Origin: a virus
Direction: 5' to 3' (one strand)
DNA length: 37,258 nucleotides
Virus record (IMG/VR): IMGVR_UViG_3300024054_000541
Location: 1 to 37,258 of that record
Under the pieces are notes generated by a model. The model was not told the origin of the DNA. It saw only the letters and a program-made list of their open reading frames with translations, and made no database searches. The position numbers and the translations under genes are program-made. This document shows positions 1-37,258 of the stretch, one piece after another. Position 1 is the first letter of the stretch, and every line of letters starts with the position of its first letter.

Positions 1-909
1 TCACGTGGCTTGCCGCTGGCCTACGCCCCAAGTCCCGATACCGATCTGTTGCGTCAGTGTTTCCACCACAGCGCGCCACAAGCCGCCGAATCCGTCGGCA
101 GCCTCTTCGAAATTGGCCATGGCCTCTTCGGCGGCGGCCTTCGAAAAAAACAGCCCGGCCACAGCCGACCCGCTTCCGCTCATCACGGCCCCTGCCGCTC
201 CAAGCTCAAGCAGACGCGATTTCAGCTCGCCGATAACCGGAAACCGGGCGATTACCACAGCCTCGAAGTCGTTATGAAGCACTTCCGGCATCCGGCCTGC
301 CGCAAGATCGGCGATGCCAAAGCAGGATAGTTTATAATCAGTACCCGTATTTGTCAAATCAAGGTTTTGGTAGGCCCACGCCGTCGGCACGCCGCATTCC
401 GGCTTTACAAGAAGCAGATGCAGCGGCTCCGGCGGCACGAACGGCTTCACCACTTCTCCGCGTCCGCCCACGCGGGCGGCCGGGCCGTGGATGAAAAACG
501 GCACGTCGGAGCCGAGGCGCTCGGCCAGTTTGTGCAGCCTGCCTGCGGAAAGGCCGAGCCGCCAGAATTCGTTCAACGACTTGAGCGTCGCCGCCGCGTC
601 GGAGCTTCCGCCGCCAAGCCCCGCGCCCGCCGGTATTTTTTTCTCCAGCAGTATGCGCGCACCGGCATCAACGCCGGCTTCCGCGCGAAGCAACTTCGCC
701 GCGCGAACCACAAGATTGCTTTCGGGCGGGCCGATGTCGCGGCTGTCGCATTCGAATTCCAGCCTTTCGCACGGCTCGATGGTCAGCGTGTCGAACAGGC
801 TCACCTGATGGAAGACCGACTCGATCTCGTGATAGCCGTCTGGCCTTTTGCCAAGAACCCTGAGGCAGAGATTCACCTTTGCCGGCGCATGGATGCGAAT
901 CGGCTGCAT
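1..909 (-). CDS. ispE: 4-diphosphocytidyl-2-C-methyl-D-erythritol kinase (IspE)
   Basis: This cytoplasmic GHMP kinase phosphorylates the 2-hydroxyl of CDP-methylerythritol with ATP in the MEP pathway to isoprenoid precursors. The 302-residue product has the usual family length. The N-terminus contains PAKVNL with the expected active-site Lys at residue 11. The glycine/serine-rich ATP loop PAGAGLGGGSSDAAA lies at about 93-107, and GSDVPFF at 133-139 supplies the catalytic Asp135. The stop codon occupies the first three bases of the window, so the gene is complete. It starts 12 bases after the TPR lipoprotein gene and is probably cotranscribed with it. It is a host housekeeping gene lying outside the prophage. 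No strong Shine-Dalgarno is visible, consistent with translation following the upstream gene. Confidence 0.96.
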   Translation of the reverse strand: MQPIRIHAPAKVNLCLRVLGKRPDGYHEIESVFHQVSLFDTLTIEPCERLEFECDSRDIGPPESNLVVRAAKLLRAEAGVDAGARILLEKKIPAGAGLGGGSSDAAATLKSLNEFWRLGLSAGRLHKLAERLGSDVPFFIHGPAARVGGRGEVVKPFVPPEPLHLLLVKPECGVPTAWAYQNLDLTNTGTDYKLSCFGIADLAAGRMPEVLHNDFEAVVIARFPVIGELKSRLLELGAAGAVMSGSGSAVAGLFFSKAAAEEAMANFEEAADGFGGLWRAVVETLTQQIGIGTWGVGQRQAT

Positions 910-921
910 TTTAACGGAAGG

Positions 922-2643
922 TTACGGCTTTGTCGGCCTGTCGGCAAGCTTGTCGTTCAACTGGCGGACAAGCTCCGGATTGTGCTTGACAAGCTCCAGA
1001 GAGTGACGCCACGCCGCGCGCGCTTCTTCCGGCATGTTGTTTTTCAGGTAAATATCGCCCAGGTGGTCGTACATCACCGGATCGTCTTTCACGTTCCGGG
1101 CCGCCTTCAACTGTTCGGCAAGCGCCTCCGCGTATCTCCCAAGCTTGTAAAGCGCCCATGCAAGGCTGTCCCTGATGTATCCGCTGTCGGGCTTGAGCGA
1201 AACAGCCTTTTGAATGAGGGCGAGCGCCTCGTCAAGGTTCATACCGCGTTCGGCCAGGCTGTATCCGAGATAGTTGAGCGCCTCCGGATGATCGGGGTTT
1301 TCCGAGAGGGTTTCGCGGAGAAGCCGCACCATCTCGTCGAACGAACCGAGCTTTTCCTCAACCACCGCGAGGTTGAAAAGAAAGTCGTCGCGGTGCGCCG
1401 TTGTAATCGACAGCCCGGCCTCAAGCTCTGTCTTCGCCTCGTCGTAGCGCTTGGCCTCAAGCAGCGCGCTACCCAGGTAGAGATAGACTTCCGGAGCTTC
1501 CCTGTTGAATTCGAGCGCCTCGCGGAATGTTTTTATCGCGTCGTCCAGCCTGCCGGTCTTGCCGTATATATAGCCGAGTTGGATGTACGCTCGAACCTCG
1601 TAGGGGGTCCGGTTGATAACCTTCCTGTAAACCTCGACAGCCTCGTCATACCGCTTCAACTCCTGTAGCGACACTCCCAGATAGTAGAGCGCGGCGGCAT
1701 CCTCCGGCGCGATCTCCAGCGTGCGGTTAAATTCGCCCACGGCATCTTCCAGCCGCTTGTTCTCAAGATGGAGAATTGCTATCCGGAAATGAAGCTCTGC
1801 GTTGCCCGGATCGGCATCGCTCATTTTCTTGTACTGCTCGATAGCCTCCGCGTACGACTGCTTGCGCACAAGCGCGGCGGCAAGACGCTCGCGCACGCGG
1901 ATGTTGTCGGGGCTGGCCTTGAGCGCCGCGCCGTAGTAAGACGCGGCCTTTTCCCAGTTCTCCTCGGTTTCGCTGATTATTCCAAGGTTCACAAGAGCCT
2001 GATCGAAATTGGGTTTCAGCTCCAGCATCCGCTCGAAGTAAGGCTTCGCCTTCAGGTAATCGCCCTTTTCCAAATAGAGATTGCCGAGGTAGTAGACCGC
2101 CATGAAGCCTTCCGGCTGCATGGCTTGAAGCCGTTTGAACGCCTTTGCCGCCTCGTCGTACTCTTTCGAAAGCATAAGCAGCACGCCAAGCTGCATCAGC
2201 GCATCGGCGTTTTTGGGGGATATTTCCGTTATTCTTTTATATGCGGCCGCCGCTTCCTCTTTCCGGTTGGCCGCCTTGCGGCATTCCGCAAGAAGCATCA
2301 GCGCGTTTATGTCGTCCGGATAACGGATCAGCAGTTTCTCGGCAACGCCCGCCGCCTCGTCCGGCGAGCCGGAGCGAAGAAGCGCGCGCCCAAGTTGAAC
2401 CGGAAGATAGGCCGATTCCGGGTCGAGCCCGATCGCCTTTCTGTAATGGTTGACAGCCTCCCCGATTTCGCCCTTCAACTCCTGATTGTACCCGGCCATG
2501 AAATGATACGCAGCGTCATTATTAAATGAAGGAGCGTCAGCGGCCGGTCTTACGCCTGTGTTTGCAGAAGCGCAGGCCGAAACTGACAGCCAGAGCAGGA
2601 GGGCAACAGACGCATTAAGGCCGGCGGATATCGGAAATTTCAT
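922..2643 (-). CDS. TPR-repeat lipoprotein
   Basis: The product is a 573-residue protein made almost entirely of tetratricopeptide repeats, a helical scaffold for protein-protein contacts. I place the start at the ATG at 2643 and not the TTG at 2679. From there the protein begins with a Lys, a hydrophobic stretch and a lipobox, VSAC, near residue 24, so it should be a lipid-anchored envelope protein. At least a dozen 34-residue repeats follow, with the typical A..YY.LG...... pattern, for example AVYYLGNLYLEKGDY and EALNYLGYSLAERG. The partner and exact role cannot be read from the sequence. It lies directly upstream of ispE in the same direction. Its promoter region faces the prophage right end, so phage insertion may have altered its upstream sequence. 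Confidence 0.88.
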   Translation of the reverse strand: MKFPISAGLNASVALLLWLSVSACASANTGVRPAADAPSFNNDAAYHFMAGYNQELKGEIGEAVNHYRKAIGLDPESAYLPVQLGRALLRSGSPDEAAGVAEKLLIRYPDDINALMLLAECRKAANRKEEAAAAYKRITEISPKNADALMQLGVLLMLSKEYDEAAKAFKRLQAMQPEGFMAVYYLGNLYLEKGDYLKAKPYFERMLELKPNFDQALVNLGIISETEENWEKAASYYGAALKASPDNIRVRERLAAALVRKQSYAEAIEQYKKMSDADPGNAELHFRIAILHLENKRLEDAVGEFNRTLEIAPEDAAALYYLGVSLQELKRYDEAVEVYRKVINRTPYEVRAYIQLGYIYGKTGRLDDAIKTFREALEFNREAPEVYLYLGSALLEAKRYDEAKTELEAGLSITTAHRDDFLFNLAVVEEKLGSFDEMVRLLRETLSENPDHPEALNYLGYSLAERGMNLDEALALIQKAVSLKPDSGYIRDSLAWALYKLGRYAEALAEQLKAARNVKDDPVMYDHLGDIYLKNNMPEEARAAWRHSLELVKHNPELVRQLNDKLADRPTKP

Positions 2644-2704
2644 ACGGCAATTAAAACACAGCAGCCGGCGGCATGACAAGAAATATGCGCTGGATTAATT
2701 GACA

Positions 2705-2735
2705 CCCGCCGCAGGAGCGGCCATCGGGCGGCGGG
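2705..2735. repeat. Inverted repeat in the TPR-gene upstream region
   Basis: Arms cccgccgc (2705-2712) and gcggcggg (2728-2735) form an 8-bp GC-only stem between the TPR gene start and the phage end. There is no T-run on either side, so it is not a convincing terminator. The rest of 2644-2758 shows no gene and only a weak promoter-like TTGTCA / TTTAAT pair reading toward the TPR gene. Confidence 0.4.
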
Positions 2736-2758
2736 CCGGAGCGGAGAGATATGGGGGT

Positions 2759-2802
2759 TGTACACGCATGCGATAATTTCGGAGTGCGGATGCGATAATA
2801 GC
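2759..2802 (+). repeat. Prophage right end with two 22-bp transposase-site candidates
   Basis: Two successive 22-bp blocks (2759-2780 and 2781-2802) share CGNATGCGATAAT in the same register, 12 of 13 bases identical at 2765-2777 and 2787-2799. The first block begins with TG, the dinucleotide that starts Mu-type ends. MuA recognises 22-bp sites arranged in tandem at the Mu right end, so these look like R1 and R2. They lie outside the last phage gene, as expected. Binding itself is inferred. Confidence 0.6.
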
Positions 2803-2850
2803 GTTTAAAAAACGCTTTGACTATATTAAATCCGGTTTGACGCCCATGCG

Positions 2851-3621
2851 CTACCAGTTCCGGATTAGCAGTTCTCTTGCCTTGGCCGCCTTGCCGCTCC
2901 GGTTATTCAGCGAATATGTCAGGGTCACCTCCGTCATGGTGAAGCGGGTGAAAATCCGGCGCATGTCGGGATGGTCGTTAATACTAAGGATAGCCTTCCC
3001 CTTCATCCCCGCCATAAGCGCCGCCAGCCGGTCATACTGCTCAATCTTAAACGCCACGCCGTAGCCTTCCGTCTGCCAGTATGGCGGATCGAGGTAAAAC
3101 AACGTGTGTTCCCGGTCATATCGAGTTACACAGTCATCCCACGGCAGGTGTTCGATTATACATCTGACCAGTCGTAGGTGGATTGCGCTCAATTCTTCCT
3201 CTATCCTCAGTAGGTTAAGGCGAGGCGAACTGGTGGTTGCATATCCAAACGTCCGACCTTCAAGCCGTGCGCCGAAACTCAGCTTCTGTAGATAGTAGAA
3301 ACGGGCGGCCCTTTGGATGTCGGTTAGCGTTTCCGGCGGTGTATCGTTTAGCCATTCGAACATCTTGCGACTTGCCAGCGACCATCTGAATTGCCGGATA
3401 AATTCTTCCAGATGATACTGTAGCACCCTATAGAGAGTTACCAATTCACGATTAATATCGTTCAGTACCTCGACTTTGGCTGGTTGCGGACGCATAAACA
3501 GTAGCGCCGCGCTGCCGCAGAACGGTTCGACGTAACATGAGTGCTCCGGGAATATTGGCAGGATGTGTTTTGCCAGACGGCGTTTGCCGCCCATCCACGG
3601 CAAGCATGGTTTAATAATCAT
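2851..3621 (-). CDS. DNA adenine-N6 methyltransferase, Dam/D12 class
   Basis: This 256-residue enzyme should transfer a methyl group from S-adenosylmethionine to adenine N6 in DNA. Visible motifs are WMGGKRRL near residues 9-16, the SAM-binding motif EPFCGSAAL at 32-40 and the catalytic DPPY at 178-181, in the order of the D12 (Dam) family. It is the last phage gene before the right end, the place where Mu carries its mom modification gene. A role in protecting phage DNA from host restriction is therefore likely. The recognition sequence cannot be read from the protein, so GATC is only a guess. The gene overlaps a small upstream open reading frame through ATGA. Length and motifs indicate an intact enzyme. 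Confidence 0.93.
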   Translation of the reverse strand: MIIKPCLPWMGGKRRLAKHILPIFPEHSCYVEPFCGSAALLFMRPQPAKVEVLNDINRELVTLYRVLQYHLEEFIRQFRWSLASRKMFEWLNDTPPETLTDIQRAARFYYLQKLSFGARLEGRTFGYATTSSPRLNLLRIEEELSAIHLRLVRCIIEHLPWDDCVTRYDREHTLFYLDPPYWQTEGYGVAFKIEQYDRLAALMAGMKGKAILSINDHPDMRRIFTRFTMTEVTLTYSLNNRSGKAAKARELLIRNW

Positions 3622-3758
3622 TTGCGAGCCTCCATTATTTTATGATAGGCTCCCGTGCCGCGCGCGGCGAGGGAAGCCTTGGCTGGGCTCACAGGTAAGG
3701 CTGTGTGTCTGGCGGCCGGGCCGTGTTCCCGCACGATCCGGCCGCTTCCCTTTATCAT
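3618..3758 (-). CDS. Small hypothetical protein overlapping the methylase start
   Basis: This is a 46-codon open reading frame starting with ATG at 3758. Its stop overlaps the methylase start as ATGA, a common sign of translational coupling. The product is basic (MIKGSGRIVREHG...) with no motif I recognise. A GGCGGAA sequence lies upstream but spacing is long. A second short frame overlaps the same stretch, so the call is tentative. It occupies the position of Com, the translational regulator of Mom in Mu, but lacks the cysteine motif of Com. The remaining bases 3759-3807 show nothing else. Confidence 0.35.
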   Translation of the reverse strand: MIKGSGRIVREHGPAARHTALPVSPAKASLAARGTGAYHKIMEARK

Positions 3759-3807
3759 TCAGTGTTCCGCCCTTACGGGCAGTCATCCTCCATATCGTTT
3801 TCCCCGG

Positions 3808-4230
3808 TCATACCGCAGTGATTTTAAGCTGGTTACTGGTTATGCCGAGGTCGCTCCAGTTGGCCACGTCCTGCGCGCCTTCGTTCACACGTACCCACAC
3901 GCTCAGGGCGTTGGCGGAACCGCCAAGCACTTGCGTGCCGATGTTTAGGCTCTGTCCGGCAGCTCCGAGACCGCCTTGCGCCGCCGCCAGCTTCATCACT
4001 GTGGCAGCATGGCCGTTGCCGGGGTTGGAGTCGGTCACGGTCAGCGTGATTTGATCCGTGCCGGGGTTGCTTGCCGCCTGGGCCTTTTTAGTGCCGTCGG
4101 CGCTACCGAAGTAGAGATGCACGTCCACGTTGCCGGTGGAGCCGTCGGCGTTGTGTTCGGTGGTTAGTTCCGTGCCGGTTGTTACCGGCTGTGTCAGGTT
4201 TGCGTCGTAGAATAGTGCGAATGTGCTCAT
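3808..4230 (-). CDS. Phage structural protein, probable tail-tip/fibre accessory
   Basis: This 140-residue protein of unknown family is rich in Thr, Ser, Asn and Gly and poor in charged residues, as is usual for beta-structured virion proteins. It has no signal peptide or membrane segment. It is the last gene of the tail module, after the fibre-like protein and a 93-residue protein, and before the methylase. Its position suggests a fibre-associated or capping protein, but this is inference from context only. The start ATG at 4230 is preceded by an AAAAGGAGAC Shine-Dalgarno. Confidence 0.65.
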   Translation of the reverse strand: MSTFALFYDANLTQPVTTGTELTTEHNADGSTGNVDVHLYFGSADGTKKAQAASNPGTDQITLTVTDSNPGNGHAATVMKLAAAQGGLGAAGQSLNIGTQVLGGSANALSVWVRVNEGAQDVANWSDLGITSNQLKITAV

Positions 4231-4245
4231 GTTTCAAGTCTCCTT

Positions 4246-4527
4246 TTATGTAAATAATTCGTGTACTGCCAATGTGAAGGGTTCGCCCGGCCCCGAAAAT
4301 CCGCCGATAGCGAGGTGCGGCTGAATCAGATATCTACCGTCCTGATCGAGGTCGCCGGGCTGCGTGACATACCGCAGGCTCCGCGTTCCGGATACCGACG
4401 CCTGCCACCGCGCTTCCGTGCCGTCCGGCATCCTTACCTGTAAGACCGTGCCGGTTGCGCCGGTCATGTCCTCGCCCATGTCCACGACAATCTCGACGCC
4501 GGTTGCGCCCGTGTAAATTTTCGCCAT
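4246..4527 (-). CDS. Small phage protein downstream of the fibre gene
   Basis: The product has 93 residues and begins MAKIYTGATGVEI. I chose the ATG at 4527 because it lies right at the stop of the fibre gene (TGA 4529-4531), giving tight coupling; a longer upstream frame would overlap coding sequence. The protein looks like a single beta-rich domain: motifs such as VLQVRMPDGTEARW and RSLRYVTQPGDLDQDG alternate short strands and turns, resembling Ig-like or carbohydrate-binding folds of tail accessory proteins. No family is recognised with confidence. It may decorate or chaperone the fibre. Confidence 0.7.
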   Translation of the reverse strand: MAKIYTGATGVEIVVDMGEDMTGATGTVLQVRMPDGTEARWQASVSGTRSLRYVTQPGDLDQDGRYLIQPHLAIGGFSGPGEPFTLAVHELFT

Positions 4528-4528
4528 A

Positions 4529-6688
4529 TCAGCCCTCCAGATCGATCTTTGACGTAAACATGGCCTGCCGCGCGATACCCGATCTTCGCGCGATAACATG
4601 CGGCGCGGCGGAACTGAACAGCGCCATGCGGCCAAGGCGCGACGTCGCCCGGAATGTCACTCGCCGTATCTGGTTGACCACCCGCTGAACTGACGGTGAT
4701 AACGGCGTTTCGATGCCGTAGGCGCTCTGCGCTGCGGGCGCGGCTGCCGCCGTGACGGCGAATAGGCGCTGCATTGCCGTGGCCTGCGCGGGTGTCTCGA
4801 TGGTAAAGACGCGGACGGCCACAGACGATGCGGACGCGCCGGTGGCGAAGATGCTGGAAATTATCGGGCTGGCCGCCTGTTCTACGGCATACACGCGCTG
4901 CTTCGCGGGCGACGCGGACACGCCGGTTTTAAACAGGCTTTGAAGCGTTGGGCCTGACGGCGTCTCACGAGTATATAAATATTGTACGAAAGGGGCGGAC
5001 GGCTGCTCCGCCGAATGCACGCGCTGGACGGTGGACGCCGACGGGATTTCGAGCGTGTACGAGCCGCCGGTGGCCCAGACTACCGACGTGAGAGAGTAGG
5101 GCGACGCAGACCCCTCGTTCCAGACGATCAGGTGGTTGTTGGCCCCGTCGGCGTCGCTCACTGCGATCGCGCCCTGAATGACGTTCGCGCTGGCCTTGAT
5201 TAAGACCTCCGCGCCCCATGCCGCGCCGTCGAACTCGCGTCCATAAAGTTTGTTATCGCCCTTGTCGTAGACGATGAAGAGAGTATTGCCGTTTACGCCT
5301 ATGCCCAGGCGCGCGTGCGAGGTCAGCCCTGTGATACCGGAGGATATTAATATGGTATCGAACGGGGCTGTGCCGGAGCGTTTGTAATGCCTGATAGCGC
5401 CGGTTGAGCCGGTAATGATAACTGTGTGAACTGCCCCGGACGACGTGGCCTTGGTGCATACCTGTTTCTGCCCGTTGACATACGACGTCACTGCAACAAT
5501 CGACGACCACGCTCCCCATGACGATGTCGCGTTTGTCCAGTGCCGAGACGCCAGCGCCGGTTCAGCTGTGCCGGAGCTGTTGCCGCGCCATAGGGTTTCC
5601 AGCATATCTCCAGGTGCGTCGGGGATTGCTATCAGGTCTCCGGGATACGATCCGCTCCAGCCGCTCGGCGCGTTCTGGTTAAAGGTCACCCATGTTCCCT
5701 GCCCGTCGGTCTGGGTGTTGCGCCAGACGTAGATGTCATGAGCCTTGAGCTTCATCCACGGCATCCCTGTGCTGTCTACGCCAACGACCACTCGCCCGGC
5801 GGCGCTGGGTGACGGCGAGACATCCGCGCCCTTGGTTGTAGAGCCGTCAGCGTTCAGCGTAATCTGCCGGTATCGAGCCGTGGTATTGGCTGCCGCGCCG
5901 GCCACGTGCAGCGTGTTTCCAGACAACATCGTATCGTGCAGTGTTGTCGTGGCCGATGCGAAAATCTGGCCATCGAGCGTCCACGTAATACCGTCGGAGG
6001 ATTTATACAGCACACCGCCCGTGCCGTTGTTGGCAGCGCACCACCACCAACCGTTGCAATAGTACGCGCCCCTGGTCTGGCTATGGGCGATGGCGTCAAT
6101 AGTTGTTGTCGTGCTGACTGTCGGGTCGATTATCACGGGGTACGCGGCGTCGTCCCACCAGGACGGATCGGCAAGCTCCAGAGTGATAGTGGATGCCTCG
6201 CCGTCCCATGCGGCGGCTACAGGGGCTGTTCGCCCGGATGCGTCGGAGGCTGCCAGATTGCCGATAGTGAATAACAGCGTGCCGTCATCGAGGCTGTGAA
6301 AGTCGATTCCGTTTCTGCCGTTCTGCCTGGCGTCAACGCCGGTTAACGAAACCTCAAAAACCGCCGCCCGCTGCGGGACAGGACGGTAGATAACAATATT
6401 TTCTTTTACCGTGTTGCCGTCGATCTCAATGGTTATGTCAACCGCCGGGCCGAGGTATAACAGCGCCGCTGCTCCATCGACCGCGTCGATTGCCGGCGCT
6501 TTCGCGTCGCGCAGCACCCATTCGGCGTAATGGCTGCTGTCGGAGCCTATGCGGCAGTACGGCAGACCGTCCGACTGCCGTACCAGACTGGCGTGAATCA
6601 GTCCGTTATCGGCGGCGTGAATGAAACCGCCTGATGCAGGGTAAAAAGTGTTGTCGATGGCTATACGGCTGATTATCGCCACGCTCAA
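4529..6688 (-). CDS. Tail fibre / receptor-binding protein with propeller-like region and repeat stalk
   Basis: This 719-residue protein shows three visible regions. Residues 1-200 contain Gly/Asp-rich strands and a YPVIIDPTVS motif known from surface and RHS-like proteins. Residues 200-550 are rich in Trp, Gly and Ser with an Asp-box-like SSDGITW near 230, suggesting a sialidase-type beta-propeller. Residues 556-668 are eight 14-15-residue repeats of the form RVFxxExxxxPxxQ. A short basic tail follows (about 669-719). It overlaps the preceding 797-residue gene by 4 bases (ATGA) and lies at the distal end of the tail operon. Function as the host-recognition fibre is inferred from position and composition. 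A carbohydrate-cleaving activity is possible, but no catalytic residues are assigned. Confidence 0.75.
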   Translation of the reverse strand: MSVAIISRIAIDNTFYPASGGFIHAADNGLIHASLVRQSDGLPYCRIGSDSSHYAEWVLRDAKAPAIDAVDGAAALLYLGPAVDITIEIDGNTVKENIVIYRPVPQRAAVFEVSLTGVDARQNGRNGIDFHSLDDGTLLFTIGNLAASDASGRTAPVAAAWDGEASTITLELADPSWWDDAAYPVIIDPTVSTTTTIDAIAHSQTRGAYYCNGWWWCAANNGTGGVLYKSSDGITWTLDGQIFASATTTLHDTMLSGNTLHVAGAAANTTARYRQITLNADGSTTKGADVSPSPSAAGRVVVGVDSTGMPWMKLKAHDIYVWRNTQTDGQGTWVTFNQNAPSGWSGSYPGDLIAIPDAPGDMLETLWRGNSSGTAEPALASRHWTNATSSWGAWSSIVAVTSYVNGQKQVCTKATSSGAVHTVIITGSTGAIRHYKRSGTAPFDTILISSGITGLTSHARLGIGVNGNTLFIVYDKGDNKLYGREFDGAAWGAEVLIKASANVIQGAIAVSDADGANNHLIVWNEGSASPYSLTSVVWATGGSYTLEIPSASTVQRVHSAEQPSAPFVQYLYTRETPSGPTLQSLFKTGVSASPAKQRVYAVEQAASPIISSIFATGASASSVAVRVFTIETPAQATAMQRLFAVTAAAAPAAQSAYGIETPLSPSVQRVVNQIRRVTFRATSRLGRMALFSSAAPHVIARRSGIARQAMFTSKIDLEG
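4685..5023 (-). repeat. 14-residue tandem repeats in the tail fibre
   Basis: This segment encodes eight units of 14 residues (one of 15), starting RVHSAEQPSAPFVQ and ending SAYGIETPLSPSVQ. Consensus is R/S-hydrophobic-aromatic-x-x-E/G-x-x-x-x-P-x-x-Q. Units are degenerate at DNA level, so this is an old, selected repeat and not recent slippage. Confidence 0.8.
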
Positions 6689-9078
6689 TACTCCATAGCC
6701 ACAATGATTATCGTGTCGTTTTGGCGGCGGCCGCCGGGCTGGAATCCCAAGGAAATCACCTCACATACGGGCGAGCCGGGTGCGAAGGCCAGCGTTACGG
6801 TGTCTCCGGCCTCCAGATCGCAGTTGTCTAGGAAAACTGTGAACTCATGCACCCAATGGCGGCCCTTGTAGCGCGAGCGGTAGAACAAGGCGTTGTTGCC
6901 GGCCATATTGAAGTCCGCCACGAACTCAAACCTGAACAGATCTGGCCGCTCCGAAGCTCCGTGATCGGCCACGGACGACGCATCGGTAAACGAGATCACG
7001 CCCTTGCAGGCGGTATCACCGCTGTCGTAGGTTGACCAGTCGCGATCGTAGTGCAGATTGACGGTGTTGATCAGGTCGGATAGCCGTGTGCGATATCTTC
7101 GCCACGCGAGACGCCCGCCGCTGTTCATGCGCACCATATCCGCCGTGATCGTCCGTTGCGATGCGGGAGCTGTCTCGTGACACCATGTCAGGTGCGGCCT
7201 GTCGATCCGCATTTTGAGACGGCAGCGGCACTGCCGGGCCATGTCCTGAAGCCACTGCCACGCGGTTTTATACTCGCGGATCGCTCCCGCGAACTTGTAG
7301 CCCGACGCGGCCATCTCCGGCCCGGCGTCCCCCATGCCTGCGGCCGATCCGGCGTAGACCGACGTGAAATGCTTAATGACGTGATCCGGGCGCTCGATCA
7401 GCGCGCCGGGCGTGCCCGTGTACGTGCCGGAGGGAGTGTCCATGTGCCCTTGCACGTCCGCCAGCACCTCGTCACCCACGATAGTGTTGGCGCTGGAATT
7501 GCCGGTGATCACCGACGGCGATGCCATATACACGTCGCCCTGCATGTTGTTGTCGTAGTTGTGTGTGACGCCGGAGGCGGGAGCCTGCTCAGTAGCGGAT
7601 AGATAGCCGGTACGCTTTGCCGATGTGATCGTGATGCCTCCCCACGCGGCCTGCGGAGATGCCCCTTCCAGGTGTATTGCTACTTCTACGGGGTCGTTGG
7701 CCGGGGCCGTAACGGTAATAGTGTTCCCCGTCGGGTTGTATGATGGGAGAACCACCCCGCCGATAGTCACCGTGAGCGAGCATGGAAAACTGGTGTTGGG
7801 GAGGAAATACACGTCATAGTCATAATGTATCTCGAAATTGGCGGTCGTCAGGCTGGAATTGGCAGGGAACGTGATGTTGCCGACCGCCCAGGGGAACTGC
7901 GGGTTTGTTGGCACATTGACCTTGGGCGGCAGGGAGGCGGCCTGGTCGTTGACCGCCGAGGCCGTGCTCAGTCCGTGGCCGTGATTTCCCTGGCTGATGC
8001 TGATAGCGGCGCGGATCGACATGTAATCCGCCGTCCATTCGGCGTCGATAATGCCAATGTTCATTGCCTGCTCCACCGTGAGGTAACCCGACAGCGCCAC
8101 TACCGCCCTGGCTCCCCAGCCGCCGAGCTGGCTGCCCGCCTGTCCCGTGTACCGGGAGACGAGCGAGCCAAGGCTGGTGATGTCCACGTCCAGCCCGTTC
8201 ACGCGCACCCAGACCCTGTCGATGCTTTTTACCGGATGATCGGCCACCAGATAGATGTATTGAGTCAGGAATTCCCATACCGTCGCGCCCTTGGCGTGCT
8301 CCGCCGCGAGTGTGTCGTTGTAGCCGCGCGTCACCTCGCAATATGTGCTGCCGTAGCCTTCCATGACGGTGATAAGCATATGTTCGGCGTCCACGACGAT
8401 CTCCATTCCGGCGCGGAACTGTCCGGGATCGCCCAGCCTCAGCCAGTCCTGCCCGACGTCCATGTTGGACTGTAAAAGGGTCATCGCTCCCGCCTTCAGC
8501 GCCGGGCAGGCCAGCCGCTTCACGGAGCCGTAGACAATCGGCTTCACCCTGCCCACGTCGTCCGGGTCGGCGTCCGGATAATCGGCGCGCGTGATCTTCG
8601 TCCCCACGTAGTTCCGGCAGCGGATCGAGGCATCCTCCATCGAGATTTTTATGATAGTCTCGGATTCGAATTCGTAGTCCGTTATGTAGCCCGTCCATAT
8701 CACCTGTGGCGGCGCGGATAATGCGTCCAGCCCGTTGTACCAGAGCCAGAGCGCGCATAGGTGCTTTTCGGGCACGCAGGAGCCGAGCAGGTTTTCAATG
8801 TTGTTTTGGTCGGCGCGGTCGATGATGCAACTCACCGAAAAATCGCTGACCTGCGCGTCGTCGAGGCCCGCGCCGATACCCATGTTTATCCGTCCCCACG
8901 ACGCGATCCACGGCTTTGTGACGGTGGACAGAAACTCGTTCGGCCACCACGGTACCGTCACAGGAATGTCCGACAGATACACCGTGGCATCGCCGAGGGT
9001 GCATTGGAGCATCCAGACCGGCGTTGCGCCGGTCTTTTTGTTTTTCTCCGCCGTGAAGCCGGCCGAAAAACTCCTCAT
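6685..9078 (-). CDS. Large tail-tip (hub-like) protein
   Basis: This 797-residue protein is encoded just before the fibre gene, with a 4-base overlap at each end. The start region reads MRSFSAGFTAEKNKKTG. The middle contains repeated Trp/Gly-rich strands, and the C-terminal third includes ITADMVRMNSGGRLAW and YDSGDTACKG. In siphoviruses the large protein after the tape measure and distal-tail protein forms the tip hub or baseplate, and this gene occupies that slot. I do not see catalytic motifs of NlpC/P60 peptidases or lysozymes. The family is therefore not named; size and synteny support a tail-tip role. Confidence 0.75.
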   Translation of the reverse strand: MRSFSAGFTAEKNKKTGATPVWMLQCTLGDATVYLSDIPVTVPWWPNEFLSTVTKPWIASWGRINMGIGAGLDDAQVSDFSVSCIIDRADQNNIENLLGSCVPEKHLCALWLWYNGLDALSAPPQVIWTGYITDYEFESETIIKISMEDASIRCRNYVGTKITRADYPDADPDDVGRVKPIVYGSVKRLACPALKAGAMTLLQSNMDVGQDWLRLGDPGQFRAGMEIVVDAEHMLITVMEGYGSTYCEVTRGYNDTLAAEHAKGATVWEFLTQYIYLVADHPVKSIDRVWVRVNGLDVDITSLGSLVSRYTGQAGSQLGGWGARAVVALSGYLTVEQAMNIGIIDAEWTADYMSIRAAISISQGNHGHGLSTASAVNDQAASLPPKVNVPTNPQFPWAVGNITFPANSSLTTANFEIHYDYDVYFLPNTSFPCSLTVTIGGVVLPSYNPTGNTITVTAPANDPVEVAIHLEGASPQAAWGGITITSAKRTGYLSATEQAPASGVTHNYDNNMQGDVYMASPSVITGNSSANTIVGDEVLADVQGHMDTPSGTYTGTPGALIERPDHVIKHFTSVYAGSAAGMGDAGPEMAASGYKFAGAIREYKTAWQWLQDMARQCRCRLKMRIDRPHLTWCHETAPASQRTITADMVRMNSGGRLAWRRYRTRLSDLINTVNLHYDRDWSTYDSGDTACKGVISFTDASSVADHGASERPDLFRFEFVADFNMAGNNALFYRSRYKGRHWVHEFTVFLDNCDLEAGDTVTLAFAPGSPVCEVISLGFQPGGRRQNDTIIIVAMEY

Positions 9079-9452
9079 CCCTCGATCCTCAAAAGCAGCC
9101 GCACGGCGAAGCGTCCGTAACGCTCGGTGAATTCCGGCTTTGGCGTCATCAGCCTGACCGCATGGGAAGCTCCGTTATGGTCGTAATACGTGAAGACGTT
9201 GACCGCTCCCACGGCCACGGTGCGGATGAACGAATCGAGCGCCGCCTTATCGGCGCTTGAGATCGACGGCCACGACAGCACGATGGTGTCCTCGGGGAAA
9301 ATCCCCTTATTGTAGATGTATAGGCTTCCGCCGCCGGATCGATCCACCGGCTGAAAAAACTCGCAGGCGTAGACCGCTCCCTGCTCCGGATTGCGAGAGA
9401 AGGTCACCGACCCGGCGGGCGCTGACGCGCGTTCGAACCTGACGGCGGCCAT
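9075..9452 (-). CDS. Probable distal tail protein
   Basis: This 125-residue beta-rich protein (MAAVRFERASAPAGSVTFSRNP...) is encoded between the tape-measure region and the large tail-tip protein, overlapping the latter by 4 bases. Sequence such as LYIYNKGIFPEDTIVLSWP and FAVRLLLRIEG suggests strand-rich packing and no membrane segment. In non-contractile tails this position usually holds the distal-tail or tail-completion protein linking the tube to the tip. I do not recognise the exact family, so the role rests on gene order. Confidence 0.65.
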   Translation of the reverse strand: MAAVRFERASAPAGSVTFSRNPEQGAVYACEFFQPVDRSGGGSLYIYNKGIFPEDTIVLSWPSISSADKAALDSFIRTVAVGAVNVFTYYDHNGASHAVRLMTPKPEFTERYGRFAVRLLLRIEG

Positions 9453-9488
9453 GTCAGGCGAGCCTCATGCGAGCCTTGGTGAACATAT

Positions 9489-9653
9489 CTACCTCTTGCA
9501 GGCCACTATAACCACGCCGGACGGCCTGCCCGCGCGATCCTCGGCGTTCAGCTCGCCCTGAAGCGCGCTCATGACCGCCAGTATCTTTTTCCGTTCGGGG
9601 CAGTCGTCTACCTGGCTGCACGATACGCACCTGTTCATATCTATCGCCCACAT
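9489..9653 (-). CDS. Small Cys-motif phage protein after the tape measure
   Basis: The 54-residue product begins MWAIDMNRCVSCSQVDDCPE. It was recognised because the tape-measure stop is followed by ATG at 9653 with a strong AAAGGAGGTT Shine-Dalgarno about 10 bases upstream, inside the 3' end of the tape-measure gene. The CVSC...C arrangement near residues 9-18 and a later Cys could bind a metal, though only loosely resembling known zinc knuckles. The second in-frame ATG (9638) is too far from the ribosome site. Its place between tape measure and distal-tail protein suggests a tail-assembly factor; function unknown. Confidence 0.7.
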   Translation of the reverse strand: MWAIDMNRCVSCSQVDDCPERKKILAVMSALQGELNAEDRAGRPSGVVIVACKR

Positions 9654-9654
9654 A

Positions 9655-12480
9655 TTAGTTGAACCTCCTTTGAAGTCTATCCTTCAGTTGTCGCGCTACC
9701 TCGCGCGATATGGCGTCGATGTCGAGGGATGCCCCGGCCTCGCCCGATGGCGTAGTGGCGGGTTCGAACCCGCGCGTGCCGATGTATATGTCGCCGATGG
9801 TTATCATATGTGTGGCCCCTGTGGCCGCCCCGGCAATATCAGTGCCCGCCTTCCGCCTGGAAGCCTCCTCGAACGAATATTGCGTGTAAACGTTGTGCGC
9901 CGACCGGGACATCGCCTTGTCCGATGGCGTATAGGCAGGCTCCGGTGACTGCCCCGTATCGAACGATGCGGACATGGCGGATGTTGTGGACACGTCAGGC
10001 GCAAACCCCTGAATTTTCGCACGCAGCGTGCCGAGCGCTCCGGAGACCTGATCGTTCAGCGTGATAGTTATCTCGGTGTCGAGCGAGTGGAGCAGGTTGT
10101 CCAGGTCAATGATCCGGTCGCGGTAGTGCTCCATCATCTCATCGGCCTTGGACATGGCGGTTTCCACCGCTGTCTGCCAGTCGCCCCAGGCGGTTATCTC
10201 GTCCTGTTTGGCCTGCCGCATTCTCTCCTGCTCGGCAACTATCGCGGACTGAGCGTCTCGCACCTGACCGAGCGCATGGGTGACGGTCTGCTCCAGTGTC
10301 AGCATCCAGTCGCCATCAGATATCTCCCGCGCCGCCCCCGCCGCGGCCTGCTGGAACTTCACCAGCGCGTCGATGCGCTCCTGCCCCGAAAGGGCGGTCG
10401 CCGCGCGGAATTGCTGCTCCAGCGCATCCTGTGTGGAGTAATACTGCTCCAGCGGCGACATCAGCCTCTGCCGGAGGCCGAGTTCCAGATCGCCGTAGTC
10501 CTCGCGCTGCTGCCGGATAGTCTTTTCTAGATCGGCCAGCTCCTTCGTTTTGGCTATCTGGGCGTCCACCGCCTGCTTGTGCATCTGATCGAGCGCCGAG
10601 TAGTACTGCTGCCACGCCGCAAGCCGGGCCTGAGCTCCAGACGTGTCTATTTCGAGCATCAGTTTCTGCTGTCCGGCCAGCGCGTCGCGGGGCGCGCCGG
10701 ATTGAACGAGCGCGTCCATTGCTCCCTGCTCGATCGCGCGGCGGCGGGAATATACGGCGTCCAGCGCCTTGATGTATTCATCCAGAGGGGCGCGCATGGA
10801 GGTGATATCGATCTGCGTGGGCAGGTTTTCACCATCCCCCGCAACCTGCGCCGTTATGTGTTTCATGGCATCGCCAAACCACTGCCCCCACGCCTTTTCG
10901 CTCTCGGCATCCAATGCGGACATCGCCCTGGCGTATGCCTCGACCCCCTTCGTGGCGGTTTCCACGGCCTTGGCCATATCCACGGCGGCCTGTTTTTTCT
11001 TCTTTTGTGCCAACACCCACGCATGCGCGTCGGCGTCGTAGACCATCTTGCCGGAGGCAACGGCGGCGTTGAATTTCTCCATCGCGGCATCGCCGGTAAA
11101 TCCGTGTCCGGCCAGCCTTCGCGCCCGCTCGCCCTTCGCCTCGGCAAGGCCGGTTTCGGCATCCTTGAGCGCCTTTTCGGTCGCGTGTATGCCCCACGGA
11201 TCGGCGCTCTTTTCTATCATCTGGCCGATCTCCCATCCGGCGAAGGCCGCGCCGGTCGACAGCGCCAGCGTGTTGATTGTGCCGAGGCTGGTTATCCAAG
11301 CATCGAGCGGGGCGCGGATGGCCTGTAGCCCCGACAGCTTGTTCCATAGCGTTATCTGCGAGACGAGCGCCCCCTCCGCAGCCGCCTGCACGCCAAACCA
11401 TGCCACCATAGCGCGTTCCGCCGCGCCGATGTCGAGCGCGTATTTGGCCCATGCCCCGGCGATGAGCATCTGAGTTATTGTGTCCAAATTCCGGATAACC
11501 GCGCCCGTTGCCTTTTCGACCGGCGTCAGCGCGTCCAGCACCGTTCTTACCACGCCGGAGACGTCTGCCGCCATCTCCGCCGATCCGGAGGCGTCGAGGT
11601 TGAACCCCAGATTTTTGGGCAGCGCCTGAAAGTGTTTTTTGAGCGCGTCGAACGCCCCGGCGTTCATGATCTCCACCTGCATCTTCTGCATGGCCGTCTT
11701 CGCGCCCGATACCATGCCGTCCCACGTGCCGGCCATCTCGGCGGCCGCGCCGTCGTAATTCTTTTGCAGTCCCCGGAAGAGGGCATCTAAGCCGCTGCCC
11801 GCGTCGAGTGCGCCGCTCTCTATCCGCTTTGACAGTTCCTGCATCGACAGCCCCATCTCATCGGCCATCGTCCGCATCGCCGTGGGTATCACCTCGCCGA
11901 GCTGCTGACGCAGCTCCTCCATGGAGATCACTCCCTTGCCCGCCATCTGGATAATGGCGACGGACGCGCGTTCCATCTCCTGCCCGCCGCCGCCGAAGGC
12001 GGCGATCGTGTCGGTGAGCGTCTTCAGGCTACCGCCCATCGGATCGAGTCCGGCGACCTGGAGTTTCACAAACGCGTTCCGATACGCCTGCAGTTCCATC
12101 ACCGGATTGGCGGACGAGAAGCGAAGCAGCCAGTCCATGCTTTGTCTGCCGCCCTCGGCGGAGCCGGTCAGGCGCGTGAGCATCTTTTCGGTTTTTTCAA
12201 ATCCGGCGGCGGTGGCCACGGTGCTGTCCGCCACCTCGCGCATCGACGAGGCGGCGCCCTGGAGTGCCGCGAACCCCACCAGCCCCTTGATCAGCCCGAT
12301 GGCCGACGAGGCAGCCCTGTCGCACGCGCCGCCGAATACGCCCACGCCGGACGCCCCGTCCCTAGCCGACCCCGCGACCTTGTCGAAGGCCGACTTTCCG
12401 GCCTGCTCCACGGCGCGCAACGATGTAACCGCGCCCGCGAAGTCCACCTCGATAACTATTTTTGTTTTTATGTCCGCCAC
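9655..12480 (-). CDS. Tail tape-measure protein
   Basis: This 941-residue protein sets tail length and is threaded through the tube before DNA ejection. The N-terminal 280 residues match the tape-measure N-terminal domain, including GFEKTEKMLTRLTGSA, SANPVMELQAYRNAF and MEELRQQLGEVIPTAM. The rest is long alpha-helix rich in Ala, Gln, Glu and Lys with coiled-coil character, and a hydrophobic segment near 330-420. Start is GTG at 12480, encoding MADIKTK. It follows the frameshifted chaperone pair, the invariable order in long-tailed phages. If about 1.5 angstrom of helix corresponds to one residue, a tail near 140 nm is expected, which is an inference. Confidence 0.93.
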   Translation of the reverse strand: MADIKTKIVIEVDFAGAVTSLRAVEQAGKSAFDKVAGSARDGASGVGVFGGACDRAASSAIGLIKGLVGFAALQGAASSMREVADSTVATAAGFEKTEKMLTRLTGSAEGGRQSMDWLLRFSSANPVMELQAYRNAFVKLQVAGLDPMGGSLKTLTDTIAAFGGGGQEMERASVAIIQMAGKGVISMEELRQQLGEVIPTAMRTMADEMGLSMQELSKRIESGALDAGSGLDALFRGLQKNYDGAAAEMAGTWDGMVSGAKTAMQKMQVEIMNAGAFDALKKHFQALPKNLGFNLDASGSAEMAADVSGVVRTVLDALTPVEKATGAVIRNLDTITQMLIAGAWAKYALDIGAAERAMVAWFGVQAAAEGALVSQITLWNKLSGLQAIRAPLDAWITSLGTINTLALSTGAAFAGWEIGQMIEKSADPWGIHATEKALKDAETGLAEAKGERARRLAGHGFTGDAAMEKFNAAVASGKMVYDADAHAWVLAQKKKKQAAVDMAKAVETATKGVEAYARAMSALDAESEKAWGQWFGDAMKHITAQVAGDGENLPTQIDITSMRAPLDEYIKALDAVYSRRRAIEQGAMDALVQSGAPRDALAGQQKLMLEIDTSGAQARLAAWQQYYSALDQMHKQAVDAQIAKTKELADLEKTIRQQREDYGDLELGLRQRLMSPLEQYYSTQDALEQQFRAATALSGQERIDALVKFQQAAAGAAREISDGDWMLTLEQTVTHALGQVRDAQSAIVAEQERMRQAKQDEITAWGDWQTAVETAMSKADEMMEHYRDRIIDLDNLLHSLDTEITITLNDQVSGALGTLRAKIQGFAPDVSTTSAMSASFDTGQSPEPAYTPSDKAMSRSAHNVYTQYSFEEASRRKAGTDIAGAATGATHMITIGDIYIGTRGFEPATTPSGEAGASLDIDAISREVARQLKDRLQRRFN

Positions 12481-12588
12481 GATTATAATGTCCGTATGTG
12501 GTTTCTAGCCGCCGTCATACAGGGTTACGGCCTCGGCCTCGCCGCCGTCGGCGTCTTGCTGGGCCTGCTGGTCATGGCGGGCGCGCCG

Positions 12589-13277
12589 CTAAAAGGCATC
12601 GCCATTATTGCCGCCTGCCTCTGGCTCCTTCGCCGCTGCGAGTAGCACCTCTTCCACAAGCGCCAGCATCTCAAGATCGTCCATTCCCGCTCCGTACATC
12701 CTCAGTATCGTTCCGCCGTCCACCAAGCCCTTCAGCGCCCTGATTCGCGAGTGAATTTCGAGTATCCGCGCCGCCTCCGGCGTTGGTTCCACCCTCGGGC
12801 AGGCGGCGCAGTCCGGCGTGAAGGCTTCCTCCATCTCCGATATCTCCGCGCAGCCCGCGCACGAAACCCCCGGATAATCCAGGCGGAAATGGAGGAAGCC
12901 GGTCAGTTTTTTGCGAGTTCGGCCTTCCGCGCGGCGGCCAGCCTCTCCAGGTCTATACACGCCTCGTTCACGAAGGCCGCGAACTGCGTCCATTTGCACA
13001 TCAGCAGCGCGGCGTTTTCCGGCGTGCATGGCCACGGCTCGCCGCCGTTTTCAAACCCGCGCCAATCGCGCACGGCGGCGGCCGCCAGCAACTCGTCGGC
13101 CTTGTCCCTGTCGTACGTCTCCACCGCCGCTTTATTGCGGTATGCCGTTACGGTGGCCGCGCGCCGGATCACCTGCAGGCCGTCGCGCGGGATGTGGCGC
13201 ACGAGCACCTCAGCATCATCGCCGAACGGCAGCCAGGCTTCGAGGTGTGTGTTTTGTGTTAATGCTGATATATCCAT
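12589..13277 (-). CDS. Tail assembly chaperone G-T fusion made by -1 frameshift
   Basis: The shorter protein (12903-13277) is extended by a -1 slip at A AAA AAC (12912-12906), immediately before its TGA. The ribosome then reads CTG ACC GGC and continues for 105 more residues to 12589, giving about 229 residues in total. The added domain has two CxxC pairs (CAGC and CAAC) about 20 residues apart, suggesting a zinc site, then a helical C-terminus. In lambda and most long-tailed phages a G / GT pair made this way at a fixed ratio loads the tape measure and recruits tube subunits. Here the pair sits just upstream of the tape-measure gene as expected. No good start codon exists for separate translation of the downstream frame, supporting the fusion. 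Confidence 0.88.
12823..12912 (-). promoter_or_regulatory. Programmed -1 ribosomal frameshift signal
   Basis: The slippery heptamer A_AAA_AAC (12912-12906) is in the zero frame and is followed directly by TGA. After a 5-base spacer, bases 12900-12884 pair with 12839-12823 to form a 17-bp stem (16 Watson-Crick pairs and one G-U) around a 44-base loop. Heptamer, spacer and stable stem together are the standard elements of -1 frameshifting. Confidence 0.88.
12903..13277 (-). CDS. Tail assembly chaperone, short form (G-like)
   Basis: The 124-residue product begins MDISALTQNTHLEAWLPF and ends RKAELAKN at a TGA directly after the slippery heptamer. It lies between the tail-tube gene and the tape-measure gene, the position of lambda gpG and its many counterparts. 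The predicted fold is mixed alpha/beta with a Trp-rich centre (RDWRGFENGGEPWPCTPENAALLMCKWTQF). Chaperone families at this locus are poorly conserved in sequence, so assignment is from synteny and the frameshift signal. Both the short form and the fusion should be made. Confidence 0.85.
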   Translation of the reverse strand: MDISALTQNTHLEAWLPFGDDAEVLVRHIPRDGLQVIRRAATVTAYRNKAAVETYDRDKADELLAAAAVRDWRGFENGGEPWPCTPENAALLMCKWTQFAAFVNEACIDLERLAAARKAELAKN

Positions 13278-13293
13278 CTTGTTTCCTTTCCGT

Positions 13294-13419
13294 CCTTGTA
13301 AATAATGTCGCCGTTGGAATTTTCGGCGGTTTTCGCCGAAAATGCTTCTCCTAAGTACTTGATTTTTCGAGGTTCATATCCGCAGATTTCGGCGGTTTTC
13401 GCCGAAAATGCCTCGAATA
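13294..13419. repeat. 126-bp perfect repeat, copy 1 (intergenic)
   Basis: These 126 bases are identical to 33252-33377 in the same orientation. They fill most of the 158-bp gap between the tail-tube and chaperone genes. The unit contains two copies of a palindrome with core TTTCGGCG-gtttt-CGCCGAAA (10- and 8-bp stems), about 65 bases apart. No gene is seen in 13278-13435. Confidence 0.95.
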
Positions 13420-13435
13420 TCGGTACGCCCTCCGG

Positions 13436-14485
13436 TTATGTCAGAGGGCTGATGGAGCGCGTATTTATCTGCCGGATACGTAGCGGCGTCAGTATGCCGG
13501 CCATCCCGCTGGGCCCGGCGGTGCATGACAGTGCCTCGAATTCCAGAGGATGTCCAATGACGCCCTTTGCCGTTGGCGCGTCGGCGGCCCTGAGTATCAG
13601 ATGCGGGAACGACAGCGCGAACAATCTCGCCCAGCCGGGGGCGATTTCCGCCCCTGTAAATATCAGCTCGCATTTCTTCCGCTGGTCAACCCTCAGCGCG
13701 CCTAACATCGCGGAGCTATTAAAGCGCGGCAGACCGAGCTTGAGCCGTATCTCCGGCAGTCCGTCGTTCGTCGGCTCATCGATGGTTTTCCACGTGTTGC
13801 TGGTGTGATAGCCCTTGAGTTTGCGCTTAAACGACAGCTCGAAGCTGTTGACAGGCAGGATGTCGCTGTCCGCCAGCGCCTGTCCGTTGGAATTGTTTAA
13901 CCGGCAGACAAGTTGCGAAAACAATACCCGGTTGCCGGTCTCAGGCCATGTCACGTTGGCGAATGTGGTCAGATTGTTCGCCCCCCATCCGTTGCTGTTG
14001 TCGCCGTCGTTGTTCTCGTGGTCGGCCGTCACGTCGAAGTCGATAGCGCATGGCCGCCCGGCCTCGCCCTTGATCGTGAATCCGCTTATCTTGGCCGAGG
14101 CATACTCAAACAATGAGATCCTTTTGTTGATGGCGATCGTGGCGAACAGCCCATCGATATTACCGGCTGGAATTACGTGCGACTCGTAGGCGCCGCCGGC
14201 ACATAAAACAGGGACTCCCGGTGTACCCAGAGCGAGCGCCAGCAGTGTGTCCAGCCCATCGTAACGCAGGGCCGCCGACAGTACGCCCGCGCATGTTTCC
14301 ACGCCCTGATCGCCCTCGAACGCAAACGCGTTGCCAAGCGAATCGTCGAGCAGCACATCCCGCGTGGACTTCATCGTGTCGCCGGTCAAGAGCACGCCGT
14401 GGCCCGCGCCGCAGGGCGCTGCGGTTCCCCATATTGCACCCCTCCTGATGGCCGCCTTTACTTCCGTTCCGGATACGTTCGCCAT
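13436..14485 (-). CDS. Major tail tube protein
   Basis: This 349-residue protein begins MANVSGTEVKAAIRRGAIWGTA, close to the N-terminus of tube proteins of other long-tailed phages and gene-transfer agents. It is beta-rich with strands such as SGFTIKGEAGRPCAIDFDVTAD and FELSFKRKLKGYHTSN. It should polymerise as hexameric rings forming the tail channel around the tape measure. It precedes the chaperone and tape-measure genes, as usual. The absence of a neighbouring sheath gene argues for a non-contractile tail. Start ATG 14485 overlaps the stop of the previous gene closely. Confidence 0.82.
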   Translation of the reverse strand: MANVSGTEVKAAIRRGAIWGTAAPCGAGHGVLLTGDTMKSTRDVLLDDSLGNAFAFEGDQGVETCAGVLSAALRYDGLDTLLALALGTPGVPVLCAGGAYESHVIPAGNIDGLFATIAINKRISLFEYASAKISGFTIKGEAGRPCAIDFDVTADHENNDGDNSNGWGANNLTTFANVTWPETGNRVLFSQLVCRLNNSNGQALADSDILPVNSFELSFKRKLKGYHTSNTWKTIDEPTNDGLPEIRLKLGLPRFNSSAMLGALRVDQRKKCELIFTGAEIAPGWARLFALSFPHLILRAADAPTAKGVIGHPLEFEALSCTAGPSGMAGILTPLRIRQINTRSISPLT

Positions 14486-14486
14486 G

Positions 14487-14768
14487 TCAGTGCGCCTCCT
14501 CGATGATTACATCACCACCGCCCTCTCCTGAAGGGGATGATGATGGAAATGGCGGATCAGGCGGGTTCGAACCAGCCCCCGCCAGTACGGGCGAAAAATC
14601 TTTCGCCAGTACGGGCGAAAAATCTTTCGCCCCTACCTCAACAAATATCTCCGCTCCCGCCACGGCGGGGTCGAGCATGTGGCGCTCGCCCTTCACCAAC
14701 GCGATGCCGGTCATGGCATGTACGCCGCCGGTATCCGTTACCACCTCGTACAGTTTTTTGTTATTCAT
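14487..14768 (-). CDS. Small phage protein with palindrome-derived repeat
   Basis: The 93-residue product begins MNNKKLYEVVTDTGGVHAM and carries a GGAG Shine-Dalgarno upstream of ATG 14768. Residues 48-63 are two copies of KDFSPVLA encoded by a perfect 2 x 24-bp repeat. The C-terminal part is Pro/Gly/Ser-rich (SNPPDPPFPSSSPSGEGGG), so it looks like a linker. The N-terminal half seems to be the folded part. It sits between the Gp37-like and tail-tube genes, where Mu carries small head-tail joining factors; no function is assigned. Confidence 0.7.
   Translation of the reverse strand: MNNKKLYEVVTDTGGVHAMTGIALVKGERHMLDPAVAGAEIFVEVGAKDFSPVLAKDFSPVLAGAGSNPPDPPFPSSSPSGEGGGDVIIEEAH
14581..14628. repeat. 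24-bp tandem repeat inside a phage gene
   Basis: Two perfect 24-bp copies (14581-14604 and 14605-14628) lie in tandem, each holding the half-palindrome gggcgaaaaatctttcgcc. The following bases complete gcccctac, making the unit resemble the 28-bp palindrome at 14783-14810. The reading frame stays open through both copies. Confidence 0.9.
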
Positions 14769-14782
14769 CGGGTCTCCTTGCC

Positions 14783-14810
14783 GTAGGGGCGAAAATTTTT
14801 TCGCCCCTAC
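14783..14810. repeat. 28-bp perfect palindrome at a gene junction
   Basis: The arms gtaggggcgaaaa and ttttcgcccctac (13 bp each) are separated by 2 bases. On the minus strand its first bases supply the TAG stop of the Gp37-like gene. It belongs to the same family as the units at 14581-14636. Confidence 0.9.
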
Positions 14811-15250
14811 AATGTCTTTTCAAATCCGGTTTGAAAGTCGATCGAATAGACCGACAGCCGCGACGAATTCAGCACCGGCGCGTCGCCCGCCGGAATAACA
14901 GTGTCGATGTCAAGGCCGAGCGTCGTGCCGGAAAGCGCTGCTTCCACAATTTCCAGCATGGCGTAGGAGCCCGCGTCGGCATCCCTGCGGGCCTCGTTGT
15001 TCCCGCGCAGGCTCCTGGCCACGACGTAGACCGTGAACGTGATTCCGCGCTCCATCACCGTGCCGCCGGACGGCGTGAAACTCCCGCCGCCCATCACCAC
15101 AAATACGGCCGGAGCCAGAGCCGAGAGCTGGTCTATCTCGGCCTCGAACTCCCCGGCGTATGTGTCTATCCGGCGGCAGGCATCGCGCAAGGGTGACGCT
15201 TTAAGCGCCGCCAGCACGGCATCTTCAATTTCCGCGCGCGTTATGGGCAT
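14807..15250 (-). CDS. Mu Gp37-like protein (DUF1834 type)
   Basis: The 147-residue product begins MPITRAEIEDAVLAALKAS and contains AEIDQLSALAPAVFVVMGGGSF and TFTVYVVARSLRGNNEARRD. This matches my knowledge of the Gp37 family of Mu and B3 relatives, thought to act in head-tail joining or tail termination. I chose ATG 15250, which overlaps the previous stop as TAATG; an alternative ATG lies at 15259. It is in the invariant gp35-gp36-gp37 order. The TAG stop lies within a palindrome, so the natural C-terminus may have been trimmed or set by that insertion. Confidence 0.82.
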   Translation of the reverse strand: MPITRAEIEDAVLAALKASPLRDACRRIDTYAGEFEAEIDQLSALAPAVFVVMGGGSFTPSGGTVMERGITFTVYVVARSLRGNNEARRDADAGSYAMLEIVEAALSGTTLGLDIDTVIPAGDAPVLNSSRLSVYSIDFQTGFEKTL

Positions 15251-15678
15251 TACAGGCATCCATCCAGCGTCTCGCGAGTGAAAACGCGGCCCGGCGCGAC
15301 AAACGACGATGACGCCGCATTGGCGGCGGGAGAAGGCGGCGGTGGGACATCTAAAATAGCCTGGCCGCGCACGATTTTTTCGAGCACACTGAGCGCGTCC
15401 TCGTAGCGGGCGCGCCGGGTGTCGGGGATGCTCTCGTGCCGCCGCGCGTAAAGGTTGTAGATGGCAATGTCTGCTGCCAGACATCGGATGAGCGCCGGAA
15501 CCGGGTTCATCGGCACGCTGTAGCGCATGCCGCAGAACCCGTCTATCAGCGACGAGGCGGCCGAGACCGCCTCGTTGACCCTGGACTGATCGACAGCGCC
15601 GGCCCTGTCGTCGTCGGTTAGATCAATTACCGCGTCTAGCGGGATCGCGCGGGTGATGTCGTCGAGCGAGCAGTACAC
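15250..15678 (-). CDS. Mu Gp36-like protein (DUF1320 type)
   Basis: The product has 142 residues if translation starts at GTG 15678, giving VYCSLDDITRAIPLDAVIDLTDDD. Family members start right at this YC.LDD motif, which is why I prefer it to the ATG at 15723 that would overlap the preceding gene by 41 bases. Gp36 proteins are neck/connector components linking the head to the tail. Helical segments such as VNEAVSAASSLIDGFCGMRY and RCLAADIAIYNLYARRHE fit that fold. The last 30 residues are Pro/Ala/Ser-rich. It is coupled to Gp37 by a 1-base overlap. Confidence 0.85.
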   Translation of the reverse strand: MYCSLDDITRAIPLDAVIDLTDDDRAGAVDQSRVNEAVSAASSLIDGFCGMRYSVPMNPVPALIRCLAADIAIYNLYARRHESIPDTRRARYEDALSVLEKIVRGQAILDVPPPPSPAANAASSSFVAPGRVFTRETLDGCL

Positions 15679-15682
15679 GGGT

Positions 15683-15859
15683 TCACCCGCTACCGGACGG
15701 CGCGGATGCGGCGGACGTGACAATTTCCACGGTCAGCATCGGCTCGGCCTTGAGGCGTTCAGCCGTTTTTTTATCGACATCCACCTCCAGAGGCTCGCGA
15801 GTGAAGCATATGCCTGCCCTACAGAACTTCTCCGGCACGGATTTAACAATAAGCTTCAT
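15683..15859 (-). CDS. Mu Gp35-like small protein
   Basis: This 58-residue protein (MKLIVKSVPEKFCRAGICFT...) starts at ATG 15859, chosen for its strong GAAGGAGG Shine-Dalgarno. It has a compact beta-hairpin pattern and ends in a Ser/Ala/Gly stretch. In Mu and its relatives a small protein stands between the major head subunit and gp36, and some carry a similar KxFxRAGxxF motif. It is likely a structural accessory; its exact role is unknown. Confidence 0.75.
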   Translation of the reverse strand: MKLIVKSVPEKFCRAGICFTREPLEVDVDKKTAERLKAEPMLTVEIVTSAASAPSGSG

Positions 15860-15870
15860 ATTCCCTCCTT

Positions 15871-16749
15871 CTAGCCGAGCCACGGCATGACCAGCAGTTC
15901 GGCCGTGCCTCTCCATGTGTTGGTGGCTCCGTTGGCGGCGCGTTCGTTCAACAGGATTTCCCGTGCGGCCGCTTCGTTGCCGGAATGCACAACCAGCAGG
16001 TTCGGTATCACGCCAAGCGGCTCGCCCTTAGCGTCCCGAAACGCGATCATCGCGGCCCGCGCGGCGGCGTAGTTGGCGGCGTTCAGCGTGTCCTTCGATC
16101 CGTAGGCGAGCTGCCACGGGCCGTAGCCCGCATTGCCGCGGTAGTCCACGCCGTAGAGGAACTGCTTTTTCATGAAAGTGTTGGAATCGGTGGGGCTGTC
16201 GAGCGCCGTGAACTGCGCTGTCTGGCGCATCTGCCATATGAGCGGCCTGACCGCCCGCGATGTGTCGAGCAGATACCAGCCGGTGCCGGTGCCTCCGCCG
16301 GAGTTCGACACGGTGGAAGCCCCCACCGGGTGATCCGTGTCGAAGAAATACTGCCCGTCGTAGCAGAGCGAGTTGAAGCCGGACACCAGCAGCGCCGCCA
16401 CCAGCTTGTCGGGATGCACCGCCGCCGCGCGCGCCAACTCCCTCACCCTCGGCGAATACATGCCTATCTGGTCGTCGGCGATGTCATCCCTGTCCACGCT
16501 CACCGTGGCTTCGAACGACCGGTTTTTGATGGTGTAGTCGTGAGCCATCAGGTTCTGCACCTGCCGCTCGCCGACCCACTCCCTCATGCCGGGGAAATCG
16601 CCGAGCCATGCGTAGGTGGTCTCCCTCCCGGTGGACGGCGCGTCCATCGCTATTTTCTTGTACTGCGGGTCAATGCTCTGGAACAGCTCGTTGAACAGCG
16701 TGTTAAAACTTTTGTGCATTCCCGTGAGGGACGCCTGATTGATAATCAC
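15871..16749 (-). CDS. Major capsid protein, Mu gpT-like
   Basis: This 292-residue protein matches Mu gpT in signature segments: MHKSFNTLFNELFQ, YAWLGDFPGMREWVGERQV, DYTIKNRSFEATVSVDRDDI and CYDGQYFFDTDHPVG. It assembles into the icosahedral head around the scaffold/protease product encoded two genes upstream. Start ATG 16749 is preceded by AGGAGGCATCCGG. Length is close to the Mu protein. Between it and the protease gene lies a small decoration-type gene, as in many transposable phages. Confidence 0.94.
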   Translation of the reverse strand: MIINQASLTGMHKSFNTLFNELFQSIDPQYKKIAMDAPSTGRETTYAWLGDFPGMREWVGERQVQNLMAHDYTIKNRSFEATVSVDRDDIADDQIGMYSPRVRELARAAAVHPDKLVAALLVSGFNSLCYDGQYFFDTDHPVGASTVSNSGGGTGTGWYLLDTSRAVRPLIWQMRQTAQFTALDSPTDSNTFMKKQFLYGVDYRGNAGYGPWQLAYGSKDTLNAANYAAARAAMIAFRDAKGEPLGVIPNLLVVHSGNEAAAREILLNERAANGATNTWRGTAELLVMPWLG

Positions 16750-16761
16750 TCCGGATGCCTC

Positions 16762-17172
16762 CTATACAAATTTGACCCAGACGCCGTCGGCGTCCACGTC
16801 GAATATCTTTCCAGCCGCCGAACGGGTGTTAGTGGCGCTGGTTCTGGCGACCGTCTGGTCGTCCACGATGTAGCAGTCGTTGCCGATGTCCGCGCCGGTG
16901 ATGGCGTCTCCGCCCGATGAGTTTCCGAACCGGAAGACTCCTTTTTCTACGTCCACGCTTACGGCTCCGTCGATACCGGACGAGTTATCCGCCCGCGACG
17001 CGGCCCGGCCTATGCCGAGCAGTGCTGCCGCCGTGGCGCCGGGCGTTGCGTATCCGGTGGCCGAACGCGCCACGAGCGCCCCGGCAAAAATCTTTTTGGA
17101 TGCCGCGACCGGCACATTTACAATGTCTCCAGCCCGCGATGGCGTGTTTCTGTCTGTTGTGAGAGCCGCCAT
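16762..17172 (-). CDS. Head decoration-type protein
   Basis: The 136-residue protein begins MAALTTDRNTPSRAGDIVNVPVA and resembles small capsid decoration proteins (DUF2190-like) in its initial motif and in repeated V/A-rich strands such as IFAGALVARSATGYA and GVFRFGNSSGGDAIT. It lies between protease/scaffold and major capsid genes, a common site for a decoration protein that stabilises the mature shell. Ser/Ala-rich turns and an all-beta pattern fit. The specific family is inferred, not proven. Confidence 0.75.
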   Translation of the reverse strand: MAALTTDRNTPSRAGDIVNVPVAASKKIFAGALVARSATGYATPGATAAALLGIGRAASRADNSSGIDGAVSVDVEKGVFRFGNSSGGDAITGADIGNDCYIVDDQTVARTSATNTRSAAGKIFDVDADGVWVKFV

Positions 17173-17175
17173 GTG

Positions 17176-18189
17176 TTACATGCCTCCTTCAGTCTTCGGG
17201 TTGTGTTTGCGGAACATCTCCGCCGTTATGCCCATCATGCTGTTGATCGCCGACTGAGCGGCATCTATCGCACCGGTTGCCGCGCCGTCCGGCCCGGCGA
17301 TCGTGCCCATCGGCACGACTACCGCCGCCTTGGCGATAAACACCCTGAACCCCTCCGCATCCGTTCTGGCGTATCCCTCCGCCCATTCCTTCTGCGCCGG
17401 CGTTATTTTCCCGTCCTTCATGGCCATCGCCACCAGTTCGGCTGCATCGCGCGCGGCCAGCCTGTCCTTGAGCGACGTGACCTCCATCGCCAGATTACCG
17501 CCGGCCTCGTGCGACTGTTTCATCGCCATGATTGTTCCGGACACCTCGGCGTCGTTCGCGTTCTCCGGCAGGCCGATTGCCGCTATCATCTTCTTGTGCG
17601 CCGTCACCGCTGTGTCGCGTGCGGCAATAATGCCGCCCACCTTTTCCACGACCGTTGCCTCCGGTGCGCCGTCGGGCAGCCCCAGAAGCGTGTACAGCTC
17701 CTTCATTCCGTGTTCCTCCTCTTGCATTGAATTCCCGGCCCGCTTGTTTGCAAGCGGCTCCATGCCGTCGATATTCGGGGCGTTGGTGAGCCCCGCGCTC
17801 AATAGCTCAGTCACGCGGCCGTCGCGGCCGCGCCGCACGAATACCGGGCTGATGAACCGGTACTCGCGGGCGGCGATATATGCCTTTGCCCGGTCTGTCC
17901 ATTCGACATTCGCCCAGATGCCGTCCGGGCCCCTGTTCTCCAGCCCCGTGATCCACCCGGCGGCGGGGGCCTCCACGCCCGCCAGGGTCTGGTGTTCGTA
18001 ATCGATTACCACGTCATTTTTCCGGCCCGCGAACGCGGCCATAACCATGGCGGCGGCTTCATCGTCCATCAGGAAATCGCCCTTCGGCGTGTTGACATGC
18101 CCGGATGGAATAAGCTGAATGGCGGACGGCGGGGCTATGATCCCCGCGCCATCCATCGACCTGCAAACGACAATCCGTGTATCTCTCAT
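17176..18189 (-). CDS. Capsid protease/scaffold, Mu gpI-like
   Basis: The 337-residue protein begins MRDTRIVVCRSMDG; I took ATG 18189 because it overlaps the previous stop as ATGA. The N-terminal part (residues 1-150) resembles the Mu protease: LIPSGHVNTPKGDFLMDD, VVIDYEHQTLAG and EYRFISPVFVRRG. The His in DYEHQT is the likely catalytic His. From about 160 onward the protein is helical and Ala/Glu/Lys-rich, as expected for the scaffold that is also produced separately in Mu (gpZ). An internal start such as MKELYTLLG may yield the scaffold alone. It processes and shapes the prohead together with gpT. Confidence 0.88.
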   Translation of the reverse strand: MRDTRIVVCRSMDGAGIIAPPSAIQLIPSGHVNTPKGDFLMDDEAAAMVMAAFAGRKNDVVIDYEHQTLAGVEAPAAGWITGLENRGPDGIWANVEWTDRAKAYIAAREYRFISPVFVRRGRDGRVTELLSAGLTNAPNIDGMEPLANKRAGNSMQEEEHGMKELYTLLGLPDGAPEATVVEKVGGIIAARDTAVTAHKKMIAAIGLPENANDAEVSGTIMAMKQSHEAGGNLAMEVTSLKDRLAARDAAELVAMAMKDGKITPAQKEWAEGYARTDAEGFRVFIAKAAVVVPMGTIAGPDGAATGAIDAAQSAINSMMGITAEMFRKHNPKTEGGM

Positions 18190-18737
18190 CTTCCGCGACT
18201 CCCTTCGATGTGATCTGTCAAAATCCGCTTGATTTCCTCCGCGTCGGCCGCGCCCACGCCCAGAAACGGCCGGGCAGGGATATTCATGCGCCGGTCGTGC
18301 CCGCGCACGAAGCCAACGCCGGAGGCGGTTTTCTTGTACGCGCCTCGGCGAGTAAAGACGGATCGATCCCGCGATTTCACCCGCCGCATGTGCGCGGCAA
18401 CCTTCACCGTGCCGCGAAACCCGTACTGGTGCGCGGCGGCGTAGGCGAGCGCCGACGACAGCGTCACACTGCCCGGCCCCACGCGGTAGTTCACGCTGCC
18501 GCGCAGGCGGCCCGCCTCGGTGAGTATCTTCGAGTGCTTCTTGCCAAGGAGCGTGGACGATGAAAGGGGCGTCCACGGCCTGCCGTCCGGATCCTTCTGT
18601 GCGTTGAACCGGCCCTCGGTGGCGCGCATCATGTATTCGCCGATATTTTTCAAGGCCGGTTGCAGATTCCCCGCGCGGGAGGCCATGCTGCCGGTCTCCA
18701 CGACCGCGCCGCCATCGGTGATGGTGATTTTCAGCAT
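18186..18737 (-). CDS. Virion morphogenesis protein, Mu gpG-like
   Basis: This 183-residue protein starts at ATG 18737 (MLKITITDGGAVVETGSMAS). Motifs ATEGRFNAQKDPDGRPWTPLS, ILTEAGRLRGSVNYRVG and SALAYAAAHQYGFRGTV are typical of the phage virion morphogenesis family to which Mu gpG belongs. It is needed for tail completion or head-tail assembly. The last residues overlap the protease gene by 4 bases. The C-terminal half is very basic (RRVKSRDRSVFTRRGAYKK). The 159-bp gap upstream is unusual for this compact operon. Confidence 0.88.
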   Translation of the reverse strand: MLKITITDGGAVVETGSMASRAGNLQPALKNIGEYMMRATEGRFNAQKDPDGRPWTPLSSSTLLGKKHSKILTEAGRLRGSVNYRVGPGSVTLSSALAYAAAHQYGFRGTVKVAAHMRRVKSRDRSVFTRRGAYKKTASGVGFVRGHDRRMNIPARPFLGVGAADAEEIKRILTDHIEGSRGR

Positions 18738-18896
18738 GGCGGCAGGCCTATGGACGGACGGCGTGGACAATATGGATGTGGTATAATGGCCTTGTGGAAC
18801 GGCTGGCGGGTTGCGGCCCGATCTGTCGAGGCTTGCCGAGGCGCGCCTGACAGTTGCCGGTTGTTCCTGCACACGGAGCCGCTAATCCGTGAGGCC
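18738..18896. other. 159-bp gap in the head operon with hairpins
   Basis: No open reading frame with a ribosome site is seen on the minus strand. The plus strand has a perfect -10 hexamer, TATAAT (18781-18786), but no -35 match. Further on lie an 8-bp stem with one bulge (TGTCGAGGC / GCCTGACA, about 18825-18853) and a 6-bp stem (CACGGA / TCCGTG, about 18873-18892). It could encode a small RNA or simply be spacer. Confidence 0.35.
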
Positions 18897-20123
18897 CTAT
18901 TTCCTGCCATATAAAAGCGCCCCCATCCTTTGCCTGTTGATATAATCGATGTCGCGCACGGGAATGAATGTCCACGCCTCAAGGATGCCGCCTTTCACCT
19001 GTGCCACGAGCAGCAGTCCATCCTTGCCGCCGGTTGCCACGGCCTTGATCACGCGCGCCCTCAGCTCAACCTTGCCCGTGCCGAGGTGTTTTTCGAACGA
19101 CAGCCAGACCTCAAACGGATCGGTAAGAAGCTCGTCGAGGAAGGGCAGGTAAGCCGACCGCGCGGGATCCACATGCGCGGCCAGAGTGGCGGCGTCAACC
19201 AGCACCGGCACGCCGCCGGGAACGTCGAAAACCTTCTCCGCGCCGCCAATCGAGCGCTCCACGGCGGCCCGCATTCCGTCCATGCCTGTCTCTTTTCTGC
19301 CGATGGCCGCCCGCGCCGCGTCGAGCGGGATCCTCTCAGGGCGCTTGTACGTCTCCGGGCCTGACGTCACGAGCTTTTGCCATGAGTCAGCCTTTTGGGC
19401 GCGCCATTCGTTCATGGATGCCTCCGCCAACGGCCTGCCCCACGCGGTTTCGCCCACGTTGTAATCCCATCCCGGATCGATGCCGTTTGGAATAGTGCCG
19501 CTTCGCGTGCCGTCCTTCGATTTCCACTCGTATGTTCCGTCGTCCGGGGCGTCGTCTGGTTCGGTCTTGCCGATGCCCTCCATGTCGCGGCGCGAGAGCG
19601 CGAAGACCTTGCACTTGCAGCCCCATCCGTTTGGCGGGTAGTGCGTCTTCCACCACGGATCGTCCCACGGCAGAACAAGCCCGTTCCACGAAAGATGCAA
19701 CAGACGGGGAGTAACGGAATCTCCGTGGCGGTATTCCCAATACGGGCGCGAGCCAAGCACGTCCGGATCGGTCATCTGCCGGTAACGCCCGGCCACGTAG
19801 GCCGCGCGGACGTTCGTGTCGAAGATTACCCTCGTGCGCCAGCCGCGCCCACCGTTGTAGCTCCAGCCGTGTCTATTCACGATCTTGTCGAAGTCGCGGC
19901 GGAATTCGTCGAGCGTGACGCCGGACGCGATAGCTTTGTCCACCGCCTCGCGCAGATCGGTTATGAGAGCGGACTTCATCGCGCCCGCAACCACAAACGC
20001 GCGGGAATGCTCGCCCTGCCATAATTCCGTCCAGCGGCGCGTGGGCAGGTTGAGCTTTTGCCGGAAGAATTCCACGGCCTCGGCCAGAGGCAGTCGCGTG
20101 TAGGAGCTGTCCGTCTCAATCAC
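18897..20123 (-). CDS. Minor head protein, Mu gpF-like
   Basis: The product has 408 residues when started at GTG 20123 (VIETDSSYTRLPLAEAV), which has GAGGTG 7 bases upstream and overlaps the portal stop by 8 bases; an upstream ATG at 20165 would overlap further. It matches the Mu F / SPP1 gp7 head morphogenesis family: RVIFDTNVRAAYVAGRY, SRPYWEYRHGDSVTPR, the HPP-type motif WWKTHYPPNGWGCKCKVFA with conserved cysteines. The protein is packaged in the head with the portal and may be ejected with DNA. Its C-terminal region (EVWLSFEKHLGTGKVELRAR) looks like a barnase/PBC-type toxin-like domain found fused to some F homologues, which would be a second function. Confidence 0.9.
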   Translation of the reverse strand: MIETDSSYTRLPLAEAVEFFRQKLNLPTRRWTELWQGEHSRAFVVAGAMKSALITDLREAVDKAIASGVTLDEFRRDFDKIVNRHGWSYNGGRGWRTRVIFDTNVRAAYVAGRYRQMTDPDVLGSRPYWEYRHGDSVTPRLLHLSWNGLVLPWDDPWWKTHYPPNGWGCKCKVFALSRRDMEGIGKTEPDDAPDDGTYEWKSKDGTRSGTIPNGIDPGWDYNVGETAWGRPLAEASMNEWRAQKADSWQKLVTSGPETYKRPERIPLDAARAAIGRKETGMDGMRAAVERSIGGAEKVFDVPGGVPVLVDAATLAAHVDPARSAYLPFLDELLTDPFEVWLSFEKHLGTGKVELRARVIKAVATGGKDGLLLVAQVKGGILEAWTFIPVRDIDYINRQRMGALLYGRK

Positions 20124-21825
20124 CGGAGGCCACCTCGTACATGCCCGCCGCCACGGCTCCGGCAAGCGCCATCGTAATAATATCCGTCAGATCGCCGGAC
20201 GGCATCTCCGGCCAAAGCTCCAGCAGGCTGTCGCGGAAATCCTCGATGCTCGCGGAACGCTCCAGCAGGGCACGGGCGGCAGTCAGCCAGGGCTGTACAG
20301 GATCCGCCGCGGGCGCGCCTTGGCGAGCCTCGGCGGACAATTGCCCGGCAAAATAACCGGCGGGGTCGGCGGAAGATGCGGACGTGGCGGACAGTTGGCG
20401 TAGAGACGCAAAATCTTGCGTCTCTACGGGCACGGGCGCGCGCGAACCCATACCCCTGTCAAAACGATTTATAACAGTGTCAAGGGCGTTTTCTCCGCCA
20501 TTAGGCGTGTGTCGGGCCGGCCTGTTGGCCCGAACCGTCACAGGCGGTTCTACGGCGGCTGGCGCGCCTAGCGTCTTTTCCCCTTGCGCCGGCATCGGAA
20601 TCCCGAATCTCTCATGCACATGGCTTTCGCCTATCCCTCCGAACCCGGCGTCCTTGATAAGGATGCCGAAGATGCGCGCCGTCCTTTCGAGGTCTTCGGC
20701 GTCGTTGACCGGCAGCAGGAACTTCGGCACTCCGGCGTCCATGCCGAAGTTGAACGCCGTCCACGGAGCGATGAGCTGATTCCGGATTGTCCGGGCCAGC
20801 GATTTGGCGTCGGCCTCCAGCAGGTCGCGCCTGACGTCGCGGGCCTCGGTCTCGCCGCCCAGCCTGCCGGGTGTGGAATCGGTGGAACCCGAATGGCCGA
20901 GAACAGCCTTGCTCATCGCGCTGTCGCAGAATCGGGCGAAGCTCTCGAAGCTGCCGGTGTCGCCGCGGAGCTTCGATTCCAGTAGCTCGATCACGGTGGC
21001 ATCGCTGATGACAGCGGCCGCGTCGTTGGCCAGACCCAAAACGGCGCGCCGCAGCGCGTCTATCTCTCCGGCGCTCGCCCCGGCGCGGTACTTGCCCACG
21101 CGCATCGGCACGGCGAACGTGTCGTTGAACACTACCCAGTCCTTCAGATTGTAGTTCTTGAACAGATACATGTAGGCGCACGGGCGCAGGATTCCGCCGC
21201 GCGTGGCGATGCCCGATCGCGCAGATGACCGGTGAAATATGAATTTGTTGTGTGGAACCTCGTCGCCCGTCAGGGCGTCGTCGGTGAGCAACAGCGGGTA
21301 TTTGAGAATCGCGCCCATTCCGGCGGCGGCCGTGGCGCTGGAAAAAAACGTAAACCGCTTCGGATGCACCCAATTTATGCTTTTACACCAGACGCGCCCT
21401 CCGGCGATCTCCCACATGATTTCCGACATTGAGAACCCTTTGCCCAGGGCATCCAGTATGTCCCGGAGGGCATCGTCGAAATTTTCAATATATTGCAACA
21501 TCTCGCGGGCGGCCCCGGCTATCCGCTTGTCCCTCGCCGAATCGGACGCCGGATGGATCTCCCACTCAAGCCCGGCGACGGCCAGCCGACGCACCGACAA
21601 CACTCCGCCCAGATGACAGTCCTTCTCTTCCATCTCCCCGAATAGCTCGGCCTGCCGCGACACATCCCCCTGATTCGCCTCGCGGAATATCGCGGCCAGC
21701 CGGTCGGGAGTGAGGCCGTTCGACGGATATGTCGCATAGCGGTCGTATACCGACGCCACGACGATTTCGTTCGTGATTGGCCGTCCGCGCCTTATTTCGT
21801 TGCCGTATCGATCCAGTATCGCCAT
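20116..21825 (-). CDS. Portal protein, Mu gp29-like
   Basis: The 569-residue product belongs to the Mu portal family (DUF935): ILDRYGNEIRRGRPITNEIV, HLGGVLSVRRLAVAGLEWEI, KGFSMSEIMWEIAGG and HPKRFTFF. It forms the dodecameric ring through which terminase pumps DNA. ATG 21825 was chosen because it overlaps the terminase stop by one base; a GTG three codons upstream is the alternative. Residues from about 430 to 510 are a variable Pro/Ser/Ala-rich linker that contains the decapeptide VETQDFASLR encoded by a palindrome, then a helical C-terminus. The insertion does not disturb the frame. Confidence 0.92.
   Translation of the reverse strand: MAILDRYGNEIRRGRPITNEIVVASVYDRYATYPSNGLTPDRLAAIFREANQGDVSRQAELFGEMEEKDCHLGGVLSVRRLAVAGLEWEIHPASDSARDKRIAGAAREMLQYIENFDDALRDILDALGKGFSMSEIMWEIAGGRVWCKSINWVHPKRFTFFSSATAAAGMGAILKYPLLLTDDALTGDEVPHNKFIFHRSSARSGIATRGGILRPCAYMYLFKNYNLKDWVVFNDTFAVPMRVGKYRAGASAGEIDALRRAVLGLANDAAAVISDATVIELLESKLRGDTGSFESFARFCDSAMSKAVLGHSGSTDSTPGRLGGETEARDVRRDLLEADAKSLARTIRNQLIAPWTAFNFGMDAGVPKFLLPVNDAEDLERTARIFGILIKDAGFGGIGESHVHERFGIPMPAQGEKTLGAPAAVEPPVTVRANRPARHTPNGGENALDTVINRFDRGMGSRAPVPVETQDFASLRQLSATSASSADPAGYFAGQLSAEARQGAPAADPVQPWLTAARALLERSASIEDFRDSLLELWPEMPSGDLTDIITMALAGAVAAGMYEVASGD
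20399..20428. repeat. 30-bp palindrome inside the portal gene
   Basis: The arms cgtagagacgcaa and ttgcgtctctacg are nearly perfect around a 4-base centre; the strict 12-bp arms are 20399-20410 and 20417-20428. The sequence belongs to a short palindrome type common in bacterial chromosomes, and it is read in frame within the portal linker. Confidence 0.9.
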
Positions 21826-23303
21826 CACCAGCACCCCCCGCCGACCGCCACCGGGCGGGGTGTTACAGACTCGTACTCCACCGGGCCGCCATATGCGTTA
21901 TCCGCGGCGTAGACCGCCAGCATTCCGGCAACGGCCGAATCTCCGTGGCGCTTGCCCCCTTTACGGTTTGCGCTGCGGACGTCGGAAATCGCGGGCACGC
22001 CTTTTTCAAGCCGCACCGCGCGGTGGTCGTTCAATATGTCGGCGTCCGCCGGAATCTCGATTGTCCGATCTTCGAACCTGACTTTGTACTTGGGCATGGC
22101 GTCGCGGTATGTCTCGCGGGTGAGCATCACCCGGTGAATGCGATCCGCGCCGTATCTCTGCATGGCCACCTCGGCCAGGTATTGACCATTACCCCGCGCG
22201 TCCAGGGCGCCGGAACGGAAATCCGGCAGGCGGTCGGCGATGAAAAACAATATCTGCTCCTGCTGCTGGAACGGCACGTTCCGGAGTTCCACCGCGAACG
22301 GCGCGCGAAGGCTCAGGTTCGGCCTCCGGGCGAGCGGGAGAATCACGGTGAGATCTATGTCTCGGGCGAAATCCTCTCCGAAATAATGCGTCTGTGCCGG
22401 ATCGAGCGCATCCAGCAAGGGCGCGATGTGAAAGTCCAGCCAGTCCTGGCAATCCTGCCGCCGCGAGGTTTCCGGCAACTGCTCGAAGCCGTCCGCGCAT
22501 GCCCATCGCAGCACCGGAATATCTCCACTCATGCAGGATTCCACCAGCACCGACGAGAAATAGATGCCGCTGCCCTTCGAGGGCACGCAGAACAGCTCCT
22601 CGTCGGCGTGCTCGCCGTAGGAATTGATAATATCCTGCCGCCACGAGGCCTCCGCCTCCGGCGTCCATGTCTTGCCGAGCACCAGGGCGATGCGCCTGTA
22701 CAGGCCGTCGGCAAGGGCGTCGTCAAGCGTGATACGGTGGATTCCGTATGGGTATTTGCCCTTGCGGACGTCGTTTATCAGCGCGTTGAAGGGGTTGTCG
22801 TCGCCGAAGTGCGTGGAGATGACCCGCACCTTGCCGCCCCACATTAAAAACGCCATAGCGGCCTTGATCAGCCCTTGCATGTCGTCATGAAACGCTGCCT
22901 CGTCGATGACCGCGATACCCTGCTTGCCGCGCAGGTTCGACGGACGCGAGGACAGCGCCAGAATCTTGAATCCGGACATGAAATCGATGCGGAACGCGTG
23001 GATATCCTTGTCGCCGTCCTCGTCGCGGAACATGCACTCCGCGACCTCTCCGGCCGCCAGATTGTACGCCCGCGACCAGAAAGCGCAGGCGTCGATGAAC
23101 TCGCGCGCCATGTCCTTGTTGTAGCCGATATAGAAGACGTCCATGCCCGCCGCGCCGGCCGCCGTGAGCGCGTCGTCGGCCGCCTCCGCCCACGACAGGC
23201 CGACGCGGCGGGATTTTTCGCATATTTTGACGTCGCGCGGGTCGGCGATCCAGTTCTTCTGGTACGGCAGCAGAACGCCGCGTGGTTCCGTTTCGTCCGT
23301 CAT
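21825..23303 (-). CDS. Terminase large subunit, Mu gp28-like
   Basis: This 492-residue packaging ATPase/nuclease has a Walker A-like segment, EKSRRVGLS, at 29-37 and Walker B with the catalytic Glu, AVIDEAAF, at 131-138. Between them are LSSRPSNLRG and downstream RVISTHFGDDNPFN, both conserved in Mu gp28. The C-terminal nuclease part includes YFGEDFARDIDLTVILPLAR and IHRVMLTRETYRDAMPKYK, with acidic residues for metal binding. It cuts and pumps phage DNA, in Mu with host DNA attached at the ends (headful packaging). It overlaps the small-subunit gene by 4 bases and the portal gene by 1. Confidence 0.94.
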   Translation of the reverse strand: MTDETEPRGVLLPYQKNWIADPRDVKICEKSRRVGLSWAEAADDALTAAGAAGMDVFYIGYNKDMAREFIDACAFWSRAYNLAAGEVAECMFRDEDGDKDIHAFRIDFMSGFKILALSSRPSNLRGKQGIAVIDEAAFHDDMQGLIKAAMAFLMWGGKVRVISTHFGDDNPFNALINDVRKGKYPYGIHRITLDDALADGLYRRIALVLGKTWTPEAEASWRQDIINSYGEHADEELFCVPSKGSGIYFSSVLVESCMSGDIPVLRWACADGFEQLPETSRRQDCQDWLDFHIAPLLDALDPAQTHYFGEDFARDIDLTVILPLARRPNLSLRAPFAVELRNVPFQQQEQILFFIADRLPDFRSGALDARGNGQYLAEVAMQRYGADRIHRVMLTRETYRDAMPKYKVRFEDRTIEIPADADILNDHRAVRLEKGVPAISDVRSANRKGGKRHGDSAVAGMLAVYAADNAYGGPVEYESVTPRPVAVGGGCW

Positions 23304-23830
23304 TCGCCTATTCCCAAAATCTTCTGGCGGATCTGCGCCGCCGTGGCGTCCGACAGGCCGCTCTTCTTCACTATCTTCTCGATGCTCTCAACCGCCTTCT
23401 CGGTCTTCTTCTTGAGGTCGGCCTTCATCCGCTCCCTCTGTACGCTGGAGCTTTGCAGCTTCGCGAAGTCGCCCATGATGCGGGTTGTGGCCGCCAGATC
23501 GACGCCGTCGGCCAGCAGCAGCTCTATCAGCTTTTTGGCCAATAGCTTGTCGGCCGCCTCGGCCAGCACGAGGCCGGAGGCGGCCTCGCTTACCAGTGCC
23601 GCCGCCTTATCCTCAATAATCCGCGTCTCGCGCAGAATATTTAAAAAACTCTTGCCGTAGCGCCCGATCGCCGAGCGGGAGATGTCATAGCCTCTACCCT
23701 TCAGAAAGTCGCGGATGTCGTCGTAGGTGGTGTCCGGCTCCACCAGCAGCCCGTTCACCTGTTTCAGAAGGTCGGCCGGCAGCTCGTGCATCCGCCCGTG
23801 CCTCCGGCCTTTCACGTGTGGGCCGCCCAT
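23300..23830 (-). CDS. Terminase small subunit, Mu gp27-like (DUF3486)
   Basis: The 176-residue protein starts at ATG 23830 (MGGPHVKGRRHGRMHELP). The family motif is plain: LPADLLKQVNGLLVEPDTTYDDIRDFL followed by ISRSAIGRYGKSF, a helix-turn-helix type segment. It then forms a long helix with a Lys-rich part (MKADLKKKTEKAVESIEKIVKKSG). It should recognise the packaging start at the phage left end and regulate gp28. It overlaps both neighbours by 1-4 bases within the packaging operon. Confidence 0.9.
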   Translation of the reverse strand: MGGPHVKGRRHGRMHELPADLLKQVNGLLVEPDTTYDDIRDFLKGRGYDISRSAIGRYGKSFLNILRETRIIEDKAAALVSEAASGLVLAEAADKLLAKKLIELLLADGVDLAATTRIMGDFAKLQSSSVQRERMKADLKKKTEKAVESIEKIVKKSGLSDATAAQIRQKILGIGE

Positions 23831-24078
23831 CAGTTCAGCTCCGCCTCCAGCTCTTTCATCTCGGCGCGCAGCCGCCGCAATCTGGCTATCAGCTCCTCCA
23901 GCCGCCGCCACAGCGCCCCGCAGCCATCAATGTCCAGTTCGTCGAGTTCCCGCCCAACGACGGCCGTCAGCCGCTCTCTGAGGCCGCCTATCTGCGCCCG
24001 GGCCTCCGCCTTCACCTCCGTGAGCTCGCGGCGGCACGCTGCCAGCCGCCCCTCGATTATCAGCCGCTCCCGGTTCAT
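23830..24078 (-). CDS. Small coiled-coil phage protein
   Basis: This 82-residue protein (MNRERLIIEGRLAACRRELTEV...) consists of two long heptad-patterned helices separated by a short IDGCGALW turn. ATG 24078 overlaps the previous gene's stop, and its own stop overlaps the gp27 start by one base. Mu has small proteins (gp25/gp26) in this position between lysis and packaging genes. It has no membrane segment. Function is unknown. Confidence 0.75.
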   Translation of the reverse strand: MNRERLIIEGRLAACRRELTEVKAEARAQIGGLRERLTAVVGRELDELDIDGCGALWRRLEELIARLRRLRAEMKELEAELN

Positions 24079-24434
24079 CAGCCCGCCTCCGTCCGCCGGG
24101 TCCTCTCGCGCACCACGGGGCAGTTCAGGTTGTTCTCGATCATGGTTTTCACTCCGCTCATAACCTCCGTGTTGTAGACAATGTAATCCTTCAGGTCTTG
24201 CGCCAGAGACTGTCCCTGCCGGGCTATCTCCTGCGTCTGCCGCAGCAGTTCCACGTTGTTCTCGTACATCCGGGCCATCTCGGCATGTCTGCGGTCGGCC
24301 GCGCGGGATAGCAGCGCCGACATGAGCCACGGCCCGATGAACAGCGCGGCCAGAACCGTGCCCACCGGCCACGAGCCGATCATCTCCAAGATCTTCGCCA
24401 TCGCCGTGATCGCGGCCAGTTGCTCCGCAATCAC
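24078..24434 (-). CDS. Membrane-anchored coiled-coil protein, possible spanin-like
   Basis: The 118-residue product starts at GTG 24434, whose GTGA overlaps the lysozyme stop. Residues about 20-43 (WPVGTVLAALFIGPWLMSALL) form one transmembrane helix, followed by a long, charged helical part with heptads (NNVELLRQTQEIARQGQSL). The position directly after holin and lysozyme resembles inner-membrane spanin (Rz) genes, and this topology fits. No partner outer-membrane lipoprotein (Rz1) was seen. It could instead be a Mu-like membrane protein of unknown role. Confidence 0.6.
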   Translation of the reverse strand: MIAEQLAAITAMAKILEMIGSWPVGTVLAALFIGPWLMSALLSRAADRRHAEMARMYENNVELLRQTQEIARQGQSLAQDLKDYIVYNTEVMSGVKTMIENNLNCPVVRERTRRTEAG

Positions 24435-24916
24435 GTCCCCACCCCGCCGGAGGCTCCACCCTCGCTAAAAATCCTCCTCTCGCACTCCCTTCGCGCCACC
24501 AGACCCGGAAGCTTCCTGCCGCCCGCATACACCCACTTTGAAAATTCCATGGCAGCCGCCTCCATGTCCCCCTTGTTGATTTTCCGCCGCAGCGTTGACG
24601 CAGACAGCCGCGTGGCTCCGAGGTTGTAGGCGAAGTCGGCAACCGCCGCCAGAGGCGCGGGAGATAGACCGGGACAGAGTTTTCGCGCCGCCGCCAGGTA
24701 GAGTTCAGCGTCCCGCGTCATGCGCTCCTCCGCCTGCTCCGGAGTCCAGACGGTGGCCGGCGTAATATCCGGCCCCGTAGCGCCGTAGCCGCACGTGAGC
24801 ACGCCCGCCGGGCAGTAATACGCGCGCAGGCGCAACCCCTCGAACTGCCGGACGAGCGCCATCAAAATGTCGCGCGCGGATTGCCGGCTGCCGGTGGAAT
24901 CCGCTACTTCTGCCAT
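24431..24916 (-). CDS. Endolysin, GH24 lysozyme
   Basis: This 161-residue muramidase cleaves peptidoglycan between MurNAc and GlcNAc at lysis. The active-site region FEGLRLRAYYCPAGVLTCGYG aligns with T4 lysozyme: Glu26 equals Glu11, Cys35 is at the position of Asp20 and Thr41 equals Thr26, with exact spacing. Later parts match the family (LAAVADFAYNLGATRL, KWVYAGGRKLPGLVARRECE). The N-terminus lacks a signal peptide, so a holin is needed, and one is encoded just upstream with 13 bases of overlap. Confidence 0.93.
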   Translation of the reverse strand: MAEVADSTGSRQSARDILMALVRQFEGLRLRAYYCPAGVLTCGYGATGPDITPATVWTPEQAEERMTRDAELYLAAARKLCPGLSPAPLAAVADFAYNLGATRLSASTLRRKINKGDMEAAAMEFSKWVYAGGRKLPGLVARRECERRIFSEGGASGGVGT

Positions 24917-25383
24917 TTGATCGCCCGGTCAACGAACCAGAAACCTAATATCATCGACAGGATGCCCCAATCGTTCGCGCTCCATATCTGGCTGGCGAAC
25001 GCCGTGAGATCGGACGATTCACCCCAGGCCGCGATCATGGCGCAGGCCTTATGGAGGGTTAAGAGGAACATCCACCAGTACGTCACGAACGGGCGCACTG
25101 TCTTGTTGATTGCATCAACCCAATAGATGCCGGTGAGCTGCTCCTGCCCTCTGAGCGCCTCGGCGTATGCCCGCATCTGCGCCACTCCGGCGGCTGCGTC
25201 GCCTTGCGCGTGAACGAGGTCTATCGCCATCGCCGCCCGCGCGCGGTCGATTTCCAGTTGGAGCTGCGTCATGCGGTATTCGTGCTCGCGGTCTTTCCCC
25301 GCGGAGAGATATTTCAGAAACTCCGGCACGAGGCGCAGAACGCCGCCTATGCCGCCGCCGATAAGCGAAAGTAGCTCGATCAT
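24904..25383 (-). CDS. Holin, gene-transfer-agent 3TM type
   Basis: The 159-residue protein has a hydrophobic Gly-rich N-terminus (MIELLSLIGGGIGGVLRLVPEFL), a charged amphipathic helix (REHEYRMTQLQLEIDRARAAM), and two hydrophobic segments near 95-120 (TVRPFVTYWWMFLLTLHKACAM) and 138-155 (GILSMILGFWFVDRAI). This matches the three-segment holin family first noted in gene-transfer agents. It should form the lesion releasing the lysozyme encoded directly downstream. ATG 25383 carries GGAGGGAAA upstream and is the first gene after the late promoter region. Confidence 0.85.
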   Translation of the reverse strand: MIELLSLIGGGIGGVLRLVPEFLKYLSAGKDREHEYRMTQLQLEIDRARAAMAIDLVHAQGDAAAGVAQMRAYAEALRGQEQLTGIYWVDAINKTVRPFVTYWWMFLLTLHKACAMIAAWGESSDLTAFASQIWSANDWGILSMILGFWFVDRAIKWQK

Positions 25384-25572
25384 TTTCCCTCCGTGAATCC
25401 GGCCCGTGGGAACCGCCCTCCGAGGCTCGCGCTGAAGCGAGCGGTTTTTCCGGGGAAATTATCGCGCCGGATGCGCGATACGGAGAGATTACAGGCGTGG
25501 GGATGAAGCGGGATAGACGAAACCGTTCGGTGGAAGGGTTTCCAGACAGCGGGCGGGTTCGCCCCCCTGTCG
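25384..25572 (-). promoter_or_regulatory. Late promoter region with dyad for the Mor-like activator
   Basis: On the minus strand a near-perfect -10, GATAAT (25463-25458), is overlapped upstream by a perfect 7-bp dyad ATCGCGC-N5-GCGCGAT (25479-25461). No -35 hexamer is seen, as expected for an activator-dependent promoter. A GCTCGC/GCGAGC hairpin (about 25425-25442) is followed by TTTTT only on the plus strand. No gene is present. Confidence 0.55.
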
Positions 25573-25881
25573 TCAAAAGTCCCTGAACAGCGGCAGCACC
25601 GGTGGGGCGATGTCGCTGTCGGGCTTGCCTAGTATTGTGCAGATGTGGCGCGAGGTCAAGCGGTACCGCACTGCCAGCCCGTTGACGGACTCGCCCGCAT
25701 CATAGTCGGCGCGTATCTGGCGGTTCCTGACTTCCGCCAGCAGATCGCGGCAGACCGGTATCTCCAGACGGCAGCCCGGAAAGCGGCGCGCGATCGCCAG
25801 CGCGGCCTCGACGCCCGCAACCTCGGCTATTTCCCGGAGCGCGCCCGGCAGATGAGGGATTATCCCAGCGTCATCGCTCAC
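25573..25881 (-). CDS. Mor-family transcription activator
   Basis: The 102-residue product belongs to the Mor/C activator family of Mu. N-terminal helices (LREIAEVAGVEAALAIARRFPG) form the dimerisation part, and residues 55-95 contain the helix-turn-helix (RADYDAGESVNGLAVRYRLTSRHICTIL). Start is GTG 25881 with AAGGAGG 9 bases upstream. Its place at the end of the early/middle operon and just ahead of lysis and head genes suggests it switches on the late promoter in 25384-25572. Whether it acts as Mor (middle) or C (late) cannot be decided; I see only one such gene. Confidence 0.9.
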   Translation of the reverse strand: MSDDAGIIPHLPGALREIAEVAGVEAALAIARRFPGCRLEIPVCRDLLAEVRNRQIRADYDAGESVNGLAVRYRLTSRHICTILGKPDSDIAPPVLPLFRDF

Positions 25882-26497
25882 GTCTGTAAACCTCCTTAAA
25901 ATTCGCTATGGCGGCGCGGGCTGCCTCTTCGTCGCGGCCGTCGCCGGCGGTTGTGGCCGCCCCCCGTGGTTGCCCTTCTTCCGGGCAGGCACGGGGGAGC
26001 AATGTGGAATCCTCCCGCCCCGACGGGGTAGGCCCCGTTGTGGCAGGCCCCCGTGCCTGCCCGGTGGAATTCTCCTGCCCCAACCTGTACGGATCGCGGC
26101 GCTGCTCCTCGCGTTTGGCCTCGGCCCTGGCGTCGCGCTTTTCGACCGCCGAGAGTAGAACCTTCGTCAGGTACGCATTGTCCCGCAGCCTGTGCGGCTC
26201 CTGATCGCACGTGGTTTGAATGGCTCGTGCCACCTCCGGCGCGGTAACGGCGTACTCGCGGCCGTAGAACCTGAACCTGCCCTCGCGCATGATTGACACC
26301 ACCTCCGCCAGCACGCGCAGGTGTTTTCTGTCCGCCAGCTCGCCCGACGCGGCGCGGAACAGGTCGAGATACTCGCGCGCGAGCCGGGCCGTGGGGCCTA
26401 GCGATGTGTAAAGCTCCAGTATCTCGCGCTGGATGGCCGAGGCCGAAACCGCGTCCAGATCGAGCTTTGCCCCGCACCTGCCGCATTTCACCAGCAT
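25871..26497 (-). CDS. Hypothetical phage protein with N-terminal CxxC and palindrome linker
   Basis: The product has 208 residues. It begins MLVKCGRCGAKLDLDAVSA, a rubredoxin-type half knuckle (CGRC). Residues 20-130 are helical (REILELYTSLGPTARLAREYLDLF; YAVTAPEVARAIQTTCDQ). From about 140 to 185 comes a Pro/Gly/Thr-rich linker encoded by inverted repeats, and a final helix (RDEEAARAAIANFKEVYRR). I do not recognise the family. It lies in the early operon after DUF3164 and overlaps the Mor-like gene by 11 bases. Confidence 0.7.
   Translation of the reverse strand: MLVKCGRCGAKLDLDAVSASAIQREILELYTSLGPTARLAREYLDLFRAASGELADRKHLRVLAEVVSIMREGRFRFYGREYAVTAPEVARAIQTTCDQEPHRLRDNAYLTKVLLSAVEKRDARAEAKREEQRRDPYRLGQENSTGQARGPATTGPTPSGREDSTLLPRACPEEGQPRGAATTAGDGRDEEAARAAIANFKEVYRRER
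25981..26064. repeat. 17-bp inverted repeat pair inside a coding linker
   Basis: The arms 25981-25997 and 26048-26064 are perfectly complementary (core gggcaggcacggggg), with a smaller dyad acgggg/ccccgt between them. The whole insert is read in frame as a low-complexity linker. This GC-rich palindrome type is common in some bacterial genomes. Confidence 0.85.
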
Positions 26498-26499
26498 CG

Positions 26500-26682
26500 T
26501 TACGCCTCAGCCTCGCGCAGCAACTTCCGCTCGCCCAGCCTGCGGCTGATCTCATAGTCCGCCAGTTCCCGTATCATCACCAGAGCGGTATCCTCGGCGG
26601 CGCGCAGCCGGGCCGCGAAGTCCCGCGCCGACGCCTCCAGCATCCGCGTTTCGTGATCTCGTATAGCCTCCATTCCTGTCAT
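26500..26682 (-). CDS. Small helical phage protein
   Basis: The 60-residue product MTGMEAIRDHETRMLEASA... starts at ATG 26682, chosen because GGAGG lies 8 bases upstream; the ATG at 26688 is too close to it. It is almost wholly helical and charged (RLRAAEDTALVMIRELADYEIS). It belongs to the series of small genes after MuB whose roles are unknown in most transposable phages. Its stop is 2 bases from the next gene. Confidence 0.65.
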   Translation of the reverse strand: MTGMEAIRDHETRMLEASARDFAARLRAAEDTALVMIRELADYEISRRLGERKLLREAEA

Positions 26683-26699
26683 GTCCATGTCCTCCCTTC

Positions 26700-27314
26700 C
26701 TATACCCTTGCCATATCCAGAGGGATCGTCTCCCAATGGCCCGTGCCGTTTCTCACCCTGAAAATCAGGTATTCCCGCCGTGCCGTAACCACCGCCGCGT
26801 CGGCGATGATCTCCATCGCCTCACGCCATTCGGCGTCGTTGATGTTCAGGCGGCGTAGTCCGAACAGCCTGTCCCTGTCCACGCGCCCGCGAGAGTCCAC
26901 GTTGAACGCGTCGAACACGATCACGCGCAGATTGCCGTTTGCGCCGTCGCTCCAGCGCTCTATGCAGTTGTCTATCTTCTGCTTGGCAAATTGCAGCTTC
27001 TCGTCGAAGTCGAGGAATTTCACACGCTTGCGCTCCACCTGAACGTCGCCCGAAAACCCCGTGAGCGTGTAGTTGCCCTCCTTGTTCGGGGTGAATCCGG
27101 CGGCCACGTCGGCGGCGGCGGCGTCCAGATAGGCGTCGATCTCCGCGTTGGCGGTTGCCTTGAACGCCGCGAGCCGCGCGGACACGTCCTGCGCGAGCTT
27201 CAGAAGCCTGCAGGCCATGGCGTCTTTTTTGCGGTCTATCGGCTTTACGTATTTTTTCGGAACCGCCTGCCCGGCCGCGTCCAGCCAGTCTCCGGTTTCG
27301 TTGATTTTAGCCAT
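26700..27314 (-). CDS. DUF3164 protein of transposable phages
   Basis: This 204-residue protein closely follows the DUF3164 pattern found after the B gene of Mu-like phages: KPIDRKKDAMACRLLKLAQ, FKATANAEIDAYL, GNYTLTGFSGDVQVERKRV, FDEKLQFAKQKIDNCIERW and LFGLRRLNINDAEWREAM. ATG 27314 starts at MAKINETGDWLDAAG. The family is restricted to transposable phages and its role is not known; a link with replication or end processing has been supposed from its position. No catalytic motif is visible. Confidence 0.9.
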   Translation of the reverse strand: MAKINETGDWLDAAGQAVPKKYVKPIDRKKDAMACRLLKLAQDVSARLAAFKATANAEIDAYLDAAAADVAAGFTPNKEGNYTLTGFSGDVQVERKRVKFLDFDEKLQFAKQKIDNCIERWSDGANGNLRVIVFDAFNVDSRGRVDRDRLFGLRRLNINDAEWREAMEIIADAAVVTARREYLIFRVRNGTGHWETIPLDMARV

Positions 27315-27528
27315 TGAACACCTCCGTGCCTGTTTTATACAGGGCGTTTTCGTAGTCTCTGATGTCGCGCACCAGCAGCTCGGCGTGACGCCGCACAAGC
27401 CGCAGGTCGCTGTCCCGCTCCAGATTCATGCCGGGTATCACGTCCATCACCAGCCGCGCCGTCTCCACGGCGTTGGCGCGGTGCAGATTCAATTCCGACC
27501 GCGCATCTGACATTTTGTTTGGTTCCAT
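27307..27528 (-). CDS. Small hypothetical phage protein
   Basis: The 73-residue product begins MEPNKMSDARSELNLHRAN. I chose ATG 27528 since AAGGAGG lies 10 bases upstream; a TTG at 27537 is an alternative. It is helical and rich in Arg/Asp/Glu (DLRLVRRHAELLVRDIRDYENALY). It overlaps the DUF3164 gene start by 8 bases, implying coupling. No family is recognised. Confidence 0.65.
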   Translation of the reverse strand: MEPNKMSDARSELNLHRANAVETARLVMDVIPGMNLERDSDLRLVRRHAELLVRDIRDYENALYKTGTEVFNG

Positions 27529-27543
27529 CGCTTTCAAACCTCC

Positions 27544-28800
27544 TTATAGATTCGTCACCAACTGCTCCGTCACCTTCAGCTCGCCCGTGACGTGGGCCTC
27601 GATCATCGCCCGCGCCGCGAAGTTGTTCACCATCAGCGGGTAGGCATGCGATATCCGTCTGTTCTTCCTGTCCGTGGACGTAAGCCGTGACGTGAGCGCC
27701 GTTACCGCCTCCGGCGCAAAAACGTCCTCCAGCTTAGCCCCCACGCGCCGGAACTTGTGCGCCAGATACGCAGCCATATCGCCGCCGGAGAGAGCGCCTA
27801 TATCGGCCACCTGCGCCCGGCGTATCACCTCGCGCATATCCACGTGCACCTGCTCGTTGAACATCTGCCGCAGCTCGATCTGCCCGATCAAGACGATTCC
27901 GAGCAGCTTGCGGTAGCCATCCTCAAGCTCGTTGAACCGCTTCAGAAACTTGAACGTGCTCGCGTGCAGGTCGTGCGCCTCCTCGATCATCAGCACGCAC
28001 CGGTAGTTCTGTTTCGATCGCTCAAGCAGCAACTGCCGCACCTGCCTGGTCTTCTGCTCCAGCCTCGACGTCGGCGTCTGCGAGCTGATGTCCAGCACAA
28101 TAGAGTCGCATATGTACGAGGCGCTGAGCCGCGCCTTGTCGATGATCTGCGGGAATATGACCAGCACGTCGCCGTCGCGCCGGAGCTGTTCCACCACCCG
28201 CTTGCGGATGACCGACTTGCCCGCGCCCACCTCGCCGATCACCGCCAGAAACCCGCCGTGTCTCGCCGCGTCCAGCATCGCGGCCTCGATGTAGCGGTGA
28301 TCCTCTCCCATGAACACGTCCGTGTCTTTCTGGATGTCGTCGATGAACGGATTTCTGAACAGCCTGAATTTTTTAAGAACATCTTCCGGAATCATTTCAA
28401 CCTCCCAATCGATAGTTATTGCCTCATGATCACCCGGCATGTCCGCCGGAACTTGCCGAGGCGTGTTGGATGCCCTTTTGGCCGCGGACTGCCGCAATCC
28501 CTGTCCTCGCGGCGGCTGCCCGCGCATCGCGGAGCCGAGAGGACGCCAGATGTCCACGGCGTCCAGTCCCCGCGCCAGCAGCCAGTTGACAGCGCCGGGG
28601 TGCACGGCAATGAATTGTTCAACCGTTTCCCTGAAACCGGCCTTCGTCATTGGAATGTAGCCCCGGTTTATCAGCAGATTCACTGCCGGGCGCGATATCC
28701 CCAGCTCCGCCGCCAGTTGGCCCTGCGGGATGTCACAGTCGTGCATCAGCCGCTTGAGCAGCAGAGGCTCGAAATCCAGTTTGTACGCTTCGGCCTGCAT
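27544..28800 (-). CDS. B: Transposition target-selection ATPase, MuB-like
   Basis: The 418-residue AAA+ ATPase activates the transposase and brings target DNA. An N-terminal helix-turn-helix (about 24-46, CDIPQGQLAAELGISRPAV) is followed by a Pro/Arg-rich linker (90-125). The AAA+ core carries Walker A GEVGAGKS at 189-196 and Walker B CVLMIEEAH at 268-276. C-terminal helices include SHAYPLMVNNFAARAMIEA. The layout matches MuB and the related TnsC/ExeA group. ATG 28800 has GGAGG 6 bases upstream. In Mu, B follows A directly; here two ORF6N cassettes separate them. Confidence 0.93.
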   Translation of the reverse strand: MQAEAYKLDFEPLLLKRLMHDCDIPQGQLAAELGISRPAVNLLINRGYIPMTKAGFRETVEQFIAVHPGAVNWLLARGLDAVDIWRPLGSAMRGQPPRGQGLRQSAAKRASNTPRQVPADMPGDHEAITIDWEVEMIPEDVLKKFRLFRNPFIDDIQKDTDVFMGEDHRYIEAAMLDAARHGGFLAVIGEVGAGKSVIRKRVVEQLRRDGDVLVIFPQIIDKARLSASYICDSIVLDISSQTPTSRLEQKTRQVRQLLLERSKQNYRCVLMIEEAHDLHASTFKFLKRFNELEDGYRKLLGIVLIGQIELRQMFNEQVHVDMREVIRRAQVADIGALSGGDMAAYLAHKFRRVGAKLEDVFAPEAVTALTSRLTSTDRKNRRISHAYPLMVNNFAARAMIEAHVTGELKVTEQLVTNL

Positions 28801-28892
28801 GGTTAACCTCCGAGTTATATTTGCTCCGGCTGCTCATCAGTGCCGGGCCGCCACGCACCGGCAGACCGGCCCCCGAAGGGGCTCGGTTTCGC
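28801..28892 (-). terminator. Hairpins between the first ORF6N gene and B
   Basis: Immediately after the ORF6N stop, bases 28887-28865 fold into a strong stem with GCCCC-TTC-GGGGGC core. A second dyad TGCCGG...CCGGCA (about 28861-28839) follows. There is no T-run, so this may be a partial terminator, a processing site or a remnant of a third leader. Confidence 0.4.
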
Positions 28893-29453
28893 TTACTGGA
28901 AAAGGGACACCTGCTCTGCTTTCGCGGCCCTTGTTTCCGCCGTAAACTTCCTGACCGTGCTTTCCGAGCGGCCATGCTTCAAGGCGGTCGCCTTCGTGCC
29001 GAGTTCCAGGACATCGGCGTTGAACGCCTCGACTTCCTCGGCGGTCAACGGCTTCGGCGGTTGCTTCTTGTTGAAGTAGACCTTCACCATGTCGCGGTGA
29101 ATTGCCCATGCCTTGTCATCGGTTAAAGACTTCACAAGCATCAGATAGCCAGTCTCAGTCAGGAAGATCATCGGCACCCTGGAACCACCTTTTGACGGGA
29201 CGAAATTCGTCCCGTCATTCGCCTTTGACTCTACGAATTTCGTAGAGTCAAAGAGCTGGCTGTACTCCTCGTAGGGCACCTCAAAGAAATCCTCTTCCTT
29301 GACGAAATGCTTGCGGTTCTTGTAGAAGTTTCTGGCGGCGGTGTTCCTTGGTCTGCCGTGGAATTCGTCCACTTGCCGCAAGGTCACAACGGGCCGCTTG
29401 CGGTAAAACATCGGGGTCACTTTTCTATCTTCGATTTTGACAAGACTTCCCAT
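28893..29453 (-). CDS. ORF6N-domain antirepressor-like protein 1
   Basis: This is a 186-residue protein. The ORF6N domain covers about residues 10-120 (VVTLRQVDEFHGRPRNTAARNF, NRKHFVKEEDFFEV, PMIFLTETGYLMLVKSLTDDKAWAIHR). This domain is found in phage antirepressors that neutralise CI-type repressors. A C-terminal 50 residues (EVEAFNADVLELGTKATALKHG) with helix-turn-helix character is shared, at DNA level identical for 120 bp, with the second copy. ATG 29453 has GGAGG 7 bases upstream and follows the 69-aa gene. A 31-bp palindrome and a 23-bp palindrome encode the region between domain parts. Confidence 0.85.
   Translation of the reverse strand: MGSLVKIEDRKVTPMFYRKRPVVTLRQVDEFHGRPRNTAARNFYKNRKHFVKEEDFFEVPYEEYSQLFDSTKFVESKANDGTNFVPSKGGSRVPMIFLTETGYLMLVKSLTDDKAWAIHRDMVKVYFNKKQPPKPLTAEEVEAFNADVLELGTKATALKHGRSESTVRKFTAETRAAKAEQVSLFQ
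28908..29027. repeat. 120-bp duplication, copy 1 (ORF6N C-terminal end)
   Basis: These bases are identical to 29914-30033 over 120 bp, while the central parts of the two ORF6N genes differ. A second identical block of 44 bp (29443-29486 and 30425-30468) covers the junction of the 69-aa gene and the ORF6N start. The genes are therefore mosaics of constant ends and variable centres. Confidence 0.95.
29194..29253. repeat. Two perfect palindromes inside ORF6N gene 1
   Basis: 29194-29216 is a 23-bp palindrome (11-bp arms, centre a at 29205). 29223-29253 is a 31-bp palindrome with 15-bp arms (ctttgactctacgaa and complement). Both are read in frame, coding for GTNFVPS and DSTKFVES-type peptides. 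Confidence 0.92.
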
Positions 29454-29455
29454 GA

Positions 29456-29665
29456 TTACACCTCCATTGATGTGTTTAGTACGGCTGTACAGGCTTCTTC
29501 CGCTTCGCGGAGAATCCAGTACAAACCGGTAATAGCCGGGCCGGAAATATCGGTTGCCCTGGTGTCAGGAACTTTACAGAGTAAATCGGTGAGCAGCGCG
29601 AGTTTGTAACGGGTGATGTTAAGGGCGTCTTCTTGGTGGGTATCGCACTTGGGGCAGGTACACAT
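29456..29665 (-). CDS. Small CxxCxxH protein 1 of the leader-ORF6N cassette
   Basis: The 69-residue product starts at ATG 29665 (MCTCPKCDTHQEDALNIT), which lies 9 bases from GGAG; the ATG at 29671 is too close. The N-terminal CPKCDTH forms a CxxCxxH metal-type motif, and the rest is helical and ends ACTAVLNTSMEV, identical to the last residues of the second copy. It occupies the position of icd/orfX in the P1 immI operon, between the leader RNA and the antirepressor. The ribosome site is the complementary target of the upstream leader, so its translation is probably blocked in the lysogen. The exact function is unknown. Confidence 0.75.
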   Translation of the reverse strand: MCTCPKCDTHQEDALNITRYKLALLTDLLCKVPDTRATDISGPAITGLYWILREAEEACTAVLNTSMEV

Positions 29666-29668
29666 AAG

Positions 29669-29841
29669 CATTGTCTCCTGTTCAAGGGATTCGGCAAAGT
29701 GCCGGGATGTTGAACACAGCGACAATGAGCTGCCGTGGGTATTCGCAATATTCCCCACGCATCCCGGCACCCTTTCCCATGCCGGAGACAAAAATATACC
29801 GCTTCTGACGGGTGCGGTAGCCGCATTGTCACCTGTGTTCA
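29669..29841 (-). ncRNA. c4-like antisense leader RNA, module 1
   Basis: The core domain is an 11-bp outer stem (29770-29760 with 29709-29699) enclosing a 6-bp hairpin (29759-29754 with 29739-29734) and a single-stranded segment CATTGTCGCTGTGTTCA (29727-29711). That segment is complementary (7 and 6 bp) to the ribosome site TGAACAGGAGACAATG of the downstream gene (29684-29669). It is also complementary (7 and 9 bp) to a segment upstream (29841-29824). The layout is that of the P1/P7 c4 antisense RNA. A TTGACA (29883-29878) precedes it, but its -10 is poor. Confidence 0.72.
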
Positions 29842-29907
29842 GCAGGTGCAAACACGGTACGCCTGAATCGGCTATTTTGTCAAATGATTTCTGCATTGTT
29901 CTTGTCC

Positions 29908-30435
29908 TTATGCCACCTGCTCTGCTTTCGCGGCCCTTGTTTCCGCCGTAAACTTCCTGACCGTGCTTTCCGAGCGGCCATGCTTCAAGGCGGTCGCCTT
30001 CGTGCCGAGTTCCAGGACATCGGCGTTGAACGCTTCGACTTCCTCAAGTGACGGCTTCTTGTAGCCTTGGCGCTTGGCGAAGTAGGCGTACACCAAGGCC
30101 CGATGAATTGCCCATGCCTTGTCATCGGTCAGGCTCTTCACCAGCATCATGTAACCGGTCAGAGTCAGCAAAATCATGCTGCCTCTATGACCGCCTTTCG
30201 TCGGCTTTGGTGGGACGAAATTCGTCCCACCAAAGAGTTCATTCCACTCCTCGAAAGTCGCCTCAAAGTAATCTTGACCTTCGACAAAATGCTTCCGGTT
30301 TATCCGGAAATTTCTCTTTGCCGTACCGCGCGGCCTGCCGTGGAAATCATCCACTTGCGGCAAGGTCAAAACGGCCCGCTTGTGAAAAAACCTTGCCTGT
30401 ATTTTTCTGCCTTCGACTTTGACCAGACTTCCCAT
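29908..30435 (-). CDS. ORF6N-domain antirepressor-like protein 2
   Basis: This 175-residue paralogue of the 28893-29453 protein has an N-terminal ORF6N domain (LTLPQVDDFHGRPRGTAKRNFRI, VEGQDYFEATFEEW, MILLTLTGYMMLVKSLTDDKAWAIHR) and the same constant C-terminus. Variation is concentrated in the middle. In this copy the palindrome encodes FGGTNFVPPK. ATG 30435 has GGAGG 7 bases upstream and lies 2 bases after the 69-aa gene. An antirepressor role against CI repressors is inferred from the family and the presence of a leader like that of ant in P1. Confidence 0.85.
   Translation of the reverse strand: MGSLVKVEGRKIQARFFHKRAVLTLPQVDDFHGRPRGTAKRNFRINRKHFVEGQDYFEATFEEWNELFGGTNFVPPKPTKGGHRGSMILLTLTGYMMLVKSLTDDKAWAIHRALVYAYFAKRQGYKKPSLEEVEAFNADVLELGTKATALKHGRSESTVRKFTAETRAAKAEQVA
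30205..30235. repeat. 31-bp perfect palindrome inside ORF6N gene 2
   Basis: It has 15-bp arms (ctttggtgggacgaa and complement) around one base. It sits at the position equivalent to 29223-29253 in copy 1. The ends CTTTG and centre ACGAA/TTCGT are the same, and the five bases between differ in both arms in a compensatory way. Confidence 0.92.
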
Positions 30436-30437
30436 GA

Positions 30438-30647
30438 TTACACCTCCATTGATGTGTTTAGTACGGCTTCTGTGATATCTCTGGCCTCTCTGAGGAACCA
30501 GAAAAGGCCGGTCAGTGCTTTGTCGTCAAGCGAGAATGCAGGATCGTTAGATGCGTGGCAAACGAGGGTGGCGATAAGGGAAAGCTGGGAGGTTACGGCG
30601 TGGAGGGCGTCATGCGGGTGATCCCCGCACTTGATGCAGTAATTCAT
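30438..30647 (-). CDS. Small CxxCxxH protein 2 of the leader-ORF6N cassette
   Basis: This 69-residue paralogue begins MNYCIKCGDHPHDALHAVT with the same CxxCxxH motif (CIKCGDH). It aligns with copy 1 along its length (LTGLFWFLREARDITEAVLN against ITGLYWILREAEEACTAVLN). ATG 30647 has AGGAG with good spacing. Its ribosome site is complementary to the upstream leader. The equal length (69 residues each) and shared ends show a duplicated cassette. Function unknown; by position comparable to icd/orfX of P1. Confidence 0.75.
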   Translation of the reverse strand: MNYCIKCGDHPHDALHAVTSQLSLIATLVCHASNDPAFSLDDKALTGLFWFLREARDITEAVLNTSMEV

Positions 30648-30653
30648 GGTGGG

Positions 30654-30838
30654 CTCCTGTACTTTTCCAAGATGGCACTTTCCAAGGTGCCGGGTGGTTG
30701 GAAACCGTGTACAGGTACGGCACAGGGATTTCCCCCGAAGGGTATTGTATAGCCCTGTCCACCCGACAGCTCCTTTCAGACTGTGGGCGCAAAAATGCCG
30801 CAAATCGTTGCGGTGCCGCCTGTACACTCGTGGTTTCC
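30654..30838 (-). ncRNA. c4-like antisense leader RNA, module 2
   Basis: It has the same layout as module 1 with different sequence. The outer stem pairs 30768-30759 with 30697-30688, and the inner hairpin pairs 30758-30753 with 30727-30722. The single strand CCTGTACACGGTTTCC (30715-30700) is complementary (7 and 5 bp) to the ribosome site GGAAAAGTACAGGAG (30668-30654). It is also complementary (9 and 7 bp) to an upstream segment at 30838-30819. A 6-bp hairpin followed by ATTTTTG lies between. Compensatory differences from module 1 support the fold. Confidence 0.75.
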
Positions 30839-30854
30839 ACGCCACTTGTCCACG

Positions 30855-30883
30855 AGTATCAGCGGAACCGGTTATTTTGTCAA
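30855..30883 (-). promoter_or_regulatory. Promoter of leader module 2
   Basis: A perfect -35 TTGACA (30883-30878) and -10 GATACT (30860-30855) with 17-bp spacing read toward the leader. The same TTGACAAAATA.CCG.TTC block precedes module 1 (29883), where the -10 is weak. It lies just after the transposase stop, so the cassettes can be transcribed independently of the early operon. Confidence 0.7.
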
Positions 30884-30901
30884 GAGATTTCTGCATGGTT
30901 G

Positions 30902-32707
30902 CTATCCTTGTGCCGCCTGCGAAGGTTCGCAAATATAACAACACGCGGCAGCGGGCGATGAACCCGCTGCCAGCAGCTCTTCGGCCTCCGCCTCGTCTAT
31001 CGAATCGCCATATTGCGCCCTGATCCGCGCGTTCGTCTCCGTCGATACCGGCCCTGTAGCGGCTGCCAGCCGCCGGAAAAACTCCGTGACCGGAATCCGG
31101 CGGGAGATTCGCTGCGCGCGCGGGGCATATGCCGCCGCGTCCACCACCAGAACCGGGTTTTCCACCGGCGCGGACGGCTTTATCTCCAGCTCCACGCCCC
31201 GCTTGTCCATATACGCCAGATTTCCGGCCTTCTCCGCCTGATGCCCGAACACCTTCAACGGCGATTCGTGCCCCACCGGCGGCGCCTCGGCACGGCGCTT
31301 CTCCCTGGTCCCGTGCCACTTCACCCCCCACTCGTCCGCGCTGACCTTCTCCATCTCCACCATCGCCTTCTGCGTGTCCGTGTGGCCGGGCGATCTGTAT
31401 TCGCCGTAGTACGCGCCCGCGTCAAGGCGTCCGTAGTCGTCCATGGGTACAGGCTCCAGCAGCCAGACCATGCCGTTGAAACACACCTCTGCCTTCGGCC
31501 ATTCATACGGATTCATCACCACCTTCACCTTCTGCCCGGCGGCGTTGGGGTCGGGTATCTGGTAGTGGTTGCCGCATAACCGTACGATCCGAGCACCGTT
31601 GGCCGTGCGCTCCCGTTCCGGCTCGCGTATCAGGGCGCAATATATATCCCAGCCCGGGCAAAGGCGTAGTTCATGGGCCTGTATCCGCTGCCAGAGATCG
31701 GCGCGGGGCGCTATGTTACGCATCTTCTTGGTGGTGTTCACCATAACCGACCAGTCCAGCGCCCACCGGTTCAGTTCATCAAGCGAGCCGGGCCGCCGGA
31801 ACCGCAGGCGGCCCTCGAACCGGTTGATGTAGTGCATCATCCCCTCTACCGCGCCCTTGGCGCGCGGGTTGCCCGGCAGATGCGGCTTCAGTTCCACGCG
31901 CAGGCATTCCAGCAGCGCCTGGTTGCGACGCGCCCTCGTTATCGAGCCGCGATCGGCCACGAGGACGAACGGCACGCCGTGCATCCGCCATGCGGCGGCC
32001 TCGGGGCGATCCTCGCCGAAAAACTTTTTAAACGCTTCTTCCTTGGGTCGGAACGCCTCGAACAGGAACTCCGATCCGTCCTCCGCCCGCTCGCCCTCGG
32101 CATAGAAATAACGGAAGTAGAACGCTCCGGAGCAGTGATCCACAGCCACGTACCTCAACAGTTCGCGTTTGATCTCTCTCGCGGTTTTCACGATCTTGTT
32201 CCTGTAGAGAGTCATATCGGCGTCGCGCTCTCTCAAGCCACTGCCGCCGTCGTCCAGAAAATACTGGATGCAGTTGGTCACGTCGAACTGCCAGACGTGA
32301 TTAGGATGCCTTGACCGCATGGGCGTATGCGGCGCGGGACGGTTTAAATCCCTGGCGGACACATGGTGATCCCGTAGCAACTGACGGTAGCGGGAGCTGG
32401 ACACGTCAACAGCCATGCCCGAATCCGCCAGTATCTCCTGCGCGTCGCAGGCCGGAATAGGGATATCCGTGCTTGCCCGCCGGCTGGCGTGCATCAGCGC
32501 GCCGCCCTTTATTACTATTTCCCGCGCCACGGCGGAGCTGCCCTTGTCCGAGCGCTCGGCACGGCGGCGGATACCGCTCCACCTGTGTATGGTGGCCACC
32601 GACACGCCGTAATGCAGGGCCAGACGTCGGGCCTCATCCGAAGCCTCGCCGCCGGAGAGATACCTGAGCGCATCGCACACGTTGGCCCTTACCAGCTCCG
32701 AAGGCAT
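30902..32707 (-). CDS. A: Phage transposase, MuA-like (DDE)
   Basis: This 601-residue protein joins phage ends to target DNA. The N-terminal part has an HTH segment (ALHYGVSVATIHRWSGIRRR). The catalytic triad is Asp142 (WQFDVTN), Asp252 (LVADRG) and Glu288 (AKGAVEGMMHYINRF), with exactly 35 residues between the second Asp and the Glu, as in retroviral-type integrases. A beta-barrel-like region follows (VRLCGNHYQIPDP), then the helical C-terminus that should contact B. It is intact and of usual length. The gene ends just before the promoter of leader module 2. Confidence 0.95.
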   Translation of the reverse strand: MPSELVRANVCDALRYLSGGEASDEARRLALHYGVSVATIHRWSGIRRRAERSDKGSSAVAREIVIKGGALMHASRRASTDIPIPACDAQEILADSGMAVDVSSSRYRQLLRDHHVSARDLNRPAPHTPMRSRHPNHVWQFDVTNCIQYFLDDGGSGLRERDADMTLYRNKIVKTAREIKRELLRYVAVDHCSGAFYFRYFYAEGERAEDGSEFLFEAFRPKEEAFKKFFGEDRPEAAAWRMHGVPFVLVADRGSITRARRNQALLECLRVELKPHLPGNPRAKGAVEGMMHYINRFEGRLRFRRPGSLDELNRWALDWSVMVNTTKKMRNIAPRADLWQRIQAHELRLCPGWDIYCALIREPERERTANGARIVRLCGNHYQIPDPNAAGQKVKVVMNPYEWPKAEVCFNGMVWLLEPVPMDDYGRLDAGAYYGEYRSPGHTDTQKAMVEMEKVSADEWGVKWHGTREKRRAEAPPVGHESPLKVFGHQAEKAGNLAYMDKRGVELEIKPSAPVENPVLVVDAAAYAPRAQRISRRIPVTEFFRRLAAATGPVSTETNARIRAQYGDSIDEAEAEELLAAGSSPAAACCYICEPSQAAQG

Positions 32708-32709
32708 TT

Positions 32710-33693
32710 CTACTGCCCTTTATTCGCCCTTCTGGCCGCGACCTGCCGGTAAGCCTTACCCATGCCCCGCGTCAGCGGCAGGTTATCCACCATCACGTCG
32801 GGCGGCGGCAGCTCGTCTTCCATGATCTCCCACGGCACTTCCGCCGCGTCGCTCCAGTGCTCGTTCATGTCCAGACGCTCGTCGCAGGCGATCTTGCCGA
32901 TAAATAAATACAAAAAGTAGAGATGGCGCAGGGCCGAAACCGGCGCGGTCTTGTAGTGGATTTTCTTCTTGACCGCCGAGACCATGAGCTGAAACTCGGT
33001 CTGGAACTTCTGGAGCATCTGTATGGCGTCGATCTCCTCCGGCGTCATATCGCCGAAATCCACCGTCTGGCTTAGGCGGGTGATCTCCCTCTCCTGTTTG
33101 GTGATGACGTCCTCCTTTGATGCCAGGAGACGCTCTTTGGCCTTGATGGCCGCGGTGTGGTTCTCCGCCTCGCGCTTCGCGTCTTCCTCGATCCTGTCCA
33201 GAAGCGCCTGAAAATCGTCCCGGCCCTCGGAAGTAAACGAAAACCGCTCGCCCTTGTAAATAATGTCGCCGTTGGAATTTTCGGCGGTTTTCGCCGAAAA
33301 TGCTTCTCCTAAGTACTTGATTTTTCGAGGTTCATATCCGCAGATTTCGGCGGTTTTCGCCGAAAATGCCTCGAATACCGGGCGCAGTGAGCGCAGCCAA
33401 TCGCGCACCGTCTCCACCGGCGTGCCGTTTGCCTCGCAAAATTGCGCCCACGTCAGGCCGAGCGATTTGTATGTCTTGGCCTGGTGCACCCGGTAGAAGA
33501 CAGCCGCGCGAATCATCTGGTTCTGTGCGTCCTGGTAGGCGAGCGTTTTAAGGATCCCGCGGGCCTCGGCATCTACCCTGACCGCTTCCATCTCCGACCG
33601 AAGCCGTGTCTCGACCTCTTTTCCGCGCTCCATGGCTATCCTGTAAACATCATCCATTGCCGCAACATCGGCGCTGCTGTGACTATTGTCCAT
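32710..33693 (-). CDS. Hypothetical phage protein carrying the 126-bp repeat in frame
   Basis: This 327-residue protein precedes A in the early operon. The N-terminal 100 residues are helical, with an HTH-like LTWAQFCEANGTPVETVRDWL. Residues about 106-147 are encoded by the 126-bp repeat and contain EAFSAKTAE twice. A long heptad-type coiled coil follows (EDAKREAENHTAAIKAKERL), then a helical C-terminal half (FQTEFQLMVSAVKKKIHYK). The repeat is exactly 42 codons, so removing it would keep the frame. I do not recognise the family. Confidence 0.75.
   Translation of the reverse strand: MDNSHSSADVAAMDDVYRIAMERGKEVETRLRSEMEAVRVDAEARGILKTLAYQDAQNQMIRAAVFYRVHQAKTYKSLGLTWAQFCEANGTPVETVRDWLRSLRPVFEAFSAKTAEICGYEPRKIKYLGEAFSAKTAENSNGDIIYKGERFSFTSEGRDDFQALLDRIEEDAKREAENHTAAIKAKERLLASKEDVITKQEREITRLSQTVDFGDMTPEEIDAIQMLQKFQTEFQLMVSAVKKKIHYKTAPVSALRHLYFLYLFIGKIACDERLDMNEHWSDAAEVPWEIMEDELPPPDVMVDNLPLTRGMGKAYRQVAARRANKGQ
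33252..33377. repeat. 126-bp perfect repeat, copy 2 (in frame within a gene)
   Basis: Identical to 13294-13419 over all 126 bases, same orientation. Each half carries the CGGCG-gtttt-CGCCG palindrome, translated here as EAFSAKTAE on the minus strand. Confidence 0.95.
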
Positions 33694-34018
33694 TTGCCCC
33701 CAAACCCTCCAGTGTCTCGATTTCGCGGCCTATCCGGGCGCGATCAGCCTCAAGTTTTGACTTCGCACGCGCCCAGAAGAGCGCCAGCCCCATACCAAGT
33801 TCCCATCTGCCGTCCCCGCCGCCCGCGCCGGAACCGCCCGCGCGGCGGACAAACCCGCACGCCTCCAGCGTGGACAGGTGGCACATCACCGTGCCCATCG
33901 GAAGCGACACCGCGCGGCCCACCTCCGCGCCGGAGGCCGGTTCGCGCGCGTCGGCCAGATAGCGCAGTATGTCTCCCGCTTTGCGCACCGACGAAATCTG
34001 CTTGTATGTTTTGGCCAT
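33683..34018 (-). CDS. Winged-helix regulator, IclR-type N-terminal domain
   Basis: The 111-residue protein begins MAKTYKQISSVRKAGDILRYL and has a winged HTH of the IclR type (PASGAEVGRAVSLPMGTVMCHLSTLEACGFVRR), a Gly-rich wing and a final helical part that may dimerise. No effector domain is present. Such small regulators occur between ner and A in transposable phages and may control early transcription. It overlaps the next gene by 11 bases. Confidence 0.8.
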   Translation of the reverse strand: MAKTYKQISSVRKAGDILRYLADAREPASGAEVGRAVSLPMGTVMCHLSTLEACGFVRRAGGSGAGGGDGRWELGMGLALFWARAKSKLEADRARIGREIETLEGLGANGQ

Positions 34019-34251
34019 CAGCGGGGAACCTCCGCGTCATGGATAAACACGGACTGCGTGGACGCCGCCACCGGAAACCCCTTCCATGCGCAGCCGCCGC
34101 ACGACAGCGGCCAGCGCTGCTGCCGGAAGCGGCACATAGCCTCGTTCACATAGCCTCCGCCCCGGCACTTGCGCTCGGCCGGCCTGCCGCCGATTCTCCG
34201 CCCGGCGGCGAAAGGCATCGCGTGTGTTGGCGTATTATTGGCTGTCTTCAT
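34018..34251 (-). CDS. Small Cys-containing early protein
   Basis: The 77-residue product begins MKTANNTPTHAMPFAAGRR; GGAGGAGGTTCGCA precedes ATG 34251 as a good ribosome site. Residues 28-55 have cysteines (KCRGGGYVNEAMCRF, SCGGCAWKG) in a pattern that could bind zinc. It overlaps the 33683 gene's ATG and the 34248 gene's stop. Function is unknown, but the tight overlaps support a true gene. Confidence 0.6.
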   Translation of the reverse strand: MKTANNTPTHAMPFAAGRRIGGRPAERKCRGGGYVNEAMCRFRQQRWPLSCGGCAWKGFPVAASTQSVFIHDAEVPR

Positions 34252-34769
34252 TGCGAACCTCCTCCATCTATTTCCTTTAGATATAGAAGCCGTTTATGCT
34301 TCTCCTGCTTCTGGCGCGATATTGCCTCGTCTATGCGCTGTATCTCGGCGCGAAGGGCCTCCGGGCCGGGCAGGGCGAACAGCCCCGCAGCGCGGGAGAG
34401 CGTCTCGAACGCCGTCCGCCTGCCCGTGGCGATGACAAAGGCCGGAAGCGCGACCACCGGAAACCTGTGGCGCTCCTTGCTCTCGGCCGTCCATGAGTAG
34501 AGCATCGACTCGGTGATCTCCCATCCCACAAGCTCGCTCATGTGCGCGGCCACCTGATATCGGCTGAGCGGACAGGCCTTAAGGTCTCCCGATATGGCGG
34601 CGCGGAACTCGGCGTCTATGTCGAGGCTGCCCGGAGATTTCACGCCGGACTGGCTAGTGGCCTCGGCCGCGCGTTGAACCCAGTCGAAGAGCGTCGGTTG
34701 CTCCGCCATGCCGGAACCGCCCGTTTTTCCTGACGCGGATATGTCTGATTTCTTTTTGTTATTTACCAT
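34248..34769 (-). CDS. Conserved early phage protein
   Basis: The 173-residue product begins MVNNKKKSDISASGKTG at ATG 34769 (a TTG at 34775 is the alternative). It contains LSRYQVAAHMSELVGWEITESML and FPVVALPAFVIATGRRTAFETL, which I recall from Mu-like prophages just upstream of the transposase, where it is an uncharacterised helical regulator-type protein. A possible DNA-binding role is inferred from the HTH-like first segment. C-terminal helices are charged (EAISRQKQEKHKRLLYLKE). Confidence 0.75.
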   Translation of the reverse strand: MVNNKKKSDISASGKTGGSGMAEQPTLFDWVQRAAEATSQSGVKSPGSLDIDAEFRAAISGDLKACPLSRYQVAAHMSELVGWEITESMLYSWTAESKERHRFPVVALPAFVIATGRRTAFETLSRAAGLFALPGPEALRAEIQRIDEAISRQKQEKHKRLLYLKEIDGGGSQ

Positions 34770-34823
34770 TGTCAAACCCTGTTTGATTCATGTAATCTGT
34801 TCGCATGGGAACAAATCTACCTC

Positions 34824-35285
34824 CTAAGCGTTACGTGGACTACGGGTTCGCGGCAAGGGAGCGAACGCACGGCTTACTGGAATGGCTAGTTCCGCTGCCG
34901 TGCCTCGATTACCAGATGGCAACAGGAAGCTGCGAAGGATTTGTCTGCCCTTCGCACGATGGAGAAGACCCCCTTTGCAAAACCAGGCGGCTCCTCGCCG
35001 ATCAACTGGCTCTTGTAGTGCAAGTAAATAGATTTGACCCGCTAAATCCTTTATACGGACGGCTGTCTCGGCGTGAGAAAAGCCTGCTCTTAGAAGGCGA
35101 AGAGCTAAAGCATGAAGGGCGCGATCCTCGGCCCTACACTGCTCCGGAGACGGAACCGCCAGCCGGAAGCCGCAGGCAAACGCGGCGCGGTAAAGCGCCC
35201 GGTCTCGCAGATTGAGAGCCCATACAATGGTTGCTACCACGGGGTTGCATCGAGCTTCGGAGCCGGTAATGGCGGGGTTGTTCAT
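34824..35285 (-). CDS. Possible early protein, uncertain
   Basis: This 153-codon frame starts 10 bases after the Ner-like gene with AGGA upstream, so operon position supports it. The first 60 codons have the GC-rich third positions of phage genes and encode helix-like sequence (RAEDRALHALALRLLRAGF). The C-terminal part looks non-protein-like and GC3 falls. A plus-strand frame (34805-35215) overlaps it and looks equally protein-like. Either or neither could be real. Confidence 0.4.
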   Translation of the reverse strand: MNNPAITGSEARCNPVVATIVWALNLRDRALYRAAFACGFRLAVPSPEQCRAEDRALHALALRLLRAGFSHAETAVRIKDLAGQIYLLALQEPVDRRGAAWFCKGGLLHRAKGRQILRSFLLPSGNRGTAAELAIPVSRAFAPLPRTRSPRNA

Positions 35286-35295
35286 TATAATAATC

Positions 35296-35532
35296 CTATG
35301 CGGCCTTCTTGCGCCGGGCTATGCCGGGGTTATGCGGGAATACGTCCTCCAGCGGACGTCCGACGGCCCGCGCCACCGCCTGCTGTATGCGTAGCGACTT
35401 GCCGCGCTGGCTCACCACGATGCTCACTGTGACGCGTGAGACGCCCAGCGCGCGGGCTATCGACGCCATACTGATGCCACGCGCAACAAGCTCCGACTTT
35501 ATCTGTCTACCTGTGAGCAGAAATGCCTCCAT
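35296..35532 (-). CDS. ner: Ner-like DNA-binding regulator
   Basis: The 78-residue product has one helix-turn-helix (ISMASIARALGVSRVTVSIVV) preceded by GRQIKSELVARG, as in Mu Ner and Nlp. It ends in a basic tail (IARRKKAA). It is the first gene of the early operon and diverges from the repressor gene. It should repress the early and repressor promoters during lytic growth. ATG 35532 is adjacent to the AT-rich operator region. Ner assignment is from size, HTH and position. Confidence 0.82.
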   Translation of the reverse strand: MEAFLLTGRQIKSELVARGISMASIARALGVSRVTVSIVVSQRGKSLRIQQAVARAVGRPLEDVFPHNPGIARRKKAA

Positions 35533-35571
35533 GTTTCAACTTATTCTTGATATAAAGCTAGTTTTATAGAC

Positions 35572-35601
35572 ACAATACCAATATAATGTTTCATTTGTCA
35601 A
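35572..35601 (-). promoter_or_regulatory. Early promoter Pe
   Basis: TTGACA (35601-35596) and TATTGT (35577-35572) with 18-bp spacing read toward ner and the transposition genes. The region 35533-35614 is markedly AT-rich in contrast to its surroundings. Confidence 0.65.
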
Positions 35602-35618
35602 TAAAATATTTCAAATGA
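35582..35618 (+). promoter_or_regulatory. Repressor promoter -10 and candidate operator
   Basis: A perfect TATAAT (35582-35587) reads toward the repressor, with transcription expected to start near 35594. An inverted repeat TCATTTG / CAAATGA (35591-35597 and 35612-35618) covers the -35 of the early promoter and the repressor start codon. TTTCA also recurs at 35533, 35588 and 35609. These are candidate operator elements. Confidence 0.55.
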
Positions 35619-36094
35619 CTCACTTCTCCGAAATTATGGATCGAATCCGTTCCCGGACGGGTTTGGAGAGCGACTCCGATCTCGCTAGTTGCTTGGGGTT
35701 AAACCGTGCTGCGTTCTCTGAACGTAAAAGAAGGCTCAGCATCCCATACCCGGAGCTGGTCGCATTATCTGACCGCGAAGCGTGGTCGCTAGACTGGCTG
35801 TTAACCGGCAAGGAACCCCTCACTCAAGCTTCGATGTTTCAATCAGCCTCCCCGGAGCCGAGAGAGCACGGCAACGGCATCCGCATGTCCGACATGCTCA
35901 CCAAAACCGCCGAGATCCTCGAATCCGAGACCATCTACCGGACGGCGCTGGCGTCGAACATTAACGCCTTCCATCAGGCTCTGGGCGCCGAAAGAAAAAA
36001 TGTCGATCTACAGGATCGCGTGACTCAACTGGAAGAGCGCTTACGGATTCTTGAGGCGCAACTATTGGGGAAGCTGGAGATGAAAGTGGCTTAG
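35615..36094 (+). CDS. CI-type phage repressor
   Basis: The 159-residue protein is the only plus-strand phage gene. It has an N-terminal CI-type HTH (IMDRIRSRTGLESDSDLASCLGLNRAAFSERKRR) and SLDWLLTGKEPL, typical of the phage CI repressor family, followed by a linker and a C-terminal coiled coil (RVTQLEERLRILEAQLLGKLE) likely for oligomerisation. There is no peptidase domain, so it is not inactivated by RecA-mediated self-cleavage. This fits control through antirepressors. It is lower in GC than the late genes. It should hold Pe off in the lysogen. Confidence 0.88.
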   Translation: MTHFSEIMDRIRSRTGLESDSDLASCLGLNRAAFSERKRRLSIPYPELVALSDREAWSLDWLLTGKEPLTQASMFQSASPEPREHGNGIRMSDMLTKTAEILESETIYRTALASNINAFHQALGAERKNVDLQDRVTQLEERLRILEAQLLGKLEMKVA

Positions 36095-36184
36095 TAATAC
36101 GGCTCGCGCCGGAACAACGCGCGAGAAGCCCGGACGGGAAGGTGGTGTATCCGTTCCAGTATATTTTATGACGTGGAGGGGGTT

Positions 36185-37258
36185 GTGAAACGATTAATCC
36201 TTATTTTCCTGCTGATTATATCCGCTTGCGGCGCGAAGGACGGCAACCAGCCGCCGGCAATACGGCTGACCGCATCGCCCTCTTCAGGCCCCCTCCCGTT
36301 AACAGTTTATCTCACCGCGATCGTCTCGGATGCCGATGGTTACGTGGGGCAGATACGATGTGTGAAGGATGGCCAATGGACGAGGGTGGATAACGTGGCG
36401 TCCTTCCAGCAATTACAAAATGAAGACCGCTACGACTGGGTGGTTTCCTTTTACGGGGAGCCGCCGGGTGAGTATGTATACACCTGTAAGGCGCTTGATA
36501 ACGACGGCAACGCCACTGAAGCCTCCATTGCTCTCTCATTACAGGAGAATAAACATCCTTCGATCACGCTTACCGCTGACGTAACTAAAGGGTTGGCACC
36601 GTTGACGGTCAAGTTTAGTTACGATGCGACGGATCCGGAAAGCCAGATAGTCAGCGTAATCTGTACACACGCCGCTGCGCCATGGGATACTGCGCCATGG
36701 GATAATACCGGGAGGTTACAAAACAGTTATTCCTTTAGATTTACTCAAGCGGGGACATATATCGAAAAATGTACAGTGGCAGACATGGGAAATATGATGG
36801 CCGAAGCAACTGTGCAAATTACCGTCGATGAAATCCGTATTCCGTTTCCGGATGGAATAACCTACGTGCAGGATATTGTTTATGATCGCCCATCCTCTCT
36901 GCTTTGGCTGGCAGTCACGAAGCCTCCAAGACTAATCGCTATGGATATTGCCACTGGGGAAACTGTAAGTTCAATCACACTGTTTAATAAGGATGAAAGT
37001 GCTTTTTCGTGCGTCATTAATAATGTGGCTTTTGATGGAGAAAGGTTTTGGATAAGTTTACTGGGTCAAGGTCAAGTGATTTTATACAAATTCGACAAAA
37101 CGGGAAAATGGATTGCCACCAATACCTTATGTCCCAATGTCATTTACTTAACGGCACGGCTTATAACCGGGATGAAACAGTTTGCCGCCGTTTCGATGTT
37201 TTCGCGGAAATTGCCTTCCCGTGCGGATTGGCTCAACGGTTTTCACGAGCATGTCTAT
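36185..37258 (+). CDS. Lipoprotein with PKD-like and propeller-like domains, partial
   Basis: The reading frame starts at GTG 36185 with GGAGG 5 bases upstream and stays open for 358 codons to the window edge, so the 3' end is missing. Residues 1-15 are a lipoprotein signal (VKRLILIFLLIISAC, lipobox ISAC). Residues about 30-125 and 125-215 resemble two Ig/PKD-type domains (SGPLPLTVYLTAIVSDADG; KGLAPLTVKFSYDATDPE). From about 220 repeats such as IRIPFPDGITYVQDIVYDRP and RLIAMDIATGETVSSITLF suggest a beta-propeller. AAPWDTAPWDN shows a small internal duplication. GC is lower than in the late genes. Host gene or phage cargo; unresolved. Confidence 0.8.
   Translation, partial: MKRLILIFLLIISACGAKDGNQPPAIRLTASPSSGPLPLTVYLTAIVSDADGYVGQIRCVKDGQWTRVDNVASFQQLQNEDRYDWVVSFYGEPPGEYVYTCKALDNDGNATEASIALSLQENKHPSITLTADVTKGLAPLTVKFSYDATDPESQIVSVICTHAAAPWDTAPWDNTGRLQNSYSFRFTQAGTYIEKCTVADMGNMMAEATVQITVDEIRIPFPDGITYVQDIVYDRPSSLLWLAVTKPPRLIAMDIATGETVSSITLFNKDESAFSCVINNVAFDGERFWISLLGQGQVILYKFDKTGKWIATNTLCPNVIYLTARLITGMKQFAAVSMFSRKLPSRADWLNGFHEHVY

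What the first reader, a model, noticed from the sequence alone, without database searches (positions are those of the whole stretch)
28893..30883. Two tandem c4-RNA/small-gene/ORF6N immunity cassettes between transposase A and ATPase B
Each cassette holds a TTGACA promoter element, a structured leader, a 69-aa CxxCxxH protein and an ORF6N protein, with equal spacing. In P1/P7 the c4-icd-ant operon works in this way: antisense c4 RNA blocks translation of icd/ant, and Ant neutralises the C1 repressor. Here the arrangement occurs twice and interrupts the usual A-B pair of a Mu-like phage that also has a CI-type repressor without a peptidase domain. A three-part immunity circuit in a transposable phage, duplicated with different RNA specificities, is something I do not know to be described. 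It could give the phage two independent immunity groups or let it induce other prophages.
Basis: partly seen in the sequence, partly recalled or inferred. Interest (0 to 1): 0.93.

Follow-up and report, generated by a model that had tools for sequence, protein, structure and literature searches.

The report
Twin RNA-controlled phage antirepressor cassettes
A Mu-like jumping phage carries, between its two transposition genes, two gene switches in tandem, each consisting of a small RNA that can pair with the start site of its own antirepressor operon but not with the neighbour's, and a self-cutting ribozyme separates the pair from the next gene.

Summary
In detail: on the minus strand between transposase A and ATPase B there are two cassettes (TTGACA element, structured RNA, 69-aa gene, ORF6N gene). 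RNA 1 belongs to Rfam sRNA-Xcc1 (RF02221, 59 bits); RNA 2 is a sub-threshold match with the same fold. Neither matches Rfam's C4 model, yet both have P1-C4 anatomy: loop b' and linker a' are 7-nt complements of sites at the gene's ribosome-binding site (a2, b2) and again upstream (a1, b1). Loops differ (CCUGUAC, CAUUGUC) and fit only their own target. In 82 distinct viral loop/SD pairs the RF02221 loop fits its own SD far better than others' (0 of 20,000 permutations), and again in 26 bacterial RNAs; downstream genes are mostly antirepressors, some SymE toxins. So RF02221, described as a virulence sRNA, looks like a C4-type self-targeting antisense class. Homologous cassettes lie in three further loci; one has a P1-type C4 RNA before the same genes. 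New variant of a known kind; the antirepressor function itself is inferred.

The parts
30902..32707 (-). Transposase A
   Evidence: PHROG 310 transposase 1.7e-51
30438..30896 (-). Cassette 1 leader ORF: SD and ATG (30896-30894) upstream of the -35, frame open through the whole leader into the small gene
   Evidence: Open in frame 0 only; dinucleotide-shuffle P=0.055; translation not shown
30878..30883 (-). Cassette 1 TTGACA (-35-like)
   Evidence: aligns with P1 Pc4 -35 TTGACC and with L003 and L270 leaders
30834..30840 (-). Cassette 1 a1-like site (GTGGAAA, one mismatch to a2)
30819..30825 (-). Cassette 1 b1 site GTACAGG
30791..30813 (-). Terminator-like hairpin plus T run between a1b1 and the RNA
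   Evidence: Read from sequence; same place as in P1, L003, L270, L271 leaders
30681..30767 (-). Antisense RNA 1, sRNA-Xcc1 family RF02221
   Evidence: 59.1 bits, gathering 53, E=2.6e-8 over whole window
30709..30715 (-). RNA 1 loop b' CCUGUAC
30698..30704 (-). RNA 1 linker a' UUUCCAA
30664..30670 (-). Cassette 1 a2 TTGGAAA (second copy at 30685-30679)
30656..30662 (-). Cassette 1 b2 GTACAGG, overlaps the Shine-Dalgarno sequence
30438..30647 (-). Small gene 1, 69 aa (icd position)
   Evidence: homologue in L270
29908..30435 (-). ORF6N protein 1, 175 aa, predicted antirepressor
   Evidence: PF10543 5.5e-12; PHROG 4608
29456..29896 (-). Cassette 2 leader ORF (ATG 29896-29894), open into small gene 2
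   Evidence: Dinucleotide-shuffle P=0.067
29878..29883 (-). Cassette 2 TTGACA
29836..29842 (-). Cassette 2 a1-like site CTGAACA
29824..29830 (-). Cassette 2 b1 site GACAATG
29790..29818 (-). Terminator-like hairpin plus T run in leader 2
   Evidence: Read from sequence
29693..29768 (-). Antisense RNA 2, RF02221-like
   Evidence: 28.1 bits, below gathering; E=0.038 across 4227 families; R1 E=0.019 in 309 kb; fold z=-4.4
29721..29727 (-). RNA 2 loop b' CAUUGUC
29710..29716 (-). RNA 2 linker a' UGUUCAA
29679..29685 (-). Cassette 2 a2 TTGAACA
29669..29675 (-). Cassette 2 b2 GACAATG, between Shine-Dalgarno and start codon
29456..29665 (-). Small gene 2, 69 aa
28893..29453 (-). ORF6N protein 2, 186 aa; about 70% identical to protein 1, last ~120 nt of the genes identical
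   Evidence: PF10543 3.1e-14
28824..28894 (-). Type II hammerhead ribozyme, begins on the TAA of ORF6N 2; predicted cut between 28864 and 28863
   Evidence: RF02276 59.3 bits, gathering 37, E=5.8e-10; full core in alignment
27544..28800 (-). ATPase B (DNA transposition protein)
   Evidence: PHROG 296 6e-47
35615..36094 (+). CI-type repressor HTH, 159 aa, no peptidase domain: candidate antirepressor target
   Evidence: PF07022 1.2e-9 only

Best explanation
Two tandem C4-type cassettes. In a lysogen each TTGACA promoter yields a leader whose structured RNA (RF02221 fold) is released and pairs, through loop b' and linker a', with a2/b2 at the ribosome-binding site of the small gene, and with a1/b1 in the leader. 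This blocks translation of the small gene and of the ORF6N gene that starts 2 nt after it, and through a terminator or Rho probably stops transcription. Because the loops differ, each RNA guards only its own operon. When repression fails, ORF6N antirepressors are made and counteract a repressor, most simply the CI-type protein at 35615-36094, which lacks a self-cleavage domain. The hammerhead at the last ORF6N stop codon cuts read-through RNA so that B mRNA is separated from the cassettes. Shown by sequence: anatomy, pairing, covariation, orthogonality, intact ribozyme core. Inferred: RNA processing, repression, antirepressor action, cleavage in vivo.
For: RF02221 match and RNA 2; a1,b1-RNA-a2,b2 layout as annotated in P1; own loop versus own SD mean 6.46 nt versus 3.81 swapped over 82 distinct viral pairs, 0 of 20,000 permutations; independent CM-found bacterial set, 26 loci, 6.0 versus 4.2, 0 of 20,000; 6x6 cross-table diagonal; multi-cassette phages with mutually non-matching loops; downstream families AntA, KilA-N, Bro-N, P22_AR, pRha; related cassette with RF03163 above and RF01695 at its gathering score before a small gene and ORF6N; ORF6N matches antirepressor PHROGs.
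Against: No expression or biochemical data. RF01695 and RF03163 do not match the window; P1 C4 is not matched by RF02221. RNA 2 is below the family threshold and RNA 1's folding energy is not unusual (z=-1.4). In the window alone each single match has a chance of 0.001-0.06. In one search, 9 of 26 RNAs show no good loop/SD match. -10 elements are weak. The small proteins have no recognised family.
Confidence: 0.8

Rival explanations
1. Purely cis-acting riboregulator: the loop pairs with the Shine-Dalgarno sequence on the same molecule and no free RNA is made.
For: RNA and target are only 24-33 nt apart on one transcript, so the same covariation is expected.
Against: The target is duplicated upstream of the RNA (a1/b1) as in P1; sRNA-Xcc1 is a discrete 88-nt RNA by Northern blot and end mapping in Xanthomonas (PMC2996969); C4-like RNAs are processed in Acinetobacter (PMC5320573).
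Confidence: 0.12
2. The RNA is a type I-like antitoxin and the cassette an addiction or host-takeover module; the small or ORF6N protein is toxic rather than an antirepressor.
For: RF02221 RNAs also precede SymE toxin genes with 8-nt (L284, L307) or 6-nt (L282) matches; the small gene sits where P1 has icd, a cell-division inhibitor.
Against: Both second genes are ORF6N proteins matching antirepressor PHROGs; most viral RF02221 targets are antirepressor families.
Confidence: 0.12
3. Selfish or decayed cargo: the cassettes are mobile modules that happen to lie between A and B and play no part in this phage's immunity.
For: Homologous cassettes sit at other places in relatives (after Mor in L270, downstream of B in L003, after a hammerhead in L271); A and B adjoin without them in relatives.
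Against: All reading frames and all paired sites are intact in both copies despite ~50% divergence of leaders.
Confidence: 0.15

Closest known systems
c4-icd-ant operon of phages P1 and P7 (RF01695, RF03163)
   Same: Order promoter, a1/b1, terminator-like hairpin, RNA with b' loop and a' linker, a2/b2 at the SD, small gene, antirepressor gene; similar spacing
   Different: RNA belongs to another Rfam family; two copies with different loops; ORF6N instead of Ant1/2; in a transposable phage; leader frame open; hammerhead at the 3' end
sRNA-Xcc1 (RF02221), Xanthomonas integron RNA upstream of symE (PMC12444791, PMC2996969)
   Same: RNA 1 is a family member; upstream position relative to its gene
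   Different: Published as a trans-acting, virulence-linked sRNA; here its loop targets the SD of its own downstream operon
Type II hammerhead ribozymes of bacteria and phages (RF02276; PMC3088659)
   Same: Full consensus core; association of bacterial ribozymes with Mu-like phage genes is reported (PMC10085705)
   Different: Here it abuts the stop codon that ends an RNA-controlled antirepressor cassette
C4-like Group 1 sRNAs of Acinetobacter baumannii (PMC5320573)
   Same: Many C4-type RNAs with variable a' in one genome
   Different: Proposed to act on incoming phages or host genes; no ORF6N cassettes described

Membership tests
C4 antisense RNA RF01695 | Match to the Rfam C4 covariance model | tested here: not met
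   No match up to E=10 in 28700-31000
C4 antisense RNA RF01695 | c4-a1b1 leader model RF03163 | tested here: not met
   Not in window; met in related L271
P1-type c4-icd-ant system (functional anatomy) | RNA loop b' and linker a' complementary to b2/a2 at the SD of the first gene | tested here: met
   7 nt each in both cassettes
P1-type c4-icd-ant system (functional anatomy) | Second target pair a1/b1 upstream of the RNA | tested here: met
   b1 exact, a1 with one mismatch in both cassettes
P1-type c4-icd-ant system (functional anatomy) | Small gene directly joined to an antirepressor gene | tested here: met
   2-nt gaps 30438/30435 and 29456/29453; antirepressor PHROG 4608
P1-type c4-icd-ant system (functional anatomy) | RNase P processing to ~77-nt RNA | not testable with these tools
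   Needs RNA work
P1-type c4-icd-ant system (functional anatomy) | Antirepressor neutralises the phage repressor | not testable with these tools
   Only family names available
sRNA-Xcc1 RF02221 | RNA 1 score above gathering (53 bits) | tested here: met
   59.1 bits
sRNA-Xcc1 RF02221 | RNA 2 score above gathering | tested here: not met
   28.1 bits; same fold and paired sites, so like the family but not filed in it
Hammerhead type II RF02276 | Model score and intact catalytic core (CUGAUGA, GAAA, GUC) | tested here: met
   59.3 bits, no core mismatch
Hammerhead type II RF02276 | Self-cleavage | not testable with these tools
   Needs in vitro transcription
Mu-like transposable phage | Transposase A, ATPase B, Mor and DUF3164 genes | tested here: met

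The most novel reading that the evidence does not exclude
The cassettes sense which promoter transcribes them. RNA begun at the cassette's own promoter lacks the upstream ATG, folds and silences the operon (lysogeny). RNA read through from the gene upstream carries an SD and ATG placed just before the -35 element, so ribosomes translate across the antisense RNA straight into the small gene and bypass its silencing (lytic growth), while the hammerhead trims the message at the ORF6N stop codon. Four of four RF02221-ORF6N leaders keep this frame open and have lengths divisible by three; in L270 the ATG overlaps the upstream stop codon.
Probability: 0.3. Interest if true: 0.88.

Novelty: new variant of a known kind. 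Interest (0 to 1): 0.75.

Why it matters
It gives RF02221 a testable general rule: the loop of hairpin 2 is the complement of its own operon's Shine-Dalgarno region. That would recast an RNA family discussed as a virulence regulator in Xanthomonas, Xylella and Aeromonas (PMC12444791, PMC12189769, PMC8780938) as a C4-type self-targeting silencer of phage antirepressor and SymE toxin genes. It also shows that phages stack several such switches with non-crossing specificities, so prophage cross-talk and superinfection immunity could be predicted from seven-base loops. The hammerhead at stop codons offers a concrete function for ribozymes whose link to Mu-like phages is unexplained in the literature (PMC10085705).

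Tried and rejected
Rfam C4 model on both leaders: no match. Close relatives of ORF6N in IMG/VR: only one phage, seen on two contigs. The small protein has no Pfam or PHROG family and no phage match. Leader ORF as a general feature of RF02221: rejected, open frames are not enriched over the other frames (13 of 78 versus 15 and 10), and P1 lacks it. CxxCxxH as a defining feature: rejected, absent in L270 and L271. Tandem cassettes as unique: rejected. TTGACA-leader DNA scan: only L003's phage (seen on two contigs) besides chance hits. ORF6N search in 395 genomes of L270's phylum: only L270's own genome and one 45% match. Matching the hammerhead to relatives' A-B gaps: no hammerhead there.

Full report
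What is there. The window is a 37,258-base virus record of a Mu-like phage: transposase A, ATPase B, Mor and DUF3164 genes. On the minus strand, 2.1 kb separate A (ends 30902) from B (starts 28800); in all relatives in which both A and B were found the gap is about 66-131 nt. The inserted stretch holds two cassettes of the same build: TTGACA, structured RNA, 69-aa gene, ORF6N gene. They are old relatives, not an assembly duplicate: leaders and small genes are 40-55% identical, ORF6N genes mostly about 70%, and the last ~120 nt are identical, which suggests gene conversion and offers a crossover site that would delete one whole cassette (inference).

The RNAs. Rfam's C4 model does not match either leader. 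RNA 1 is sRNA-Xcc1, RF02221, 59.1 bits, above the gathering score; RNA 2 scores 28.1 bits, below it, but E=0.038 already includes 4227 families, a model built from viral RNAs without the window finds both, and it folds far better than shuffles (z=-4.4). Both fold into a closing stem with two hairpins, an 8-nt loop on the second and an unpaired linker behind it.

Pairing. The loop of RNA 1 contains CCUGUAC, the complement of GUACAGG at the SD of small gene 1; the loop of RNA 2 contains CAUUGUC, the complement of GACAAUG between SD and start codon of small gene 2. The linkers UUUCCAA and UGUUCAA have complements just upstream (a2). Both target pairs recur upstream of each RNA (b1 exact, a1 with one mismatch), separated from it by a terminator-like hairpin. 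This is the arrangement annotated in phage P1: a1/b1, C4, a2/b2, icd, ant1. In a 6x6 table (two window RNAs, L003, L270, L271, P1) every loop fits its own SD best, 7-8 nt, against 2-6 nt elsewhere.

Is it chance? The 120 viral stretches carrying the RF02221 core were found by hairpin 1 only, so loop and SD are unbiased. Over 82 distinct loop/SD pairs (74 distinct loops) the longest perfect match averages 6.46 nt with the own SD and 3.81 with swapped SDs; 77% against 5.7% reach 6 nt; none of 20,000 permutations reaches the real mean. A second set, found by the covariance model in gammaproteobacterial genomes plus the RNA of L270's genome, gives 6.0 against 4.2 over 26 loci, again 0 of 20,000. 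Sequences are related, so the permutation is not a strict probability, but loops and SDs change together.

What the RNAs control. Of 70 first genes downstream, AntA occurs in 15, KilA-N in 11, Bro-N in 10, P22_AR_N in 9 and pRha in 7: antirepressor families. Three bacterial loci have a SymE toxin instead, with 8-nt matches in two (L284, L307) and 6 nt in the third, L282, which agrees with the reported sRNA-Xcc1/symE integron cassette (PMC12444791). I found no paper in the library that states the self-targeting rule; older subscription papers are not held, so this is not proof of priority. Phages with several RF02221 cassettes mostly have loops that do not fit each other's targets, so the stacked, orthogonal design is general, with one exception where two loops are the same.

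Relatives of this cassette. L003 (viral; ORF6N 69% identical, a RadC-like gene in place of the small gene; its contig also carries A and B), L270 (Deltaproteobacteria MAG, small gene and ORF6N, directly after a Mor gene) and L271 (Deltaproteobacteria MAG, with a B-like ATPase and a Gam-like gene nearby by my reading). L271 has c4-a1b1 above its gathering score and C4 at 44.8 against 45 bits in front of a small gene and ORF6N. So P1-type C4 and RF02221 RNAs are interchangeable before homologous ORF6N genes, which is the best evidence that the two families do the same work. It does not make the window's RNAs members of RF01695.

Hammerhead. A type II hammerhead with complete core lies at 28894-28824 and begins on the TAA of ORF6N 2. 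L271 has one directly behind the stop codon of the gene preceding its cassette; L006 has one directly after a stop codon as well, and in Pseudomonas phage MP29 (Casadabanvirus) the matching stretch overlaps the end of ORF16. Among 137 distinct phage hammerheads, 70 have an upstream ORF's stop codon ending within one base of the ribozyme's GCGAAAC and 98 within -5 to +1; in the undeduplicated set 130 of 155 have a start codon within 150 nt downstream. Cleavage would leave the upstream message with a hairpin behind its stop codon and free the downstream message. Association of bacterial ribozymes with Mu-like phage genes is known, its reason is not (PMC10085705).

Leader frame. In the window's two cassettes, L003 and L270 an SD and ATG precede TTGACA and the frame stays open through the leader into the small gene; the other two frames are closed and all leader lengths are multiples of three. 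Shuffles keep the frame open in 4-7% of cases each. The leaders are related, so the product (8.6e-6) overstates it. This suggests a bypass of the RNA on read-through transcripts; I rate it 0.3.

Limits. No transcript, processing, binding or phenotype was measured. That ORF6N proteins antagonise the CI-type protein at 35615-36094 rests on family names and the P1 precedent.

Noticed in passing
L150-L269 (120 viral loci), L277, L006: Type II hammerheads in phages very often begin at the stop codon of the upstream gene: 70 of 137 distinct ribozymes within one base (TAA 42, TGA 16, TAG 12). This looks like an operon-processing rule.
   Followed up: partly
L173:2821-6747: Eight type II hammerheads within 4 kb of one 57-kb viral contig, all on one strand.
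   Followed up: no
L284, L307, L282: RF02221 RNA upstream of SymE toxin genes with 8-nt (6-nt in L282) complementarity to the symE start region: sRNA-Xcc1 may be the antitoxin RNA of these cassettes.
   Followed up: partly
L074, L049, L023/L044: Other phages with two or three RF02221 cassettes whose loops fit only their own targets.
   Followed up: yes
L041/L089 (contig 2844977580): Two cassettes in one phage share the same palindromic loop CCUAGGA, the exception to orthogonality.
   Followed up: no
window 29908-30030 and 28893-29015: The 3' ends of the two ORF6N genes are identical over about 120 nt while the rest diverged: gene conversion, and a possible crossover site deleting one cassette.
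   Followed up: partly
L003:6550-6998: In the closest viral relative a RadC-like gene replaces the small gene between the RNA and ORF6N.
   Followed up: no
L141 (P1) 48230-48311; L271:3071-3153: Rfam isrK overlaps the a1b1/terminator part of C4 leaders, so isrK hits may mark C4-type antirepressor leaders.
   Followed up: no
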